This document shows positions 1 to 64,000 of a stretch of DNA of 64,000 nt, one piece after another. The notes beneath the pieces are model-generated. The model saw nothing but the letters and a program-made list of their open reading frames with translations, ran no database searches and was not told the origin of the DNA. The translations under genes and the position numbers were made by a program. The first letter of the stretch is position 1, and each line of letters opens with the position of its first letter. The DNA lies in the NCBI RefSeq assembly GCF_000718785.1, contig NZ_JOCA01000015.1, positions 62,001-126,000 of the forward strand. The letters are read 5' to 3'. The stretch comes from Streptomyces sp. NRRL WC-3626 (GTDB lineage: Bacteria; Actinomycetota; Actinomycetes; Streptomycetales; Streptomycetaceae).

Positions 1-6
1 CCTCCC

Positions 7-684
7 TCAGCCCTCGACCCTGATCCCCAGCTCCCCCGCCAGCACCGGGGCCAGGTCCAGGAGCTGGGACGTGCTGATCACCGCACCCGACAGCCGGTCC
101 ACCCCCCTCGCGATCTCCAGCGAGGCGGCGCCCCGCAGATCCACGTCCTTCAGCGTCGCCCCCGACAGGTCCGCCCCCTTCAGGGCGCAGTCCACGAACT
201 CCACCCGCTCCAGCCGGGCACCGCCGAAGTCCGGCTCGACCAGCACACAGCCCTCGAAGACGACGTCCTTCAGACGGGCCGACCGCAGGTTCAGGAAGTC
301 GAGCTTGCCGCCGCGGACCAGCACCCGCTCCAGCACCGCCCCGTGCAACTGCGCCCCGCCCAGCCGCGCCTCCGTCAGCTCCACATCCCGCAGCGTCGCC
401 TCCGCGAGATCGGTGCCCACCCCCCGGACACCGGCCAGCACCGAGTCCAGCACCCGCACCCGGGACAGCCGCGCCTCGTCCAGCGCACACCCCGTCAGCG
501 CGCAGTCCATGAAACGCGCCCCGCCGCCGTCCTGCCCCGCGAAATCCGCCTCCAGGAACTCCAGCCCGTCGTAATCCCCGTCCGGCTCCAGCCCACCCCC
601 CTCGAACCGCTCCAACGCGGGCAGCCGCAGCTCGGGGCGCCGCGCCCCCTTCACTCCCGGACCACCCACCGCTCTCCTCGCCAT
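7..684 (-). CDS. pentapeptide repeat protein
   Basis: A 225-aa protein made almost entirely of tandem pentapeptide-like repeats of the A(D/R)L-x-x type (for example GADLSGATLKDVDLRG near the C-terminus). Such repeats fold into a right-handed quadrilateral beta-helix. I chose the ATG at 684 (MARRAVGG) because the longer frame to 759 adds a non-repeat N-terminus with no clear ribosome site. Some family members mimic DNA and protect gyrase, but most have unknown roles and nothing here assigns one. It is divergent from the FAD oxidoreductase that starts at 816. Confidence 0.85.
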   Translation of the reverse strand: MARRAVGGPGVKGARRPELRLPALERFEGGGLEPDGDYDGLEFLEADFAGQDGGGARFMDCALTGCALDEARLSRVRVLDSVLAGVRGVGTDLAEATLRDVELTEARLGGAQLHGAVLERVLVRGGKLDFLNLRSARLKDVVFEGCVLVEPDFGGARLERVEFVDCALKGADLSGATLKDVDLRGAASLEIARGVDRLSGAVISTSQLLDLAPVLAGELGIRVEG

Positions 685-815
685 GACCCCATGCTGCACC
701 CGCCCACTGACAATCCCCCCGACCTGCGAAAACGCCCCGCATGTCACATTCCCGCGCACCCCCTCGTCGTATCCCCAAAGCCGGAAGGCGACCCCGACCG
801 AGGGAGACCCCAGCC

Positions 816-1976
816 ATGCACCGCATCACCGTCGTCGGCGGCGGCTTCGCCGGCCTCACCGCCGCCATCACCGCCGCCGAGGCGGGCGCCAAGGTCACCG
901 TCCACGAGGCCCACCACACCCTCGGCGGCCGCGCCCGCACCGCCGAGCAGACCTACCGCACCAACGAGGGACCGCACGCCCTCTACAACGGCGGCCCCCA
1001 CTGGACCTGGCTCCGGCAGCGCGGCCTCATCGGCCCCCTCGCCCCGCTCCCGCCCCTGGAAGCCGCCCGGCTCCGCCTCCGCCACCGCGGCACGCTGCGC
1101 CGCACCCCGCCCCTCGCCATGCTGAGACTGCTGCGCCGGAGCGTCGCCGAGGCACCCGCCGACACCGACTTCCTCACCTGGGCCACCCGGATCGCCGGCG
1201 AGGACGGCGCACGGGCCGCCGCCCACTACGCGGCCGTCGCCGTCTTCCACCACGATCCGGGTTCGCTGTCCGCCGCGTTCGTCCAGGAGCGCCTGCGCCG
1301 CGCCACCAAGCTGCCCCCGGAGGCGCACTACCCGCGCGGCGGCTGGGGCGGACTCATCGACCGGATGGCCGCCCGCGCGTGGAACCTCGGCGTACGCATG
1401 GAAACCCTCTCCCGCGTGGACACCCTGCCCACCGGCACCCCCGTCGTCGTGGCCACGTCCCTCGACTCCGCCCGCCGCCTCCTCGGCGACCCCACCCTCA
1501 CCTGGCCCAGCGGCCGCACCGTCCTGGTCGACCTCGCCGTACGCACCCGGCGCAAGGACGCCTTCGCCGTGTCCGACCTGGACGCCCCCGGCTGGCTGGA
1601 ACGGTTCACCGCCCAGGACCGCACCCTCGCCCCCGCCGGCGAACAGCTGATCCAGGGCCAGATCCCCATCGCCCCCGGCCGGTCCAAGGCCGACGGCACC
1701 GCCCGCGCGGAGGAACTCCTCGACCTCGCCTTCGAGGGCTGGCGCTCACGCGTCACCTGGCGACGGGACGCCGTGGCGAACGGCCGCACCGGCGCCGTCG
1801 ACCTGCCCGGCACCACCTGGCGCGACCGCCCCGCCATCGACCGCGGCGACGGCCTGTACCTCGCCGGCGACCAGGTCGCCGCGCCCGGCGTCCTCTCCGA
1901 GGTCTCCTTCAACAGCGCGCTGACCGCCGTCTCCCTCGCCCTCGGCCGGAACGCGCTTGACCTCAAGCACGCTTGA
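816..1976 (+). CDS. FAD-dependent oxidoreductase, phytoene-desaturase-like fold
   Basis: A 386-aa flavoprotein. The N-terminus has the dinucleotide-binding fingerprint VVGGGFAGLTAA (about residues 6-17). The C-terminus has the second FAD-contact pattern GLYLAGDQVAAPGVLSEVSFNSA, typical of the amine oxidase/CrtI superfamily. The substrate is unknown and no carotenoid genes are nearby. The start at 816 follows a purine-rich site (agggaga) and gives the Rossmann strand right at the N-terminus. It is 57 bp upstream of a quinone oxidoreductase on the same strand, so co-transcription is likely. Confidence 0.8.
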   Translation: MHRITVVGGGFAGLTAAITAAEAGAKVTVHEAHHTLGGRARTAEQTYRTNEGPHALYNGGPHWTWLRQRGLIGPLAPLPPLEAARLRLRHRGTLRRTPPLAMLRLLRRSVAEAPADTDFLTWATRIAGEDGARAAAHYAAVAVFHHDPGSLSAAFVQERLRRATKLPPEAHYPRGGWGGLIDRMAARAWNLGVRMETLSRVDTLPTGTPVVVATSLDSARRLLGDPTLTWPSGRTVLVDLAVRTRRKDAFAVSDLDAPGWLERFTAQDRTLAPAGEQLIQGQIPIAPGRSKADGTARAEELLDLAFEGWRSRVTWRRDAVANGRTGAVDLPGTTWRDRPAIDRGDGLYLAGDQVAAPGVLSEVSFNSALTAVSLALGRNALDLKHA

Positions 1977-2032
1977 GGTCGAAGGGTGGGAGCCGCAGCG
2001 ACACCGGACACCACACCCCTGGGGGATTCCAC

Positions 2033-3007
2033 ATGCACGCCATCCGCCTCCACGCCTTCGGCCCCGCCGACCACCTCACCTACGAGGAGACCGACGACCC
2101 GCGGCCGGGCCCCGGCCAGGTCCGGATCGCCGTCCGCGCGGCGGGCGTCCACCTCCTCGACGCGGCCCTGCGAGAGGGCGCACAAGGCCCCGGCCCGGCC
2201 CCCGCCACCCTCCCGACCGTCCCCGGCCGCGAAGTCGCCGGAGTCGTCGACGCACTCGGCGACGGCGCCCCCGAAGACCTGCTCGGCACCCGCGTCGTCG
2301 CCCACCTCGGCTTCGTCCCCGGCGGCTACGCCGAACTCGCCGTCACCGACACCGACCGCCTGCACGAGATCCCCGAACGCCTCGACTTCGCCGAAGCCGT
2401 CGCCATGATCGGCACCGGCCGTACGACGATGGGGATCGTCCAGTTCGCCGAACCCGGCCCCGGTGACGTGGTCGTCGTCCCGGCGGCCGCCGGCGGCATC
2501 GGCACCCTGCTCGTGCAGTACGCCAAGAACGCCGGCGCCACCGTCATCGGCCTCGCCGGCGGCCCTCGGAAGACCGCACGCGTGACGGCGAACGGCGCCG
2601 ACCACGCCATCGACTACACCGCCCCCGACTGGCCCGGACACCTCGCCGCCCACCAGGGCAAGGTCACCATCGTCTACGACGGCGTCGGCGGGGACGTCGC
2701 CCGCGCGACGGTCGCCCTGCTCGCCCCGCACGGCCGGCACGTCGTCTTCGGCTGGACCTCCCAGGGCATCAGCAGCGACAGCCCGTACGTCGTCGAAGGC
2801 ACCACCGTCAACGTCCTCGGCCCCGAGATGATGCGCAGAGCGGGCGGCCCCGACCCCGTCCGCACCCTCGAACTGCGCGCCCTCGCCCAGGCCGCCGAAG
2901 GACGCCTCACCCCGGCCGTCCACCGCTTCCCCCTCGCCCGGGCCGCCGCGGCCCACCGCGCCCTGGAGAACAGGGCCACGACCGGAAAAGTCGTACTGGA
3001 GCCGTAG
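2033..3007 (+). CDS. zinc-independent quinone oxidoreductase family (MDR) protein
   Basis: A 324-aa member of the medium-chain dehydrogenase/reductase superfamily, QOR-like branch. An N-terminal GroES-like domain is followed by the NADPH-binding segment AAAGGIGTLLVQYAK around residues 155-170. The catalytic zinc ligands of alcohol dehydrogenases are absent. It probably reduces a quinone or enone with NADPH in the cytoplasm. It is the middle gene of a three-gene run, and the next gene starts only 14 bp downstream. Confidence 0.85.
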   Translation: MHAIRLHAFGPADHLTYEETDDPRPGPGQVRIAVRAAGVHLLDAALREGAQGPGPAPATLPTVPGREVAGVVDALGDGAPEDLLGTRVVAHLGFVPGGYAELAVTDTDRLHEIPERLDFAEAVAMIGTGRTTMGIVQFAEPGPGDVVVVPAAAGGIGTLLVQYAKNAGATVIGLAGGPRKTARVTANGADHAIDYTAPDWPGHLAAHQGKVTIVYDGVGGDVARATVALLAPHGRHVVFGWTSQGISSDSPYVVEGTTVNVLGPEMMRRAGGPDPVRTLELRALAQAAEGRLTPAVHRFPLARAAAAHRALENRATTGKVVLEP

Positions 3008-3021
3008 CCGACACCACTACC

Positions 3022-3918
3022 GTGCGAGAAGTGATCGACATCCCGGCGGAACTCGCCGCCGCCCAGGAGAAGTACAACAAAGAGGCCGGCCGCGCCTTCA
3101 TCGCCGCCCTCCCCGACCTGACCACGGCCTTCCTGAACCGCTGGCGGCTGCGCGTCACCGGGGCGCCCATGCACGGCGTGAGCGCCCTGGTCCTCCCCGT
3201 CACCCGCGCGGACGGCACACACGCGGTGCTCAAACTCCAGATCCGCGACCACGAGAGCGAGGGCGAACCGATCGCCCTGCGCCTGTGGAACGGCGACGGC
3301 GCCGTCCGCCTCCTCGACCACGACGAACCCACCGGCACCATGCTCCTGGAACGCCTGGACGCCTCCCGGATGCTCTCCCATCAGGACGACACCCACGAAG
3401 CCGTCCTGGTCATCGCCCGCCTTCTCGCCCACCTCCACACCACCCCCGCCCCCGCGGACATGCGCCGCCTCGGCGACATCACACGCGCCATGCTGGAACG
3501 CACCCCCGCCGCCCTGGCCCGCATCCCCGACCCGGCCGCCCGCCGCCTCGTCGCCGACTGCGCCGCCGCCGTACGCGAGGTCGCCGACGAACCCGGCGAC
3601 CGGCTCCTCCACTGGGACCTGCACTTCGACAACGTCCTGGCCGCCGACCGCGCCCCCTGGCTCGCCATCGACCCCAAACCCCTCGCCGGCGACCCCGCCT
3701 TCGACCTCTGGCCCGCCCTGAACAACCGCTTCGACCCGGCCGACATCACCTGGCGCTTCGACGCCATGACCGACGTCCTCGCCCTCGACCGCACGCGTGC
3801 GCGCGCGTGGACCTACGGCCGCCTCCTGCAGAACTGCCTGTGGGAAACCGAGGACGGCCGCCCCCTGGACGAGGCGGACCTGGAGACCGCCCGCCGGCTA
3901 CGCGGCCGTACGACATGA
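3022..3918 (+). CDS. APH(6)/hydroxyurea-resistance-type phosphotransferase
   Basis: A 298-aa small-molecule kinase resembling the streptomycin 6-phosphotransferase / hydroxyurea phosphotransferase family (Pfam APH_6_hur). The catalytic loop reads LLHWDLHFDN, with the H-x-D-x4-N pattern, and is followed by IDPKPLAGDPAFDLWP carrying the metal-binding Asp. The GTG at 3022 starts 14 bp after the previous stop; a second GTG at 3031 is also possible. The true substrate cannot be read from sequence. Many chromosomal Streptomyces members are not proven resistance genes. Confidence 0.75.
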   Translation: MREVIDIPAELAAAQEKYNKEAGRAFIAALPDLTTAFLNRWRLRVTGAPMHGVSALVLPVTRADGTHAVLKLQIRDHESEGEPIALRLWNGDGAVRLLDHDEPTGTMLLERLDASRMLSHQDDTHEAVLVIARLLAHLHTTPAPADMRRLGDITRAMLERTPAALARIPDPAARRLVADCAAAVREVADEPGDRLLHWDLHFDNVLAADRAPWLAIDPKPLAGDPAFDLWPALNNRFDPADITWRFDAMTDVLALDRTRARAWTYGRLLQNCLWETEDGRPLDEADLETARRLRGRTT

Positions 3919-3955
3919 GAGATCCCAGGCCGGAAGGGGTCCGACCCGGGATCTC
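3919..3955. terminator. hairpin between convergent kinase gene and tRNA-Thr
   Basis: An 8-bp perfect inverted repeat (gagatccc/gggatctc) with a further partly paired interior. It lies immediately after the kinase stop codon and beyond the 3' end of the minus-strand tRNA, so it could terminate both transcripts. Confidence 0.6.
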
Positions 3956-3960
3956 GACAG

Positions 3961-4034
3961 AGCCCCCTGTCGGATTCGAACCGACGACCTACGCATTACA
4001 AGTGCGTTGCTCTGGCCAACTGAGCTAAGGAGGC
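3961..4034 (-). tRNA. tRNA-Thr (anticodon UGU)
   Basis: Read on the minus strand, the 7-bp acceptor stem GCCTCCT/AGGGGGC, a D-arm, the anticodon stem ACGCA/TGCGT and a T-arm with GTTCGAATC all fold. The anticodon loop CTTGTAA gives anticodon TGT, reading ACA/ACG threonine codons. CCA is not encoded, as is usual in this genus. The 3' end shows no duplicated att-like copy in the window. Confidence 0.95.
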
Positions 4035-4324
4035 GCCGCGCTGCGCGCGCGAAGGCTGGTCCACTGTACACAGAGCGGGTTTCGCCCAGCCACGCACTTC
4101 CGGCAGTGCGATGATCACGCACGAAACCGAACAGACATCCCCATGGTCGAAAGTTTCCGCGAAATTCACAGCCCTGGAACTACTGACAAGCAGGTGAACG
4201 GCAGGTACCGTCCTGAGCCAGTTCACTCATGTGGACCAACACCACAACGGGACATCCGTCGTGGCACCACCTTCCTACTCGGATCGTCCGGCACGTTCCT
4301 GCCGGTAGAAGGGGACCATTCACC

Positions 4325-5413
4325 ATGGCCACTGTCACGTTCGACAAGGCGACCCGGATCTACCCCGGCTCCACCAAGCCCGCCGTCGACGCCCTCGAGA
4401 TCGACATCGCGGACGGCGAGTTCCTCGTCCTGGTCGGCCCGTCCGGTTGCGGCAAGTCCACCTCGCTCCGCATGCTCGCGGGGCTCGAGGACGTCAACGG
4501 CGGTGCCATCCGCATCGGTGACCGCGACGTCACGCACCTGCCGCCGAAGGACCGGGACATCGCCATGGTGTTCCAGAACTACGCGCTCTACCCGCACATG
4601 TCGGTCGCCGACAACATGGGCTTCGCGCTCAAGATCGCCGGCGTCAACAAGGCGGAGATCCGGCAGAAGGTCGAGGAGGCCGCGAAGATCCTCGACCTCA
4701 CCGAGTACCTGGACCGCAAGCCGAAGGCGCTCTCCGGCGGTCAGCGCCAGCGTGTCGCGATGGGCCGCGCGATCGTGCGTGAGCCGCAGGTGTTCCTCAT
4801 GGACGAGCCGCTGTCCAACCTGGACGCCAAGCTCCGTGTGTCCACGCGTACGCAGATCGCCTCGCTGCAGCGCCGTCTCGGCATCACCACGGTCTACGTC
4901 ACCCACGACCAGGTCGAGGCCCTCACCATGGGTGACCGTGTCGCGGTCCTCAAGGACGGTCTGCTCCAGCAGGTCGACACCCCGCGCAACATGTACGACA
5001 AGCCCGCGAACCTGTTCGTCGCCGGCTTCATCGGCTCCCCGGCCATGAACCTGGTCGAGGTCCCGGTCGCCGACGGCGGTGTGAAGTTCGGCAACACGGT
5101 GGTGCCGGTGCAGCGTGACGCGCTCTCCGCCACCAGCGACAAGACCGTCACCGTGGGCGTGCGCCCCGAGCACTTCGACGTGGCCGGCGCCGAGGCCGAC
5201 AAGGGTCTCGCGGTCACCGTGAACGTCGTCGAGGAGCTCGGCTCCGACGCGTTCGTGTACGGCACCGCCCAGGTCGGCGGCGAGTCCAAGGACATCGTCG
5301 TCCGCGTCGGCGGCCGTGAGGTCCCGGAGAAGGGCAGCCAGCTGCACGTCGTGCCGCGCGCGGGTGAGACCCACGTGTTCTCGACGTCGACCGGTGCGCG
5401 CCTGTCCGACTGA
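4325..5413 (+). CDS. msiK: MsiK-type multiple-sugar ABC transporter ATPase
   Basis: A 362-aa ATPase of the UgpC/MalK type. Walker A is GPSGCGKST (residues 38-46), the signature is LSGGQRQRV and Walker B is FLMDEPLSNLD; a C-terminal TOBE/regulatory region follows. In Streptomyces, MsiK is the shared ATPase that energises many separate sugar importers (cellobiose, maltose, chitobiose). The lack of permease or binding-protein genes beside it fits that role. The ATG at 4325 has a good ribosome site (agaagggga). The 290-bp upstream region separates it from tRNA-Thr and must hold its promoter. A strong terminator follows. Confidence 0.92.
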   Translation: MATVTFDKATRIYPGSTKPAVDALEIDIADGEFLVLVGPSGCGKSTSLRMLAGLEDVNGGAIRIGDRDVTHLPPKDRDIAMVFQNYALYPHMSVADNMGFALKIAGVNKAEIRQKVEEAAKILDLTEYLDRKPKALSGGQRQRVAMGRAIVREPQVFLMDEPLSNLDAKLRVSTRTQIASLQRRLGITTVYVTHDQVEALTMGDRVAVLKDGLLQQVDTPRNMYDKPANLFVAGFIGSPAMNLVEVPVADGGVKFGNTVVPVQRDALSATSDKTVTVGVRPEHFDVAGAEADKGLAVTVNVVEELGSDAFVYGTAQVGGESKDIVVRVGGREVPEKGSQLHVVPRAGETHVFSTSTGARLSD

Positions 5414-5423
5414 CGCCGTTTTT

Positions 5424-5461
5424 CGCGAAGGGCCCCGCAGTGCGCTGCGGGGCCCTTCGCG
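5424..5461 (+). terminator. msiK terminator
   Basis: A perfect 17-bp GC-rich hairpin with a 4-nt loop, 10 bp after the msiK stop codon. It has no T-tract, which is common for Streptomyces terminators. Confidence 0.9.
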
Positions 5462-5596
5462 TTGTCGACAAATACCCCGGCACAACGGGCATTTCGACCC
5501 CGTACGTCAACACGTCGGCCGGAGTACGGGGCTCCGTGTCACCCGTAACGGTGACGGAATGTTTTCTCACCGCTACCGGGCGCTACCCTCACACGC

Positions 5597-6052
5597 GTGA
5601 AGCACTCCACTAACCGTCAGACGCGTCGCGGCCGGGGCCCCGCCCGCCGGATCGGCCGCTCCCTCGCCTTCGTCCTGCCCGTCGTCCTGGTGCTCTCCGG
5701 GACACTCGCGGTCGCGCGGGTCAACTGGTCGGGGAGCCCGTCGAGCCCCGTGCTCGCCGCCTCGGACACCTCCGCCTCCGGTGCGTCCTCGCGCGCCGGT
5801 GAGCGTGCGCCGCAGCATGTGCTGCGGGACATGCTGCTGGTGGAGATGCGGGAGAAGGACCCGGGTGTGGCACTCACCCACCTCCAGCAGGCCGTGAACG
5901 ACCGCCCGTCGCTGGCGAAGCACTGCACGTCCATCGCCCGCGCCCTCGGCAAGGCGGCGGTCCGTGTCTACGGCCCCACCGAGGCCCAGTCCTACGCCCG
6001 CCCGGTCTGCGACACCTCCTTCGCCTCCGGCATCACCACAGCCAACCGCTGA
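5597..6052 (+). CDS. membrane-anchored or secreted hypothetical protein
   Basis: A 151-aa protein with a basic N-terminus, one hydrophobic segment (about residues 24-44, signal anchor or signal peptide) and an exported region of about 105 residues. That region has two Cys (in KHCTSIA and PVCDTSF) that could form a disulfide. The start is GTG at 5597. I do not recognise a family. It stands alone between msiK and a repeat-rich intergenic region. Confidence 0.75.
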   Translation: MKHSTNRQTRRGRGPARRIGRSLAFVLPVVLVLSGTLAVARVNWSGSPSSPVLAASDTSASGASSRAGERAPQHVLRDMLLVEMREKDPGVALTHLQQAVNDRPSLAKHCTSIARALGKAAVRVYGPTEAQSYARPVCDTSFASGITTANR

Positions 6053-6441
6053 CCCCCACCGCCGGCACGACCACCACGCCTCCACCCTCCACCCTCCGCC
6101 CTGCGCGGGCAGTCGTGCCGCTGGGGCGGCACGGGTGGGCGCGACGGCACGCGGCGAGCTGATCCCCCGCAGCCGCGGGCACGGTGCCCCGCAGCCGCGG
6201 GCAATCGTGCCGCAGGGCGGCACGGGTGGGCGCGACGGCACCCCGCCGGCGCCGGGCTGCGCGAACACCCCCCGGCCACCCCACCGCGGAGCACCCCGCA
6301 AGCGCCGGGCCGCGCTCCCACCCCGCCCGGAACCGGCGCGGGGAGCCCGCACAGCCGCCGGCCCACACCCCCCACCCCCCACACGCGAGGCACCCGCACA
6401 CCACCCCCCAACCCCCCGCAAGCGCCGCGTAAAGTGCGGGC
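6053..6441. repeat. intergenic region with two copies of a dispersed GC-rich palindromic repeat
   Basis: This 389-bp non-coding stretch holds two copies of a ~47-bp element at 6104-6150 and 6196-6241, in the same orientation. Each contains a hairpin made of CGTGCCGC and GCGGCACG arms followed by a shared GGTGGGCGCGACGGCAC tail. Shorter CCGCGGGCA and GCGCCGGGCTGCGCG blocks recur around them. A third copy, 46/47 identical to the first, lies at 15309-15355. No convincing gene is present; codon periodicity is lost here. Confidence 0.75.
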
Positions 6442-7173
6442 ATGACCGATCCGCGCGCCGTCGCCCGCCCCACCCAAGCCGTAGTCCTGGCCGGAGGCCA
6501 GGGATCCCGGCTGCGCCCGTACACCGACGACCGCCCCAAGCCGATGGTCGAGATCCCCGGCACGGGAACCCCGATCATCGGCCACCAGCTCACCTGGCTC
6601 GCCGAGGAGGGCGTGACCGATGTCGTGGTCTCCTGCGGCCACCTCGCCGAGGTGCTGCAGAAGTGGCTGGAGACCGCGGACCTCCCCCTCTCGGTCACCA
6701 CGGTCGTCGAGACGGAACCCCTCGGCCGCGGCGGCGGCCTGAAGTACGCCGCAGCCCGCCTTCCGCACCCGGACCGCCCCTGGTACGCCACCAACGGCGA
6801 CATCTGGACCCGTTTCTCGCTGCGCGACATGGCCGACTTCCACACCGAGCGGGACGCCGTCGCGACGCTCGCCCTGGCCCGCCCGCGCATCCCGTGGGGC
6901 GCGGTGCGCACCGACGGCTTCGGGCACATCACGGACTTCATCGAGGCGCCCCCGTCGACCTTCGAGATCAACGCGGGCGTGTACGTCTTCTCCCCCGAGT
7001 TCGCCGGCCTCCTCCCGGAGCGCGGCGACCACGAGCGCACCACGTTCCCGCATCTCGCGCGCGAGCGGCGACTGGCCGGTTTCCCGATCCCGCAGGGCTC
7101 CTACTGGCGGGCGATCGACACCGCGAAGGACCTGACGGAGGCCGCGAAGGAACTCTCGGCCCAGGGCCGCTAG
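6442..7173 (+). CDS. sugar-1-phosphate nucleotidyltransferase family protein
   Basis: A 243-aa NTP-transferase. The N-terminal pyrophosphorylase signature is LAGGQGSRLRPYT with the downstream KPM lysine, and a metal/sugar site TNGDIW follows. The family (RfbA/RmlA/GlmU-like) makes NDP-sugars from NTP and sugar-1-phosphate. The protein is shorter than GlmU and lacks a left-handed helix domain, so it resembles GDP-mannose or glucose-1-phosphate transferases. The exact sugar cannot be assigned. It is monocistronic between the repeat region and a strong bidirectional terminator. Confidence 0.82.
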   Translation: MTDPRAVARPTQAVVLAGGQGSRLRPYTDDRPKPMVEIPGTGTPIIGHQLTWLAEEGVTDVVVSCGHLAEVLQKWLETADLPLSVTTVVETEPLGRGGGLKYAAARLPHPDRPWYATNGDIWTRFSLRDMADFHTERDAVATLALARPRIPWGAVRTDGFGHITDFIEAPPSTFEINAGVYVFSPEFAGLLPERGDHERTTFPHLARERRLAGFPIPQGSYWRAIDTAKDLTEAAKELSAQGR

Positions 7174-7220
7174 AGCGCCGCGGGGCCACCGGGCCCGCGC
7201 AGCGCCACCGCACACCGCCG

Positions 7221-7271
7221 TACGACGACGGGGGTCCCGCACGACATCCGTGCGGGACCCCCGTCGTCGTA
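7221..7271. terminator. bidirectional terminator
   Basis: A perfect 23-bp hairpin with a 5-nt loop between the convergent nucleotidyltransferase and DoxX genes. Confidence 0.92.
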
Positions 7272-7277
7272 TGCGAG

Positions 7278-8918
7278 CTAGCCCAGAAGCCCGCCCACCA
7301 GCCCCGGCTCGCCCGGCGTGCCGCCGCTGCCGCCGCTCGGGCTGCCGGAGGCGCCGCCGCCCGAGGTGGGCCCGGAGGTGGTGCTCGGGGCCTGGCCGGC
7401 CGGGGTGGACTGCTGGGGCGGGGCCTGGCCGGTGCTGCCCTGGGTCTGGCCGGGCGCGCCGGTGGTGGCCGCTCCGGCGCCCTGGGTCGCGCCGGGGCTG
7501 GTGGTGCCGGCGGACGGGCTCGTCGTACCGGAGGTGGCGCCCTGGGTGGGCGAGGTGGAGGCGGACGGGGTCCGCTTCTCCTTCGGGCGTTCGCCGGAGT
7601 CGTCCGGCAGCGGGGAGCCGGGCAGTTCGTTGCGCGGGGCCTCGCCGGGCCCGGGGACGACGACCCGGTCGGTGTCGCGGACGGCGCCGCCGAGGAGTGA
7701 GCCGGCGAGCATGCTGAATCCGCAGACGACGAACGCGACGAGGGCGCCGCGCCGCAGGACGTAGCGGCGCAGGTCCCAGATGTCGGCGCGGGGGCCGAGC
7801 CGGCGCCAGGCCCCGCCGGCGAGGCGGCCGTCGACGGAGTAGACGGGGGCGCCCGCGATGATCAGCGGTGACCAGGCGGCGAGGTAGATGATGTCGGGCG
7901 TCTCGTAGGCGGGGACGCTCTTCCAGCTGACGGTGACCAGCAGGGCCGCGGAGAGGGTCGCCCCGACGACGGCGGCGACGCGCTGCCAGCAGCCGAGGAC
8001 GGTGAGGACGCCGACGACGATCTGGGCGAAGGCGATGGCCAGTCCGGAGCCGATGGGGTGTTCGAGGGCGAACTGGCGCAGCGGCTCGGCGACTTCCCAC
8101 GGGTGCAGGGTGTGCAGCCACTTGACCATGGAGCCGCGCTGACCGCCGTCGAAGTAGAGCGGGTCGCACAGTTTGCCCATGCCGGCGTAGACGGAGATAC
8201 CGCCGAGGAAGACACGGAGGGGGAGCAGGACGACGCCGAGGTTCATCCGGCGGCCGGGGTAGTAGGCGTGGCGGGCCGGGTCGTCGCCGCCGTGCCGTCT
8301 GCCGCGTCGGCCGGCCCCCTCCGCCTCGTCGTAGGAGTCGTAGGACCCGTAGGAGTCGTACGCGGGATCGTCCGGCCCGGCGTACGCCGGCTCGTCGTAG
8401 GCGCTGCCGACCGGCCGCATCGGGGGCAGCAGCGGTCCGTCGGCCGGGCCGCGCTGGGCGCCGACGAGCGGGGTCTCGAGGGTCTGGGTGACGGGGTCGT
8501 CGTAGCCGGTGCCGGGGCGCGGGACGAGCCGGGTGGCGCCGGAGTCGGTGAGCCGCTCGTCGGCGGGGCGGACGCCTTCGTGCCGTACGGCCTGGAGGAG
8601 CCGGTGGGCGCCGGTGTCGTCGGGCGCGGACCGGCCGCTCCAGACGACGGGCCGTCGGCGGGCGGCCTGGCCGGGCGTGCCCACGGTGGTGACGACGGGG
8701 ATGCGGGCGGTGTCCTCGGCGGCGCTCATGTGCCGTGCGATCCGCGGTGACGAGGCCCGCCGCGCCGAGACGCCCAGCTGCACGCGGAAGCTGGCGTGAT
8801 TGACGATGACCTGCGCCGGATCGCTCGGCACCTTCACCATGCTCAGCGCGGGAACGTCGTCGAGTGCCGACGAGCGGTCCCCCGTGGGTGTGCGGGGTGT
8901 TCTGGTGTCCACACTCAT
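7278..8918 (-). CDS. DoxX family membrane protein with long disordered tails
   Basis: A 546-aa protein. About 225 N-terminal residues are low-complexity and soluble (with a DSYGSYDSYDEAEG stretch). They are followed by a DoxX domain with four transmembrane helices starting at MNLGVVLLPLRVFLGG. A further helix (VAFVVCGFSMLAGSLLGG) and a Gly/Ser/Thr/Pro-rich C-terminal tail close the protein. DoxX proteins sit in the membrane and have been linked to redox and thiol stress. The disordered tails are much longer than the roughly 150-aa core family. Confidence 0.82.
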   Translation of the reverse strand: MSVDTRTPRTPTGDRSSALDDVPALSMVKVPSDPAQVIVNHASFRVQLGVSARRASSPRIARHMSAAEDTARIPVVTTVGTPGQAARRRPVVWSGRSAPDDTGAHRLLQAVRHEGVRPADERLTDSGATRLVPRPGTGYDDPVTQTLETPLVGAQRGPADGPLLPPMRPVGSAYDEPAYAGPDDPAYDSYGSYDSYDEAEGAGRRGRRHGGDDPARHAYYPGRRMNLGVVLLPLRVFLGGISVYAGMGKLCDPLYFDGGQRGSMVKWLHTLHPWEVAEPLRQFALEHPIGSGLAIAFAQIVVGVLTVLGCWQRVAAVVGATLSAALLVTVSWKSVPAYETPDIIYLAAWSPLIIAGAPVYSVDGRLAGGAWRRLGPRADIWDLRRYVLRRGALVAFVVCGFSMLAGSLLGGAVRDTDRVVVPGPGEAPRNELPGSPLPDDSGERPKEKRTPSASTSPTQGATSGTTSPSAGTTSPGATQGAGAATTGAPGQTQGSTGQAPPQQSTPAGQAPSTTSGPTSGGGASGSPSGGSGGTPGEPGLVGGLLG

Positions 8919-9178
8919 CTAACCGAGTGACATGCCGTTAGGACACTGCCTTGACCCGGCGGATGTGTCCGGACCGCGTCAAGCCGGTCCGGACCACCCG
9001 CAACACTCCATGTGGGTGACCCGACAGAACACCCGTTCAGGCTCGCCGGCGTGCCGCCTCGTACAGCACGATGCCCGCCGCCACACCGGCGGCACCTCCG
9101 TCTGCCGCACTCGCACGCTGCGCGGCATCGCACGGCCGCGCCGGCCTCCGACCGGCGTCCCCCACCGGACCTGAAAGG
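8919..9178. other. intergenic region with a duplicated rlmB 3' end
   Basis: No gene is seen in this 260-bp region. Positions 9044-9091 are an exact 48-bp direct copy of the 3' end of rlmB (9186-9233), displaced by 142 bp. On the minus strand the copy still encodes the last ~16 rlmB residues but ends at its own stop codon (9037-9039). Confidence 0.85.
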
Positions 9179-10123
9179 TCAGCCCCGCCGGCGTGCCGCC
9201 TCGTACAGCACGATGCCCGCCGCCACACCGGCGTTGAGCGATTCGGCGCCGCCCGGCATCGGGATCCGCACCCGGTGGTCGCAGGTCTCGCCGACCAGCC
9301 GGGAGAGTCCCTTGCCCTCGCTGCCGACGACGATGACGACCGGGCCGTCGAGCGCGGCCAGCTCGCCGATCTCGGCCTCACCGTCGGCGGCCAGGCCGAC
9401 GACCGTGATCCCGGCCTTCTTGTACGCCTCCAGCGCACGCGTCAGATTGGTGGCGCGTGCGACGGGCGTACGGGCGGCCGCGCCGGCGGAGGTCTTCCAG
9501 GCGCCGGCGGTCATGCCGGCGGCCCGCCGCTCGGGCACGACGACGCCGTGGCCGCCGAACGCGGAGACGGAGCGGACGACCGCGCCGAGGTTGCGCGGGT
9601 CGGTGACCCCGTCGAGGGCGACGATCAGCGGGTCCTCACCCTCGTCGTGGGCGCCGGCGACGAGGTCCTCGGGGTGCGCGTACTCGTACGGCGGGACCTG
9701 GAGCACCAGGCCCTGGTGGTTCAGCCCGTTGGTCATCCGGTCGAGCTCGGGACGCGGGGCCTCCATGAGGTTGATGCCGCCGCGCTCGGCCGCGAGCTGG
9801 AGCGCCTCGCGCACCCGCTCGTCGTTGTCGATGAACTGCTGGACGTACAGCATGGTCGCGGGTACGCCCTCGCGCAGCGCCTCGACGACCGGGTTGCGGC
9901 CGACGACGAGTTCCGAGGTCGAGCGGCCGCCACCGCGCCGCTGCTGCGGGCGGCCGCCCTGGGCGCGGCGGACCTTCGCCTGGGCGGCGCGCTGCTTGGC
10001 GTGCCCCTTGCGCATCTCGGCGGGCGGCGTCGGGCCCTTGCCTTCCAGGCCCCGGCGTCGCTGGCCGCCACTGCCGACCTGCGCGCCCTTCTTGCCGGAC
10101 ATGCGGCGGTTGTTCGCGGCCAT
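9179..10123 (-). CDS. rlmB: 23S rRNA (guanosine-2'-O-)-methyltransferase RlmB (SpoU family)
   Basis: A 314-aa SpoU-type RNA methyltransferase. The basic N-terminus ([16 protein letters not shown]) is common in actinobacterial members. A substrate-binding domain follows, then the three SPOUT motifs: [16 protein letters not shown] and the SLNAGVAAG motif. It 2'-O-methylates a conserved guanosine in 23S rRNA. I chose the ATG at 10123 ([13 protein letters not shown]) over the longer frame because the family starts there. It lies 127 bp downstream of cysS in the same direction, a conserved actinobacterial pair. Confidence 0.92.
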
Positions 10124-10250
10124 GAGGTATCCGTCTCCGTTGTGTCGTGGGTGGTGCTTGGGTGTCTGGGTCTGTGAGGTGTGCCCAAGAAGTGTGCCGC
10201 CCGGAGGCCCGGACGGCACAATCGATCTTCAGGCACCGTGGCCGGAGGCC

Positions 10251-11651
10251 TCAGCGGGGGCCGAGACTCCAGCGCGGTCCCTGCGGGCTGTCCTCGATGA
10301 CCAGGCCGGACTGGCCCAGCTGGTCGCGGATGGCGTCCGCGGTGGGCCAGTCCTTGCGGACCCGGGCGGCCTCGCGCTGGTCGAGGACCATGCGTACGAG
10401 GGTGTCGACCACGCCGTGGAGGTCGTCGCCGCGGTCGCTCTCGCCGGCCCAGTGCGGGTCCAGCGGGTCGAGGCCGAGCACGCCGAGCATGGCGCGGACC
10501 TCCGCGAGGCGGGCGACGGCCTCCTCCTTGTCGTCGGCGGCCAGCGCGCTGTTGCCCTGCCGGACGGTGGTGTGCACGATCGCGAGCGCCTGCGGGACAC
10601 CCAGGTCGTCGTCCATCGCCTCGGCGAACGCGGGCGGCACCTCGGGGGCGGGCTCGACGACTCCGCCGGCCTTCTCCATCACACGCTGCACGAAGCCCTC
10701 GATCCGCGCGAACGCGGACTCGGCCTCGCGCAGGGCCTCCTCGCTGTACTCGATCATCGACCGGTAGTGCGGGGTGCCGAGGTAGTAGCGGAGCACGATG
10801 GGACGCCAGCGCTTGACCATCTCGGAGACCAGGACGCTGTTGCCGAGCGACTTCGACATCTTCTCGCCGCTCATGGTGACCCACGCGTTGTGCACCCAGT
10901 AGCGGGCGAACTCGTCGCCGTACGCCTTGGCCTGGGCGATCTCGTTCTCGTGGTGCGGGAAGATCAGGTCGAGGCCGCCGCCGTGGATGTCGAAGGCGCT
11001 GCCGAGGTACTTGTGCGCCATCGCCGAGCACTCGAGGTGCCAGCCGGGGCGGCCGCGGCCCCACGGGGTCTCCCAGCTGGGCTCGCCGGGCTTGGCCGAC
11101 TTCCACATCGCGAAGTCGCGCGGGTCCCGCTTGCCGGTCTCGCCGTCGGCGGACGGCTGGAGCAGGTTGTCGAGTTCCTGGTTGGACAGGCTCAGGTACT
11201 CGGGGAACGAGGTGACGGCGAAGTACACGTTGCCGTCGGCCTCGTAGGCGTGGCCGCGCTCGATGAGGCCGCGCATCATCTCGACCATCTCGGTGATGTG
11301 GCCGGTGGCGCGCGGCTCGTAGGTCGGGGGCAGGCAGCCGAGGGCGTGGTAGCCGTCGGTGAAGGCGCGCTCGTTGTCGTAGCCGATGGACCACCAGGGG
11401 CGGTGCTGCTCGGCGGACTTGGCGATGATCTTGTCGTCGATGTCGGTGACGTTGCGGATGAACGTCACCGACAGTCCGCGGTACTCGAACCAGCGGCGCA
11501 TGATGTCGAAGTTCAGGCCCGAGCGGATGTGGCCGATGTGCGGGGCGGCCTGCACGGTGGCACCGCAGAGGTAGATCGAGACACAGCCCGGCTGGAGCGG
11601 GGTGAAGTCACGGATCTGCCGGGCGCTGGTGTCGTACAGGCGAATAGTCAC
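10251..11651 (-). CDS. cysS: cysteinyl-tRNA synthetase
   Basis: A 466-aa class I aminoacyl-tRNA synthetase. The HIGH motif is HIGH at residues 38-41, the KMSKS motif sits in [11 protein letters not shown], and zinc ligands include the Cys of IYLCGATVQ and the C/H/H of the LECSAMA and FPHHENE segments. It charges tRNA-Cys. It lies in the carD-ispD-ispF-cysS-rlmB order known from actinobacteria. The 180-bp gap upstream separates it from ispF and contains a 31-bp tandem duplication. Confidence 0.97.
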
Positions 11652-11711
11652 GGGACCAGGGTAGTAGGCCCCGGGGTGTGCGGTGCGCCTCTGGCGGTTT
11701 CGACGTCGTAT

Positions 11712-11778
11712 GTCACGCGCGGGCCGGTGGGGCCGGTCGCGCGTACGTCACGCGCGGGCCGGTGGGGGCCGGTCGCGC
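11712..11778. repeat. near-perfect tandem duplication of ~31 bp
   Basis: Two head-to-tail copies (11712-11742 and 11747-11778) of a GTCACGCGCGGGCC... unit that differ by one extra G. They lie in the ispF-cysS intergenic region, upstream of cysS. No coding sense is seen. Confidence 0.8.
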
Positions 11779-11831
11779 TCACGCGGCGGAGCCGCAGATC
11801 GACACGGTACGAGCCCCTTGGGCCGGGACAC

Positions 11832-12329
11832 TCACCCGTCCTGTACGACCAGGGCTGTCGCCACTGCCATCAGCCCCTCGTCCCTTCCCGGGAAGCCCAG
11901 GCCGTCCGTTGTCGCGCCCGACACCGAGACCGGGGCGCCCGCCGCCTCCGAGAGGAGTTTCTGTGCTTCCTCCCTGCGTCTGCCGATCTTCGGGCGGGGG
12001 CCCACCACCTGGACGGCGATGTTGCCGATGCGGAAGCCCGCGGCGCGGACGATGCTCGCGGCCTCGGTCAGGAGGGTGATGCCGGACGCGCCGGACCATT
12101 CGGGGCGGCCGGTGCCGAAGTGCTGTCCGAGGTCGCCGAGGCCGGCGGCGGAGAAGAGGGCGTTGCAGGCGGCGTGGGCGACGACGTCCGCGTCGGAGTG
12201 TCCGGCGAGGCCGGGGCCCTCGCCCTCCCACTTCAGGCCGGCGCACCACAGTTCGCGGCCGTCCTCGAAGGCGTGGATGTCGGTGCCGATGCCGACGCGG
12301 GGCAGGGGGTACGGCTGCTCAGAAGCCAT
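11832..12329 (-). CDS. ispF: 2-C-methyl-D-erythritol 2,4-cyclodiphosphate synthase
   Basis: A 165-aa IspF of the methylerythritol phosphate isoprenoid pathway. It cyclises CDP-ME-2-phosphate to MEcPP with loss of CMP. Metal-binding GTDIHAF (D-x-H) near the N-terminus, [13 protein letters not shown] and the C-terminal [14 protein letters not shown] motif are all present. Its start overlaps the end of ispD by 11 nt, so translation is coupled. Overlapping ispD and ispF genes are common in actinobacteria. Confidence 0.96.
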
Positions 12330-13104
12330 CGTTGAGCCTCCTGCGGGCGAGGACCGCCTCGGCGAGTACGAGGTCGAGGGGGCGGGTGACCTTGAAGGCC
12401 TCCTCGTGTCCGGGGACGGTGACGACGGTGAGGCCGAGCTGTTCGACCATGCTCGCGTCGTCGGTGACGTCGTCCGTCACGGTCTCGTGGGCGCGTACGA
12501 GGGTTGCCCGGTCGAAGCCCTGCGGGGTCTGCACGGCGCGCAGCAGTGAGCGGTCGGGGGTGGCGACCACGGGCTCCGGTTCGCCGGGGGCGGCGGGCTC
12601 GACCTGCTTGACGGTGTCGGCGAGGGGCAGCGCGGGGACGACGGCCGGTGCGCCGTGGCGTACGGCCTCGATGACGGCGTCGACGGTGTCCACGGGGACG
12701 AGCGGGCGGGCGGCGTCGTGGACCAGGACGATGTCGTAGCCGGGCGGGAGCGCGTCCAGGCCGAGTTTCACGGACTCCTGGCGGCTCTCACCGCCGGGGA
12801 CCACGAGGATGTCGGTGCGGTCGGGCAGGACGTGCGCGTCGAGCAGCGACTTGACCTCGGGTGCGCCGTCGGGCGGGGCCACGACGACGACCAGGGAGAC
12901 GGCACGGGAGTCGGCCATGGCGTGGACGGCGTGGATCAGCATGGGCATGCCGCCCAGCGCGCGGAGTGCCTTGGGGGCGCCCGGGCCGAGGCGTACACCA
13001 CGGCCGGCGGCCGGGATCACGGCCGCCGTGCGGCTGGTCGTGGGGCCGGTCGTGGGGCCGGACGCGGGGGTCGGCGACGGCGGGGGAAGCGGATCGGCAG
13101 ACAT
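12319..13104 (-). CDS. ispD: 2-C-methyl-D-erythritol 4-phosphate cytidylyltransferase
   Basis: A 261-aa IspD that couples CTP to MEP to form CDP-ME. The signature [18 protein letters not shown] holds the nucleotide-binding loop; VHDAARPLV and [11 protein letters not shown] are the other hallmarks. The first ~25 residues are a Pro/Thr-rich extension absent from most homologues. It is the upstream partner of ispF. A hairpin and 323 bp separate it from carD, so it probably has its own promoter. Confidence 0.95.
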
Positions 13105-13427
13105 CGGTTCCTGTCAGGTTTGTGTGCTCGGCCTACGTGGGTATGGCCTGGGCGTACCCCCTGCTCCCGGAGCGGGGGGAGTGCCGGGCGTTCCGCCTTG
13201 ACCAGCCCCTTCCGTGATTCTGGTCGAGTCGACCGCCCGGGCCCGGCACGCCGGATCGGGGACGTGAGTCGTGACACGGTCCCCGGTGAGGCGCAGGTGC
13301 AGCCTACGAAAGGTGTCCGGGTACGAAGATGCCGCAGCGCCCGGCGACATCCATGATGTCATCGGGCACCGCGGCATTTCGATGTGCTGAGCGCTGAGCG
13401 CACTGAGTGCTGAGCGACTCAGGAATC
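13105..13427. other. ispD-carD intergenic region
   Basis: This 323-bp region has no credible gene. It must carry the ispD promoter, but I cannot place it with confidence. Near carD it contains a carD terminator (13329-13377) and a run of CTGAGCGC/GCTGAGCG-like short repeats at 13386-13433. Confidence 0.6.
13329..13377 (-). terminator. carD terminator
   Basis: A long, slightly interrupted hairpin: outer arms ATGCCGC/GCGGCAT, middle GCCCG/CGGGC and inner GACATC/GATGTC with a 3-nt loop. It lies about 50 bp downstream of the carD stop on the minus strand. Confidence 0.7.
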
Positions 13428-13910
13428 TCAGGAGGCGAGGACCTCGTCGAGCAGGGCCTCCGCCTTGTCCTCGTTGGTGTTCTCCGCGAGGGCGAGCTCG
13501 CTGACCAGGATCTGACGCGCCTTGGCGAGCATGCGCTTCTCACCTGCGGAGAGTCCGCGCTCGCGCTCACGACGCCACAGGTCACGCACGACTTCCGCGA
13601 CCTTGATGACGTCACCCGAAGCGAGCTTCTCCAGGTTTGCCTTGTAACGACGGGACCAGTTCGTGGGCTCCTCGGCATAGGGAGCGCGCAGCACCTCGAA
13701 GACCCGGTCCAGCCCGTCCTGACCGACCACATCACGTACGCCGACGAACTCCGCATTGTCCGCTGGCACACGTACCGTCAGGTCACCCTGGGCGACCTTC
13801 AGCACCAAGTAGGTCTTGTCCACGCCTTTGATCTGGCGAGTTTCGATAGCCTCGATCAGCGCGGCCCCGTGATGGGGATAGACCACGGTGTCGCCAACCT
13901 TGAACGTCAT
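13428..13910 (-). CDS. carD: CarD-family RNA polymerase-binding transcription factor
   Basis: A 160-aa CarD/CdnL-type protein. An N-terminal Tudor-like RNAP-interacting domain ([15 protein letters not shown]) is followed by a basic helical DNA-binding domain ([12 protein letters not shown], the Trp that wedges at the -10 upstream edge). In actinobacteria it stabilises open complexes at many promoters, including rRNA promoters. It is transcribed away from the lipoprotein gene, with a 608-bp shared upstream region. Confidence 0.95.
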
Positions 13911-14518
13911 GTGACAGGTACCCCTTCCGTGGCTATCCAGAGTAACACGGATACGGCGTGTTCTGAATGGCGTTTTCGCAGGTCAGGGCCATTCTCGGGG
14001 CTTGACAACAGCAACAGGAACGTGCTTCGGACGGGTAGCGGAAGCAGGTATTCGCAGGTCGGAGCGGCTCTTCGGCGCGAGCGAAACGCGTACGTTACAC
14101 GCATCCGGAGCGCGACACGAGCGGTTGAACATCCCCAAATGTCCGGTTCCACGTGCTCGAGTTCCGCTACTCCGTTCGGTGCGCGGAGCCGGGTTCCGGC
14201 CGAATCCGGAATTGATCACGGGGTGTGAGGATGAGCGCCCGGTGATCAATTCCGTGGCCCTCCGCTCATTCCTTCACGGGAAATACCCGATCACTATGGG
14301 AATGGCGTGGGACCGCGATGCCAAAGTGACTCAAGTGACCGGTGAGTCACTTGTGACCGGGGTGCGCCGGTCACGCCGTCCAGGGGCATCGCGGGGCGTC
14401 TCGGGAGGGTCGGGTGCGGCGGCGTGGGAACGGCTCGGTAACCTGAGGCCGCTGACAGACACTTAGGGCGGCTTTAACCGGTCGCCAAACGCTCGAGTCA
14501 AGAGGAGTTGCCGCCGCC
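13911..14518. promoter_or_regulatory. 608-bp divergent regulatory region with two strong inverted repeats
   Basis: No gene fits between carD and the lipoprotein gene. Two unusual inverted repeats stand out. The first is a 13-bp perfect repeat (CGGAATTGATCAC and its complement) at 14207-14219/14242-14254 with a 22-nt spacer. The second is a 10-bp perfect repeat (AAGTGACTCA/TGAGTCACTT) at 14324-14333/14343-14352 with a 9-nt spacer, and has extra AGTGAC half-sites. Both are less GC-rich than their surroundings, and either could be an operator. Confidence 0.6.
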
Positions 14519-15205
14519 GTGAGCAGCAGCCTTCGACGCGGTGCTCTTGCCGCCGCCGCCATCGCGTTCTCGATCGCCTCGCTCTCCGCGTGCGCGGCCG
14601 GCCACAACGCCCAGACCCTGCAGGTCCAGCCGGACAACGCGTCGACGACCGTCGGCGACATCAAGGTCCAGAACGCTACGGTCATCACCCAGCCGGACCT
14701 GGAGTCGACCGGCCCGGCCGTCGTCTCCGCCACGCTGTTCAACACGGGTGACACCGACCAGACCCTGGACTCGATCACCCTCCCCGGCACCGGCAAGACC
14801 GCCGAGCTGACCCCCGCGGAGGGCGGCAGCCTCACCGTCCCGGCCGGCGGCTCGCTGATCCTCGGCGGCGAGGGCAACGCGGCCGCCGTGCTGCCCAGCA
14901 GCCGTGAGTCCGTCCAGGACGGCAACGCGCAGAAGGTGACCTTCGCGTTCAGCGAGACCGGTGACGTGAGCCTGCGCGCGTTCGTCGTCCCGGCCGAGCA
15001 CTTCTTCGAGAAGTGGGGCCCGAGCGACGTCCCGGCCGCCCCCGGCGCCTCCACGGAGCCGTCGGCGGAGTCCTCGGACGAGCCGGCGGACACCTCGGCG
15101 GACAAGCCCGCGGACACCCCGGAAACCGACCCCTCGACGGAGACCGACCCGGAGTCGACCACCCCGACGGACGCGGCCTCGGCCAGCACCCAGTCCAACG
15201 GCTGA
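14519..15205 (+). CDS. lipoprotein (DUF461-like)
   Basis: A 228-aa exported lipoprotein: signal peptide, lipobox LSAC with the lipidated Cys25, a ~150-residue beta-rich domain, then an acidic Pro/Ser/Thr/Glu tail of about 60 residues. The domain resembles the copper-chaperone-like DUF461 proteins common in Streptomyces, but I see no Met/His copper ligands. GTG start at 14519 with ribosome site agaggagt. It is followed by a hairpin terminator. Confidence 0.82.
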   Translation: MSSSLRRGALAAAAIAFSIASLSACAAGHNAQTLQVQPDNASTTVGDIKVQNATVITQPDLESTGPAVVSATLFNTGDTDQTLDSITLPGTGKTAELTPAEGGSLTVPAGGSLILGGEGNAAAVLPSSRESVQDGNAQKVTFAFSETGDVSLRAFVVPAEHFFEKWGPSDVPAAPGASTEPSAESSDEPADTSADKPADTPETDPSTETDPESTTPTDAASASTQSNG

Positions 15206-15218
15206 CCCCCGCACGACC

Positions 15219-15251
15219 TGAAGGGCGGAACCCAAGGGGTCCCGCCCTTCA
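15219..15251 (+). terminator. lipoprotein gene terminator
   Basis: A 15-bp stem (TGAAGGGCGG...CCGCCCTTCA with one internal mismatch) and a 3-nt loop, 14 bp after the stop codon. Confidence 0.8.
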
Positions 15252-15308
15252 CCTGCTGCGCAACCGCGGGCAACCCGCCGCGTAACGGCGGCCAACCCGC
15301 CGCGTAAC

Positions 15309-15355
15309 CGCGGGCAATCGTGCCGCTGGGGCGGCACGGGTGGGCGCGACGGCAC
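15309..15355. repeat. third copy of the dispersed palindromic repeat
   Basis: 46 of 47 bases match the copy at 6104-6150, including the CGTGCCGC/GCGGCACG hairpin and its tail. It sits in the 245-bp gap between convergent lipoprotein and phoP genes, preceded by two CCGCCGCGTAA(C) blocks and followed by the same GCCGGGCTGCGCG block seen near 6250. Confidence 0.85.
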
Positions 15356-15450
15356 CCCGCAATCGCCGGGCTGCGCGACACCCCCCGCCCAGCCCAACGC
15401 CGCCACACCCACAAGCACCGGCACTACAGCCGCAGCCAGCCGCCGCAGGC

Positions 15451-16131
15451 CTAGGGCTCGAACTTGTACCCCAGCCCCCGCACGGTCACCAGATACCGCG
15501 GAGCCCCCGGATCCGGCTCGATCTTCGCCCGCAGCCGCTTCACATGCACATCCAGCGTCTTGGTGTCACCGACATAATCGGCCCCCCACACCCGGTCGAT
15601 CAGCTGCATACGCGTAAGCACCCGCCCCGCGTTCCGCAGCAGCATCTCCAGCAGATCGAACTCCTTCAGCGGCAGATCGACCTTCGTCCCGCTCACGGTC
15701 ACCACATGCCGGTCGACATCCATCCGCACCGGCCCCGCCTCGAGCGCGGCCGGAGTGACCTCCTCCGGCTCCCCGCGCCGCCGCAGCACCGCGCGGATAC
15801 GGGCGACCAGCTCCCGTGAGGAGAACGGCTTGGTGACGTAGTCGTCGGCCCCTATCTCCAGCCCGACAACCTTGTCGATCTCGCTGTCCTTGGCGGTCAC
15901 CATGATGACGGGGACGTTGGAACGGCCGCGCAGCTGGCGGCAGACCTCCGTGCCCGGCAGCCCGGGCAGCATCAGGTCGAGGAGGACGAGGTCGGCGCCG
16001 TTGCGCTCGAACTCGTCGAGTCCGTCGGGCCCGGTGGTCGCGACCGCGACCTCGAAGCCCTCCTTGCGGAGCATGTACGACAGGGCGTCGGAGAAGGACT
16101 CCTCGTCCTCGACGACGAGCACTCGGGTCAC
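15451..16131 (-). CDS. phoP: PhoP response regulator, phosphate starvation
   Basis: A 226-aa OmpR/PhoB-family regulator. The receiver domain has the acidic cluster E8-D9-E10, phospho-acceptor Asp52 (LLDLMLPG) and the conserved Lys in TKPFSS. A winged-helix DNA-binding domain fills the C-terminal half (VKRLRAKIEPDPGAPRYLVTV). In Streptomyces PhoP binds PHO boxes to activate phosphate uptake and to repress nitrogen and antibiotic genes. Its ATG overlaps the phoR stop by 4 nt, so the pair is translationally coupled. Confidence 0.95.
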   Translation of the reverse strand: MTRVLVVEDEESFSDALSYMLRKEGFEVAVATTGPDGLDEFERNGADLVLLDLMLPGLPGTEVCRQLRGRSNVPVIMVTAKDSEIDKVVGLEIGADDYVTKPFSSRELVARIRAVLRRRGEPEEVTPAALEAGPVRMDVDRHVVTVSGTKVDLPLKEFDLLEMLLRNAGRVLTRMQLIDRVWGADYVGDTKTLDVHVKRLRAKIEPDPGAPRYLVTVRGLGYKFEP

Positions 16132-17420
16132 GGAAGGACCTCCGGGGAGGGAAGCGTTTCGTACGCGGATGGATCGGGAGAGTGGGGGGATGTGTGGGAC
16201 GCCCCTCCGGCCTCATCGTCGAAGCCCTCGGTGTCGTCCCGGTGGGACATCTGGTGGGCGCGGCCGCGGGCCGCGCCGGCCTCCGGCAGCCGCAGGGTGA
16301 AGGTGGAACCCTGGTTCTCGGCGCTCCACACCGTGACCTCCCCGCCGTGCGAGGCGGCCACGTGCTTCACGATGGCGAGGCCGAGCCCCGTACCGCCGGT
16401 GGCGCGGGAGCGGGCCGGGTCGACCCGGTAGAAGCGCTCGAAGACGCGCTCCTTGTCCTTCTCCGAGATGCCGATGCCCTGGTCGGTCACCGCAATCTCG
16501 ATCAGGTCCCCGCCGGGCTGTACGACCGTACGGGCCGCGATGCCGACGCGGGTACGGGCGGGTGAGTAGTTGACCGCGTTCTCGACGAGATTGCCGAGCG
16601 CGGCGGCGAGCTGGCCACGGTTTCCCCATACGTGCAGGTCGGCGGTGCCTCCCGCGGCCATGGTGATCTCCTTGGCGCCGGCCTGGTGCCGGCAGCGGTC
16701 GATGGCCTCGGCGACGAGTTCGTCGACGCGGACGGGTTCGGCGTCCTCCAGCGGGTCGTCGTTCTGCACCCGGGAGAGGTCGATGAGCTCCTGCACGAGG
16801 TTGGTCAGGCGGGTCGCCTCGATCTGCATCCGTCCGGCGAACCGCTCCACCGCCTCCGGGTCGTCGGCGGCGTCCATCACGGCCTCGGAGAGCAGGGAGA
16901 GGGCGCCGACGGGGGTCTTGAGCTCATGGCTGACATTGGCGACGAAGTCGCGTCGTACGGCCTCTATGCGGCGGGCCTCGGTGAGGTCCTCGACGAGCAG
17001 CAGGACGAGCCGGGAGCCGAGCGGCGCCACCCGCGCGGACACCGCGAGGGCCTCGCCGCGTCCGGTCCCCCGGCGGGGCAGGTCCAGCTCGACCTGCCGT
17101 ATCTCGCCGTCGCGCCGGGTGTCACGTGCCATCTGCATCATGGGTTCCACGGCGAGCTTGCCGCCGCGGACCAGTCCGAGGGCGTACGCGGCGGAGCTGG
17201 CCTTGACCACGCCGTCGGCCTCGTCGAGGACGACGGCGGACGAGCGCAGCACGGACAGGACGGTGTCCACACCCGGCGGAAGCACCGGGTCCGTGTGCAG
17301 GGAGGTGCGCGTGGGGCGCCGCTGTTCGCGCTCGCTGAAGCGGAACGCCAGCATGGCGATGACGCCGGTGAGCACTCCGGCGATCGCTGCCACTGCGGCG
17401 ACCGCCGCGTTCACGTCCAT
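16128..17420 (-). CDS. phoR: PhoR sensor histidine kinase
   Basis: A 430-aa membrane kinase. A single N-terminal transmembrane segment (residues 5-25) is followed by a PAS-like region, then the dimerisation/phosphoacceptor box FVANVSHELKTP with His165. The catalytic domain shows N (ENAVNYS), G1 (DQGIGI), F (ERFYR) and G2 (GTGLGLAI) boxes. A ~50-aa disordered tail ends the protein. With so little outside the membrane it probably senses phosphate through the Pst/PhoU complex. It is divergent from phoU with a PHO box between them. Confidence 0.95.
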   Translation of the reverse strand: MDVNAAVAAVAAIAGVLTGVIAMLAFRFSEREQRRPTRTSLHTDPVLPPGVDTVLSVLRSSAVVLDEADGVVKASSAAYALGLVRGGKLAVEPMMQMARDTRRDGEIRQVELDLPRRGTGRGEALAVSARVAPLGSRLVLLLVEDLTEARRIEAVRRDFVANVSHELKTPVGALSLLSEAVMDAADDPEAVERFAGRMQIEATRLTNLVQELIDLSRVQNDDPLEDAEPVRVDELVAEAIDRCRHQAGAKEITMAAGGTADLHVWGNRGQLAAALGNLVENAVNYSPARTRVGIAARTVVQPGGDLIEIAVTDQGIGISEKDKERVFERFYRVDPARSRATGGTGLGLAIVKHVAASHGGEVTVWSAENQGSTFTLRLPEAGAARGRAHQMSHRDDTEGFDDEAGGASHTSPHSPDPSAYETLPSPEVLP

Positions 17421-17493
17421 GCGTCCAGGTTAGGCATGACGCGGGCGGTGCCCACAGCCGTCGGAGTGCGAGCTCGAACACTCGTCGCCCAGA

Positions 17494-17526
17494 GTTCACC
17501 TTGGAGCCAGGGATGGTTCATTTGAG
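17494..17526. promoter_or_regulatory. PHO box (PhoP binding site) between phoR and phoU
   Basis: Two GTTCA-type direct repeat units, GTTCACCTTGG (17494-17504) and GTTCATTTGAG (17516-17526), are spaced exactly 22 bp, i.e. two 11-bp units. This matches the Streptomyces PHO-box architecture. The position 74 bp from the phoR start and about 100 bp from phoU fits autoregulation of both transcripts. Confidence 0.75.
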
Positions 17527-17621
17527 GGGTCGGATCCGGACGCGTACGGGTCGCACCGTGGGAGCGTGGGGAGGAGACCCGGCCCCTGAAGCCCGGACAG
17601 TGACGCACGAGAGGAACCCTG

Positions 17622-18311
17622 ATGCGGGACGCGTACCACGAGGAACTTGATTCGATCGGCGACGGTCTGGTGGAGATGGCCCGGCTGGTCGGGTCGGCGA
17701 TCGGACGCGCCACGACGGCCATCCTCGACGCCGATCTGAAGCTGGCGGAGGCCGTCATCGAGGCCGACCAGAGGGTCGACGAGCTGCAGCACGACCTGGA
17801 GGCACGGGCCATCGCCCTGCTGGCGCGCCAGCAGCCGGTGGCGACCGACCTGCGCATAGTCGTGACGTCGCTGCGGATGTCGGCCGACCTGGAGCGCTCG
17901 GGCGACCTGGCCCAGCATGTGGCGAAGCTGGCCCGGCTGCGCTACCCCGATCGCGGGGTGCCGCACGATCTGCACGCCACGATCCTGGAGATGGGCCAGC
18001 TCGCGCAGCGCCTGATGGCGAAGGCGGCCGAGGTGATCATCACCAAGGACGTCGATCTGGCGCTGCAGCTGGAGCAGGACGACGACGCGATGGACCTGCT
18101 GCACCGCACCCTGTTCCAGCACCTGATGGACGACCGCTGGAAGCACGGCATCGAGACGGCCGTCGATGTCACGCTGCTGGGCCGTTACTACGAGCGCTTC
18201 GCCGACCACGCGGTCTCGGTCGCGAAGCGGGTGGTGTACCTGGTCACGGGTGAGCACGCGGACGAGATCCAGCCGGAGATCCAGACGGTGCCGGGGGCGG
18301 AGGGGGCCTGA
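17622..18311 (+). CDS. phoU: PhoU phosphate-signalling regulator
   Basis: A 229-aa all-helical protein with two PhoU three-helix bundles. The metal-binding E/D motifs are visible in both halves (TSLRMSADLERSGDLAQHVA and LLGRYYERFADHAVSVAKRV). PhoU links the Pst transporter to PhoR and keeps the kinase inactive when phosphate is plentiful. The length is normal. It is transcribed divergently from phoR-phoP. Confidence 0.94.
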   Translation: MRDAYHEELDSIGDGLVEMARLVGSAIGRATTAILDADLKLAEAVIEADQRVDELQHDLEARAIALLARQQPVATDLRIVVTSLRMSADLERSGDLAQHVAKLARLRYPDRGVPHDLHATILEMGQLAQRLMAKAAEVIITKDVDLALQLEQDDDAMDLLHRTLFQHLMDDRWKHGIETAVDVTLLGRYYERFADHAVSVAKRVVYLVTGEHADEIQPEIQTVPGAEGA

Positions 18312-18442
18312 CCAGGGGGCGTGCCCCCGCGCGGGGAAGTCGGTCAGGGCGCGTACGAGCCTCAATGCGCCGTTGATGCGCCCGGCGGGCCGGGCGTCCA
18401 ATGGTCGGAGGTGTGCACAGGCACAGCCCCGAGGAGGGACCC

Positions 18443-18598
18443 ATGGCCGATTCCCCGAGCACGACTCCCGACCCCGCGGCGGAGCGCGAGACCGAGCAGC
18501 CGGCGGAGATCAGGAACCTCACGCTGATCGCCGCCTGCGGCTGCGGCTCGGGCTGCGGCTGCGGCTGCCAGTCGGGCAGCGCCTGCCAGTGCGGCTGA
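18443..18598 (+). CDS. 51-aa peptide with Cys/Gly-rich C-terminus
   Basis: The ATG at 18443 has a strong ribosome site (gaggaggga). The peptide has an acidic, Pro/Glu/Thr-rich first half, the segment IRNLTLIAA, then a C-terminal tail with seven Cys in 20 residues (C32, C34, C38, C40, C42, C48, C50) interleaved with Gly, Ser and Gln. The pattern suits metal binding (metallothionein-like) or a modified-peptide precursor. No lanthipeptide, YcaO or radical-SAM enzyme is nearby. It lies 131 bp after phoU and is closed by a strong terminator, so read-through from phoU is possible. Confidence 0.72.
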   Translation: MADSPSTTPDPAAERETEQPAEIRNLTLIAACGCGSGCGCGCQSGSACQCG

Positions 18599-18623
18599 CG
18601 CCGTACGCGCGGCCCGCGACCGG

Positions 18624-18664
18624 CCGGGGATCCCGGTGCCCACGACGGGCGCCGGGATCCTCGG
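18624..18664. terminator. bidirectional terminator
   Basis: An 18-bp hairpin with two G-T wobbles and a 5-nt loop, between the Cys-rich peptide gene and the convergent MFS gene. Confidence 0.88.
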
Positions 18665-18665
18665 C

Positions 18666-19937
18666 CTACGGCTGAACGGCGGCCCGGGCCTTCTCCCCCA
18701 CCACGGCCTCGCCCACCGTCTCCTTCTTCTCCTCCTCCGGAAGCCGCCGCATCAGCAGCCCGTAGCCGAGGCCGGCGACGGTGCCGACGACGGCGCACAT
18801 CCCCCACAGCCACTCGGCGCCCCAGTGGTCGATGACGAAGCCGGACATCAGCGGGGCGACGAGGGAGGCGACGGCCCAGGACATGGTGTACATCCCCTGG
18901 TAGCGCCCGCGCCCGTGCACCGGGGAGAGCCGGACCACGAGCCCGGTCTGGGTCGGCGCGTTGACGATCTCGGCCAGCGTCCACACGCACACGGTGAGGG
19001 CGAAGACGCCCACCGACCCGGCGAACGCGGTGAGGCCGAAGCCGTAGCCGGCGAGCAGGGAGGAGAGCACCAGCAGCCGGCCGGGATCGCGGTGCTCGAT
19101 GAACCGGGTGACGGGAATCTGCAGGACGACGATGAGTACGCCGTTGACGGCGATGGCCGTACCGAAGTCCGCGGGCGTGAACCCGGCCTCCCCCATGGCG
19201 ACCGGCAGCGCGAGATAGCCCTGCTGGAAGACGAGGGCGATGAGGAAGGACAGCCCGACGACGACCATGTACCGGCCGTCGCGCAGCACGGTCCCGAGGG
19301 AGACGGCCGCGCTGTCGGCGGCGGCGCCCGAAGTGTCCTCCCCCGGCCGGGACTCGGGCAGCTTCACATAGACGAGCACCGCGCAGACCAGGGTCATGAC
19401 CGCCTCGATCAGGAACCCGGCGAGATAGCTGTACTCGGCGATGAACCCGGCCCCCGCGGCGGAGACGGCGAAGCCGAGGTTGATGGCCCAGTAGTTGAGG
19501 GAGAAGGCCCGGATACGGTCCTCGGGCCGCACGATGTCGGCCATCATCGCCTGCACGGCCGGCCGGGAGGCGTTGGAGGCCATGCCGACGAGGAAGGCGA
19601 CGGCGGCGATTGCCACCGGATGCTGCATGAACCCGAGCAGGGCCACGGAGAAGGCGGTGGCCGTCTGCGCGATCAGCATCGTGGGCCGCCGCCCCAGCCG
19701 GTCGGTCATCACCCCTGCGCCCAGCGACGCGATCACCCCGCCGAGCCCGTGCAGCGCGGCGACGAGACCGGCGTACGAGGCGGAGTAGCCGCGGTCGATG
19801 GTCAGGTACAGCGCCATGAAGGTGGCGACGAAGCCCCCGAGCCGGTTGACGAGGGTGCTGGTCCACAGCCACCAGAACTCGCGGGGAAGCCCCGACACGG
19901 ACTCGCGCGCGGCACGTCGCACTCCGGCGACCGACAT
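18666..19937 (-). CDS. MFS transporter
   Basis: A 423-aa major facilitator with 12 predicted helices. The loop 2-3 signature GVMTDRLGRRPTML (G-x-x-x-D-R-x-G-R-R) is clear, and the loop between helices 6 and 7 is short and hydrophilic. It belongs to the DHA1/YdeR-like drug-efflux group. The substrate is unknown. I chose the ATG at 19937 (MSVAGVRRA); the purine-rich GGGGG lies just upstream. Confidence 0.85.
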   Translation of the reverse strand: MSVAGVRRAARESVSGLPREFWWLWTSTLVNRLGGFVATFMALYLTIDRGYSASYAGLVAALHGLGGVIASLGAGVMTDRLGRRPTMLIAQTATAFSVALLGFMQHPVAIAAVAFLVGMASNASRPAVQAMMADIVRPEDRIRAFSLNYWAINLGFAVSAAGAGFIAEYSYLAGFLIEAVMTLVCAVLVYVKLPESRPGEDTSGAAADSAAVSLGTVLRDGRYMVVVGLSFLIALVFQQGYLALPVAMGEAGFTPADFGTAIAVNGVLIVVLQIPVTRFIEHRDPGRLLVLSSLLAGYGFGLTAFAGSVGVFALTVCVWTLAEIVNAPTQTGLVVRLSPVHGRGRYQGMYTMSWAVASLVAPLMSGFVIDHWGAEWLWGMCAVVGTVAGLGYGLLMRRLPEEEKKETVGEAVVGEKARAAVQP

Positions 19938-20084
19938 GGAACCCCCGTATGTAAGCGTCTGAAGCGGCAGGCACAACTTACAAACGCCGCCATCGGGGGG
20001 CCACTCAATTAACAGATCCCGTCAACCGTCCGCCAGCCGGGCAGGGCGCGCGGCCCTCGCGGGCCGTGGATTACGCTCGGGACC

Positions 20085-20846
20085 ATGGCCGACGCACCGT
20101 ACAAGCTGATCCTCCTCCGCCACGGCGAGAGCGAGTGGAACGAGAAGAACCTGTTCACCGGCTGGGTGGACGTCAACCTCACCGCGAAGGGCGAGAAGGA
20201 GGCGACGCGCGGCGGCGAGCTGCTCAAGGACGCCGGCCTGCTGCCCGACGTACTCCACACCTCCCTCCAGAAGCGCGCGATCCGCACCGCGCAGCTCGCG
20301 CTGGAGTCCGCCGACCGTCTGTGGATCCCGGTGAACCGCAGCTGGCGCCTGAACGAGCGTCACTACGGCGCGCTGCAGGGCAAGGACAAGGCGCAGACCC
20401 TCGCGGAGTTCGGCGAGGAGCAGTTCATGCTGTGGCGCCGCTCCTACGACACCCCGCCGCCCCCGCTCGACAACGACTCCGAGTACTCCCAGTTCACCGA
20501 CCCGCGCTACGCGACCCTCCCCCCGGAGGTGCGCCCGCGGACGGAGTGCCTGAAGGACGTCGTCGTCCGCATGCTCCCGTACTGGTTCGACGCGATCGTC
20601 CCCGACCTCCTCACCGGCCGCACGGTCCTGGTCGCCGCCCACGGCAACAGCCTGCGCGCCCTGGTCAAGCACCTCGACGGCATCTCGGACGCCGACATCG
20701 CGGGCCTGAACATCCCCACGGGCATCCCCCTCTCCTACGAGCTCGACGCAGACTTCAAGCCGGTCACCCCCGGCGGCAAGTACCTCGACCCGGACGCCGC
20801 GGCAGCGGCCATCGAGGCAGTCAAGAACCAGGGCAAGAAGAAGTAA
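20085..20846 (+). CDS. gpmA: 2,3-bisphosphoglycerate-dependent phosphoglycerate mutase
   Basis: A 253-aa glycolytic enzyme interconverting 3- and 2-phosphoglycerate. The RHGE motif ([10 protein letters not shown]) holds the phospho-His, with [24 protein letters not shown] and the second His in [11 protein letters not shown]. The C-terminus ends ...KNQGKKK. This very end, 20832-20845, is repeated 7.2 kb downstream and marks the left boundary of the genomic island. The gene itself looks intact. Confidence 0.96.
20832..20845. repeat. left attachment-site repeat (end of gpmA)
   Basis: The 14-bp sequence GGCAAGAAGAAGTA covers the last gpmA codons and part of its stop. The identical sequence occurs at 28024-28037. 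Similarity extends upstream imperfectly (VKNQGKKK against PKTPGKKK). Confidence 0.65.
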
Positions 20847-20859
20847 GCCCGCACGAGCA

Positions 20860-20896
20860 AGCCCCCTGCCTGCGGTTTTCCTGCGGGTAGGGGGCT
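20860..20896 (+). terminator. terminator after gpmA (island-borne)
   Basis: A 16-bp stem with wobbles (AGCCCCCTGCC.../...GGTAGGGGGCT) and a 5-nt TTTTC loop. If the island model is right, this terminator came with the element. Confidence 0.75.
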
Positions 20897-20945
20897 CTCT
20901 GCTGCCCTGGGGCCGCCTCTGGGCCGTCAGGTGCTGATTGGGCCG

Positions 20946-21125
20946 TCAGGTGCGACGAGGCCAGCGGCGAATGCGGATGTCGAGGACGATCAGCAGGGCC
21001 GTGGGGATGACGACCCCGGCGGGGGCGTCGGCCCAGAGGGCGAGTGCACCGCCGGCCATGCCGATGAGTGCGGTCGGCAGATCGCGGGGATGGATGTCGA
21101 CGGTCACGCCAACGCGTGGGACCAT
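20946..21125 (-). CDS. 59-aa putative membrane protein
   Basis: The ATG at 21125 follows a clear ribosome site (ctggagggccct). The product has two hydrophobic segments, ALIGMAGGALALWA and AGVVIPTALLIVLDI, and a basic C-terminal tail (RIRRWPRRT), which suggests a two-helix inner-membrane protein. Small proteins of this type are common in Streptomyces integrative elements; no function is assigned. A palindrome at 21302-21319 lies upstream and could be its operator. Confidence 0.6.
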   Translation of the reverse strand: MVPRVGVTVDIHPRDLPTALIGMAGGALALWADAPAGVVIPTALLIVLDIRIRRWPRRT

Positions 21126-21599
21126 AGGGCCCTCCAGCTGTGCTCGGTTCACTTGGCATCGTGATTTCTTGGGCGCGGCAACGGAAGCGAATGCCGCCCC
21201 TGGCCGGGCGGCATTCGCATGCCGCGGGAACTTTCCCATAGTCATCACGCACCAGACAAACGTGCAGCTAAATGCCACCCCGCGTGTTCGCGTAGACGGA
21301 TTGTCCACGATCGTGGACAGCTAGAGCCTTCCAAACTTCCTGGAAGACTTCTAAGTTCTTCCAATCTTTCCAGGAGTCACCTCGTGTCACCCTGTGCCGT
21401 CCGGTGCCGCCCCACCTCGTCCCGTGCTGCCCCGTGTCGCCTCATGCTGTCAGGTGACGCCCTGTGTCACCTCGCGTCGCCACCCTGCCCTCTGGGGCAT
21501 CACCGTTGTTGCTAACCAGTGAAAAATCCCCTCCCTCATAAGGGAAGGGGATTCGGCCAGTGATTACGTTTTCTGAATTACGCGTTCCATCCCCCTTTT
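21126..21599. promoter_or_regulatory. non-coding island region with palindrome, TTCC repeats and CTGTGTC-like repeats
   Basis: 474 bp without a gene. It contains an 18-bp perfect palindrome (TGTCCACGATCGTGGACA, 21302-21319) and a less GC-rich stretch with repeated TTCCA/TCTTCC motifs (21328-21375). A run of imperfect repeats of the CC(T)(C/G)GTGTC and CCGTGCTG type follows at 21380-21480. A hairpin (21525-21553) lies after the integrase stop. The layout resembles an attP or replication/control region beside an integrase. Confidence 0.5.
21525..21553 (-). terminator. integrase terminator
   Basis: Hairpin arms AATCCCCTCCCT and AGGGAAGGGGATT (one bulge) with a CATA loop, about 50 bp beyond the integrase stop on the minus strand. 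Confidence 0.65.
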
Positions 21600-22535
21600 T
21601 TATTCCGTGATCGGAACACGATTCCCGTAAGCGCTTGCGATTGCCTTCCGTGTACGCTCCTGGCTGGACGGCATGAGATGTGCGTAAACGCGAAGGGTCA
21701 GTCCCGGATCTGAGTGCCCCAGATACTCGGCGAGAGCCTTGATGTTCTCTCCAGCGTCAAGAAGCACCGACGCGTAGAAGTGCCGCAGCGCATGCATGCC
21801 GTTCTCCCTGGACTCCGCGTATGGCTGGCCGCGATCAGGCACAGGGATGACGCCCGCCGCGGCCAGCGCCGGCTTCCACGCCTCTTCGTTGAGCGACGTG
21901 CGCCAGACGTGCCCGCCGCGCGGCCCGGTGAAGATGAGCCGCTTGGTCACCGGAGGACCGTCGGCCACCTTCCACGGCAAGGTGATCTCGACCGGCGGGA
22001 ACCGCTTCACGTGCGCCCGGAGCGCATCGGCGACGGGGCCGGGAAGCGGCACGTCCCGCAGCTTGCCGCCCTTCGGCGGCGCGAACACGGCCTTGCTACG
22101 GCTTAGTTTCAGCTGCTGGACCACGTGGAGCGTGTCCGAGTCGAAGTCGATCGCGTCGACGGCCACGCCCAGGATCTCGCCCTGGCGGAGCCCGCAGCCG
22201 CCGCCCAGGTCAACCATGGCTTGGTAGCGCTCGGGCATGGCAGCCCGGACGACGAAGACCCGCTCGGGCGTCCAGGGCCCGACACGCATGTTGTCGACGG
22301 TCGGCGGACGGACGGACCGAGCTGCACAAGGGTTCCGGGGAAGGTGCCCGTCGTCCACGGCCGCGCTGAGCGCCGCGCGCACGTTGCGTGGCTGCACGGC
22401 TTCCACCGTCCGCGCATCCGATGGGAACGGCGGGCCGGTAGCCACGAAGCGTTCCTCAAACTCGCTTGCTGCCTCATCACCCACCGACAACTCAACTCGC
22501 GGCGTTGACCGTTGCAAGTGCCGTTGCCCTGGCAA
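21600..22535 (-). pseudogene. tyrosine recombinase (integrase), N-terminally truncated
   Basis: 311 codons with a complete catalytic domain: Arg117 (GLRQGE), H248-x-x-R251 (MHALRHFYAS), His274 (LGHSDPG) and the nucleophile Tyr284 (RVYAHL). Recognisable similarity begins only near residue 47 (VQPRNVRAALSAAV, the end of the core-binding domain). The arm- and most of the core-binding domain of a normal ~380-450-aa integrase are missing. The nominal start is TTG and upstream sequence does not restore the domain in any frame. The break falls just before the MFS gene at 22649. It is probably inactive. Confidence 0.75.
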
Positions 22536-22648
22536 GAATGCGACATCAACCTCGGAGCACGAGGGTGCTGTCGTAGTTCTGCCAGCCGACCGGGGACACC
22601 GCCTGATGAGCTGTTAGCCAATGCACTGCCCATCGCAGGACGGAGCTC

Positions 22649-23878
22649 ATGTCCCCCACCACTACCAACCCAGTCGACGCCGCAGCTCTGCCGACCCCAT
22701 CGCCGCTGACCGGCTGGCTGGCCGTGGTCTCGGTGATGCTGGGAATCTTCGCCATGGTCACCACCGAGATCCTGCCTATCGGTCTGCTGACCTCGATCGG
22801 CTCCAGTTTCACCATCTCGGATGGGATGGCCGGGCTGATGATGACCATGCCGGGTTTTCTCGCGGCGGTCTCTGCTCCTCTGGTCACTGTGGCCACGGCA
22901 CGCATCGACCGTCGCCTGATGCTGTGCGCCTTCATGCTCCTGCTGGCCCTGGCGAATTTCCTCGCTGCTGCAGCACCCGACTACTGGCTCGTGCTGGTCT
23001 CCAGGGTCATGGTGGGGATCACGATCGGTGGGTTCTGGTCGATAGGCGCTGGGCTGGCAGAACGGTTGGTGCCGCCGACCTCGGTCAGCAGGGCAACCCC
23101 CGTAATTTTCTCCGCTGTTCCGTTGGGATCCGTCCTCGGGGTACCGACCGGCACCCTCCTCGGGGATCTCGCCGGGTGGCGTACGGCATTCGCGGTCATG
23201 GGTGCGCTGACGGTGGGGGTACTGATCATGCTGCTCCTGGTCGTGCCCCCGTTACCTCCCGTCCAGGCCACCCGGCTGAGCGATCTCAGGGGCATGTTCC
23301 GCAGTAGCAATACCCGCTTCGCGCTCCTGCTGACGTTCCTGATCGTGCTCGCCCACTTCGGGACCTACACCTATGTGACGCCGTTCCTGGAACGGGTCAC
23401 CCATGCCGGCGACGGCCTGATCACCATGTTCTTGTTGATCTACGGCACTGCCGGTATCCTCGGCAACTTTCTCGGGGGTGCTCGGGTGGCACAGTATCCG
23501 CGGACCGTCTTCGGACTTGCGGCCGGACTCATTGCAGCGGCGACCCTTCTGCTTCCCATGGTGGGCCGCTGGGAGGCTGGTGCTATTGCCCTGCTGATCG
23601 TGTGGGGCATCGGCTATGGCGCTGTGCCGGTCGCCTCGCAGACCTGGTTTTCCAAGGCGGCACCGTCTGCCCCCGAAGCGGCATCGGTTCTGTTCACGGC
23701 TTCCTTCCAAGCCACGATCTCCATCGGCGCGCTACTGGGGGGAATGGTCCTGGACCGCACCTCTCCATCCGCGGTCATGGTGCTCGGCGGCTGCACTGCG
23801 GTAATCATGACCCTGACAGCGGGAGCCCACTTCACCAGGCGTCTCACCTGGCCAGGAAGCGCAGACGCGCACGAGTAG
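22649..23878 (+). CDS. MFS efflux transporter, DHA1/AraJ-like, with TTA codon
   Basis: A 409-aa, 12-helix major facilitator. It starts with MVTTEILPIGLL-type helix 1, as in the AraJ/YdhP/NepI sugar-efflux and drug-export group, and has TARIDRRLM in loop 2-3. Ribosome site ggagct precedes the ATG. Codon 202 (23252-23254) is TTA, so translation should need the bldA tRNA and be delayed to development. It lies divergently from the truncated integrase and has a mixed third-position composition, suggesting recent transfer. Confidence 0.82.
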   Translation: MSPTTTNPVDAAALPTPSPLTGWLAVVSVMLGIFAMVTTEILPIGLLTSIGSSFTISDGMAGLMMTMPGFLAAVSAPLVTVATARIDRRLMLCAFMLLLALANFLAAAAPDYWLVLVSRVMVGITIGGFWSIGAGLAERLVPPTSVSRATPVIFSAVPLGSVLGVPTGTLLGDLAGWRTAFAVMGALTVGVLIMLLLVVPPLPPVQATRLSDLRGMFRSSNTRFALLLTFLIVLAHFGTYTYVTPFLERVTHAGDGLITMFLLIYGTAGILGNFLGGARVAQYPRTVFGLAAGLIAAATLLLPMVGRWEAGAIALLIVWGIGYGAVPVASQTWFSKAAPSAPEAASVLFTASFQATISIGALLGGMVLDRTSPSAVMVLGGCTAVIMTLTAGAHFTRRLTWPGSADAHE

Positions 23879-24217
23879 CTAGGCGAGCACGGTCCCAGCC
23901 GACACAACCACGCCGACGTCCCCACGCCGAGCGCTTGCCGCCACAAGGTGTTCCGGGAGCCGGGAAGGGGCGTCGATCACCACTTCCTGATCACCGATGA
24001 CCTTCACGCCCGGCCAGCTCGCTGCGTAGACCGTCCCCTTCGGGGGGTAGACACCGTCCCCGAGGTTCGAGCCCTTGCACTGTTCGATCTCCCAGCCCGG
24101 ATAGAGCCGCCGCATCATGGTGACCGTCCAGTCAAGGTCCGCCGCCCCCACGCGCCGCCTTGGGCCGATCACAGCTCCGTCGGCAGTCTCCCAGGTAGCC
24201 GGCAGGCTGCCCAGCAC
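23879..24217 (-). pseudogene. fragment of a DUF6928-like protein (copy 1)
   Basis: Only the stretch 23930-24148 (AADLDWTVTMMRRLYPGWEIEQ... to LPEHLVAASA) resembles the gene remnant at 27243-27819; the two share roughly 190 bp of close direct repeat. The N-terminus and everything after AASA are replaced by unrelated sequence. I associate this sequence with the Streptomyces DUF6928 family from memory. Not likely functional. Confidence 0.6.
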
Positions 24218-24306
24218 CTCGCTGGACGGCCACCGCCCGCGTATGGTTCCTCGCCGGAGACGACTCGGTTGAACAAGGGCACCGGACGTACCAGGGCAGG
24301 GGGACG

Positions 24307-24495
24307 GTGAGCAGGAGGCGCTACGTTGCCAGGGGTGTGCCAGGTGGTTACCGAATCTGGGACAACCGAGGACGCCGCTGGTGGGGCGACCTCTACGAGT
24401 TGTGCCCTGACGATCTCCTGACCGAGCTCAACGGTCAGGCGGACCAAGCGCGGATCGTCGCGCTGATGAAGCGCTACAGAGCGCAGAAACGATAG
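24307..24495 (+). CDS. 62-aa hypothetical protein of actinobacterial mobile elements
   Basis: A small basic protein rich in aromatic residues (VPGGYRIWDNRGRRWWG followed by LYELCPDDLLTELNG). The GTG start at 24307 has an AGGGGG site 5 nt upstream. Similar short 'RRYVVRGVPGGWRIW'-type proteins occur in Streptomyces integrative elements, by recollection. No function is known. The Trp/Gly turn motif suggests a small beta-fold. Confidence 0.6.
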   Translation: MSRRRYVARGVPGGYRIWDNRGRRWWGDLYELCPDDLLTELNGQADQARIVALMKRYRAQKR

Positions 24496-24948
24496 ACACC
24501 GTCGAGTACTCGATGACGGCGCGCACCACAAGCGCACCAGATCGAGCGGGGAACAGCGGGGAACCACGGTGAAAGCCGCCGAGGCCGACGAGGCGGCGCC
24601 CGGACCGTTCGCGCAGGTCAGCGACCGAGTCGGCCGCGAATGATCGCAGCTTCCCAGGCTGAGGGCTCCGGCCGTCGTCACGGCCGGCCATGGCCGCTTG
24701 CTCTGGTCGACGACAGACAAACCCCGATAGCGTGGCTGAGGCCGCTGGGGGGTACAGCGAGGCACACGCGTGCGTGGTCGTTCGGCGCGCTCGCCGTCGT
24801 GGCTGACTGTCGTCGGCTGAGGTTCGTGCCACTGCCGTGCCAGATCCAGGGGTCAGTCACGGTCAACGGGGGCGTCTCGTGGTCGAGTTCTCGGTGGCCC
24901 GGCCAGGTATCGAAGCTACAGGTCAGCGCCCCCACTCCCCCGCCTCCC

Positions 24949-24989
24949 TCCTAAAGCGGGTGTCGCAGGTTCGAATCCTGCCGGGGGCA
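24949..24989 (+). pseudogene. 3' half of tRNA-Arg(CCU), probable attachment-site remnant
   Basis: From the anticodon CCT (24950-24952) onward the sequence reads like a normal tRNA: variable loop, T-arm GCAGG-TTCGAAT-CCTGC, acceptor 3' strand CGGGGGC and discriminator A. Upstream, a GCCCCCA acceptor-like strand at 24928 could pair, but the total is only 62 nt. There is no room for a D-arm, and the anticodon stem has two mismatches. A segment from anticodon loop to 3' end is the classic identity block left by elements that integrate into tRNA genes. Confidence 0.7.
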
Positions 24990-25001
24990 CACCACACGGG
25001 A

Positions 25002-25030
25002 CGGTTCGAAGGGGTTGATCCTTCGAACCG
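25002..25030. terminator. hairpin after tRNA fragment
   Basis: A perfect 11-bp inverted repeat (CGGTTCGAAGG/CCTTCGAACCG) with a 7-nt loop, 12 bp beyond the tRNA fragment. It looks like a retained tRNA terminator. Confidence 0.65.
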
Positions 25031-25108
25031 GCTTTGCTGCATGCCCACACCCGTGCCACGCGCGGATCATGGAGTCCTGCGCGCTCCCACCGCACCAGTG
25101 CCCTGCCG

Positions 25109-25576
25109 TCAGCCTTCGTGGGGCACCCTCGGGCGGGTGACCGGCACGACGGTGAGGAGGTCGTCCAGCCCTTTGAAGTCGTCGGGGTTGGTGGTGAAGA
25201 GGGGAAGGTTCTCAGCCACGGCGATGGCAGCGATCATCAGGTCGGCCACCCGGCGGCGTGGCTTGCGGCCGGCGCTGATCACTGCGGCGCAGATACGGCC
25301 GTAGATGCGGGCCGCGTCGGCATCGAAGGGGATGGGGTCGAACTCGTTCTCGGCGCGTTGCAGGACGTCGAGCCTGCGGGCGCGTTCGGCGTGTTCGTCG
25401 TAGCTGCTCTGTTCGTCGTTGCGACGAACCTCGTGCGGACCGGCGGACAACTCGGCCAGGGTGATGGCGGTGATCGCCATTTCGTCCGGCAGCTCCTCGG
25501 GAGCCACCCACCGGCGCAGAATCATGATGTTGGTGTCGAGGAGGCCCTGCTGATGCGTCGAGCGGTCAGCGGTCAT
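25109..25576 (-). CDS. PIN-domain toxin, VapC family
   Basis: A 155-aa PIN nuclease. Acidic residues expected of VapC are visible: the first Asp in GLLDTNIM, Glu in LAELSAG, Asp in RVADLMIAAIA and the TNPDDF end motif. VapC toxins cleave tRNA or rRNA and are neutralised by the partner antitoxin. The ATG at 25576 overlaps the antitoxin stop region by 11 nt (translational coupling). A complete, plausible toxin. Confidence 0.85.
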   Translation of the reverse strand: MTADRSTHQQGLLDTNIMILRRWVAPEELPDEMAITAITLAELSAGPHEVRRNDEQSSYDEHAERARRLDVLQRAENEFDPIPFDADAARIYGRICAAVISAGRKPRRRVADLMIAAIAVAENLPLFTTNPDDFKGLDDLLTVVPVTRPRVPHEG

Positions 25577-25835
25577 AGGGATCGTCGAGGTAGGTGTCGG
25601 CCGTGGCGTCCTGGTCGGCGCGGAACGTGTCGAGGTCGATGCCGGGGGCGGTCCTGGACATCGCGGCAAACTCCTGGCGGGAGACGAACCGACGGCGTCG
25701 ACGCAGCGGGACGAGCTGGCCGATCGGATGTCCGTCGCGGGTGACGGTGAACGACTGACCGCCCTGTATGGCATCCATGATCTCTCGGGACCGGCTGCGC
25801 AGATCCCGCTGGGTAATTTCGGGCTGAACGCTCAT
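25566..25835 (-). CDS. Phd/YefM-type antitoxin
   Basis: An 89-aa antitoxin. The N-terminal Phd/YefM DNA-binding fold (ITQRDLRSRSREIMDAIQGGQSFTVTRDGHPIGQLVPL) is followed by a toxin-binding tail. It precedes and overlaps the PIN toxin, the normal antitoxin-first order. A perfect inverted repeat 10 bp upstream of the ATG is the likely autoregulatory operator. Confidence 0.85.
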   Translation of the reverse strand: MSVQPEITQRDLRSRSREIMDAIQGGQSFTVTRDGHPIGQLVPLRRRRRFVSRQEFAAMSRTAPGIDLDTFRADQDATADTYLDDPYDR

Positions 25836-25844
25836 ACCGACCAA

Positions 25845-25863
25845 GGTAGCACCCGGTGCTACC
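25845..25863 (-). promoter_or_regulatory. operator of the toxin-antitoxin operon
   Basis: A perfect inverted repeat GGTAGCAC-CCG-GTGCTACC directly upstream of the antitoxin start. Conditional cooperativity through such an operator is typical of Phd/VapB systems. Confidence 0.7.
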
Positions 25864-26155
25864 AGGTGACACATGACGACTGAAGGCTTGCGCCGACAAT
25901 CCTTCGGCCGTAACGGCCGGGTATGGCCTTCGCTGGTCGATACGGCTGGACTACGGGTGAGAGAAGGCGTCTGACATCCACAGCTGACATCAACGACGTC
26001 GGACGGGGACACACGCCAGCGACTCCGTCAGCCCGTCCCTCCAGTCGCCGACAGCAGCCGGAGCGGGCTCGGATCGAAGGCGGTTGAAGACAAGAAGAGA
26101 ATCAGCGCCAACTCCGGGGCGGTGTCCGCAGGGTGGCTCGTGCCCTGAGCACCGC
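25864..26155. other. no gene seen
   Basis: About 290 bp between the toxin-antitoxin operator and the PIN remnant. No open frame has a ribosome site and homology. CGGCCGTAACGGCCG at about 25906 is a small hairpin. Confidence 0.45.
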
Positions 26156-26359
26156 CTACAGCTTCTCTTCCCATGGATTGACCACCAGGGCCCCGCCGGT
26201 TCGGGCCATGTGTTTGATGTTGCGGGTGGCGACTGTCCACCCGTTGGCCAGAGCGGTGGCGGCGATCAGTGCGGCCGGTGGGTCGATGCTGGTGCCTGCG
26301 GCCTTGAGCGCCTTGTGGATGGTCAGGTAGGCAGCCGCTTCCTGTTCACCGATCGGCAT
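26156..26359 (-). pseudogene. C-terminal remnant of a second PIN-domain toxin
   Basis: The last 67 codons (AAYLTIHKALKAAGTSIDPPAALIAATALANGW... NPWE) match the C-terminal half of VapC proteins, with the third acidic residue in SIDPPAALIAA and TRNIKHM. The N-terminal half, with the first catalytic Asp and the Glu, is gone. It overlaps the upstream remnant by 14 nt. Probably inactive. Confidence 0.65.
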
Positions 26360-26471
26360 CAAAATGCCGACGCTGTTCCTCCGGCAGGGAATCCCGGATG
26401 TCACGGATGGTCCGCAGCGGGTGCGGCGACAAGGGCGGTGGGTGAGGCGCACCGCCAGGAGCTGTGGTCAT
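26346..26471 (-). pseudogene. N-terminal remnant of a DUF6247-like partner gene
   Basis: ATG at 26471 with ribosome site ggagggg. 41 codons, containing PLRTIRDIRDSLPEEQRRHFD, which resembles the N-terminus of DUF6247 proteins often paired with PIN or RelE toxins (from memory, not searched). The frame then stops inside the PIN remnant. The two pieces look like a two-gene pair fused by one internal deletion. Confidence 0.45.
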
Positions 26472-26632
26472 CGGCACCCCTCCGCTTGATCAGAACTGTG
26501 TGCTGCCGGTGCGACCACCGTCAGAAGACCCGAGCTTCCCAAGCTCAGGGCTTCGGCCGCCACCGGATACGCAGTGGCCACCTGACGCATGGTTCTGTAG
26601 CTTGCCCCCCATGACCGACAACCAAAGGGGCA

Positions 26633-27055
26633 ATGCCGCGTAGGCGCCCGTCAGCCCTGCGGGCCGAACTCCCTATCCGCCCCTGGAGGCGGCGACGGTA
26701 CCCGTTCATTGATCGCCTTTCAGGATCTTGCATAGCTGACCTGCGTCGGCTAGAGCGGAGCCGCTTCTGGCCCGAAGCCACAGAAGAAGCGTTCTGGCAC
26801 TGGCAGGCCTATGCCCATGGCCCCCTCAGACAACTTGTAGACCCACTCATAGGTACCGATTGCGGCATCCCGGAGTGCGGGTGTTACGGCGCCGGCTTCC
26901 GTGAGCACCTCGAAGCCGTGCTTCACGCACTGCCCAGGAAGAGCGCGCGTGAGTTGCGCGCTCTCGTGTGGGCCCTCGACGGGAAAATTCTGGCAAGGGC
27001 CAAGGTCATCCCGGCTGACAGCCTGGACGTGCCGTGGTGGCAAGGTCAGCTCTAG
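26633..27055 (+). CDS. 140-aa hypothetical protein
   Basis: ATG at 26633 with aaaggggc upstream. Basic, Arg-rich N-terminus, then a globular part with WHWQAYAHGPLRQLVDPLIG, a Cys pair (DCGIPECGCYG), and RELRALVWALDGKILARAKVIP ending WWQGQL. I do not recognise a named family; similar proteins occur on Streptomyces mobile elements by recollection. The Cys cluster might bind zinc. It looks intact. Confidence 0.6.
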   Translation: MPRRRPSALRAELPIRPWRRRRYPFIDRLSGSCIADLRRLERSRFWPEATEEAFWHWQAYAHGPLRQLVDPLIGTDCGIPECGCYGAGFREHLEAVLHALPRKSARELRALVWALDGKILARAKVIPADSLDVPWWQGQL

Positions 27056-27242
27056 GACCACAGGCGGCCGTTCAGGTGAGACCCTCAGCCGTCCCCACGT
27101 CGACAGCCGGCCGCCTATGGACGCTAGTGAACGCCCCTATACAAACCCCACGACCACACCACCACAGTTGGAAAGCATGCGCCCTGAATCAGCACCCACC
27201 CGAAGTCCGTATCGCGATCGCCTGTGACAACGTCTCCCCGCA

Positions 27243-27819
27243 CCTCCCTTGGAACTGGGCGAAGACGCCCTGCGCGCGCTCCGCGGCTCCGTACGGGAGG
27301 GAGGGTGGAACGGCAGTGGGTACGGTTCTTCGTCCTTGTCCGGCCAGGCAATGACGTACGGCGGGCGGTCTCCGGCCCAGTAGTTCAGTTCGAAGGGAAG
27401 CGGTTCGCCGATGTTCTCGATGATGCCGCTGTCCGGCGACAGGCTCAGGGAGCGGACAAGGCGCCCGTCCTCCCACACGGCGAACGCCAGCCAGTCGACG
27501 ACGCTGTGCATGGCGTGCAGGACGAGCCGTCGGCCGGCGCTTGCCGCCACGAGGTGTTCCGGAAGCTGGGAAGGGGCGTCGATCATCACTTCCTGATCAC
27601 CGATGACCTCCACGCCCGGCCAGCTGGTGCGCACACCGTCCCCTCCGGCGGGTACACGCCGTCCCAGAGGTTCGTGCCCCCGCACTGCTCGATCTTCCGG
27701 CCCGGGTAGAGCCGCCGCATCATGGTGACTGTCCGGTCTAGGCCCGCCTACCTCACGCGCAGCGGCAACCCAGGCACGTCGCCGTCCGCGTACACCAGCA
27801 GCCCCGTCTTGGCTCCCAA
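27243..27819 (-). pseudogene. broken DUF6928-like gene (copy 2) with stop, frameshift and inverted tail
   Basis: From a TTG at 27819 the frame reads LGAKTGLLVYADGDVPG, then hits TAG at 27748-27750. It continues in frame (LDRTVTMMRRLYPG) and is later shifted before SWPGVEVIGDQEVMIDAP, after which it runs to YPLPFHP at about 27302. The expected C-terminal continuation, PLELGEDALRAL, is found on the opposite strand at 27243-27281, implying a short inversion. Certainly non-functional. Copy 1 lies 3.6 kb away. Confidence 0.65.
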
Positions 27820-28023
27820 AGCCCCTCCCCAGAGCGTTACGCCTGACAGTGGGCGCACCCTAGCCACCCGCACTGACAAGCCGGCTCAACCCACCTGCCC
27901 GACTGGGCCGTCTCTGGGCCGGCCGAGGCTGCTCGACAATGGCCGACGACGACCAATGACGGCCACCAGGCGCACGCTCCCATCGCCCCTGACCAGCAAA
28001 AACCCTGCTCCCCCAAGACCCCC
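27820..28023. other. no gene seen, island right end
   Basis: About 200 bp with no supported gene. The last codons before the right repeat read ...PKTPGKKK-stop and imitate the end of gpmA. Confidence 0.5.
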
Positions 28024-28037
28024 GGCAAGAAGAAGTA
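28024..28037. repeat. right attachment-site repeat
   Basis: Exact copy of GGCAAGAAGAAGTA from the gpmA 3' end, followed by G (TAG stop) instead of A (TAA). Confidence 0.65.
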
Positions 28038-28048
28038 GCTTGCTCCAC

Positions 28049-28087
28049 AGCGCCCCCCGTCCGCGTTCCGCGCTGGTGGGGGGCGCT
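28049..28087 (+). terminator. terminator beyond the right att repeat, probably the original gpmA terminator
   Basis: 10-bp perfect stem (AGCGCCCCCC/GGGGGGCGCT) followed by a T5 run. It sits 11 bp after the duplicated gpmA end, where the native terminator would be before integration. Confidence 0.8.
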
Positions 28088-28145
28088 TTTTGGTGGGGTG
28101 GGTCTGGGCTAGCCTCGGGGGAGGTCAGTCGTGGAGGATGTGTTC

Positions 28146-28970
28146 ATGCCCGGTTACGACAGTTCGAGGTCCCGGCTGCGGTTGGCCGATCGTCATGTGC
28201 GGGTGATCGCCCGGCTCGCCGAGAGGGAGACGCCGAGCCCTGAGCTGTTCCCCTCGCTCGGGGAGCTGCAGGAGCTCGGGCTGGTCGGTGAGGAGGGGGA
28301 ACTCTCGCCGCTGCTGCGGGAGTTGGTGGAGACTCTTGCCGCTCCCGTGCTCAACATCAGCGTCGAGATCACCGGCGAGGCCGGTCCCGTGCACCACGGT
28401 GTCGTCGTCGGGGCGAACACGGTGATCGCGCACGAGGGCTGGCCGGGTGACGAGGAGTCGGAGTACATCCCCGTCGAGCCCAGCACCCTTGTCTTCGAAC
28501 TCGCCCGCATGGTGTCTCTGCGGCGCGGCGGTGAGGAGCAGCCGGCGGCGGACCGTGTCGTGTCGACCGTGAAAGCGCTGGACGCCGCCTTCGCGGGGCT
28601 GGACGCTCCGTCCGGCGATGCCGGGCAGGACCGGGACACGGTGCACAAGGCCGTCACCGACGCCGGTACCTCCGGGGAGTCGGCGGACACCCTGACGGAG
28701 CTGATCCTCGCCCTGAACTCGTACTGGCGTGTCACCGTCGCCTGGGACGGGGAGCACGACGGCGGCCACGCGCCGATGTTCCGCAGCCTCGCGGTCTGGG
28801 ACTGCGGCTCCCGGGGCTACTGGATCCGTGAGCAGCCGGAGGAGCCGATCCTGCCCGGCCAGGTCACACCCGACAGTCCGCTGGAGCTGGTGCGGTCGGA
28901 CGCCGGGGAGGTCTGGCGGAAGCTGACCGGCCTCATTCCGGAGAAGGCGGAGCTGGGTTCGCGGGCCTGA
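28146..28970 (+). CDS. hypothetical protein, possibly ESX/type VII-associated
   Basis: A 274-aa soluble protein. The ATG at 28146 has a GGAGG site 7 nt upstream. The C-terminal third has FRSLAVWDCGSRGYWIREQPEE. Overall shape and context (beside a 463-aa protein with WXG-neighbour features) recall EspG-like secretion accessory proteins, but this is weak. No catalytic motif is seen. First backbone gene to the right of the island. Confidence 0.6.
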   Translation: MPGYDSSRSRLRLADRHVRVIARLAERETPSPELFPSLGELQELGLVGEEGELSPLLRELVETLAAPVLNISVEITGEAGPVHHGVVVGANTVIAHEGWPGDEESEYIPVEPSTLVFELARMVSLRRGGEEQPAADRVVSTVKALDAAFAGLDAPSGDAGQDRDTVHKAVTDAGTSGESADTLTELILALNSYWRVTVAWDGEHDGGHAPMFRSLAVWDCGSRGYWIREQPEEPILPGQVTPDSPLELVRSDAGEVWRKLTGLIPEKAELGSRA

Positions 28971-29016
28971 GAGGGCCTGGGCGAGCCTGAGAGGGCCTGA
29001 GAGGGCCTGAGAGGGG
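28964..29016. repeat. 11-bp tandem repeat between convergent genes
   Basis: Four to five copies of GCCTGAGAGGG, one degenerate, fill the gap between the stops at 28970 and 29023. Confidence 0.8.
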
Positions 29017-29022
29017 TCGCCG

Positions 29023-29625
29023 CTACTCCGCCCGGTCCGAGAAGTGCTGCATCAGGGCGAAGGGGGACGACAGCGCCGCGCCGGTCAGGGTGAGGACGTC
29101 GGTGTCCACCTCCTCCAGCACGATGGCGATGGCGAGGTCCACGGCGTCCACCGGGCCGGTGGCCGTGCAGGCTCTGGCGAGATCGGCCGGGGGGATCTGC
29201 CGGCCGAGGGCGACCGAGATCCGGACGCCCTCTCGCTCCAGGACGTTCGCCTTGCCCAGGCCCTCGGAGGAGTAGACGTACTCCCGGCCGTCGTAGGCGA
29301 TGCGCAGGACCCGGTCATCGCGCTTCAGGGCCTTGGCGTTGAAGCGCAGCTTCGCGTTCCGGCCGTCGAGGGTGAGTTCGGCCTTGAACAGCGACGGCTG
29401 TCCCGACCGGCGCTTGCCGCGGAAGACCGTCTCCGGGAAGGCGGGACCGCTCAGCCGGGCGGTGTCCATTCCCTTGGCGAGCGGCCGGTGGAGCGGGCAG
29501 CGCTCGACGGTGACGGAGCCGAAGTGTCCGACCTCCCCCTTGAGTCCGGCCGTCGGCAGCTCCTTCTTGGGGGTGTGCTTGTACGGCAGCAGCTCGAATT
29601 CCAAGGACTCGGTACTCGTTCCCAT
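29023..29625 (-). CDS. hypothetical protein
   Basis: A 200-aa protein with no transmembrane segment. ATG at 29625 preceded by GGAGGGG. Contains an immunoglobulin/PH-like alternating beta pattern (LRFNAKALKRDDRVLRIAYDGREYVYSS) and a helical C-terminus. It starts 31 bp after the 463-aa gene and is probably co-transcribed with it. Family not recognised. Confidence 0.65.
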   Translation of the reverse strand: MGTSTESLEFELLPYKHTPKKELPTAGLKGEVGHFGSVTVERCPLHRPLAKGMDTARLSGPAFPETVFRGKRRSGQPSLFKAELTLDGRNAKLRFNAKALKRDDRVLRIAYDGREYVYSSEGLGKANVLEREGVRISVALGRQIPPADLARACTATGPVDAVDLAIAIVLEEVDTDVLTLTGAALSSPFALMQHFSDRAE

Positions 29626-29656
29626 GGTGGCCAAGCCCCTCCTCTCTCGCGTGGTG

Positions 29657-31048
29657 CTAGTCGAACGGGTTGAGCGCGCTGCCCAGTTTTTTGGCGCCGT
29701 CGGCGATCTCGTTGCCGAGGTCGCTCGCCTTGTCGCCCACCCACTCGGCGGCCTTGTCGGCGCCCTCCGTGATGTCGTCCCAGTGCTCGACGACCTTCAG
29801 GCCGCCGTAGACGAGGCCGGTACCGACGGCGAGGCCGATGGTGACCGGGTTGGGGGCGACCATCGCCGCGGTGAGGGAGGCGTTGAAGCCGACCTCGGCG
29901 TAGTTGGCCAGGTAGCCGGCCTTGCTCTTCTCCCACTCCTTGGCGTGGTCCATGGTGGCGATGTTGGCGACGGAGAACGCCGTCGCGCCCGCGGAGCCGA
30001 CGATGCCGGCTCCGCGCCAGAGTCCGGCGGTCTTCGCCGCCGCGCTGAACCCGCCGGCCTTGCCGACCGTCAACAGGCTGGCCTGACCCGCGCGGGTGAC
30101 CGCCTGGCCGGAGTGGGTCAGTCCGCCGTACATGCGGGCCATGTCGTCGGAGCCGGCGAAGAAGTTGATGGCCTGGTTGGGGGTGAAGCCCAGGATCTTG
30201 GCGTTCATGAAGCCGCGTCCGCGCAGCGCGTCCCAGCCGCCGCCCCAGCGGTCGCCCAGGAAGCCCGAGCTGAAGGGCACGTTGGCGACCCGCTGGTACC
30301 GCGGGCTCCGGGAGGCCATGTTGCCGAGCTGGCCGGGGAGCCAGCTGCCGGGGGCGGACAGCGAGCGGATCGGCGGGTTGTAGCTGCCGAGTTTGGTGCC
30401 GGCCCAGCGCATGATGGGGTTGCTGCCGGCCGCGGTCCAGCGTGCCGCGAGGGCGTCCTTCATCGGGCCGAGTCTGCCCGTCTTCACCGCGTTGCCCAGC
30501 AGGATCTTGGTCCCCGAGAAGCCGCTCGCCAGTGAGACCTGGCCCGCGGCCACCACGTTGAACGCGTCGCTGCCGAACTTGATCATCTCGGTGAGGGTCT
30601 CTTCGTGCGGCTCCAGGCCCGGGATCTTCGACAGCGCGTGCGCCTCGAGCCGTGCGACCCAGTCGCCGAGCTTCTCGCCCGGCTGTCGCGCCAGGTCCTT
30701 CGCGTTCGGGTCGCCGCTCGCCGCCACCGAGTTGGCGAGCAGCAGGGTCTCCGGTTTGATCCCCTCGCCCTGGTACGTCTCCAGGTCCTTCGCCGTGAAG
30801 CCGGCCCACAGCAGCCCCGCCAGCGGGTCGCCGTTCTCCAGCCGCAGGAGGACCGCGCGTTTACGCAGGTCCTTCGCCTCGTCGCGGGTCCAGGGGCGCA
30901 TCGGCTTCAGCGGTGCCAGATGCCCGCTCACTCCCAGCCCGGCCGCTCGCGTGAATGCCTCGTCGAGGCGGTCCTCCACACCACCGCGCCCGTCCAGGAG
31001 TTTCGCCAACTGCTCCAGATCCTCGGGATTCGCCCCCCGAAACGACAT
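29657..31048 (-). CDS. hypothetical protein with Ala/Gly-rich central helices
   Basis: A 463-aa protein. The N-terminal ~60 residues (FRGANPEDLEQLAKLLDGRGGVEDRLDEAF) look like the helical WXG100-related start of type VII substrates. The middle is weakly hydrophobic with many small residues. The C-terminus has VTIGLAVGTGLVYGGLKVV and an amphipathic end. I infer a secreted or membrane-associated protein of a type VII-like context. No toxin domain is visible. ATG at 31048 chosen over an upstream TTG. Confidence 0.65.
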   Translation of the reverse strand: MSFRGANPEDLEQLAKLLDGRGGVEDRLDEAFTRAAGLGVSGHLAPLKPMRPWTRDEAKDLRKRAVLLRLENGDPLAGLLWAGFTAKDLETYQGEGIKPETLLLANSVAASGDPNAKDLARQPGEKLGDWVARLEAHALSKIPGLEPHEETLTEMIKFGSDAFNVVAAGQVSLASGFSGTKILLGNAVKTGRLGPMKDALAARWTAAGSNPIMRWAGTKLGSYNPPIRSLSAPGSWLPGQLGNMASRSPRYQRVANVPFSSGFLGDRWGGGWDALRGRGFMNAKILGFTPNQAINFFAGSDDMARMYGGLTHSGQAVTRAGQASLLTVGKAGGFSAAAKTAGLWRGAGIVGSAGATAFSVANIATMDHAKEWEKSKAGYLANYAEVGFNASLTAAMVAPNPVTIGLAVGTGLVYGGLKVVEHWDDITEGADKAAEWVGDKASDLGNEIADGAKKLGSALNPFD

Positions 31049-31254
31049 GACCGCCCCGTCCCTCGACAACCGGCCTTGGCCTCGGCCGCTCGCGGCTCAG
31101 GATAGGCGCTCGAGGCAACCCATGGCTGTTGTGAACGCATCACGCATGCCATGGCTCCCCGAAGAACGGTTTGCCGAGTCGGCAAGCCCGCTCGGGCTTT
31201 CGACGCCGGCGTCCGCATCATCGGCGTACGACCACCGCACCCGGAGGAGGGCGC

Positions 31255-32229
31255 ATGAACAGCAACGCCACGGAGATCACGCACCGGCTGGTGCCCTCGG
31301 CCGCCGGGCGGGTCCATCTCGTGGAGCAGGGGGCCGGGCCGCTCGTGCTGCTCGTGCACGGGTTTCCGGAGTCCTGGTACTCGTGGCGGCATCAGCTGCC
31401 GGTACTCGCGGCGGCGGGGTACCGCGCGGTCGCGATCGATGTGCGCGGATACGGCCGCTCGTCCCGGCCCGCCGCGACGGAGGCGTACCGGATGCTCGAC
31501 CTCGTGGAGGACAACGTCGCCGTCGTGCGCGCCCTCGGCGAGGAGTCCGCGGTCGTCGTCGGGCACGACTGGGGGGCGAACATCGCCGCGAACTCCGCGC
31601 TGGTCCGGCCGGACGTGTTCCGCGCGGTGGGGCTGCTGAGCGTTCCGTACACCCCGCGCGGCGGCCCCCGGCCCACGGACATCTTCGCCCGGATGGGCGG
31701 GGACGAGGAGTTCTACGTCTCGTACTTCCAGGAGCCGGGCCGTGCCGAGGCGGAGATCGAGCCGGATGTACGGGGCTGGCTCGCGGGGTTCTACGCGGCG
31801 CTGTCCGCCGGCACCATGCCCGCGCCCGGCGCCCCGGATCCGCACTTCGTCGGCAAGGGCGGGACACTGCGCGACCGGTTCCCGAAGGGAGGGCTGCCCG
31901 GCTGGCTGAGCGAGCACGATCTCGACGTGTACGCCGGGGAGTTCGAGCGGACGGGGCTCACGGGGGCGCTCAACCGCTATCGCAGCATGGACCGCGACTG
32001 GGAGGACCTCGCCGGCTTCGACGGTGCCCCGATCAGCCTGCCGTCCCTGTTCATCGGCGGCGGCCTGGACGCCTCCACGACCTGGCTGGCCGACGCGATC
32101 GAGGCGTACCCGGTCACCCTGCCGGGACTGGTCTCCTCCCACCTCCTCGACGGCTGCGGCCACTGGATCCAGCAGGAGCGCCCCGACGACGTCAACCGCA
32201 TCCTCGTCGACTGGCTGGCCGCGCTCTGA
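31255..32229 (+). CDS. alpha/beta hydrolase, epoxide hydrolase type
   Basis: A 324-aa hydrolase. The oxyanion-hole motif is HGFPESWYSW, the nucleophile Asp is in VGHDWGAN, and the catalytic His is in GCGHWIQQE. The Asp nucleophile and HGxP fit soluble epoxide hydrolases, which open epoxides to diols. The ATG at 31255 follows ccggaggagg. Monocistronic. The physiological substrate is unknown. Confidence 0.85.
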   Translation: MNSNATEITHRLVPSAAGRVHLVEQGAGPLVLLVHGFPESWYSWRHQLPVLAAAGYRAVAIDVRGYGRSSRPAATEAYRMLDLVEDNVAVVRALGEESAVVVGHDWGANIAANSALVRPDVFRAVGLLSVPYTPRGGPRPTDIFARMGGDEEFYVSYFQEPGRAEAEIEPDVRGWLAGFYAALSAGTMPAPGAPDPHFVGKGGTLRDRFPKGGLPGWLSEHDLDVYAGEFERTGLTGALNRYRSMDRDWEDLAGFDGAPISLPSLFIGGGLDASTTWLADAIEAYPVTLPGLVSSHLLDGCGHWIQQERPDDVNRILVDWLAAL

Positions 32230-32544
32230 CGGCCTCGCGTCCCGTGCACCGGGTATCCCCCTGCGGGGAGGACGCCATGAGAGGACCGCGCTCACCGCGC
32301 CGCGGAAGCGAGGACGCGGTCGGCCTCGGCGAGCGCGTGGCGCGGCAGGGATACGGATCGGGCGCGGACATGCCGGCCTGCCGCACAACCCCGCGCAGGG
32401 GGCCTGGCGAAGAGCGCGACACCACCGGTCGTGGGGAGTCCGCCTCCGCCAGGCCGTTTCACCGGCCGTCACCGCGCGGGGTCCGTCACCGCGCCGGGGT
32501 CCGTCACCGCGCCGGGGTCCGTCACCGCGCCGCGCCGGGGTCCG
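32230..32544. repeat. intergenic region with 18-bp tandem repeat
   Basis: 315 bp. From 32466 to about 32548 an 18-bp unit (GTCCGTCACCGCGCCGGG) is repeated about four times, running into the last codons of the FG-GAP gene. An ATG at 32277 with a GGGGAGGA site opens a 92-codon frame through the repeats, but its composition and repeated GVRHRA make a real gene doubtful. Confidence 0.65.
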
Positions 32545-33996
32545 TCAGTGCGTGAAGGGGCCGGACAGCGACTTGTACGTCATCTTGAGGGTGTTCACCG
32601 TGAAGGTCTTCGAGCCCGAGCCGGTGGTACCGGAGGCCGTGCCCTTCAGCAGGTGGATCATGCCGTGGCGGCTGCTGTCCAGCCAGTCGTTGGTGTCGAT
32701 GAGCAGGTCGGAGCGGCCGTCGCGGGTGTAGTCCGCGAGCTTGACGCTCCAGCCGACGTAGTCGTCGTCCTCGATGCCGCCCGCGACTCCGGAGGTGTTC
32801 TGGTCGTACGCCTTGGCTCCGGTGCCGGACAGGCCTCCCGCGCGGCCCAGCAGCACGGTGACCATGCCCGCGTCGCGCTTGCCCACGAGGTCCTCGCCGG
32901 GGGCGCCGACGGCGAGGTCGGCGTAGCCGTCGCCGTTGACGTCGCCCGCCGAGACGGAGGCGCCGAAGTGGTCGTCGTCCTCCGAACCGCCGGGCACGCC
33001 CGCGGTGTTCTGCGTGAACTTCACGGGCTTGCGCGCGGTGTTCGGGCCGGAGGGGCCGCCGTAGTGGACCGTGACGTATCCCCGCCCGTTGTCCGGGTTC
33101 TCGTAGCCGCGTCCGATGGCGAGGTCGCCGTACCCGTCCTTGTCGAAGTCGCCGACGGTGGTGACGGTACCGCCGCCGACCTGATGGCCGAGGTCGTCCG
33201 GTACGCGCAGCTGACCGGCCAGCCGGGCGAAGCCCGCGCCTCCGCGGTGGAAGAAGGCACCCATGGCACCGTCGTCGTCCCCGAGGTCGGAGCCGAGGAC
33301 GTACAGGTCCGTGGCGGCGTCCGCCGTGACCCGGCCCGTGGCGAGCTGGGAGGCGTGCAGGTACTCATAGTCCTCGCCGAGGCTCTGCCAGCCGGCCTTG
33401 CCTCCGCTGCGGGTGAACGGGCCTTCGAACAGGATCGCTCCGGCCCGGCTGTGGCTGACCGCCGCGAGGTCCTGGTCGCCGTCGCCGTCGAAGTCACCCG
33501 CCACGACGTCCTCACCGAACGAGTCGCCCGAGCCCGCGTACTCCGGCGCGATGGGCGAGTGGAAGACGGTGCCGGAGCCCAGGCCCTTCGACCCGCCCCA
33601 CACGACGGTCAGTCCGCCGCGCATCTGGATGTCGCCGACGGCCTCACCCGGCGAGGCGACGACCAGATCGGCGTAACCGTCACGGTCGAGGTCGGCGCTC
33701 GTCGCGGCGAAGCCCCACTGGTCACCCTCCTCCACCGCGCCCGGGATGCCCGCCGAGTCCTGGTGGATGACCTGGACGCGCGTGCCCGGGCCGCTCGACG
33801 TTCCGTACACGACCGTGACGCGGCCGTCCTTGCCGTGCGTCCCGCCCAGCATGACCAGATCGCGGTAGCCGTCGCCGTTGAAGTCGTCGGCGAGCCCGGA
33901 GGGCGCCGCGGACGCCGTGGGGGCCATGAGGAGCGGGGTGCACAGGGCCGTCGCGAGTGCCGCCGAGGCGGCGAGGACGGTGCGTGAGGATCGCAT
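32545..33996 (-). CDS. secreted FG-GAP repeat protein
   Basis: A 483-aa exported protein: signal peptide to about residue 31 (TASAAP), then seven or so FG-GAP/integrin-alpha-like blades with DxDxDGxxD calcium loops (DFNGDGYRDLV, DLDRDGYADLV, DFDGDGDQDLA, DFDKDGYGDLA, DVNGDGYADLA). It should form a beta-propeller outside the cell. Ligand unknown. ATG at 33996 chosen because it starts the signal peptide. Confidence 0.87.
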   Translation of the reverse strand: MRSSRTVLAASAALATALCTPLLMAPTASAAPSGLADDFNGDGYRDLVMLGGTHGKDGRVTVVYGTSSGPGTRVQVIHQDSAGIPGAVEEGDQWGFAATSADLDRDGYADLVVASPGEAVGDIQMRGGLTVVWGGSKGLGSGTVFHSPIAPEYAGSGDSFGEDVVAGDFDGDGDQDLAAVSHSRAGAILFEGPFTRSGGKAGWQSLGEDYEYLHASQLATGRVTADAATDLYVLGSDLGDDDGAMGAFFHRGGAGFARLAGQLRVPDDLGHQVGGGTVTTVGDFDKDGYGDLAIGRGYENPDNGRGYVTVHYGGPSGPNTARKPVKFTQNTAGVPGGSEDDDHFGASVSAGDVNGDGYADLAVGAPGEDLVGKRDAGMVTVLLGRAGGLSGTGAKAYDQNTSGVAGGIEDDDYVGWSVKLADYTRDGRSDLLIDTNDWLDSSRHGMIHLLKGTASGTTGSGSKTFTVNTLKMTYKSLSGPFTH

Positions 33997-34144
33997 GGTT
34001 CTCCGAGGTCCCGGAAGCGTCCTGTGGACGGGACGCTTGAACTGGGACCTTGGACGCCCGCGGAGCCTCAATGGTTGTACGCCGACGCTCCCGTCTTTCC
34101 GTCCTCTTCGGCATCACGGCGGGACGCCCCGGCCCGGCCGGCGC

Positions 34145-34561
34145 TCACGGGTGCATCCGCGCGCCCTTGAGGATCTTGTCCACCGCGTTCTTCGGGCCGT
34201 GGACCGCGAGGCCCACCAGGTCCAGGTCCGTCGTGGGTACGGCGCGGACCGCCGCTCGGTTGGCCTCGTCGTGGCCCGTGGTGAAGAGGTCGGAGGTGAA
34301 GACCGCTCGGGGGAGGGAGCGGGTGAGGGTGCGGGTGTGGGCCGACCGCAGGACTTCCTTCGGGCCCTGGAAGACCAGGACGGGCTGGCGGAACATCGGC
34401 AGGTACGGCACCGCGTCCGCGTCCGCGTAGGGCTCCCCGATCAGCTCGGGGAGCTCGGTGCCCAGGCCGCTGACCAGGAACGCGGTGACGTTGAGGCGCT
34501 GCCAGGGTTCCAGGTCCTCACGCAGCAGTACGGCGATCTTCGTGTCGAAGCGAGTGCTCAT
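34145..34561 (-). CDS. DUF2000 family protein
   Basis: A 138-aa protein (STRFDTKIAVLLREDLEPWQRLNVTAFLVSGL) typical of DUF2000, a small alpha/beta fold of unknown function with a C-terminal DLVGLAVHGPKNAVDKILKGA. It is divergent from an AraC regulator 49 bp away, a recurring pairing, so the regulator probably controls it. Confidence 0.8.
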   Translation of the reverse strand: MSTRFDTKIAVLLREDLEPWQRLNVTAFLVSGLGTELPELIGEPYADADAVPYLPMFRQPVLVFQGPKEVLRSAHTRTLTRSLPRAVFTSDLFTTGHDEANRAAVRAVPTTDLDLVGLAVHGPKNAVDKILKGARMHP

Positions 34562-34598
34562 GGGATGAGACTGCCGATCGGGCCGGGGCCGCGTCTTG

Positions 34599-34604
34599 TA
34601 CGTT
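34599..34604 (+). promoter_or_regulatory. -10 element of leaderless AraC gene
   Basis: TACGTT lies six bases before the ATG at 34611. A TAnnnT box at that distance places the transcription start at or next to the start codon. Confidence 0.5.
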
Positions 34605-34610
34605 GTTTGC

Positions 34611-35420
34611 ATGGCCTCACAGGCGAGCGTCTCCGCCTGGCGGCCCCGTGTTCCGGGTGTCGTCGAGGTGTTCCACGCCCGCTTCACCGAGTACGCCTAT
34701 CCGATGCACGTCCACGACGCGTGGACGCTGCTCATCGTGGACGACGGCGCCGTACGGTACGACCTCGACCGGCATGAGCACGGCACCCCGCACGACACCG
34801 TGTCCCTGCTGCCGCCGCACGTCCCGCACAACGGGGCTCCCGCCACCGCCGGCGGTTTCCGCAAGCGGGTGCTGTATCTCGACGGGAGTCATCTCGCCGA
34901 GGGGCTCATCGGGGCCGCGGTCGACCGGCCCGATCTGCGCGATCCGCTGCTGCGGCGGCGAGTCGGACAGGTGCACTCCGCGCTCGTACGGCCGGGGGAC
35001 GAGCTGGAGGCGGAGAGCAGGCTGACGCTGGTCGGGGAGCGGCTGCGGGAGCATCTGCGGTCCCGGGAGGCCGTCGGCGTACCCCGGCGGGATCCCGTAC
35101 TGGCGCGGCGGCTGCGGGAGTTGCTCGACGAGCGGATCGTGGAGGGCGTCGCCCTGGCGGAGGCGGGCGGGACGCTGTCGGCCCATCCGGCGCATCTCGT
35201 ACGGGCGTTCAGCGGGGCGTACGGCATCGCGCCGCACCAGTACCTGATGTCGCGGCGGGTCGGCAGGGCCCGGCGGCTGCTGCTGGAGGGACGCTCACCG
35301 AGCGAGGTCGCCGTCGCCGCCGGGTTCTACGACCAGGCGCATCTCACCCGGCACTTCCGCAGGCTGGTGGGGGTCACTCCGGGTCGTTACCGGGCGACGG
35401 GCGCCGCAGCAGGTGGGTGA
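34611..35420 (+). CDS. AraC family transcriptional regulator
   Basis: A 269-aa regulator: N-terminal cupin-type sensing domain (YAYPMHVHDAWTLLIVDDG) and C-terminal double helix-turn-helix ([33 protein letters not shown]). Start at 34611 has no Shine-Dalgarno but a -10 box suggests a leaderless mRNA. Likely regulator of the adjacent DUF2000 gene. Its last 47 bp overlap the convergent YbjN gene. Confidence 0.88.
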   Translation: MASQASVSAWRPRVPGVVEVFHARFTEYAYPMHVHDAWTLLIVDDGAVRYDLDRHEHGTPHDTVSLLPPHVPHNGAPATAGGFRKRVLYLDGSHLAEGLIGAAVDRPDLRDPLLRRRVGQVHSALVRPGDELEAESRLTLVGERLREHLRSREAVGVPRRDPVLARRLRELLDERIVEGVALAEAGGTLSAHPAHLVRAFSGAYGIAPHQYLMSRRVGRARRLLLEGRSPSEVAVAAGFYDQAHLTRHFRRLVGVTPGRYRATGAAAGG

Positions 35421-35892
35421 AGGCGTCCAGGTTGCGGGTGGACTCGCCGCGTGAGACGCGCCAGTCGTACTCCTTGCGGATCGCCGAGGCGAAGCCCAGC
35501 TCCAGGAGGGTGTTGAAGCTGCCGTCGGCGGCCTCCAGGACCTGGCCGAGGAGGCGGTCGAGTTCGTCGGCGGTGACGGCGGAGAGGGGCAGGCGGCCGG
35601 TGACGTAGATGTCGCCGAGCGGGTCGACGGCGTAACTCACGCCGAAGAGCTTGAGGTTGCGCTCGAGGAGCCAGCGGTGGACGCCCGCCTCGTTCTCGTC
35701 GGGGTGGCGGACGACGAAGGCGTTCAGGGAGAGCGTGTGCCGGCCTGCGATCAGGGACACGGTGGTGGAGAGCTTGCGGGTGCCGGGGAGTTTCACGACG
35801 TAGCTGCCGGGCGCGGGACTCTCCCACTCCAGCTCGGCGTCCTTCAGGACGCCCTCGATGACCCGCTCCGCCTCCGTCGCCCTGTCAGCCAT
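35374..35892 (-). CDS. YbjN domain protein
   Basis: A 172-aa protein of the YbjN/type III chaperone-like fold ([31 protein letters not shown] and [23 protein letters not shown]). Role unknown; it always accompanies mshA in Streptomyces. Starts 8 nt inside the mshA end, so translationally coupled. Confidence 0.85.
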
Positions 35893-37222
35893 GGTGCGAG
35901 CGTACGTGACGGCGGTGGGCCTGGGTCGCGGCCGCGTAGACGTCGGCCGTGGCGCCGGCGGCGGTGTCCCAGCCGAAGGACTGGGCGTGCCGGGCGGCGG
36001 CCTCGCCCATGCGGTCGGCGAGGTGCGGGTGGTCGGCGAAGTCGCGCAGCACGCGCGCGTACGCGTCGGGGTCGTGTCCCTGGACGAGGAAACCGGTGTG
36101 CCCGTCCCGTACGGCGACGGGGAGGCCGCCGACCGCGGCCGCGAGGACGGGGGTGCCGGCGGCCTGCGCCTCTATGGCGACCAGGCCGAAGGACTCGCTG
36201 TAGGACGGCATGACGAGCACGGACGCCGCGCGGAACCAGTCCGCGAGCTGTTCCTGCCCGACGGGCGGCCGGAACCGTACGACGTCGGCGATGCCGAGCC
36301 GCGCGGCGAGCTTCTGCAGCCCCTCCGGCTTGGCGAGGCCGCTGCCGCTGGGGCCGCCGACGACGGGGACGCAGAGGCGGGAGCGCAGCTCGGGGCGTTC
36401 GCCGAGGAGGGCGGCCACCGCGCGCAGCAGCACGTCGGGGGCCTTGAGGGGCTGGATGCGGCCGGCGAAGAGGGGGATCAGCGCGTCGGGGGGCAGGCCG
36501 AGGCGGGCCCGCGCGGCGGCGCGGCCGTCGGCCGGGCGGAAGCGGGACAGGTTCACGCCGGGGTGGACGACGGCGACCTTGCCGGGGTCGGCGGCGTAGT
36601 GCCGTACGAGCTCGTCGGCCTCTTCGGCGGTGTTGGCGATGAGCCGGTCGGCGGCGTTGACGATCTGGGTCTCGCCGATGACGCGGGCGGCGGGCTCGGG
36701 GGTGTCGCCGACGGCGAGGTTGGCATTCTTGACCTTGGCCATGGTGTGCATGGCGTGGACGAGGGGGACGCCCCAGCGCTGGGCGGCGAGCCAGCCGACG
36801 TGGCCGGAGAGCCAGTAGTGCGAGTGGACCAGGTCGTAGTGGCCGGGGCGGTGGCCGGCCCAGGCCTGCATCACGCCGTGGGTGAAGGCGCACAGCTGGG
36901 CGGGCAGCTCCTCCTTGGCGAGGCCTTCGTAGGGGCCCGCGTCGACGTGCCGGACGAGGACGCCGGGGGCGAGCTCGACGGCGGGCGGGAGGGCGGCGGT
37001 GGTCGCGCGCGTGAAGATCTCGACCTCGATGTTGATCGCGGCGAGGCGCTGCGCGAGTTCGACGATGTAGACGTTCATGCCGCCCGCGTCGCCGGTGCCC
37101 GGCTGGTGGAGCGGGGAGGTGTGCACGGAGAGCATCGCCACGCGGCGGGGTTTGCGGTGCAGCCGCAGCCGCGCGGGCGCGGCGGGGGAACGCCGTCCGA
37201 GCCTCGCGATGTACTGGCTCAC
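35885..37222 (-). CDS. mshA: D-inositol-3-phosphate glycosyltransferase, mycothiol biosynthesis
   Basis: A 445-aa GT4 enzyme that joins GlcNAc from UDP-GlcNAc to inositol-3-phosphate, the first step of mycothiol. The N-terminal [20 protein letters not shown] loop, HSHYWLSG and the E-x7-E motif in [11 protein letters not shown] are all present. The start is GTG at 37222 with the ideal site gaggaggaac, which matches the MSQY... start of homologues. Longer upstream starts lack this. Confidence 0.94.
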
Positions 37223-37429
37223 GTGGCGTTCCTCCTCGCTGCGGGCATGGCTGACGGAGGGTGTCCGACCCTCGGCGGGGTCAACGCCGGAAGCGTCCGT
37301 TCCCATTTCCGGACGACGTCCCCGGTTCCGGCTTTTTGCCAAATCATTACCGGGGGTCGCTCAACCGTTCGAGTGTGGGCCGCGTCACCCCCGTCGGTGA
37401 CGGTTCCGGGTACCCGCATACTCGTCCCT

Positions 37430-38227
37430 ATGACCGCCCGCACCGCCTCCAGCCCCGTCGGCACGGTGACACGCGGGACCACGAATCCCAACCGGCTGCG
37501 CCGCATGGACCGCTGGATCGCGGCCACGCACGGCGCGGAGCTGCGCCGCGCGGCCGACCCCGTCGCGGTCGACCTCGGCTACGGGGCGGCGCCCTGGACG
37601 GCGGTCGAGCTGCTGCACCGGCTGCGGACCGTCGCACCCCGCACGCGCGTGACGGGCGTCGAGATCGAACCGGCCCGGGTCGCGGCGGCACGGCCGTACG
37701 AGCGCGACGGGCTGACCTTCCGGCACGGCGGCTTCGAGCTCCCGGTGGCCGGGCGGCCGGTGCTGGTGCGCGCGGCGAACGTGCTGCGCCAGTACGACGA
37801 GGCCGAGGTGGCCGCCGTATGGGCGCGGCTGTGCGGGCGGCTCGCCCCCGGCGGGCTGCTGGTCGAGGGGACCTGCGACGAGATCGGGCGCCGGCACGTG
37901 TGGGTCGCCCTCGGTCCGCGAGGTCCGCGCACCGTCACCTTCGCGACCCGGCTGGGCTCGCTGGAACGCCCCTCCGACCTGGCGGAACGCCTGCCGAAGG
38001 CGCTCATCCACCGCAACGTCCCGGGTGAGCCGGTGCACGCCTTCCTGCGTGACTTCGACCGCGCGTGGGCGAGCGCGGCGCCCTATGCCTCGTACGGCGC
38101 ACGGCAGCGGTGGATCCGGGCGGTACGGGATCTCGTGACCGCGGGCTGGCCGGTGACGGACGGGCCGGCGCGGTGGCGGCAGGGGGAAGTGACGGTGAGG
38201 TGGGAGGCGTTGGCGCCTCGGGGGTGA
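37430..38227 (+). CDS. class I SAM-dependent methyltransferase
   Basis: A 265-aa methyltransferase. SAM-binding motif I is VDLGYGAAPWTAVELL (degenerate G-x-G), followed by the acidic loop GVEIEP and LAPGGLLVEGTCDE. Substrate unknown. The ATG at 37430 has a CATACT box seven bases upstream rather than a Shine-Dalgarno, hinting at a leaderless transcript. Divergent from mshA. Confidence 0.8.
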   Translation: MTARTASSPVGTVTRGTTNPNRLRRMDRWIAATHGAELRRAADPVAVDLGYGAAPWTAVELLHRLRTVAPRTRVTGVEIEPARVAAARPYERDGLTFRHGGFELPVAGRPVLVRAANVLRQYDEAEVAAVWARLCGRLAPGGLLVEGTCDEIGRRHVWVALGPRGPRTVTFATRLGSLERPSDLAERLPKALIHRNVPGEPVHAFLRDFDRAWASAAPYASYGARQRWIRAVRDLVTAGWPVTDGPARWRQGEVTVRWEALAPRG

Positions 38228-38442
38228 CGCGGTGGATGCCTGCCGGTGGATCTCCCGCCAGGCGGAGACATCGGGAACGATCTCCCTGAGTCGTTCGTCA
38301 CACGTACGGGATGATCGCTGTGCCGGGGAATGCCGGGAAGGGACGGAAGGGAAGTACTCCCCCTGTCGTTTCGCGCGCGGGCATGGCAGCATCCCCCGGG
38401 TGACAGGATGTTACTGACGGTTAATCAACGGGGGAGTGAATC

Positions 38443-39528
38443 ATGGGACCGGGCAAGCACGGGTTGCTCACAGCGGCCGTGACCGTGGTCTGCGCGGTCA
38501 CCGTACTGGCACTGCCCGGCACGGCGTTCGCGGCTCCCACTCCCCCGCCACCCCCCGGTACGGCCGCGAGCGTCACCGTGGTCGACGAGGAGGACACGGC
38601 GCTCGAGGCCGTACGCGAGAAGCTGGAGAAGCTCTACCGCGAGGCGGCCGTCGCCACCGACGAGTACAACGCCGCCGATGAGAAGGCGCGGCAGCAGTCC
38701 GCCCAGATCGTCGCGCTGGCGAAGAAGATCGTCGAGGGCCGGGAGAGACTCGACGAGCTGAAGAGCCGCGCGGGCGCCGCGGCAGCCGCCCAGTACCGCG
38801 GGGGCGGGCTTCCGCCCGAGGCGCATCTGATGCTGAGCGACGACCCGCAGGACTTCCTCGACGGCGCCGGCCGGGTCCTCCAGGGGGAGCGCGCGACCAA
38901 TGGACTGCTCGGAGAACTGACGCGTACACAGGAGGACTTGGAGCAGTACGCGCAGGACGCCGAAGGGCAGATGAAGAAGCTGGAGGCGGGCCGCAAGGCC
39001 AAGGCCACGGCACAGAAGAAGATCGAGAAGCGGATCGAGGAAGCCGAGAAGCTCGAGTCCGCGCTGGCGAAGGAGGAGAAGGAGCGCCTGGCCCGGCTGG
39101 AGCGCCGGGCCGCCGACGCCGCGCAGGCCTCCTGGCTGAGCTCCGGCATCCTCGACGACATCAAGGGCGAGGCGACGCCCCGGGGCAAGAAGGCCGTCGC
39201 CTACGCCACCGCCCAGATCGGCAAGCCGTACCAGTGGGGCGCCGAGGGCCCGAAGACGTACGACTGCTCCGGACTGACCTCGCAGGCCTGGATATCGGCC
39301 GGCCAGGGCATCCCGCGGACGTCGCAGGAGCAGTGGAAGCAGCTGACGCGCGTCGCCGTCGAGGACATGCGCCCCGGTGACCTGGTCATCTACTTCGACG
39401 ACGCCAGCCATGTGGGGATGTACGTCGGCGACGGCACCATCGTCCACGCCCCGCGCCCGGGGCGGACGGTGACGCTCGCGGGGGCCGGATCGATGCCGAT
39501 CCTCGGGGTGGTACGGCCGGACGCGTAG
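38443..39528 (+). CDS. secreted NlpC/P60 peptidoglycan endopeptidase
   Basis: A 361-aa cell-wall hydrolase. Signal peptide cleaved near residue 31, a long coiled coil (about residues 50-225) and a C-terminal NlpC/P60 domain with Cys275 (YDCSGLTSQAW), His323 (SHVGMYVG) and His335. Like RipA/Rpf-linked enzymes, it cuts the D-Glu-DAP bond outside the membrane, with the coiled coil probably gating activity. ATG preceded by gggggag. Confidence 0.9.
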   Translation: MGPGKHGLLTAAVTVVCAVTVLALPGTAFAAPTPPPPPGTAASVTVVDEEDTALEAVREKLEKLYREAAVATDEYNAADEKARQQSAQIVALAKKIVEGRERLDELKSRAGAAAAAQYRGGGLPPEAHLMLSDDPQDFLDGAGRVLQGERATNGLLGELTRTQEDLEQYAQDAEGQMKKLEAGRKAKATAQKKIEKRIEEAEKLESALAKEEKERLARLERRAADAAQASWLSSGILDDIKGEATPRGKKAVAYATAQIGKPYQWGAEGPKTYDCSGLTSQAWISAGQGIPRTSQEQWKQLTRVAVEDMRPGDLVIYFDDASHVGMYVGDGTIVHAPRPGRTVTLAGAGSMPILGVVRPDA

Positions 39529-39894
39529 GCGAAGGGGAGGGTTCGCCCCCCTGGTCGCCGCCGGTCGGTCCTCTGGCCGGCCCCTCAACTGCCCGGTGAC
39601 CTGGCCCACGTGACCCATCGCACGTCGATCTTGGCGTCAAATCCCGTGCGGACGTGACGTTCGTCATTCCCCCCGCGTCCGCGGCCTGTCCAACTGCGGC
39701 AGCAAACGCGGCATATGACAGCGGTCGATGGCGCAGCCGGGTGGCTCACGCCATTCCGCTGCGGCGCCGTCACCCGCTATGGTCCCCGTTCGAAGGGGGC
39801 GTCCTTCGCTCGCACACGGAGGTGGGAGCGGGGCACAGGGCCCATGGCCGTCGCCCCCACCGTGCCCTCGGGGGGAGGGAAGGAACCCGGAACA
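39529..39894. other. upstream region of PP2C phosphatase gene
   Basis: 366 bp. No independent gene is convincing. The region contains a possible -10 (TATGGT at about 39779). Some of it could encode N-terminal residues if the upstream ATG at 39844 is used. Confidence 0.45.
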
Positions 39895-41265
39895 ATGCCC
39901 GCACCCGTACCGCGGCAGAGAGCGATCCCGGCCGCGGAAAGTGGTCAGGCGCCGGCCGCTTCACCGAACGGCGGCTCCGCCCAGGACTCCTCGGAGACCA
40001 GGGCGCCGGCCCCCCGCGCGGCGGACCCGTCCGAGCACACCACGGACCGGGCCGGCATCGCGCCGGGCGGGTCCGGGACGGCCGCCACGCCCACCGCCCT
40101 CACCCTGCTGCTGATCGAGGACGACCCCGGCGGGTCGTCGATCGTGCCGGAGCCGGTCGACCAGTCCGGCAGGCCGATCCGCGTCCGCACCGCCCGCAAC
40201 CTCACCGAGGCCGAGCGGCTGCTGACCGACGACGTGCACTGCATCCTGCTGGACCTGGCGCTGCCCGCGCCGGGCCGGGCGGGCGACGGCGGTGACGAGC
40301 TGGCCGTGCTCAAGCACGTCCTGGAGCTCGCGCCCCGGCACGCCGTGCTCGCCCTCACCGGAGCCGACGACGCCGAGCGCGGCGCGGAGGCGGTCCGGGT
40401 GGGCGCCCAGGACTATCTCGTCCGCGACGAGCTCGACGGCCGGCTGCTGAGCCGGGCGATCCGGTACGCGGTGGAGCGCAAGCGCTCCGACTCGGCCGAG
40501 CGGCGCCTCGCGGAGGGCCGCGTGCGCGCCCAGGAGAACCGCCGGCTGGAGCGCGGCCTGCTGCCGACGCCGCTGCTGGACGGCTCCCCGCTGCGGTTCG
40601 CCGCCCGCTACCGCCCCGGCCGCTCCCGCGCCCTGCTCGGCGGTGACTTCTACGACGTCGTCCGCACCCCGGACGGCACCGTGCACGCCATGATCGGCGA
40701 CGTCTGCGGGCACGGCCCGGACGAGGCCGCCCTCGGGGTGGAGCTGCGCATCGCCTGGCGCGCGCTGACCCTCGCGGGCCTCTGCGGGGACCAGCTCCTC
40801 GGCACGCTGCAGGAGGTGCTGGAGCACGAGCGGTCCGACGACGAGATCTTCGCGACGCTGTGCGCGGTGGACATCGCGCCGGACGGGCGCCGGGCCGGCC
40901 TGTGCCTGGCCGGCCACCCGTCACCGCTGCTCGTCCGCCCGGGCCTGCCCGCGCGACTGCTGCCGTACGACAACAACGGCCCGGCGCTCGGCCTGCTGCC
41001 GGGGGCCCGCTGGCCGCGGACGCAGGTGGAGCTGGGCGGCGAGTGGAGCCTGATGCTCTACACCGACGGTCTGATCGAGGGCCGGGTCGGCGACACCGGG
41101 GAGCGGCTCGGCCAGGACGGCATGGTGGAGATGATCCGCCGCCAGCTCTCCGAGGGGCTGCGCGGGGAGGAACTGCTGCGCACCGCCGTCAACGAGGTCC
41201 GGGACCTCAACGGCGGCGAGCTGACGGACGACGTGGCGGTACTGCTGCTGGACCGGGCGGTGTGA
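39895..41265 (+). CDS. receiver-domain/PP2C (SpoIIE-type) phosphatase
   Basis: A 456-aa protein. After a disordered N-terminus of about 60 residues, a response-regulator receiver domain has the acidic IEDD and the phospho-acceptor Asp in CILLDLALP. A linker coiled coil leads to the PP2C/SpoIIE phosphatase with GGDFYDVV, GDVCGHGPDEAA and LTDDVAVLLL. Such RsbU-like enzymes dephosphorylate anti-anti-sigma factors in stress-sigma cascades. The ATG at 39895 has the site ggaaggaa. Its histidine kinase partner is not in the window. Confidence 0.85.
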   Translation: MPAPVPRQRAIPAAESGQAPAASPNGGSAQDSSETRAPAPRAADPSEHTTDRAGIAPGGSGTAATPTALTLLLIEDDPGGSSIVPEPVDQSGRPIRVRTARNLTEAERLLTDDVHCILLDLALPAPGRAGDGGDELAVLKHVLELAPRHAVLALTGADDAERGAEAVRVGAQDYLVRDELDGRLLSRAIRYAVERKRSDSAERRLAEGRVRAQENRRLERGLLPTPLLDGSPLRFAARYRPGRSRALLGGDFYDVVRTPDGTVHAMIGDVCGHGPDEAALGVELRIAWRALTLAGLCGDQLLGTLQEVLEHERSDDEIFATLCAVDIAPDGRRAGLCLAGHPSPLLVRPGLPARLLPYDNNGPALGLLPGARWPRTQVELGGEWSLMLYTDGLIEGRVGDTGERLGQDGMVEMIRRQLSEGLRGEELLRTAVNEVRDLNGGELTDDVAVLLLDRAV

Positions 41266-41275
41266 CGCCCCCGCC

Positions 41276-41626
41276 TCAGCGGCCGCCGTTGTACGGGCCG
41301 TAGGGGCCGTCGCTGCTGGAGCCCCTGCGGGGGCGCCCGCCGCCGGAGAGGCCGCGCAGCGCGGGGCGGACGTCGACCATGTACACGATGGTCGCGATCA
41401 GTCCGATGATCGGCAGGAACGACAGGATGTTGAAGATCAGGTTCACCACGAAGGCGATGGCCAGAATGATCAGCCAGAACGGCTTGGTCTGCTTGTCGGC
41501 CGCGCGGTAGGCGTCCTCGCGGCGCGTCGCGGCGTCGAGCAGCGCGAAGCCGCTGAACACGATCAGGGCCAGGCTCAGCAGCCACATGAACCCGGCGAAA
41601 CCCTGCATCAGCACTACGTCCACCAC
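41276..41626 (-). CDS. DUF2516 family membrane protein
   Basis: A 116-aa protein with three hydrophobic segments (FMWLLSLALIVFSGFALLDAA, FWLIILAIAFVVNLIFNIL, IIGLIATIVYMVDV) and a Gly/Arg-rich cytoplasmic tail. Typical DUF2516; unknown role. Start is GTG at 41626, or ATG at 41608. Confidence 0.82.
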   Translation of the reverse strand: MVDVVLMQGFAGFMWLLSLALIVFSGFALLDAATRREDAYRAADKQTKPFWLIILAIAFVVNLIFNILSFLPIIGLIATIVYMVDVRPALRGLSGGGRPRRGSSSDGPYGPYNGGR

Positions 41627-41688
41627 CCGACTAGGCTCGTCCTCTACGCCGTCACCGTACCCGCATACCCCGGTCGGCTACCCGGACA

Positions 41689-41721
41689 ACGGGCCGGGCA
41701 CCACGAGAGTGCCCGGCCCGT
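41689..41721 (-). terminator. terminator of the HbhA-like gene
   Basis: A perfect 13-bp hairpin (ACGGGCCGGGCAC and complement) with a 7-nt loop, 10 bp past the stop codon. Confidence 0.88.
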
Positions 41722-41731
41722 CGGCCCGCTT

Positions 41732-42349
41732 CTACTTCGCGGGCGGAGTCGGCTTCTTCGCGGTGTTCTTGCGCACCGGGGCCTTCTTGGCGGCGGCGGG
41801 CTTCTTCACCGCGGCCTCGGCGGGCCTGCCGTCCTTGACCTCGACGGGCTCGACCGGCCTGACCGGCTCCGGACGGGGGGCGGGCTTCGGCTCGGCCGCG
41901 GGCTCGACGGCCACGGCGATGTCCTCGATGCCCTCGGCGGCGTCGCCGCGCCAGGTCTTCACGGCCTGCTCGCCGTGCTCGGCGACCTTCTCGTAGGCCT
42001 CCCGGGCCTTGACCGCGTACTCGGCGGCGATGCCGACGCCGCGCAGCGCGAGGTCCTGGGCGTTCTCACCGAGCTTCTTCAGGTCCGTGTCGAGCGAGCC
42101 GATGAGCTCGCCGACCTTGCTCTGCAGGTTCTCCTGCGTCTCCCGGACCCGGACGGTCGCCCGCTCCTGGACCACCTTGGGGTCGGTGTTGCGCACGGCC
42201 TCGATACGGGCCGGGGCCTCGGTGCGCAGCTGCTCCACCAGGGCGGGCACCTTCTTGGCCTGCTGCAGCGCCAGGTCGGCGGTGCCGGCGGCGAAGTACA
42301 GCGGGGTCGGGTCGCTGAAGGTCTTGCGCAGGTCGTCGGTGATGGCCAT
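41732..42349 (-). CDS. heparin-binding haemagglutinin-like / histone-tail protein
   Basis: A 205-aa protein. An N-terminal coiled-coil region (AITDDLRKTFSDPTPLYFAAGTADLA ... ENLQSKVGELIGSLDTDLKKLGE) resembles mycobacterial HbhA. The C-terminal ~60 residues are Lys/Ala/Pro-rich (VKKPAAAKKAPVRKNTAKKP), like histone H1 tails. May act in nucleoid or surface association; in Streptomyces the role is untested as far as I know. ATG at 42349 with ggagga. Confidence 0.85.
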   Translation of the reverse strand: MAITDDLRKTFSDPTPLYFAAGTADLALQQAKKVPALVEQLRTEAPARIEAVRNTDPKVVQERATVRVRETQENLQSKVGELIGSLDTDLKKLGENAQDLALRGVGIAAEYAVKAREAYEKVAEHGEQAVKTWRGDAAEGIEDIAVAVEPAAEPKPAPRPEPVRPVEPVEVKDGRPAEAAVKKPAAAKKAPVRKNTAKKPTPPAK

Positions 42350-42389
42350 GGTGATGGTCCTCCCGGATCGTTTCTTTCGGCTGAGGGTT

Positions 42390-42866
42390 TTATGTGATCC
42401 GCGGCGGGCGGCCGGTGCCCCGGTCCGGCTCAGCCGGCCGCGTCCGCCGCGGATCGCTGTCACTGTCGTCGGCGTCGTCGGCCGGGACGGGCGTCGCCTC
42501 ACCGTCCTCGTCTCCCGCAAACCCGTTCTCCTTGCGGAACGACTCGTAGATCTGGAGCAGTACGTTCTTCTGCCGCTCGGTCAGCGTGGGGTCGGCGAGG
42601 ACGACGGCCCGCGTCTCGACCTCGTCGCGGTCACGCTCGGCGTCGAGGATGCCCGCGCGGACGTACAGCGTCTCGGCGGAGATCCGCAGCGCCTTGGCGA
42701 CCTGCTGCAGCACCTCCGCGCTCGGCTTGCGCAGCCCGCGCTCGATCTGGCTGAGATACGGATTCGACACCCCGGCGGCATCGGCGAGCTGCCGCAACGA
42801 CAACTGCGCGTTGCGCCGCTGCTCGCGCAGATACTCACCGAGATTCCCGACGTTGAGCGAGGCCAT
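42390..42866 (-). CDS. XRE-family helix-turn-helix regulator
   Basis: A 158-aa regulator. Its N-terminal HTH (LREQRRNAQLSLRQLADAAGVSNPYLSQIERGLRKPSAEVLQQVAKAL) is textbook XRE; the C-terminus is acidic and disordered. It lies immediately upstream of the HbhA-like gene in the same direction and may control it. A 28-bp near-perfect palindrome 25 bp upstream of the ATG is its probable operator. Confidence 0.88.
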   Translation of the reverse strand: MASLNVGNLGEYLREQRRNAQLSLRQLADAAGVSNPYLSQIERGLRKPSAEVLQQVAKALRISAETLYVRAGILDAERDRDEVETRAVVLADPTLTERQKNVLLQIYESFRKENGFAGDEDGEATPVPADDADDSDSDPRRTRPAEPDRGTGRPPRIT

Positions 42867-42891
42867 GCCCCCACCCTGCCGCACCCCGCTA

Positions 42892-42919
42892 ACTATTGCA
42901 AGCACCTGCTTGCAATAGT
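42892..42919. promoter_or_regulatory. 28-bp operator palindrome
   Basis: Two perfect 13-bp arms, ACTATTGCAAGCA and TGCTTGCAATAGT, with a 2-bp spacer, between the divergent XRE regulator and the TmrB-like gene. AT-richer than its surroundings; a classic dyad operator. Confidence 0.8.
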
Positions 42920-42962
42920 GCGCCACGGCACACGCACACACGCGTGACGCTAGCGTGGGCGC

Positions 42963-43487
42963 ATGATCGTATGGATCAACGGGACTCATGGCGCGGGGAA
43001 GACGACGACCGCCGCGCTGGTGCAACGGTTGCTTCCGGACTCCCGGGTGTTCGACGCCGAGAAGGTCGGCGAGGCGTTGATGGACATCTCGCCGTCGCTG
43101 CCCGAGACCGGGAACTTCCAGCACTGGCCGCCCTGGCGGCCGCTCGTCGTCGAGACCGCGCGGCATGTGCTCGACTACACCGGCGGCACCCTGGTGATGC
43201 CCATGACCGTGCTCGTCGAGGAGTACTGGCGGGAGATCGGCGCGGGTCTCGACCGGTACGGCATCCCCGTACGCCACTTCGTCCTGCACGCCGACCAGGA
43301 GACCCTGCGCGGCCGTATCGCGGGTGACACCGTCCTCGGCCCCGACTCCCCGTTCCGCCTCGCCCACCTGGAGCCGTACGCGCAGGCGGCCCGTACCTGG
43401 CTGCACGCCGAGGCCGAGGTCGTCGACACCACCCGCCTCACCCCCGCCGAGACCGCGCTGCGGATCGCGGAGGCCGTCAAGGACTGA
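42963..43487 (+). CDS. P-loop kinase, TmrB-like
   Basis: A 174-aa P-loop protein. The Walker A motif sits in WINGTHGAGKTTTA. The overall layout (FDAEKVGEAL, FQHWPPWRPLVVETA, TLVMPMTVLVEEYW, VRHFVLHADQETLRGRI) closely follows TmrB, the ATP-binding tunicamycin-resistance protein of Bacillus. TmrB lacks known catalysis and binds tunicamycin. Whether this one confers resistance is unknown. It could share the 28-bp operator upstream. Confidence 0.8.
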   Translation: MIVWINGTHGAGKTTTAALVQRLLPDSRVFDAEKVGEALMDISPSLPETGNFQHWPPWRPLVVETARHVLDYTGGTLVMPMTVLVEEYWREIGAGLDRYGIPVRHFVLHADQETLRGRIAGDTVLGPDSPFRLAHLEPYAQAARTWLHAEAEVVDTTRLTPAETALRIAEAVKD

Positions 43488-43523
43488 CCCCCGTTGTCAG
43501 TGGCGTCGGCGATGATCCCGGGC

Positions 43524-43991
43524 ATGACTGCGACCACCGCCGACGCACCACGCCTCGCGGACGAGGTGCGCACCAGCGCCGTCCGGATCGCCCGCGTGCT
43601 GGAAAGCTCCGGATACCGGGCGGACTTCACGCCGATGAGCCTGCGGGACGTCGAGCGCTTCATGGCCGAACACAGCGACCACGGGATCGCGGTGGAGGGA
43701 GGCCTCCTCGCGACCGGCCTCGGACCCCGCCTGTTCGCCCTCGGCGCCTATCTCGGGGAGACGGTCCGGCGCAGCGCCGGCGGGAGCTGGGAGGCGGACG
43801 ACGACGCCCCGCCCGGCGAGGCCGACATCAGACTCCGTCTCCCCGACGGCTCGGTCATCTGGCCCGTCCAGCGCATACTCAAACGCTTCCAGCACGGCTA
43901 CGAGGACAGCCTCATCGGCTACGCGATGGGCCTGGGCCTGCAGCCGGCCCGCCCCCGCGCACGGTGGCGCCGTCGAGCCCGTGCGCGATGA
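43524..43991 (+). CDS. hypothetical protein
   Basis: A 155-aa soluble protein starting TATTADAPRLADEVRTSAVRIARVLESSGY and ending in an Arg-rich stretch. Contains DGSVIWPVQRILKRFQHGYEDSLIGYAMGLG. No family recognised. 36 bp after the TmrB-like gene, possibly the same transcript. Confidence 0.65.
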   Translation: MTATTADAPRLADEVRTSAVRIARVLESSGYRADFTPMSLRDVERFMAEHSDHGIAVEGGLLATGLGPRLFALGAYLGETVRRSAGGSWEADDDAPPGEADIRLRLPDGSVIWPVQRILKRFQHGYEDSLIGYAMGLGLQPARPRARWRRRARAR

Positions 43992-44069
43992 CCGCCCCGG
44001 GACCGCGACCGTCCTTCGGGCCTCGCGAACTGTGGTGAGGGTGCGGGCGCGGGCGGGAGACTGGGGCGT

Positions 44070-44657
44070 ATGACTTCACCGACCGGTGCCGCCGGGAGCG
44101 ACCTCCGCCTCTACCTCCAGTCCGCCCGTGACGCCCTGCTCTGGAAGCTCGACGGGCTGTCCGAGTACGACGTCCGGCGGCCGATGACGCCGACCGGGAC
44201 CAATCTGCTCGGGCTGGTGAAGCATGTGGCGGGTATCGAACTGGGGTATCTGGGCGACACCTTCGGCCGGCCGTCCGGTGAGGCGATGCCCTGGCTCGCG
44301 GACGCCACCGAGACCAACGGGGACATGTGGGCCACCGCCGAGGAGTCCCGGGACGACATCACCGGCCTGTACCGGCGGGCGTGGGCGCACGCGGACGCGA
44401 CGATCGAGGCGCTGCCGCTGGACACGACCGGCCGGGTGCCGTGGTGGCCGGACGGAAAGGACGAACTGACGCTGCACCACGCCGTGGTCCGGGTCGTCGC
44501 CGACACCCAGCGGCACGCCGGGCAGGCCGACGTCCTGCGCGAACTCATGGACGGCGCGGCGGGGATGAGCGAGACCGACACCAGCCTGCCGTCGCACGAT
44601 CCGGCGTGGTGGGCGGCCTACCGGGACCGGCTGGAGCGCGTCGCCCGGGAGGCGTGA
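44070..44657 (+). CDS. DinB superfamily protein (DUF664)
   Basis: A 195-aa four-helix-bundle protein. The three metal-binding His positions are visible: LLGLVKHVAGIE, LHHAVVRVVADTQRHAGQADVLREL. Family members are thiol-dependent transferases or mycothiol-dependent enzymes, which fits an mshA-containing organism. The substrate is unknown. Confidence 0.82.
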   Translation: MTSPTGAAGSDLRLYLQSARDALLWKLDGLSEYDVRRPMTPTGTNLLGLVKHVAGIELGYLGDTFGRPSGEAMPWLADATETNGDMWATAEESRDDITGLYRRAWAHADATIEALPLDTTGRVPWWPDGKDELTLHHAVVRVVADTQRHAGQADVLRELMDGAAGMSETDTSLPSHDPAWWAAYRDRLERVAREA

Positions 44658-44688
44658 CCGGCCCGCTCCAAGAACCGGCCGAGGCCCT

Positions 44689-45915
44689 TCATCCCGCCGC
44701 GCGAGCCCACTCCCCCAGCACCGGAACGCACTTCTCGGCGAAGTACTCGTAATCCTCCGCCGTGTTGTAGACGTGCGCGGACAGCCGTACGTAGCCCACG
44801 CCGCCGAAGCTGGTGAACGCCGTCTCCACGCCCAGTTCCGCGGGTGCCCGGTCACGCAGGGCGTCGGCGGCGAGGCGGGTGCCGGCCAGGCCGTCGGGCA
44901 GGCGCACCAGCCGCATGCCGGGGACGGGCATGCCGACGTCGACGGAGGCGTCCGTGCCGGTCAGTGCGGCGAGCGCGTCGCCCACGACCCGCGCACCGTA
45001 GGCGACCAGCTCGTCCATGTAGCGGCGGGCGGCCGCCCACCCCCAGGCCGCGTCGATGAAGTCGAGGGCCGCGGGTGCGGCCAGCGGGCCGGTCGCGTCG
45101 ACCGTGCCCTGCTGGTCGAAGCGTTCGGGGTACGGATCACCGGCGCCCCACGAGTCGATCAGCGGGTACAGCCCGTCCCGCAGCGGGCCGCGCGCCACCA
45201 GGGCCGCGGTACCGCGCGGGGCGCAGCCCCACTTGTGCAGATTGCCCGTCCAGAAGTCGCAGGCCAGCCCCTCGAGCGGCGCGGCGATCAGACCGGGCGC
45301 GTGCGCGCCGTCCACGAGCAGCGGGATGCCGCGCCGCCGCAGTTCCGCGCCGATCCGCCGCACCGGCAGCCGGCGGGCGGTCGCCGAGGTGATCTGGTCG
45401 AGGACGACGAGCCCGGTGTCCGCGCCGACCTCGGCCAGCACCGCCTCGTACGCCTCCTCCTCGCCGGCGTCCAGCGGCACCCCGGCCGTGCGCACCCGGC
45501 CGCCCCAGCGGCGGGCCAGCCGTTCGGCGCCCATCGTGACGGCGCCGTAGCCGTGGTCGGTGACGACGATCTCCCCGCCGCCCCGGCGCTCCAGGTTGGC
45601 GTACACGACGCTCGCGCCGGCGCTCGCGTTCGGCACCAGGGCGAGGTCACCGGCGTCGGTGCCGAGGAAGGCGGCGAGTTCGGCGCGGGCCGCCGCGAGC
45701 CGTCCCGGCAGTTCGGGGAACCACACCACCGGGGCGCTCTCCATCCGCTCCCGCGCCTCCCGCTGCCGCTCCTGGGCGGCCAGCGGTACGGCGCCGAAGG
45801 AGCCGTGGTTGAGATGGCGCAGCGCGGGGTCCAGCGTCCACGCCCGTGCGGCAGGCCGGCCGTCGGGCAGCAGCAGGGGGCGGGGCGGGACGGCGGTGAC
45901 CTCGGACTCGCTCAC
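44689..45915 (-). CDS. class V aminotransferase-fold PLP enzyme, isopenicillin N epimerase-like
   Basis: A 408-aa PLP enzyme. The cofactor Lys is in DFWTGNLHKWGCAP, the pyridine-binding Asp in LLVDGAHAPG, and the N-terminal HLNHGSFGAVP is typical of cefD-like proteins. No beta-lactam genes are nearby, so epimerase activity should not be assumed; cysteine desulfurase-like or unknown. GTG at 45915 with gggag chosen; ATGs at 45939 and 45951 are alternatives. Confidence 0.8.
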   Translation of the reverse strand: MSESEVTAVPPRPLLLPDGRPAARAWTLDPALRHLNHGSFGAVPLAAQERQREARERMESAPVVWFPELPGRLAAARAELAAFLGTDAGDLALVPNASAGASVVYANLERRGGGEIVVTDHGYGAVTMGAERLARRWGGRVRTAGVPLDAGEEEAYEAVLAEVGADTGLVVLDQITSATARRLPVRRIGAELRRRGIPLLVDGAHAPGLIAAPLEGLACDFWTGNLHKWGCAPRGTAALVARGPLRDGLYPLIDSWGAGDPYPERFDQQGTVDATGPLAAPAALDFIDAAWGWAAARRYMDELVAYGARVVGDALAALTGTDASVDVGMPVPGMRLVRLPDGLAGTRLAADALRDRAPAELGVETAFTSFGGVGYVRLSAHVYNTAEDYEYFAEKCVPVLGEWARAAG

Positions 45916-46090
45916 ATGACTCCCATCCGCGAGGAACATCGGGGCACCCATTCGACACCACCCGCCCGGCCGCCCCGCTTCCGGGGCACAGGTCACAGCC
46001 GTACGCACAAAAAAGTGCGTACTTGGCAGTGCGGCCGCGTGCGGCGAACCTGGACGCGGGGACAGGGAGGGAGCGGAGACGACCCGGCCG

Positions 46091-46435
46091 TCAGGAGGCC
46101 GGGGCCCCGGTGAGCCGGGACAGGCGGCGGTGGCCCCAGTCGGACAGCGGTCCGAGCGCCTCGGCGAGCTCACGGCCGAACGCGGTCAGGGAGTAGACCG
46201 TCTTCGGCGGCAGCACGTCGTACACCTCCCGGTGCACGAGTCCGTCCGCCTCCATCTCCCGCAGCGCCTGCGTCAGCACCTTCTCGGTGAGGCCGGGCAC
46301 CTGCCGGCGCAGCGCGGCCGGCCGGTGCGGCCCGGACTCCAGCAGCCACAGCAGCGTGGTCTTCCACTTGCCCTCGATCACGGCGATCGCGGCGGTCACC
46401 CCGCAGACGTCCGGATCGTGGCGCCGGTGCACCAT
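46091..46435 (-). CDS. HxlR-family regulator
   Basis: A 114-aa winged-helix protein: Cys near the N-terminus (DVCGVTAAIAVIEGKWKTTLLWLL), recognition region LTEKVLTQALREMEADGLV, wing PPKTVYSLT. The Cys12 could serve redox sensing as in HypR/YodB. Divergent from the imine-reductase-like gene 50 bp away, its likely target. Confidence 0.87.
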   Translation of the reverse strand: MVHRRHDPDVCGVTAAIAVIEGKWKTTLLWLLESGPHRPAALRRQVPGLTEKVLTQALREMEADGLVHREVYDVLPPKTVYSLTAFGRELAEALGPLSDWGHRRLSRLTGAPAS

Positions 46436-46460
46436 GCCATGCCCCTTTCCCGATCAATTG

Positions 46461-46475
46461 CCTTGAATATTAAGG
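46461..46475. promoter_or_regulatory. candidate HxlR operator
   Basis: CCTTGAATATTAAGG, an AT-rich near-palindrome in the 50-bp divergent gap, 10 bp upstream of the imine-reductase-like ATG. Confidence 0.5.
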
Positions 46476-46485
46476 GAGTCACACC

Positions 46486-47373
46486 ATGACCGAACATCCG
46501 CGGCAGCCGTCCGTCACCGTCCTCGGGCTCGGCCCGATGGGCCGGGCGCTGGCCGGCGCCTTCCTGGACGCGGGCGTGCGCACCACCGTCTGGAACCGCA
46601 CGCCCGGCCGGGACGCCGAGCTGAGCGCCCGGGGCGCGGTCCCGGCGCCGTCGCCGCAGGAGGCGGTCGCCGCCTCCTCGCTCACCGTCGTCTGCGTGGT
46701 GAACTACGACGCCTCGGACGCCGTCCTGCGCGGGGACGCCGTCGCCGCCGCGCTCAAGGGCCGTACGGTGGTGAATCTGAGCGCCGACGTCCCCGGCCGG
46801 GCCCGCGACACCGCCGACTGGGCCGCCGGGCACGGCATCCGCTACCTGGACGGCGCGATCATGACCCCGACCCCGTCCATCGGTACGGACGACGCGGTCC
46901 TCCTCCTCAGCGGCCCCGAGGAGCTGTACCGGGAGCACCGGCCCGTCCTCGCGGCGCTCGGCGGCACCCACACCCATCTCGGGGAGGACATCGGCCGGGC
47001 GGCGGCCTACGACATCGCGCTGCTCGACGTCTTCTGGACGGCGATGGCCGGCTACACGCACGCCCTCGCCCTGGCCCGCGCGGAGGGCGTCGCCGCGACG
47101 GAACTCGCCCCCTTCGCCCAGGGGATCGCCGCGATCCTGCCGCCGCTGTTCACCGAGTTCGCGGCCGACGCCGATGCGGGCACGTACTCGGGCGAGCTGA
47201 ACCCGGTCACCTCGGCCGCTTCGACGATGGCCCACGTCGTCCACGCCGCCGAGTCCCACGGCATCGACGCGGGCGTGATGCGCGTGATCGAGGGCCAGGC
47301 CCGCCGGGTCATCGCCCTCGGCCACGGCGCGGACGGCTTCACCCGCGTCACCGAACTCCTGGCGGGCCGCTGA
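46486..47373 (+). CDS. NAD(P)-binding imine reductase / beta-hydroxyacid dehydrogenase-like protein
   Basis: A 295-aa Rossmann protein (VTVLGLGPMGRALAGAF, NRTPGRD for NADP). The C-terminal helical domain has AAYDIALLDVFWTAMAGYTHALALA, the pattern of imine reductases, where the Asp or Tyr in that helix is the proton donor. It would reduce cyclic imines with NADPH. Probably repressed or activated by the divergent HxlR regulator. Confidence 0.83.
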   Translation: MTEHPRQPSVTVLGLGPMGRALAGAFLDAGVRTTVWNRTPGRDAELSARGAVPAPSPQEAVAASSLTVVCVVNYDASDAVLRGDAVAAALKGRTVVNLSADVPGRARDTADWAAGHGIRYLDGAIMTPTPSIGTDDAVLLLSGPEELYREHRPVLAALGGTHTHLGEDIGRAAAYDIALLDVFWTAMAGYTHALALARAEGVAATELAPFAQGIAAILPPLFTEFAADADAGTYSGELNPVTSAASTMAHVVHAAESHGIDAGVMRVIEGQARRVIALGHGADGFTRVTELLAGR

Positions 47374-47391
47374 CGAAGCACCACGGCGCGC

Positions 47392-49554
47392 TCACACCAG
47401 GGCGCGGGCGAGGTACGGGTTCGCCGTGGAGCGCAGGGGGAGGCCGAGGGAGCCGATGGCGACGGCCAGGGTCACGGCGTAGGAGTCCACCGCCCGCTTG
47501 ACGTTGGGCGCGTCCAGGCTCTCGCCGTTGACGATGCGGTCGAGGTCGATGTACGCCGAGCGGACGATCTCCAGGCGGCGGTACACCTGCCAGTCCTTGT
47601 GCCAGTCCCGGGTGTACGCGGCCGGCAGCCGGTCCTCCCAGCGGCGGAACATCCGGTCCCGGATCTCCGGCCGGGTCGGGGTGAGGTGCATATGGCGGAC
47701 CAGGTCGTGGAGGGGGTCGCCGATCAGGGCCATCTCCCAGTCGATGATGGTCAGCGCGTAGGAGCCGCCCCGGCGCACCAGGTTCCAGGGGTTGAGGTCG
47801 CCGTGCAGCAGGGACGGCTCGCGGTGGCTCACCTCGAACCGGGAGAGGATCTGGTCCAGGCGGCCCGCGTCCGGCAGCCCCAGCTGCCGGGCCAGCTGCT
47901 GCGACTTCTTGGGCAGCTCCCCGACCAGCAGTACGAGCTGGTCCTTCAGCCGGCGGTGGAAGCCGCGCTCCCCCGCCAGTGGGTCGAGGGGGTGGTAGTT
48001 CACCCCGGTCAGCGCGCAGAGCTGGTCGACGAGGCTGTCGGCCTCGTGCGGCAGCAGGCCGTTCACCGGATGGTTCGGCGAGTGGGCGATGTCGTGCGGG
48101 CCCACATAGGTGTGGACGGCGAAACGGTCGTTGGGGTAGCTCTCGCCCAGCGCCAGGGCGCGCGGTGCCGCGACCTCGACGGGTGTGCGCTCGATGGCGC
48201 GGAGCACGGCGTGCTCGCTGAGGAAGCTGCGCTCGCGCCGCCGGACGCCGGGCAGCCTGCGCCGTACGACGACGGGCCCCGCGTGGCCCGGGACCCGGAC
48301 CACGGTGTTGAGGTGCGCGGTGCCCTTGAACACCCGGTTCGCCGGGGCGGCGCCCTCCACCGCGAGGGCGTCCAGGACGGCGGACTCGGGGAAGTCGCCG
48401 GGCAGCGGCAGCCGCCGGTCCTGCTGCCAGCCGAAGGCCTGGTCGCGGTCGGGGCCGTCGTGATCGCGGCCCCGGCGGGACGCCAGCCAGCGGAACAGGG
48501 CCCGTTCGATCTCCCGCGCACCGGGCACGTTCCTGAGCCGCAGCGGCAGCGCGGCGGCCTCCAGCGCCCGTCGCACCTCCGCCGTCGCCTCGTCGAGGTT
48601 CTTCTGGCTGAACGCGTGCTCCAGGGACTGCGCCGCCCGCATCACGTCCGGGAAGACCGACTGGGCGCGCTCGAAGGCCAGGTAGTGCCGCAGGTCCTTC
48701 GCCAGTCCGCTGACCGCGGCGGGACGGATACCCCGCATGGCCTCCTCCCAGGCGTCGATCACCTCGGGCCACTGATGGGCCGGGTATCTCATGCGCACCA
48801 GGTGGGTCGCCAGGTCGTGCAGCGGGTCGCCGTAGGTCGCCAGCTCCCAGTCGACGCAGATCAGCGGCGGAGTACCGCCGTAGGAGACGATCACGTTGTC
48901 GCGGTGCAGGTCCGCGTGGAGCAGGCTGTACGGCCGCCTGGTCATGGCGGGCACCCGTTCGGCCAGCCGGACCAGGGCGTCCTCCGGGATGCCCAGCGCG
49001 GCGAACAGCCCGCCGAAGACGGCCCAGTTGGGCTGGCGGACCTGCCGGTCGGCCAGATGCGCCAGTGTCCGCAGGAAGCCCTGGCTGTCGGTGTCGTTGA
49101 AGGGCCAGCCGCGCGGCAGGGGAGGCAGGGCGCTGCGCCGCACATCGGCCATCTGCGCGAGCAGTCCGGCCAGTGCCCTGATGAGCAGCGTGTCCACGGG
49201 CTTTCCGTTGCCGCAGACGCTGGACAGCGGTACGCCCTCCACATAGCTGTGGAGGGCGAAGCCGTCGCCTTTGGCCAGGCACTGCGGCACATGGGGGAGG
49301 ACCCCTCTGACCGCGCCGAGGATCTCGTCCTCGTTCTCCCAGGTCCTGATCACCACCGGCAGCGCCTCGGCCCGGCGGATGCGTACCGTCACGGAGGTCC
49401 CCGCCTCACGTCCCAGCAGCCGGGCCACCGGCTCGGTCAGCGGTAGTACGTAGTTCTGGTTGTGGTGGCCGCTGTTGGCCGTCCCGTTCCGGGTGGCCTG
49501 TTCCATGAAGTCCTGGAGCCGGGCGCGGAACGCGGGGAGGGGTGGTGCGCCCAC
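47392..49554 (-). CDS. tandem APH/choline-kinase-like protein with two intact kinase domains
   Basis: A 720-aa protein containing two complete aminoglycoside-phosphotransferase-type kinase domains. Domain 1 (about residues 30-330) has H213-x-D215-x4-N220 (LLHADLHRDN) and Asp235 (VDWE). Domain 2 (about 410-700) has H584-x-D586-x4-N591 (LLHGDLNPWN) and Asp605 (IDWE). Normal family members have one domain of ~300 aa. Both keep catalytic residues, so two substrates or a two-step reaction are possible. GTG start at 49554 with ggag 8 nt upstream. It lies 210 bp downstream of GntR regulator 1. Confidence 0.82.
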   Translation of the reverse strand: MGAPPLPAFRARLQDFMEQATRNGTANSGHHNQNYVLPLTEPVARLLGREAGTSVTVRIRRAEALPVVIRTWENEDEILGAVRGVLPHVPQCLAKGDGFALHSYVEGVPLSSVCGNGKPVDTLLIRALAGLLAQMADVRRSALPPLPRGWPFNDTDSQGFLRTLAHLADRQVRQPNWAVFGGLFAALGIPEDALVRLAERVPAMTRRPYSLLHADLHRDNVIVSYGGTPPLICVDWELATYGDPLHDLATHLVRMRYPAHQWPEVIDAWEEAMRGIRPAAVSGLAKDLRHYLAFERAQSVFPDVMRAAQSLEHAFSQKNLDEATAEVRRALEAAALPLRLRNVPGAREIERALFRWLASRRGRDHDGPDRDQAFGWQQDRRLPLPGDFPESAVLDALAVEGAAPANRVFKGTAHLNTVVRVPGHAGPVVVRRRLPGVRRRERSFLSEHAVLRAIERTPVEVAAPRALALGESYPNDRFAVHTYVGPHDIAHSPNHPVNGLLPHEADSLVDQLCALTGVNYHPLDPLAGERGFHRRLKDQLVLLVGELPKKSQQLARQLGLPDAGRLDQILSRFEVSHREPSLLHGDLNPWNLVRRGGSYALTIIDWEMALIGDPLHDLVRHMHLTPTRPEIRDRMFRRWEDRLPAAYTRDWHKDWQVYRRLEIVRSAYIDLDRIVNGESLDAPNVKRAVDSYAVTLAVAIGSLGLPLRSTANPYLARALV

Positions 49555-49763
49555 GGGCCGCTCCGGGAGGTACGAGGGGAGTCACGACTGACGGTACGCA
49601 TACGGCCTCCTGCCCCGCACACGGAGCACCCCCTGCCGGTCCGGAGGTGGTGTCGCCTGTCTGCGGGAGGCCGCCGGGGCCGTTCGGGTCGGCTGTTGTG
49701 TCCCTTGGTACGAACGGGGGCGAGCGCTTGCTCAGTCGGTGCGCGAATGCTACAGCACGCGGT

Positions 49764-50639
49764 TCACGCGGAGAGCAGATCCCAGACCGAGTCGAACCAC
49801 TGCCGCATGCTGTCCACGAAGACGGAGCCGGGAGCGGCCGGGTCGTCCGTCTTCTCGTGGTGGGTGAGGGTCGCCCCGAGGCCCAGGACGTCCAGGGCCG
49901 TGATCACCTCGTCCGCGTTCAGCTTGAGCGGCCGCTCGATGATCTCGTACATGCCGTGCAGGACCTCGACGGTGTTGAAGAGGTAGAGCTTGAAGGTGGG
50001 GGTGAGGGGGGTGTGCCGGATCCGGACGTCGACCGAGGGCACGAGACCCTCCGTCTGCAGGTCCCTCAGCGCCCCCAGCAGTGAGGTGGTGTGCCACTCG
50101 GTGATGGTGCGCAGCCGGTCGCGCATACGGGTGTCGTCCGGGTCGTCCTTGACCCGGGGGTAGGGCAGCGGCAGCGTCGAGTCGGGCAGGAGCATGCGGA
50201 GCGTGATGCGCTGGGGTGCGATGAAGCCGCCGCGGATGCGCTCCGCCTGCAGCCGGATGTGCATGTCGAGGGACTCGGACGTCAGCGTGTAGACGTCCAG
50301 GCTGACTTCGGGCTGCTCGAAGGCCTCGCTGATGAACGGGGCCAGGGTCACCGCGCCGCGCAGCCTCGTGGCCTTGGCCGCCGAGGACTGTATGCGCTGG
50401 GTCTTGACCACGCGGGAGCCGCTGCCCTGCCGCGACTCGATCCAGCCCTCGTCGGCCAGTTCCCGCAGGGCCCGCTGCACGGTGTCGCGGGAGACGCCCA
50501 GTTCCTCGGCCAGATCGCGCTGCGACGGCAGGAAGGAGCGCAGCGGATACGTGCCTCCCGCCATCCGGCCGCGCAGTTCGTCCGCGACCCGCTCGAACTC
50601 CCTGCCACCGCCGCCTTCGCCGGTCTGCTGTCCGTTCAT
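49764..50639 (-). CDS. GntR-type regulator 1 of a triplicated module
   Basis: A 291-aa regulator. GntR winged helix at the N-terminus (FERVADELRGRMAGGTYPLRSFLPSQRDLAEELGVSRDTVQRALRELADEGWI). The C-terminal ~200 aa are not a usual FCD or UTRA domain. They end with LTPTFKLYLFN and FVDSMRQWFDSVWDLL, a pattern shared with regulators 2 and 3 and reminiscent of non-catalytic phospholipase D-like sensor domains. Divergent from the 60-aa membrane protein at 50814. ATG at 50639 chosen; a TTG at 50687 is possible. Confidence 0.8.
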   Translation of the reverse strand: MNGQQTGEGGGGREFERVADELRGRMAGGTYPLRSFLPSQRDLAEELGVSRDTVQRALRELADEGWIESRQGSGSRVVKTQRIQSSAAKATRLRGAVTLAPFISEAFEQPEVSLDVYTLTSESLDMHIRLQAERIRGGFIAPQRITLRMLLPDSTLPLPYPRVKDDPDDTRMRDRLRTITEWHTTSLLGALRDLQTEGLVPSVDVRIRHTPLTPTFKLYLFNTVEVLHGMYEIIERPLKLNADEVITALDVLGLGATLTHHEKTDDPAAPGSVFVDSMRQWFDSVWDLLSA

Positions 50640-50813
50640 GCGCGGACCGTACCGCTTCCGGTCCGGCGGCAAACCAATATGCACCAACTGGACGGCACCA
50701 TTGGACGGTTGGTTAAGGGATCAACCTCGCCGGGAAGACCCCAGTCAGCACAACCAGTCCAATTGGACGGGAAGTTGAGACTTCTCTGAAAGTGGAAGGG
50801 AGATGGTCGGATC
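50640..50813. promoter_or_regulatory. operator region of module 1
   Basis: Three copies of TGGACGG lie at 50689, 50702 and 50764 (the last two as TTGGACGG). The last is part of a perfect 12-bp palindrome, GTCCAATTGGAC (50757-50768). GGTTGGTTAAGG at 50707 recalls the GTTGG half-sites of modules 2 and 3. Confidence 0.55.
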
Positions 50814-50996
50814 ATGCCCCTGTTCCACATGCTCATGGGACTCGGCGAGCTGTCCCTGGGCCTGCTCGCCCAGACGAGACTGGGCCCCCTCGGTGTGGCA
50901 CTCCTGTTCTTCCTCGGCGTGTGGATACGGGCACGCCGGGACGGCCCGGCCGTCGGGGCGGCGGTGGTGCTCACCGTGCTGATGATCCAGGCCTGA
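50814..50996 (+). CDS. 60-aa small membrane protein of module 1
   Basis: ATG at 50814 with ggaaggga upstream. Layout: N-terminal amphipathic/hydrophobic stretch (HMLMGLGELSLGLLA), hydrophobic helix LGPLGVALLFFLGVWI, basic loop RARRDGP, then a second helix AVGAAVVLTVLMIQA. The same order, helix-(R/K)AR-loop-helix, occurs in the proteins at 52797 and 54097. Too small for an enzyme; a peptide that acts in the membrane. Stops 2 bp before the HAD gene end. Confidence 0.72.
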   Translation: MPLFHMLMGLGELSLGLLAQTRLGPLGVALLFFLGVWIRARRDGPAVGAAVVLTVLMIQA

Positions 50997-50998
50997 GG

Positions 50999-51754
50999 TC
51001 AGTGCCGGACCAGGCGCAGGACCGGTTCCAGGGAGTCCACGACCGTTTCGGCGCCCGCGTCGTACAGCAGCTTGCCCTTGCGCTCGTTGCGCGCGTAGCC
51101 GAGGAACGGGACGCCGGCCGCCTGCGCGGCGAGCAGGTCCGTCGGGGCGTCGCCGATCATCAGGGCGTTCCCGGGGGCGGCACCGATGGCGTTGAGGGCC
51201 CGGTTGATGCAGTGGGGGTCGGGTTTGAGGTGGTTCAGCTCCTGTGTGCGCCCGTACACATGGGGGGCGAAGCAGGCGCCGAGGCCGCGGGAGGCGAGGT
51301 ACTCGCGCACGACCCGGGGGGAGTTGTTGGTGGTGATGGCCAGCCGGGTGCCCACCGCGGCCCAGGTGCGGATCAGCGGATCGGCGTAGGGGGTGGGCAT
51401 CGCCGAGACGGTGGCACGCGATTCCTCCTGGGTGAGCCGCTCCTCCAGCTCCGCGACCAGGTCGCTGCCGGGGTGCCGCCGGTCGACGGCGCGCAGGACC
51501 ACGTGCGGGTCCAGCAACTCGCGTTCGTCCTCCGTCAGCAGGCCGTGCAGGCCCCGGCTCTCCAGCCAGGTCGCCAGGTCGTTCGCCACCCGCTCCGCGG
51601 AATGGCCCGCGAACAGCCGGCAGATGGGGCCGTCGAAGTCCCACAGCACGACACGGGCGTCCTCGATCAGCCGCCGCAGCTCGTTCGGTTCCTCGTCGGT
51701 TCCGGTCCGCTTCCCGCCTGTCACCGCATCCGTCTGTTTCGTCTCAGGAGTCAC
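50999..51754 (-). CDS. HAD-superfamily phosphatase
   Basis: A 251-aa HAD hydrolase: motif I WDFDGPICRLF (D-x-D nucleophile), motif II TTNNSPR, Lys in LKPDP, motif IV GDAPTDLLAA. Resembles phosphoglycolate phosphatase/beta-phosphoglucomutase members. The GTG start shares a base with the TAG stop of regulator 2 (TAGTG at 51756-51752), so translation is coupled. A phosphatase close to a double kinase suggests a common phosphorylated metabolite, but that is inference. Confidence 0.82.
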   Translation of the reverse strand: MTPETKQTDAVTGGKRTGTDEEPNELRRLIEDARVVLWDFDGPICRLFAGHSAERVANDLATWLESRGLHGLLTEDERELLDPHVVLRAVDRRHPGSDLVAELEERLTQEESRATVSAMPTPYADPLIRTWAAVGTRLAITTNNSPRVVREYLASRGLGACFAPHVYGRTQELNHLKPDPHCINRALNAIGAAPGNALMIGDAPTDLLAAQAAGVPFLGYARNERKGKLLYDAGAETVVDSLEPVLRLVRH

Positions 51755-52632
51755 TAGGAGAGTGTCAGGTCCGACGTGATGGTTTCCCAGAGGGCGTCGA
51801 ACCACTTCTGGGATTCCTCCACGAACGCCTGCTCCCGCCGGCCGTCCCGCTTGACGAAGGAGAACAGGAGGGACTGGGAGCCCAGGGCGTCGTACATCTC
51901 CAGGGTCTGGCTCTCCCACTCCTCCTCGCGCCGGGTCAGCATGTAGTAGCCGATCAGCGCCTCCTCGCCGTTGAGCAGGTACAGCTTCACCGGCGGGGTG
52001 AAGGGAAGCGCCCGGAAGGAGACGCGTACGTCGATGCCGTGGGTGGCGCGCAGCGCGAGCAGGTTGTGGCGCAGCACCCGGGCCTGGGCGTTGCGCATGG
52101 ACAGCCAGCGCTCGTGGACGGGGTCGCCGTCCTTGTTCTCCCGGCCGTCGACCGGGACCGGGAAGGCCAGGTTGATCTCCCGGGACGGCAGCAGGAGGCG
52201 GACGTCGACCGACTCGGGGCGGATACGGCCCTCGTGGATGTGCCGGACGGGTTCGCTCAGTGCCAGCATCAGGCTCTCGGCGGTCAGGCAGACCGCGTCG
52301 ACGCGCACGTGGGCCGGGGCGAACGCCTCCGTGAGGCGTGGCGCGAGGCCCACCATCGTCGGCTGGGGCTCCTCCCGGGCGGGGGGCGGCGCGGCGATCC
52401 GGGGCGGGCTGCCCTTGCCGTGATTGCTGAGCAGGCCGTCCTCGCGGAGGGCGTGCAGGGCCTGGCGAACGGTGCCGCGCTCCACGCCGAACTCCTCGGC
52501 CAGCTCCGCCTGGGTGGGCAGCCGGTCGCCCGCCTTGAGCTCGCCGGTCCGGATGCGTTCCCGCAGGGTGTCGGCGATCTCCTGGGGAGAGACTCTGCTG
52601 CTGCCGTTCACTGCCACGTTCTCCTGGGTCAC
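51754..52632 (-). CDS. GntR-type regulator 2 of the triplicated module
   Basis: A 292-aa regulator, closely similar to regulator 3 over its whole length. HTH: ADTLRERIRTGELKAGDRLPTQAELAEEFGVERGTVRQAL. C-terminal hallmark: RVLRHNLLALRATHGIDVRV, FTPPVKLYLLNG, LEMYDALG and WFDALWETI. GTG at 52632 chosen because a TAGCTT box ends six bases upstream, the same arrangement as in regulator 3, implying a leaderless mRNA. GTGs at 52617 and 52611, after AGGAG, are alternatives. Coupled to the HAD phosphatase. Confidence 0.82.
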   Translation of the reverse strand: MTQENVAVNGSSRVSPQEIADTLRERIRTGELKAGDRLPTQAELAEEFGVERGTVRQALHALREDGLLSNHGKGSPPRIAAPPPAREEPQPTMVGLAPRLTEAFAPAHVRVDAVCLTAESLMLALSEPVRHIHEGRIRPESVDVRLLLPSREINLAFPVPVDGRENKDGDPVHERWLSMRNAQARVLRHNLLALRATHGIDVRVSFRALPFTPPVKLYLLNGEEALIGYYMLTRREEEWESQTLEMYDALGSQSLLFSFVKRDGRREQAFVEESQKWFDALWETITSDLTLS

Positions 52633-52696
52633 GACCAAAAGCTACAACTTTGATCCATCTGGCGGGAGTTGTTTGAAAGTTGTTTGTAAGTACTGG

Positions 52697-52735
52697 CCAA
52701 GTGGGGACAACTTAGAGACAGTTGGTTACCAACTC
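52697..52735. promoter_or_regulatory. conserved 39-bp operator block, module 2
   Basis: 31 of 39 positions are identical to the block at 53980-54018. It contains the dyad AGTTGG-TTA-CCAACT (52720-52734) and an upstream CCAAGTGG half-site. It lies between regulator 2 and its divergent membrane-protein gene, 62 bp before that ATG. Confidence 0.8.
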
Positions 52736-52796
52736 CAGCAAGTTGGTCGGCCGATGGTTCCGCCGCCCCGCCGCATGCCCGAAGGAGGAACGCCCC

Positions 52797-52985
52797 ATGC
52801 CCGTCCTCGCCCTCGTCTCCGCCGTCCTGGTCATCACCGTCGAACAGCTCGTCCAGTGGCAGTACGGCGCGGCCGGCATCGTCGGCCTGCTGCTGCTCAC
52901 CATAGGCATCAGGGCCAACCGGCCGGGGCTCAGCTCCGCCGGAGCCGTGCTGCTCGCCCTGCTGGTGGCGAGGCCGGCCCTGTGA
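52797..52985 (+). CDS. 62-aa small membrane protein of module 2
   Basis: ATG at 52797 with an excellent site gaaggaggaa. Sequence features: hydrophobic helix LALVSAVLVITVEQLVQW, Y-G-A-A-G turn, helix GIVGLLLLTIGIRAN, short loop, helix SSAGAVLLALLVARP. It shares EQLVQW-(Q/K)YG and TxGI(R/K)A with the module 3 protein. No known family. Stops 21 bp before the end of regulator 3. Confidence 0.75.
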   Translation: MPVLALVSAVLVITVEQLVQWQYGAAGIVGLLLLTIGIRANRPGLSSAGAVLLALLVARPAL

Positions 52986-53006
52986 GCGGCCGGCGCGCGG
53001 GAGACC

Positions 53007-53915
53007 TCAGCCGGTGAGCACCAGCTCCGAACTGATCGTCTCCCACAGCGCGTCGAACCACAGCCGGGACTGCTCCACGAACGTGGTGTCCCGCAGGCCC
53101 GGCCCCTGCTCGAAGGTGAACAGCATGGACCGGATGCCCTGGGCGTCGTACATCTCCAGGTACTCCTGGTCGATCTGGGCCTTGCTGCGCGCCAGCGTGT
53201 AGTAGGCGAACAGCGCCTCCGTGCCGTTGAGCAGGTACAGCTTCACCGGCGGGGTGAAGGGGAGCGCGCGGAAGGTGACCCGTACGTCGATGCCGTGGGT
53301 GGCGCGTAGCGCCAGCAGGTTGTGGCGCAGCACCTGCCCCTGGGCGTTGCGCTGGGCCAGCCACCGCTCGTGGACCGGCCCCTCGGTGCCGCCGGACCCC
53401 TCGACCGGCACCGGGAAGGCGAGGTCGATGTTCCGGCCGGGCAGCAGGACCCGCAGGTCGACCTTGGCCGGTTTCAGCCGCCCGGAGTGAATCTGCCGCA
53501 GCGGCTCCCCGATGGCGAGGGTGAGGGAGATGGAGGTCAGACAGACGGCGTCGATCTCGACGTGCTCGGCCCCGAAGGCGGCGGCGACCCTGGGCCCGAG
53601 GCCCACCGTGGTGGGCAGCGGAGGTGCGGCGGGGCCGGTCAGCGCCCTGCCGGGGTCGGCGGCGACGGTCGCCGGGGCGCCCTTGGAGACGTTCGTGAGC
53701 AGCCCCTCGGACTGCAGGATGCGCAGCGCCTGGCGCACCGCGGGGCGCTCCACACCGAATTCGGCGGCCAGCTGGGCCTGGGTGGGCATGCGCTGGCCCG
53801 GCCGCAGCACCCTGGTCCTGATCCGGGTGCGCAGCTCGTCGGCCACCTCGCGATGTGTCGGCTGTGGCCGCTGGGGCTTCGTCCGACCAGTGGCGGAGGC
53901 GTGTTCCGGGTCCAC
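53007..53915 (-). CDS. GntR-type regulator 3 of the triplicated module
   Basis: A 302-aa paralogue of regulator 2. HTH: ADELRTRIRTRVLRPGQRMPTQAQLAAEFGVERPAVRQAL. C-terminal domain shares ATHGIDVRVTFRALPF, VKLYLLNG, LEMYDAQG and WFDALWETIS. GTG at 53915 is preceded at six bases by TAGTGT, a leaderless-type promoter matching regulator 2; a TTG at 53921 is the alternative. Likely autoregulates and represses the divergent gene at 54097. Confidence 0.82.
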   Translation of the reverse strand: MDPEHASATGRTKPQRPQPTHREVADELRTRIRTRVLRPGQRMPTQAQLAAEFGVERPAVRQALRILQSEGLLTNVSKGAPATVAADPGRALTGPAAPPLPTTVGLGPRVAAAFGAEHVEIDAVCLTSISLTLAIGEPLRQIHSGRLKPAKVDLRVLLPGRNIDLAFPVPVEGSGGTEGPVHERWLAQRNAQGQVLRHNLLALRATHGIDVRVTFRALPFTPPVKLYLLNGTEALFAYYTLARSKAQIDQEYLEMYDAQGIRSMLFTFEQGPGLRDTTFVEQSRLWFDALWETISSELVLTG

Positions 53916-53979
53916 AGCCAAACACTACAACTTCCCGCCATCTTCGGGCAGTTCAGTGAAGGATGGTTATAGGACTCTT

Positions 53980-54018
53980 CCAAGTGGCTATAACTAAGGA
54001 GAAGTTGGCTACCAACTC
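53980..54018. promoter_or_regulatory. conserved 39-bp operator block, module 3
   Basis: Counterpart of 52697-52735, same length and order: CCAAGTGG, a TAACTAAGG stretch, then the dyad AGTTGG-CTA-CCAACT (54003-54017). It lies 79 bp before the membrane-protein ATG. Confidence 0.8.
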
Positions 54019-54096
54019 GCACAACCTGGTTGAGGCTCCTCAGGGGTTGGCCATCAGGAGGCGGGTGGGAGGCCGTGAACACCTAGGGGGACCGCC

Positions 54097-54282
54097 ATGC
54101 CGCTCATCGCCATCGTCCTCGCAGCGCTGGCCATCGGGTTCGAGCAACTCGTCCAGTGGAAGTACGGACCGATGGGAATCATCGCCTTCGTCGCCCTCAC
54201 CGTGGGCATCAAGGCACGCAACACCCTGGTCAGCGGCATCGGCGCGGTCATCCTCGTGATGCTGCTCGCCCAGTCCGGCTGA
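54097..54282 (+). CDS. 61-aa small membrane protein of module 3
   Basis: ATG at 54097 preceded by taggggga. Helix LIAIVLAALAIGFEQLVQW, then KYGPMG, helix IIAFVALTVGIKARN and C-terminal helix GIGAVILVMLLAQSG. About half of the positions match the module 2 protein, including FEQLVQW/VEQLVQW. Probably two or three membrane passes. Function unknown. Confidence 0.75.
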   Translation: MPLIAIVLAALAIGFEQLVQWKYGPMGIIAFVALTVGIKARNTLVSGIGAVILVMLLAQSG

Positions 54283-54451
54283 CAGCACACCGTACGGACC
54301 GCCGGCCGGACTCCCTTCCGGAGGGGAGCCGGGAGCCCTGCCGACGGGCACCACCCGCACAACAACCACAACTGAACAGCTCGCTACGGATGAGAACCCA
54401 CCCGTCGTCGACGGAAGGAGGCAGGCGGTACAGGCGCGACAGCGACCGCGC

Positions 54452-55708
54452 TCAGAACACGTCCGGGCACCACGGTCGCCTGGAAGTACGCAGCAGGGCG
54501 TCGGCCTGACGGACGGCGCCCGCTCGTTCTTCCCGGACCCGGCCGAGCGCCGCCAGCCGCACCGCCGACTCGTCACCGAGCCACAGCACGGCCAACTCGG
54601 CGACGTCCAGGGACAGATCGGCACTCCCGGCGGCCGGCTCACAGACCCCGGTCCCGTCCTCGGACACCTCCAGCCGGTAACGTCCCGCCGCCGCCCCCGC
54701 CCGGTCGGCCACCTCCAGCACCAGCGACCCCGCGCCCTCGTACGTCCGCGCCTCCAGGGCCCGTACGACGTCCAGGATCCGTACCCACAGCCAGTCCGCC
54801 TGTGTGGTCACGGCGGCTGCGCGCGGGTCCGGCAGGAAGTGCGGGAGCAGATCGTCCGGCGCCCGCCAGCCGCTCTTCACCCTCACCACCCAGTCGATGG
54901 AACACAGGTACAGCCACAGCGCGCGCTCGGCGGCCGGGGTCACCCCGGTCAGCCACTTCACCCGTGCCGTGTTCAGCGGCTGCTTGGCGTCGGTCCACTC
55001 GTCGTCGACGGTGTAGGCGGCCATGCCCTCCACCTCACCGGCGGCCGACCGGTACACCACGTAGTACGGCTCCTTGAAGTCCGGCCAGAAGCGCACCGCC
55101 CCGGTCGTCACCCGCCACCACAGCTCGTCCCGGCTGACCACGCCCGGCTGGGTACGGCGCAGCCGCTCATGCAGCTCGGGGCCCAGCTTGCGGACGTCCC
55201 CGGCGTCCACCAGGTCGACCCGGCCGCCGTCCTCCGGGCCCGCCCGGCGCGGGTCGAGACCGGCGCGCGGCACGTCGATCGTCCACTCGGCCGCCGAGGT
55301 GGCCGGGCCGAAGCCGTACCGCCCGTAGATCGGGTACTCGGCCGCGATCAGCGTCGCCACGACGTCCCCGCGCTCCTTCGCGGCGGCGAGGTCGCGCTCC
55401 ATCATGCGGGTCAGCAGCCCGCGCCGGCGGTGGGTGGCGGTCACGGTGACGTTGGTGACGGCGTCGGCGGGCACGGTCGCCCCGCCGACCACCGTCAGCT
55501 CCTGAGCGAACGAACGGAACGTCGCCACACACCGCCCGCCGTCGAAGGCCCCGACCGACCGGCCGGGAGTGAACTGCTCCCGGCGCGCGTCGAGGATCTC
55601 CTCGGACAGGCCGGGCTCCCGCAGGAACCCCACGTTCATCGCCCGTTGCCAGTCGGCGAACTCGGACTCGGTGATCGGACGTACGTCGACGCCGGCGCGG
55701 GAGGTCAT
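54452..55708 (-). CDS. Eis-like GNAT N-acetyltransferase
   Basis: A 418-aa protein with the Eis architecture: two GNAT domains and a C-terminal sterol-carrier-like domain. The CoA-binding segment [15 protein letters not shown], the [12 protein letters not shown] segment with the conserved catalytic Tyr, and the C-terminal carboxylate of Phe (...CPDVF) used in catalysis are present. Mycobacterial Eis acetylates aminoglycosides and host proteins; Streptomyces members are mostly uncharacterised. Confidence 0.88.
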
Positions 55709-55765
55709 GACCTCACGGTAGGTCGGCCCCGCGCCGGGTGTCGAAGAGGTTTTCCCCGACCGTCC

Positions 55766-56398
55766 TCAGACGAGGAGGTCGTCGACCTGCGCCTCCCCGT
55801 CCCGGTACCGGCGCGCGATCTCCGCGCCGCACTCGTCCGCCGTACGCTGCAGCCGCTGCCGCCGCCGGGACACCTGCTGCTCGTACCGCACCAGCCGCCC
55901 CATCGCCGTGTTCAGCTCCCCGTCGGTGCGGGCGCCCAGGTCGGACAGCTCCACCTCGGCGAGCATCTCGGCCGCCAGCCGCCGGTACTCCTCGCTCTGC
56001 GGTGTCCCCAGCGTGACGTGCCGGGCGGAGGAGCGGTGCCGGGCCGGGGTGTCCCGCAGGATCTCCCCCAGCCGCTCGATCACGGACGCCTCCCCGCGCG
56101 CGACGACCGACGGCGTCTCCCGCGGCAGCCGCCGGGTCAGTTCCGCCCGCAGGATGTCGATCCGCCCCTGCAGCAGCCGCCGTACGTAACTCAGGTCGGT
56201 CTCGTCGCGCTGCGCGTCCCGGCGCACCGCCCGCAGTTCGGCCAGGCCGAGCACGAACAGGTCGTGCACCGCCCGGTCCTCGGGCAGCACCGGACTGTCC
56301 GTGCGCTGTGTGGGCGGCCGGCCGAACTCCCGCTCCCCGGTGCCCGACTGGGTCGACGCGACAGCCCCGCGCGGCTGTCCGATCCCCGGTGTGCTCAT
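55766..56398 (-). CDS. rsiG: RsiG, c-di-GMP-dependent anti-sigma factor for WhiG
   Basis: A 210-aa coiled-coil protein. The RsiG signature E-x3-S-x2-R-x3-Q-x3-D occurs twice: E66, S70, R73, Q77, D81 and E173, S177, R180, Q184, D188. Published work shows these motifs bind two intercalated c-di-GMP dimers, letting RsiG sequester the sporulation sigma factor WhiG until c-di-GMP falls. All ten motif residues are intact. ATG at 56398. whiG itself is not in the window. Confidence 0.93.
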   Translation of the reverse strand: MSTPGIGQPRGAVASTQSGTGEREFGRPPTQRTDSPVLPEDRAVHDLFVLGLAELRAVRRDAQRDETDLSYVRRLLQGRIDILRAELTRRLPRETPSVVARGEASVIERLGEILRDTPARHRSSARHVTLGTPQSEEYRRLAAEMLAEVELSDLGARTDGELNTAMGRLVRYEQQVSRRRQRLQRTADECGAEIARRYRDGEAQVDDLLV

Positions 56399-56575
56399 GT
56401 GCCTCAACCGTCCCCTCGACCGGCATGTGCCAGCATCGTGCCACCCCAAGCGGTCCCATTGTGAGCGAGTGCCCCCGATCCGCCCCAGATGGGCGGTAAG
56501 GAGTAAAAATAGCCCGACCGGGGTCCCTCGTGGGCCGCCGTCGGCCGTCTGTTCCCCGACCGGCATGATGGTCGT

Positions 56576-57001
56576 ATGCGAGCAGTGGTACAGCGGGTCG
56601 ACGGCGCGAGCGTGATCGTGGACGGCGAGACGGTGGGGGCGATCGAGGGCGAGGGACTGTGCGTCCTCGTCGGCGTCACCCACGAGGACACCATGGAGAA
56701 GGCGGCGCAGCTCGCCCGCAAGCTCTGGTCGGTCCGGATGCTCCAGGACGAGAAGTCCTGCAGCGACATCGGCGCCCCGCTGCTGGTGATCAGCCAGTTC
56801 ACCCTTTACGGCGATGCCCGCAAGGGCCGTCGCCCCACCTGGAACGCCGCCGCGCCCGGCGATCTCGCCGAGCCGCTGGTCGACGAGGTGGTCACGCGGC
56901 TGCGCGCGCTGGGCGCGACGGTGGCGACGGGCCGCTTCGGGGCGAGGATGCGGGTGTCGCTGACCAACGACGGCCCGTTCACCGTGCTGCTGGAGATCTG
57001 A
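56576..57001 (+). CDS. dtd: D-aminoacyl-tRNA deacylase
   Basis: A 141-aa DTD. It hydrolyses D-aminoacyl-tRNA and protects translation. Hallmarks are SQFTLYGD and TNDGPFT (the N-x-G-P-x-T motif carrying the cross-subunit Gly-Pro). Full length. Divergent from rsiG. No Shine-Dalgarno is evident at the ATG. Confidence 0.95.
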
Positions 57002-57011
57002 GCCGTACGGC

Positions 57012-57977
57012 TCAGGGCTCGACGACGGTCTCCTGGGCCGCCGCGGTGTCCCCGGCGAGCAGCCTGGCGTCCACCGGCACGTTCCGCTTCACCAGCGCCA
57101 GCGCGACGGGGCCCAGCTCGTGGTGGCGTACGGACGTCGTGATGAAGCCGATCTTCCGCCCGTCGGGGCCGTCGTCGGCGAGCCGGATCCCGGTCCCGGC
57201 CGGCGGCAGATGGACCTCGCTGCCGTCCAGGTGCAGGAAGACGAGGCGGCGCGGCGGCTTCCCCAGGTTCTGCACCCGGGCGACCGTCTCCTGGCCCCGG
57301 TAGCAGCCCTTCTGCAGATGCACGGCGGTGCCGATCCAGCCCAGCTCGTGCGGGATGGTGCGGTGGTCGGTCTCGAAGCCGACCCGCGGCCGGTGCTGCT
57401 CGACCCGCAGCGCCTCGTAGGCGAGGATCCCGGCGGCCGGCCCGGTCTTCCCGGTGTACGACTCCAGATCGGCGCGCGGCAGGAAGACGTCCCGCCCGTA
57501 CGGCGTCTCGCGGACGACGACGCCCTCGGGCACGTCCGCGATGGACCCGGCCGGCAGATGCACCACGGCGGTGTCGGCGGTGCGGTCGGCGACCTCGACC
57601 CGGTAGAAGAACTTCATCGACTCCAGGTAGGCGATCAGCGCCTCCTGGCTGCCGGGCTCGACGTGCGCCCAGACCGTCTCCCCGTCGTCGACCAGATAGA
57701 GCGCGTGCTCGATGTGGCCGTTCGCGGAAAGTATCAGCGCCTCGGTGGCCCGGTGGGGCGGGAGGTCGGTGACGTGCTGGGTGAGCAGCAGATGCAGCCA
57801 GGTCAGCCGGTCGGAGCCGGACACGGCGACGACCCCGCGGTGGGACAGGTCGACGAAACCGGAACCGTCGGCGAGGGCGCGCTGCTCGCGGAACAGGTCG
57901 CCGTAGTGGGCGGCCACGCCTTCGTCCACGCCCTCGGCGGGGACGGCGCCGGGCAGGGTCAGCAGGGGGCTCTTCAT
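57012..57977 (-). CDS. ygfZ: folate-binding YgfZ-family protein
   Basis: A 321-aa protein related to the glycine-cleavage T protein. The YgfZ motif K-G-C-Y-x-G-Q-E is at residues 223-230, with the functional Cys. YgfZ proteins use tetrahydrofolate to help build or repair Fe-S clusters. Ends 10 bp after the convergent dtd gene. Confidence 0.9.
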   Translation of the reverse strand: MKSPLLTLPGAVPAEGVDEGVAAHYGDLFREQRALADGSGFVDLSHRGVVAVSGSDRLTWLHLLLTQHVTDLPPHRATEALILSANGHIEHALYLVDDGETVWAHVEPGSQEALIAYLESMKFFYRVEVADRTADTAVVHLPAGSIADVPEGVVVRETPYGRDVFLPRADLESYTGKTGPAAGILAYEALRVEQHRPRVGFETDHRTIPHELGWIGTAVHLQKGCYRGQETVARVQNLGKPPRRLVFLHLDGSEVHLPPAGTGIRLADDGPDGRKIGFITTSVRHHELGPVALALVKRNVPVDARLLAGDTAAAQETVVEP

Positions 57978-57986
57978 ATGCCTAGC

Positions 57987-58424
57987 CTACGACTCGGTAG
58001 TTGAACTCTTCAGGTCGCAGTCCTCGCACCGTCCGAAGATCGCGAAGTGCTTCATGTCGGTGTCGAACCCGAACTGCTCGCGCAGCTTCGCCGTGAACTC
58101 GGCGGCCACGGACACATCCGCCTCGATCACGTTCGTACAGTCCCGGCAGACCAGGTGGATGTGGTGGTGCCGGTCGGCGAGGTGGTATGTCGGCGCCCCG
58201 TGCCCGAGGTGGGCATGGCTGACGAGGCCGAGCTCCTCGAGGAGCTCCAGGGTGCGGTACACGGTGGAGATGTTGACCCCCGACGCCGTCTTCCGCACTT
58301 CGCAGAGGATGTCGTCGGGGGTCGCGTGTTCGAGGGTGTCCACGGCTTCGAGGACCAGCTGCCGCTGCGGGGTCAGCCGGTAGCCGCGCTGCCTGAGGTC
58401 ACTCTTCCAGTCGGTGCTCACCAC
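57987..58424 (-). CDS. nur: Nur, nickel-responsive Fur-family repressor
   Basis: A 145-aa Fur-family protein almost identical, by recollection, to S. coelicolor Nur. All metal ligands reported for Nur are present: Ni-site H70, H72 and H126, and M-site H33, H86, H88 and H90. The two CxxC pairs (CRDC and CEDC) are also there. Nur with nickel represses the Fe-superoxide dismutase gene and nickel uptake genes. No Nur target is evident in the window. It lies upstream of ygfZ in the same direction, 9 bp apart. Confidence 0.92.
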   Translation of the reverse strand: MVSTDWKSDLRQRGYRLTPQRQLVLEAVDTLEHATPDDILCEVRKTASGVNISTVYRTLELLEELGLVSHAHLGHGAPTYHLADRHHHIHLVCRDCTNVIEADVSVAAEFTAKLREQFGFDTDMKHFAIFGRCEDCDLKSSTTES

Positions 58425-58436
58425 ACCGACGAGTCT

Positions 58437-58511
58437 AGGGCCTGTCCGGCGGAGCAGGCCCTAGGAAGTCGGCGGCTCACCCGGGCTGCGACGAGCCGCC
58501 GGACAGGCCCT
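58437..58511. repeat. nested inverted repeats (dispersed-palindrome type)
   Basis: A perfect 16-bp inverted repeat (AGGGCCTGTCCGGCGG and complement, 58437-58452/58496-58511) encloses a 43-nt spacer. The left arm can alternatively pair with CAGGCCCT at 58455-58462 to form a short hairpin, so two structures compete. It fills the gap between nur and the nitrobindin-like gene stop. Confidence 0.75.
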
Positions 58512-58516
58512 GTGGG

Positions 58517-59092
58517 CTACTTGAAGAAAGCGATGCCGTCGTCGGGCATGTCGTCGGGCAGGGCCTTGGCCCAGCGCTCGACCTCCTCCGGCGTGACGAC
58601 CTTCTTCAGGTGCGCCGACATGTAGGGGCGCAGCTCGACCTCGGGGGTCTGCTTCTCGCCGACCCACATCAGGTCGCTCTTGACGTAGCCGTACAGCCGC
58701 TTGCCGCCGGTGTAGGGGCCCGAGGCGGCCGTGCGCGCCACCGCGTCCGTGACCAGGTCGATCTGCGGCTTCCGGTCGGCCAGCTCGCCGTACCAGATCT
58801 CGATGACGCCGTCGTCGCGGGTCATCGTCACCTCGACCTTGCGGTCCACGTCGATACGCCAGAAGCCGTGCTCGGACTCCAGCGGGCGGACCTTGTTGCC
58901 GTCGCCGTCCAGCACCCAGGTGTGGGAGGCGTACTCAAGGAAGTCCCGGCCGTCGTGGCGGAAGGTGACCTCCTGGCCGAAGTTGCACTTCTCGGCGCCC
59001 GGGAAGTCGTGCACGCCCGCGCCGGCCCAGTCGCCGAGCAGGAAGGCGAGCGGGACGAGGTCCTTGTGCAGGTCGGACGGGATCTCGATCAT
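58517..59092 (-). CDS. nitrobindin-like heme-binding domain protein (FABP family)
   Basis: A 191-aa ten-stranded beta-barrel protein. The G-x-W-x-G-x-G motif is LLGDWAGAGVHDFP. Actinobacterial nitrobindins bind ferric heme through a His near the C-terminal end (here SAHLKKVV) and can isomerise peroxynitrite. Upstream of nur in the same direction. Confidence 0.85.
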   Translation of the reverse strand: MIEIPSDLHKDLVPLAFLLGDWAGAGVHDFPGAEKCNFGQEVTFRHDGRDFLEYASHTWVLDGDGNKVRPLESEHGFWRIDVDRKVEVTMTRDDGVIEIWYGELADRKPQIDLVTDAVARTAASGPYTGGKRLYGYVKSDLMWVGEKQTPEVELRPYMSAHLKKVVTPEEVERWAKALPDDMPDDGIAFFK

Positions 59093-59117
59093 GAGCGGTA
59101 CTTCCTGGCGTCGGTGA

Positions 59118-59216
59118 TCAGCGCTGGCCCTGGTACAGCTTCTTCACGGTCAGTCCGGCGAAGGCGAGAACGCCGACGCAGACCAGGACCAGGAGAATTT
59201 CGAAGAAGAGGGTCAC
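59118..59216 (-). CDS. 32-aa single-pass membrane peptide
   Basis: GTG at 59216 with AAGGAG seven bases upstream. The peptide starts MTLFFEILLVLVCVGVLAF, one membrane helix, then a basic tail (KKLYQGQR). The strong site, clean stop and complete lack of frame-breaking codons support it. I recall near-identical small proteins in other Streptomyces. It is 25 bp upstream of the nitrobindin-like gene and probably co-transcribed. Confidence 0.7.
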   Translation of the reverse strand: MTLFFEILLVLVCVGVLAFAGLTVKKLYQGQR

Positions 59217-59251
59217 GGGGTGCTCCTTGAGCGGGGTGCGGTGCTGTGCAG

Positions 59252-59288
59252 GGGCCGGGCCCCAGCTTACGCGGCCGGGGCCCGGCCC
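59252..59288 (-). terminator. terminator of the three-gene membrane-protein operon
   Basis: A perfect 12-bp GC hairpin (GGGCCGGGCCCC and complement) with a 13-nt loop, 23 bp past the stop at 59312. Confidence 0.8.
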
Positions 59289-59311
59289 TGGCGGCCGAGG
59301 TCCGCCGGGGT

Positions 59312-60166
59312 CTACCCCAGCAGCTGGCTCTGCAGCACGACCGTCTGCCGGAACGGCACGGCGTGCGCGGTGCCCTTGCGGGACTGCACCACCAGGGCGA
59401 GTACGTCACCGGCCGCGAGGTAGGCGTAACGCTCCTGCTCCTTGCCGTACGGCTTGGCCTCGACGTAGGGGGTGCGCTGGACCCCCGGGACGGCGATCTT
59501 CTCCGAGAAGCCCTTGTCGAAGCCCATGCTCTCGGTGCCCCGCACGGAGTACGCCGGGTCGCTGTAGGAGAAGTACGTGGTGAAGAAGGTGTCCTCGACC
59601 ATGGCCGCGGTGTCGAACCGCAGCAGGTAGACCCGGGTCCGGGTGCCGTCCCCGGTGGTCCAGCCGCGTGCCGCGATGTGCCGGAGGCCGGCGTCGGTGA
59701 GCTTCTGCCGGAACTCGTCCCGGTCCTCCTTCTCGCCGTACTCCTTCAGGAAGTCGTCCGTCGCGAGCCAGCCGTCCTCGCCGCGCAGCGCCTCGTCCTC
59801 CTTCGCCCCCTTGGGGGCGGGCAGCAGCAGGGCGCGCAGGTCGGCGTGGTGGGTGCCGGCCGGGTTGGACTCGGCCGCGGGTCCGGGGCGGCCGGCGGGC
59901 AGCGGCGGCTTGGTCAGCGGCGGGTAGTCCCACCGTCCGTCGGACTCCGTCGCGAGTCCGGGTACGTCCGTACGCTCCATCCGGGTGATCCCGTACGCCG
60001 TGCCGGCGCCGGCCACGGCGAAGACCACGACGGCGGCGGTCCAGCGCAGGGCGGCGCGCAGCACGCGGCGGTCGCCGCGCGCGGGCGGGGGCCCGGGCGG
60101 TGCGGCGGGGACGGGTGGCGGGGTGGGGGCGGACCCGCCCTCGGGGAGGACCTGCTGCTCGCTCAT
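59312..60166 (-). CDS. membrane-anchored hypothetical protein, third of three similar genes
   Basis: 284 aa. Pro-rich cytoplasmic N-terminus (about 35 residues), one helix (WTAAVVVFAVAGAGTAYGI), and an extracytoplasmic domain of about 220 residues with GEDGWLATDDFLKEYGE and RGWTTGDGTRTRVYLLRFDT. The ATG at 60166 overlaps the stop of the previous gene (ATGA). The shared plan of the three products and partial motifs (G-W-x-x-x-x-F/E-F, gain of T-G-W or R-G-W) suggest paralogues. Family not recognised. Confidence 0.75.
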   Translation of the reverse strand: MSEQQVLPEGGSAPTPPPVPAAPPGPPPARGDRRVLRAALRWTAAVVVFAVAGAGTAYGITRMERTDVPGLATESDGRWDYPPLTKPPLPAGRPGPAAESNPAGTHHADLRALLLPAPKGAKEDEALRGEDGWLATDDFLKEYGEKEDRDEFRQKLTDAGLRHIAARGWTTGDGTRTRVYLLRFDTAAMVEDTFFTTYFSYSDPAYSVRGTESMGFDKGFSEKIAVPGVQRTPYVEAKPYGKEQERYAYLAAGDVLALVVQSRKGTAHAVPFRQTVVLQSQLLG

Positions 60167-61023
60167 ACGGCCTTCCCGGGTTCGTCGATACGGTCCAGCT
60201 GCTGACCGAACAGCGTGGCGACGCTCTTGGTGTCGAGGGGCTTGCCGCCCGCGGCCGTGAGGGTGACCAGCACGTCCCCGACGTAGGCGGAGCACTCCAT
60301 CGAGTCGATCCCGGCCTCCTCGTCCTCGGGCGGCAGGAAGCACTTGGCGTTCTTGTGGCCCTTGATCTTCGGGCCCTCGCGGAAGATGTCGAGGGCCTCG
60401 ATGAAGCCGTCCTGGTACGTCGCTAGGTCCCGCACGGCCTCCCGGTCCTTCATCCGGGTGAGCACGATGCCCACGGTGTAGACCTCTATCGGGCTGTAGA
60501 CGCTGGTCGACCCGCTGGTGTAGCTGCGCATCGCCATCCCCTGCACGCGCCAGCTGTCGATCTCCTTCTCCAGCTCCTTGCGCTCGGAGCGCGGGAGACC
60601 GCTCAGCGCCCTCTTGTGCAGGGCGGAGGCCCTGGCCCCGTCGAACTGTTCGTCCCTGCCGAACTCGGAGAGGTCCGGTCCCGGGAGGAGGTTGTCGTAC
60701 CCGTACGGCACGAGCATTCCGGCCAGCCCCCGCTCCTCGGGCTTCTCCGTCGCGGCGGCGGACGCCTTGGGCAGCTTCCAGCGGGGCGCGCCGGCGTCGC
60801 GGTCCGCGCCGTTCACGGTCACGACGGTGTAGCCCACGCCGGCGATCACGGCCCCGGCCAGCAGTACGGACCCGGCGACGGCGGCGATGCGCCCCCATCG
60901 CACGGGCCGCTTCGCGGCGGGTTCGGCGACCGGCTCGGCGGCCGACTCGGCGACCGGCTCGGCGACCGGCTCGGCGACCGGCTCGGGCGTCTGCTCCTCG
61001 GGCGGGGTCTCTGTCTCGCTCAC
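60163..61023 (-). CDS. membrane-anchored hypothetical protein, second of three
   Basis: 286 aa. N-terminus holds an Ala-Glu-Pro-Val repeat (EPVAEPVAEPVAES...) coded by 12-bp tandem repeats (about 60925-60990). Then KRPVRWGRIAAVAGSVLLAGAVIAGVGYTVV (one helix) and an outer domain with PYGYDNLLPGPDLSEFG. Two Cys (KCFLPP and MECSAYVG) could pair. GTG at 61023 overlaps the upstream stop (GTGA). Not recognised. Confidence 0.75.
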   Translation of the reverse strand: MSETETPPEEQTPEPVAEPVAEPVAESAAEPVAEPAAKRPVRWGRIAAVAGSVLLAGAVIAGVGYTVVTVNGADRDAGAPRWKLPKASAAATEKPEERGLAGMLVPYGYDNLLPGPDLSEFGRDEQFDGARASALHKRALSGLPRSERKELEKEIDSWRVQGMAMRSYTSGSTSVYSPIEVYTVGIVLTRMKDREAVRDLATYQDGFIEALDIFREGPKIKGHKNAKCFLPPEDEEAGIDSMECSAYVGDVLVTLTAAGGKPLDTKSVATLFGQQLDRIDEPGKAV

Positions 61024-61871
61024 AGCCGCTCCATCTGCCGCTCGGCCAGATCCATGATCATTTTCTTGGGGACCGGCTTGGACCCGTACACCCAGATCTC
61101 CACGGCGATGTCCCCCCGCCAGATGTGCGCCTCCGCGCCGTACACGGGCTCGTAGCCGGGCTCCCGGTCGGGGTTCTTGTGGACGTACACCCGGCCCTCC
61201 CCGGTGCCGGGCACGAGCCAGCTGTCGGTGCCGTCCTCCTCGTCCGCCCAGTACTGGCTGTTGTCGACCGTCTCGGCGGCGGCCAGGGTCTCCTCCTGGC
61301 GGAACTGGATGAGCCGGATCTCCACGCTGTGGTCGTTGTCGGACCACCCGGTGACGGCGGCACGGCGGAACCCGTCCATGACGAGCCCCCCGAACATGTC
61401 CCCGGGCTCCTCGTAGTACCCGGCGAACTCGGTGAGCTCCATCCAGCCGTCACTGCCCATCGGCCAGTCGGGCTCCTCGGCCCCGCGCGGCTTCTTGAGC
61501 AGCAGCTTGCGCAGATCACCGTCGGTCTTCACCCGCCGGTCCCGTGCGGCCGGCAACGGCTCGGGTGCCTCGCCCTTCGCCTGCGCGAGCACGGGCTGCG
61601 ACAGCGGGGGCAGCCCGGTGGGCTCCCGGTCGGCCTGCACGAGATACCCGGCACAGGTACCGGCGACCACACCGAGCACGGCGGCGACGGCGACGAGGGC
61701 GACAGTCCGCCCGCGCCGCCGCTTCGGGGCCGCGCCGGGGGCATCGGAAGCCCCCGGGGCCTCCGAGGCATGACCCGCCTCGGCCGGGGCTGCCGGGGTG
61801 GCCCCCGGCGGGGGCGGTGTGGCCGGTGATCTGTCCGCTGGTTCTTCGGGTTGTTCCAAGACTTCCCCCAC
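61020..61871 (-). CDS. membrane-anchored hypothetical protein, first of three
   Basis: 283 aa. Acidic/Pro/Ala-rich N-terminus, KRRRGR before one helix (TVALVAVAAVLGVVAGTCAGYLV), outer domain with GSDGWMELTEFAGYYEEPGD, TGWSDNDHSVEIRLIQF and HIWRGDIAVEIWVYGSKP. GTG start at 61871. First gene of a tightly coupled operon of three single-pass proteins facing the cell exterior. Confidence 0.75.
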   Translation of the reverse strand: MGEVLEQPEEPADRSPATPPPPGATPAAPAEAGHASEAPGASDAPGAAPKRRRGRTVALVAVAAVLGVVAGTCAGYLVQADREPTGLPPLSQPVLAQAKGEAPEPLPAARDRRVKTDGDLRKLLLKKPRGAEEPDWPMGSDGWMELTEFAGYYEEPGDMFGGLVMDGFRRAAVTGWSDNDHSVEIRLIQFRQEETLAAAETVDNSQYWADEEDGTDSWLVPGTGEGRVYVHKNPDREPGYEPVYGAEAHIWRGDIAVEIWVYGSKPVPKKMIMDLAERQMERL

Positions 61872-61960
61872 AGAAGGTGAAGCGCGTATTCCGACTACGC
61901 GCGCACAGAAGACCCACAGGAGCCGGCCGAAGTTGTAGCGATCATGATTACGATTCGGTC

Positions 61961-62323
61961 ATGGCGAAGAAGCTTGTGATCAAAGTGACGGCAGGGACCG
62001 ACGCACGCGAGCGCTGCTCGCAGGCGTTCACGGTGGCGGCGGTGGCCGCGGCCAGCGGGGTCGAGGTGTCCCTCTGGCTCACCGGCGAGTCCGCGTGGTT
62101 CGCGCTGCCGGGCCGCGCCGCCGAGTTCGAACTGGAGCACTCCGCCCCGCTGTCCGACCTGCTGGAATCGGTCCTGGCGGCCGGCCGGGTCACCCTGTGC
62201 ACCCAGTGCGCGGCCCGCCGCGACATCACGGAGAAGGACGTCGTCGAGGGCGTACGGATCGCCGGCGCGCAGGTCTTCGTACAGGAGTCCATGGCGGACG
62301 ACACCCAGGCACTCGTCTACTGA
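61961..62323 (+). CDS. DsrE family protein
   Basis: 120 aa. Rossmann-like DsrE/F fold (KKLVIKVTAGTDARERCSQAFTVAAVAAASG), then SDLLESVLAAGRVTLCTQCAARR with a C-x-x-C that could handle sulfane sulfur. A TACGAT box (61949-61954) lies six bases before the ATG and there is no Shine-Dalgarno, so the mRNA is probably leaderless. Convergent with the DUF3099 gene. Confidence 0.85.
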   Translation: MAKKLVIKVTAGTDARERCSQAFTVAAVAAASGVEVSLWLTGESAWFALPGRAAEFELEHSAPLSDLLESVLAAGRVTLCTQCAARRDITEKDVVEGVRIAGAQVFVQESMADDTQALVY

Positions 62324-62342
62324 GCCCGCCGGCCCCGGCCGC

Positions 62343-62603
62343 TCACCGGGGCCGCTTCCTGCCGTCCAGTTCGTCCCACCACTCGTCGGACTTCGGGTCG
62401 CCGGACGGATCGTCCCACCAGCGGTCCTCCGGCCCCCGCCGGTTGGCGACCATCGCGGCGACCGGCGGGATGACCATCGCCGCCAGGCACATGCCCACGG
62501 CCGCCGGCACCGACCACAGCCGCACCACACCCCAGGCCAGGACGAACAGCCCGATACAGGTGCCCATCATGGCGAAGTAGACGTGCCGCCTGCGCGCGTA
62601 CAT
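62343..62603 (-). CDS. DUF3099 membrane protein
   Basis: 86 aa. Two helices (VYFAMMGTCIGLFVLAWGVVRL and VPAAVGMCLAAMVIPPVAAMV) and a Trp/Asp-rich tail (DRWWDDPSGDP, DEWWDELDG). Standard DUF3099, unknown function. ATG at 62603. Confidence 0.85.
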   Translation of the reverse strand: MYARRRHVYFAMMGTCIGLFVLAWGVVRLWSVPAAVGMCLAAMVIPPVAAMVANRRGPEDRWWDDPSGDPKSDEWWDELDGRKRPR

Positions 62604-62620
62604 ACGTCCAGCGTAGGTCC

Positions 62621-62684
62621 GGGAACGCCGAGGGGCCGCACCCCGGGCGTCCAACCCGTGGGGTGCGGCCCCTCGGCCGTTCCC
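62621..62684 (-). terminator. terminator of sseA-DUF1416 operon
   Basis: A 24-bp hairpin with a single bulged C and a 15-nt loop, directly after the DUF1416 stop. Confidence 0.9.
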
Positions 62685-62690
62685 GTCTCC

Positions 62691-62978
62691 TCAGACCGCG
62701 ATCGCGACCTCGGCCAGACCGCCCTGCTCGGCGACGACCGTGCGGTCGGCGGTGCCTCCGGGCACCAGGGCACGGAGGGTCCAGGTGCCTTCCGCCGCGT
62801 AGAAGCGGAACTGTCCGGTGGCGGAGGTCGGGACCTCCGCGGTGAACTCGCCGGTCGAGTCCAGCAGACGGACGTAGCCCGTCACCGGCTCCCCGTCACG
62901 GGTCACCTGACCCTGGATCGTGGTCTCACCGGGCTTGATCGTCGAGGCGTCCGGGCCGCCGGCCTTCGCACCGCACAT
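62691..62978 (-). CDS. DUF1416 protein, rhodanese partner
   Basis: 95 aa. A small immunoglobulin-like carboxypeptidase-regulatory fold (TIQGQVTRDGEPVTGYVRLLDSTGEF). The start MCGAKAG has an N-terminal Cys typical of the family. It always follows the thiosulfate sulfurtransferase gene in actinobacteria. Gap of 45 bp to that gene; one transcript. Confidence 0.88.
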   Translation of the reverse strand: MCGAKAGGPDASTIKPGETTIQGQVTRDGEPVTGYVRLLDSTGEFTAEVPTSATGQFRFYAAEGTWTLRALVPGGTADRTVVAEQGGLAEVAIAV

Positions 62979-63023
62979 GTCTTACTCCTGAAGGGGGGTC
63001 TGGAAAGGTCGGTCGGGGGAGGA

Positions 63024-63869
63024 CTACTTGCCGGAGCCGAGCTCGATCGGCACGCCGACGAGGGAGCCGTACTCGGTCCAGGAGCCGTCGTAGTTCTTGA
63101 CGTTCTCCACGCCGAGCAGCTCGTGCAGCACGAACCAGGTCAGCGCCGAGCGCTCACCGATGCGGCACAGGGCGATGGTGTCCTTGGCCAGGTCGACCTG
63201 CTCGTCCTCGTAGAGGGCCTTGAGCTCGTCGTCGGACTTGAACGTGCCGTCGTCGTTGGCGTTCTTGGACCACGGGATGTTGCGGGAGCTCGGCACGTGG
63301 CCGGGGCGCTGCGACTGCTCCTGCGGCAGGTGGGCCGGGGCGAGCAGCTTGCCGGAGAACTCGTCGGGGGAGCGCACGTCGACGATGTTCTGGTTGCCGA
63401 TGGCGGCCACGACGTCGTCGCGGAAGGCGCGGATGGACGCGTCCTGCGGCTTGGCCCGGTAGTCGGTCTTCGGGCGCTCCGGCACCTCGTCGCCGGGGAC
63501 CAGCTCGCGGGCGTCGAGCTCCCACTTCTTGCGGCCGCCGTCGAGGAGCTTGACGCTGTCGTGGCCGTACAGCTTGAAGTACCAGTAGGCGTACGACGCG
63601 AACCAGTTGTTGTTGCCGCCGTAGAGGACGACCGTGTGGTCGTTGCCGATGCCCTTGTCGGACAGGAGCTTCTCGAAGCCGGCCTGGTCGACGAAGTCAC
63701 GGCGGACCGGGTCCTGGAGGTCCTTGGTCCAGTCGATCCGGATGGCGTTCTTGATGTGGTTCTTCTCGTAGGCGGACGTGTCCTCGTCCACCTCGACGAG
63801 GGCGATGGTGGGGTCGTCCAGGTGCTCCTGGACCCAGTCGGCGTCGACCAGGACGTCGCTGCGGCTCAT
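63024..63869 (-). CDS. sseA: thiosulfate sulfurtransferase (rhodanese, SseA/CysA type)
   Basis: A 281-aa tandem rhodanese. The N-terminal domain is inactive; the C-terminal domain has catalytic Cys235 in the loop ALCRIGERS. It moves sulfane sulfur from thiosulfate or mercaptopyruvate to thiols or cyanide. ATG at 63869 with aggaga. The remaining 131 bp of the window upstream hold its promoter region and no gene. Confidence 0.93.
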   Translation of the reverse strand: MSRSDVLVDADWVQEHLDDPTIALVEVDEDTSAYEKNHIKNAIRIDWTKDLQDPVRRDFVDQAGFEKLLSDKGIGNDHTVVLYGGNNNWFASYAYWYFKLYGHDSVKLLDGGRKKWELDARELVPGDEVPERPKTDYRAKPQDASIRAFRDDVVAAIGNQNIVDVRSPDEFSGKLLAPAHLPQEQSQRPGHVPSSRNIPWSKNANDDGTFKSDDELKALYEDEQVDLAKDTIALCRIGERSALTWFVLHELLGVENVKNYDGSWTEYGSLVGVPIELGSGK

Positions 63870-64000
63870 GCTTCTTCTCCTCCGGGGCAGTTGCGGCGGG
63901 GCGTGCGGGTGAGAGGGTGCGCGGCCGCGGTGGGGCCGGCGCACGGATGCCCTCAGCGGGGCGGTGCGGGGACGCGGACGCGGCGATGCGCCCGCTTCAG

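Follow-up and report, generated by a model that had tools for sequence, protein, structure and literature searches.

Three GntR-type regulators divergent from small membrane proteins: the Streptomyces dev locus with a third, related module

Introduction

What role do three neighboring GntR-type regulators play in a Streptomyces genome, where each is transcribed away from a membrane open reading frame (ORF) of 60-62 aa? They lie in the window, by which we mean the whole 64,000-nucleotide stretch of DNA analyzed here. A preliminary description took them for a plain triple tandem repeat, in which each small protein has a dedicated divergent repressor, and knew of no described system with this layout; it considered such repression typical of toxic, signalling, or transport-accessory peptides. 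The devA-devB pair, the devC gene that diverges from it ("approximately 50 amino acids"), and the duplicate gene devE were described by Clark and Hoskisson (2011; PMC3187754). In S. coelicolor, devA is SCO4190 and devE is SCO4188; mutants of either gene mis-sporulate, and devA is negatively autoregulated (PMC3187754). According to the same paper, the functions, regulons, and metabolites of devA and devE are only beginning to be understood, and where the gene came from is hard to establish.

Results

Layout of the three modules

The three proposed divergent units were recovered together with their coordinates, and each regulator carries a GntR helix-turn-helix (HTH) domain (PF00392, E 2e-17 to 6e-19). 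Module 1 pairs R1 (49764..50639, minus strand; 291 aa; E 6e-19) with S1 (50814..50996, plus strand; 60 aa). Module 2 pairs R2 (51754..52638, minus; start possibly at 52632; E 2.3e-18) with S2 (52797..52985, plus; 62 aa), and module 3 pairs R3 (53007..53921, minus; 304 aa; E 2e-17) with S3 (54097..54282, plus; 61 aa). Of the regulator lengths first given (291, 292, and 302 aa), the 291 stands, whereas the other two reflect slightly later start codons (302 aa for R3). The modules are not a plain triple repeat because a HAD hydrolase gene (about 50999..51754, minus; PF00702, E 2.4e-17) separates module 1 from module 2; the HAD start codon overlaps the stop codon of R2. R1 is indeed a distant relative, ~30% identical to either R2 or R3. 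The latter two are ~61% identical and have WFDALWETI in common, but the residues beyond it differ, so that the likeness does not run to the last residue as had been claimed. R1 is followed by a double APH phosphotransferase gene, likewise on the minus strand (47392..49554; PF01636 in two stretches).

No Pfam family covers the remainder of R1-R3 beyond the HTH, and a Pfam scan gave no UTRA or FCD match among the families listed for them. None of S1-S3 reaches the cut-off against Pfam and NCBIfam. A profile of the small proteins (S) matches S1-S3 only in this genome, with E 2.8e-18 for S1 and 1.2e-26 for S2. The structure model of S3 has three helices (residues 2-23, 25-39, and 43-60; pLDDT 77.6, pTM 0.45).

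Modules 2 and 3 match the published dev cluster

The claim of an undescribed layout does not survive comparison with PMC3187754, since modules 2 and 3 match the S. coelicolor devA-devB/devC and devE cluster in genes, order, and orientation. Module 2 has an HTH regulator without UTRA or FCD, a HAD gene downstream, and a divergent devC behind an SCO4189-type promoter; R2, S2, and the HAD gene are the counterparts of DevA, DevC (SCO4189 type), and DevB, while R3 is a DevE ortholog and S3 is of the SCO4187 type. In 4 named genomes, the exact 44-nt SCO4189 promoter separates DevA from DevC; R2 is 75-77% identical to the DevA adjoining that promoter, and S2 is 79-81% identical to the gene behind it. 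DevA and DevE are 57-58% identical in the published account (PMC3187754) and 61% identical here. By that account, S. sviceus and S. coelicolor alone have retained a devC-like gene next to devE, whereas 28/59 DevE modules have one here; module 1 (R1, S1, and their own palindrome) is not described in it with a small gene, but distant extra copies, DevF and DevG, are listed for S. sviceus (PMC3187754). The dev modules themselves were already published, and what is new here is S as a coding family, divergent from DevA, DevE, and third-module regulators.

The small proteins form one coding family

We examined the loci of all 101 Streptomyces genomes with a regulator match (the window, 70 fetched regions, and 30 further loci), and the total of 106 loci also takes in G334, G369, G352, G050, and a second G402 region. 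Of 228 regulator frames, 202 entered the clade counts; the remainder were the 14 two-helix proteins, frames that were split or lay at a contig edge, and frames containing X. The small ORF is more than a chance frame: there are 141 copies across the 106 loci, 138 of them 54-64 aa long, and S3 has 343 protein relatives at E<=1e-3 (the best 120 of 343 are listed). Codon position 2 is the most conserved, and median dN/dS in the four classes is 0.39, 0.42, 0.62, and 0.48, calculated on sequences of the commonest length only (46/62, 20/28, 12/22, and 6/23). By these sequence comparisons, S1-S3 are members of one coding family under purifying selection.

S is divergent from 62/65 DevA (including locus L121, counted although S is 634 bp away), 28/59 DevE, and 22/31 regulators of the R1 clade. 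Regulator and S are inherited as units by this comparison: for 126/135 S proteins, the closest S from any other locus adjoins the same class of regulator. Co-occurrence beyond chance, a check that the preliminary description called for, was confirmed over 150 Streptomyces genomes, in which two genome lists compared by hand gave 83 with regulator and S, 18 with the regulator only, 1 with S only, and 48 with neither (Fisher p 6e-23, only a guide because the genomes are related). Since 48 genomes have neither gene, the dev system is dispensable. The pairing is one-sided: S is accompanied by a regulator in 83/84 genomes, but 67/202 regulators have no recognizable S, defined as no S-profile match at E<=1e-4. 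An orphan S is present in G477 (L231:4355-4543). At the sequence level, inheritance as units and conserved palindromes at a fixed promoter distance lend good support to the proposal that every small protein has a predicted divergent repressor of its own.

Among the 31/59 DevE modules with no recognizable S, 30 keep both the palindrome and the promoter motif described below, which indicates that DevE also serves a purpose beyond control of S. An ORF scan of these modules gave no hydrophobic candidate. DevE sits at a fixed chromosomal position, with a GNAT gene adjoining 53/59. Outside DevE, the S-less regulator L159 faces a hydrophobic ORF, maybe a divergent S, and L087 and L092 have weaker candidates; some of these S-less calls may therefore be misses. 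Searches beyond Streptomyces gave four weak S matches (E 0.005-0.01) within long open frames, which we rejected, and 23 pattern matches in viral contigs, 0 of them confirmed. PADLOC gave no match for S3, the HAD protein, or three 2TM proteins and weak HTH-type matches for R3; PHROGs gave weak matches only for S3 and none for S1.

Palindromes lie at a fixed distance from the small-protein promoters

Comparison of intergenic regions revealed a constant geometry in the dev clades. The palindrome AGTTGGNNNCCAACT occurs in 50/65 DevA and 58/59 DevE intergenics (shuffle means 0.0 and 0.05). Where both elements are present, the distance from the -10 to the start of the palindrome is exactly 11 bp in 44/45 DevA and 56/56 DevE intergenics. 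In module 2, the S2 promoter GTTTGT-N15-GGGGAC (52682..52708, plus) is followed 11 bp after its -10 by a predicted operator, AGTTGGTTACCAACT (52720..52734). In module 3, the candidate S3 promoter GTTATA-N14-GGCTAT (53966..53991, plus) stands at the same distance from the predicted operator AGTTGGCTACCAACT (54003..54017), an arrangement found in 56/59 DevE intergenics.

A SigB-type motif, GTTT-N-GGGNAN, occurs in 57/65 DevA intergenics (shuffle 2.7), module 2 included; in its strict form, it occurs in 0/31 R1-clade and 0/59 DevE intergenics, modules 1 and 3 included. The S. coelicolor counterpart of the S2 promoter, SCO4189p, was recognized by SigF, SigH, and SigN in an E. coli two-plasmid assay (PMC8346170). 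Judged by sequence, the S2 (DevC) promoter belongs to the class that these stress and sporulation sigma factors recognize. The SCO4187 transcript has been published as lower in a bldA mutant.

Module 1 has elements of its own. A relaxed promoter motif is present in 27/31 R1-clade intergenics (shuffle mean 2.1), represented here by a candidate S1 promoter of weak consensus, GTTA ... GGGAAG (50712..50737, plus), and the palindrome CCAATTGG in 25/31 (shuffle mean 0.15), represented by the candidate operator GTCCAATTGGAC (50757..50768). AGTTGGNNNCCAACT was found in 0/31. A HAD gene lies directly downstream of 62/65 DevA and 0/31 R1-clade regulators. Because the clade has neither of these two DevA features and has CCAATTGG instead, sequence comparison marks R1/S1 as a module related to devA but not a copy of it.

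The C-terminal domain is probably PLD-like and non-catalytic

A Foldseek search with the R3 model (pLDDT 91.8) placed PLD-superfamily chains (TrmB-like and MITD1-like) among the best matches, with E from 3.6e-4 and probability near 1, but with a TM of about 0.3 and an rmsd of 8-9 A. A second look with VIA-align returned rows that were mostly HTH and did not inform the C-terminal domain; a loose Pfam scan of 24 C-terminal domains gave no PLD profile match and only one-member chance matches. The PLD catalytic motif is HxKx4D. The C-terminal domain has an invariant K with an N four residues on (K-x4-N); there is no His two residues before this K, and the catalytic motif is absent. The R3 model suggests that the domain probably has a PLD-like, non-catalytic fold. 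A PLD-like domain, together with the pairing of DevA with a phosphatase gene, suggests a phosphorylated compound as the regulator ligand. An APH gene is downstream of 27/31 R1-clade regulators and may be the partner of R1 or a neighbor only; the case for a kinase partner is weakened by the APH genes that occur no more than 1.5 kb downstream of 27/65 DevA.

In 16 proteins, the same C-terminal domain stands behind two transmembrane helices with no GntR domain. A Rosetta-stone link, in the form of homology between S and those helices, was not supported: their profile comparison scored 7.8, whereas the highest of 20 column-permuted controls scored 11.9, the helix alignment in reverse 9.8, and S in reverse 13.2.

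Discussion

A model for the dev switches and its alternatives

We propose that the window holds the dev locus with a third paralogous module and that each regulator is a ligand-relieved switch repressing itself and its S, which would act in the membrane during sporulation, a model that we believe and doubt in about equal measure. Each regulator would bind the palindrome lying 11 bp beyond the -10 of the S promoter, over the opening bases of the transcript, and probably further sites close to its own start, thereby repressing both itself and S. We infer that this repression would work against sporulation and stress sigma factors and would be lifted when the C-terminal domain binds a phosphorylated ligand, whose level might be set by the neighboring HAD phosphatase (for DevA) or perhaps by an APH-type enzyme (for R1). 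The released three-helix S would then act in the membrane on aerial growth and septation, and the phenotypes of devA and devE mutants would arise in part from its mistimed expression. Such a model offers, for two known sporulation genes, one conserved candidate target per dev regulator, an operator predicted at base resolution, and a candidate ligand class, the substrates of the neighboring phosphatase.

The small proteins might instead be membrane proteins of an ordinary kind, useful in sporulation or stress much as SmeA is, that the regulators only time, with the mutant phenotypes arising from devB or genes elsewhere. The stress and sporulation promoter and the bldA-dependent fall in SCO4187 transcript fit this possibility, as does SmeA, reportedly a small membrane sporulation protein of about 60 aa. 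We know of no GntR partner for SmeA, and the S profile matches only S1-S3 in this genome. A freely useful protein would not be expected to occur without the regulator in just 1/84 genomes, and we regard this alternative as possible but doubtful. The same one-sided dependence (regulator missing in 1/84 S genomes, S missing in 18/101 regulator genomes), along with a sister regulator clade on pSAM2-type elements, could point to a selfish or domesticated kil-kor module, in which S is harmful unless repressed, regulator loss is costly, and the pair persists partly thereby; its closest functional analogs would be plasmid transfer switches. The orphan S in G477, the fixed position beside GNAT, and the rarity of element markers (below) make this improbable.

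That S has merely drifted along, while DevA, DevE, and R1 act mainly on themselves, devB, and genes elsewhere, would account for the regulators lacking a recognizable S and for the switch region kept in S-less DevE modules. It sits poorly with purifying selection, with the retention of S by nearly all DevA, and with the conserved promoter and ribosome-site region that S has of its own, and we consider it very unlikely. Chance open frames can be practically dismissed: the ORFs are very short and bear no Pfam or NCBIfam family name, but they have hundreds of protein relatives, a narrow length range, a codon-position bias, a published promoter (SCO4189), and a published transcript change (SCO4187).

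Relation to conjugative-element switches

Returning to the ligand-relieved switch, its regulators have relatives on mobile DNA. In other genera, the regulator-HAD pair occurs without S, about half of the cases visibly on pSAM2-type conjugative elements. In the KorSA/pra switch (SCO3932/SCO3933), a GntR autorepressor faces a divergent target and its site covers the target transcription start (PMC8584621); clade-2 relatives of the dev regulators hold the same position on pSAM2-type AICEs. SCO3932 differs in being of the HutC/UTRA type (PMC8584621), whereas R1-R3 have no UTRA match. Dev regions also differ from these elements in their lack of the markers RepSA, FtsK/Tra, and integrase, which were found at 1/76 dev-region loci, the window included, the exception (L146) belonging to a distant clade. 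Several marker queries were drawn from clade-2 loci themselves (L228, L229, L271, L274, L275, L277, and L283); L230, L234, L270, L276, L278, and L279 are independent of them. The tree makes the dev clade and the element regulators sisters (support 0.853 and 0.938) and gives no direction, so we do not conclude that the former arose from the latter.

A more speculative idea, which we think unlikely but worth stating, is that the dev switch and the pSAM2-type transfer-control switch are two descendants of one regulator-phosphatase module. The target would be a transfer or replication operon on elements and a 60-aa membrane protein in Streptomyces chromosomes, where its release would act on aerial growth and septation. 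This would link a sporulation switch to conjugative-element control. If true, the published devA and devE defects would largely come from loss of repression of DevC-family proteins, and in other actinomycetes the single-copy "ancestral devA" would in many cases be a regulator carried by an element and not a developmental one.

A three-module locus containing devA, devB, devC and devE

Seven genes occupy 49764..54282 of the window, which comes from a 7.9-Mb host genome, in the order R1(-), S1(+), HAD hydrolase(-), R2(-), S2(+), R3(-), S3(+). Each of the regulators R1-R3 has a GntR helix-turn-helix (HTH) and an unnamed C-terminal domain (Pfam, NCBIfam), and the divergent small membrane proteins S1, S2 and S3 (60, 62 and 61 aa) all stay below Pfam and NCBIfam cut-offs. 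Reading of the sequence places the HAD gene start inside the R2 stop codon, so the two genes are probably translationally coupled. At E<=1e-8 the C-terminal domain is restricted to R1-R3 in this genome; the remaining R3 matches are confined to R3 residues 1-141, mostly the HTH. Among the best 120 listed relatives of each of S3 and R3, nearly all named ones are from Streptomyces. The preliminary description was right in observing three regulator/small-gene modules, and the small genes are real.

According to a table row in PMC8346170, the SCO4189 promoter depends on SigF/H/N when assayed with two plasmids in E. coli. Its exact 44-nt sequence was found in four records of the genome collection, always flanked by the genes for a DevA and a small protein, which match R2 at 75-77% and S2 at 79-81%, respectively, and orthologues of the HAD, DevE and S3 adjoin this pair in the four records. 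Therefore, R2 is DevA, the HAD protein is DevB, S2 is DevC and R3 is DevE. By position, S3 is of the SCO4187 type, a putative membrane protein of 6268 Da listed as down in a bldA mutant (PMC2000904). R1 falls in a separate clade from DevA/DevE.

Clark and Hoskisson (2011; PMC3187754) describe S. coelicolor devA (SCO4190), co-transcribed with devB (a putative phosphatase), a divergent devC of ~50 aa, and devE (SCO4188), a duplicate of devA. In their study, loss of devA gave aerial hyphae that were short and mis-septate, and loss of devE gave long, unseptate ones. The layout, previously thought undescribed, is thus partly known. In the (mainly open-access) literature on the SCO genes, devC and devE we found no study of the small proteins. 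Nor did these papers describe how generally regulator and S are paired, how the palindromes are placed, a third module that has a palindrome of its own, or the kin on conjugative elements.

Small proteins are paired with their regulators

Co-occurrence of regulator and small ORF, proposed earlier as a check on the pairing, exceeds chance. Among 150 Streptomyces genomes, the C-terminal domain is present in 101 and S in 84: 83 have both, 18 only the regulator, one only S and 48 neither (p 6e-23, kinship ignored). We examined 106 loci (the window, 75 regions and 30 search loci), in which an iterated profile found 141 S copies, 138 of them 54-64 aa long. A divergent S lies beside 135/202 regulators overall: 62/65 DevA, 28/59 DevE, 22/31 R1-clade, 23/33 others and 0/14 of the distant clade. 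The DevE count differs from PMC3187754, which limits the duplicate's devC-like gene to S. sviceus and S. coelicolor. For 126 of the 135 S proteins, the nearest S from another locus adjoins the same regulator class, which argues that modules were copied as units. Conservation of S genes is highest at codon position 2, and median dN/dS, for commonest-length sequences only, is 0.39 (DevA), 0.42 (DevE) and 0.62 (R1-clade). One orphan S (L231:4355-4543) sits beside a GNAT gene in a genome (G477) without a DevA-type regulator match.

Promoters and palindromes have fixed geometry

Palindrome AGTTGGNNNCCAACT is present in 50/65 DevA intergenics (shuffle 0) and 58/59 DevE intergenics (shuffle 0.05). 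A SigB-type motif occurs in 57/65 DevA intergenics (shuffle mean 2.7); the strict motif is found in 0/59 DevE intergenics, where a related motif, GTTATN-N14-GGNNAT, replaces it. Where both elements are present, the gap from -10 to palindrome is exactly 11 bp (DevA 44/45, DevE 56/56). R1-clade intergenics have CCAATTGG in place of AGTTGGNNNCCAACT (25/31; shuffle 0.15), 19-23 bp past a candidate -10 in the 22/31 with both. The natural reading of these sequences is that the cognate regulator would repress via the palindrome. S-less DevE modules keep the palindrome in 30/31 and the promoter motif in 30/31 (for example L074, L082 and L086); such modules may now serve autoregulation alone, or yield a short RNA. 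A CACAACCACAACT-like motif is repeated downstream of DevE promoters, at about 54350-54380 in the window and in several other loci.

The C-terminal domain and its relatives on conjugative elements

The R3 structure model is confident (pLDDT 91.8). In Foldseek the leading hits were vaccinia F13 and the nuclease SauUSI; TrmBL2, MITD1 and chains of phospholipase D ranked lower (E 3.6e-4 to 6e-3; TM-scores low), and GntR HTH chains took the remaining top rows. All these non-GntR hits belong to the PLD superfamily. One K of the domain is invariant; an N follows four residues later and a His is lacking before it, an arrangement that resembles a dead HKD motif. We infer, above all from DevB, that the domain may sense something phosphorylated. 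In 16 proteins it lies behind two transmembrane helices rather than a GntR HTH (for example L082:10399-11319, L084:171-1136, L117:7238-8308, L127:1290-2342 and L238:3051-4034), and a same-strand DevB-like HAD gene adjoins the protein in the last four. Regulator matches in L156 (G469) and L150 (G482) are split across frames and were left as found; they are either decaying genes or sequencing errors.

Across the class, the domain is present in 44/394 genomes and 9/137 genera. Outside Streptomyces, 15 genomes have matches; a HAD gene adjoins 16/16 of their regulators, and S is absent from all of these loci; the distant Streptomyces clade likewise has S at 0/14 and a downstream HAD gene at 14/14 (33% identity to DevB in the one compared). 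In a tree rooted with the two-helix proteins, S-associated Streptomyces regulators (87) and non-Streptomyces plus distant Streptomyces regulators (24) form sister clades (support 0.853 and 0.938). Pfam-named element markers (RepSA, FtsK/Tra, OB, integrase, Xis, Spd) are close to 8/15 non-Streptomyces loci and were not found in the 6-11 kb read at the other 7. Of the clade-2 loci searched in Streptomyces, 5/5 have such markers nearby, and some of the query sequences came from several of these loci themselves; the markers lie near 1/76 dev-region loci, namely L146, itself of the distant clade. Clark and Hoskisson (PMC3187754) call the origin of devA 'difficult to ascertain'. Our data suggest an origin in a regulator-phosphatase module shared with pSAM2-type elements, whichever way descent ran.

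A probable mechanism and the genomic neighbourhood

In early growth, DevA and DevE would hold devC, the SCO4187-type gene and their own genes off. The DevC promoter would be served by stress or sporulation sigma factors. Repression would be lifted by a phosphorylated ligand that DevB tunes, and the S protein, modelled as three short helices with charged loops (pLDDT 77.6, pTM 0.45), would enter the membrane and alter aerial growth or septation. That S rarely occurs without a regulator fits a protein needing restraint. Against this mechanism, half of the DevE modules have lost S, so DevE has work beyond it, and 48/150 Streptomyces genomes lack both genes.

A HAD gene lies downstream of DevA in 62/65 cases versus 0/31 in the R1 clade. 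Downstream of R1 lies a gene (47392-49554, minus strand) whose 720-aa product has APH phosphotransferase sequence in two stretches. This double APH gene follows 27/31 R1-clade regulators and may be a mere neighbour, because it is also within 1.5 kb of 27/65 DevA. At 55766-56356 (minus strand) lies an RsiG-like gene (PF22802, E 3.5e-30), which puts the dev cluster <1.5 kb from a WhiG anti-sigma gene. Published abstracts describe RsiG as a c-di-GMP-dependent partner of WhiG, and this neighbour therefore fits a developmental neighbourhood for the dev cluster.
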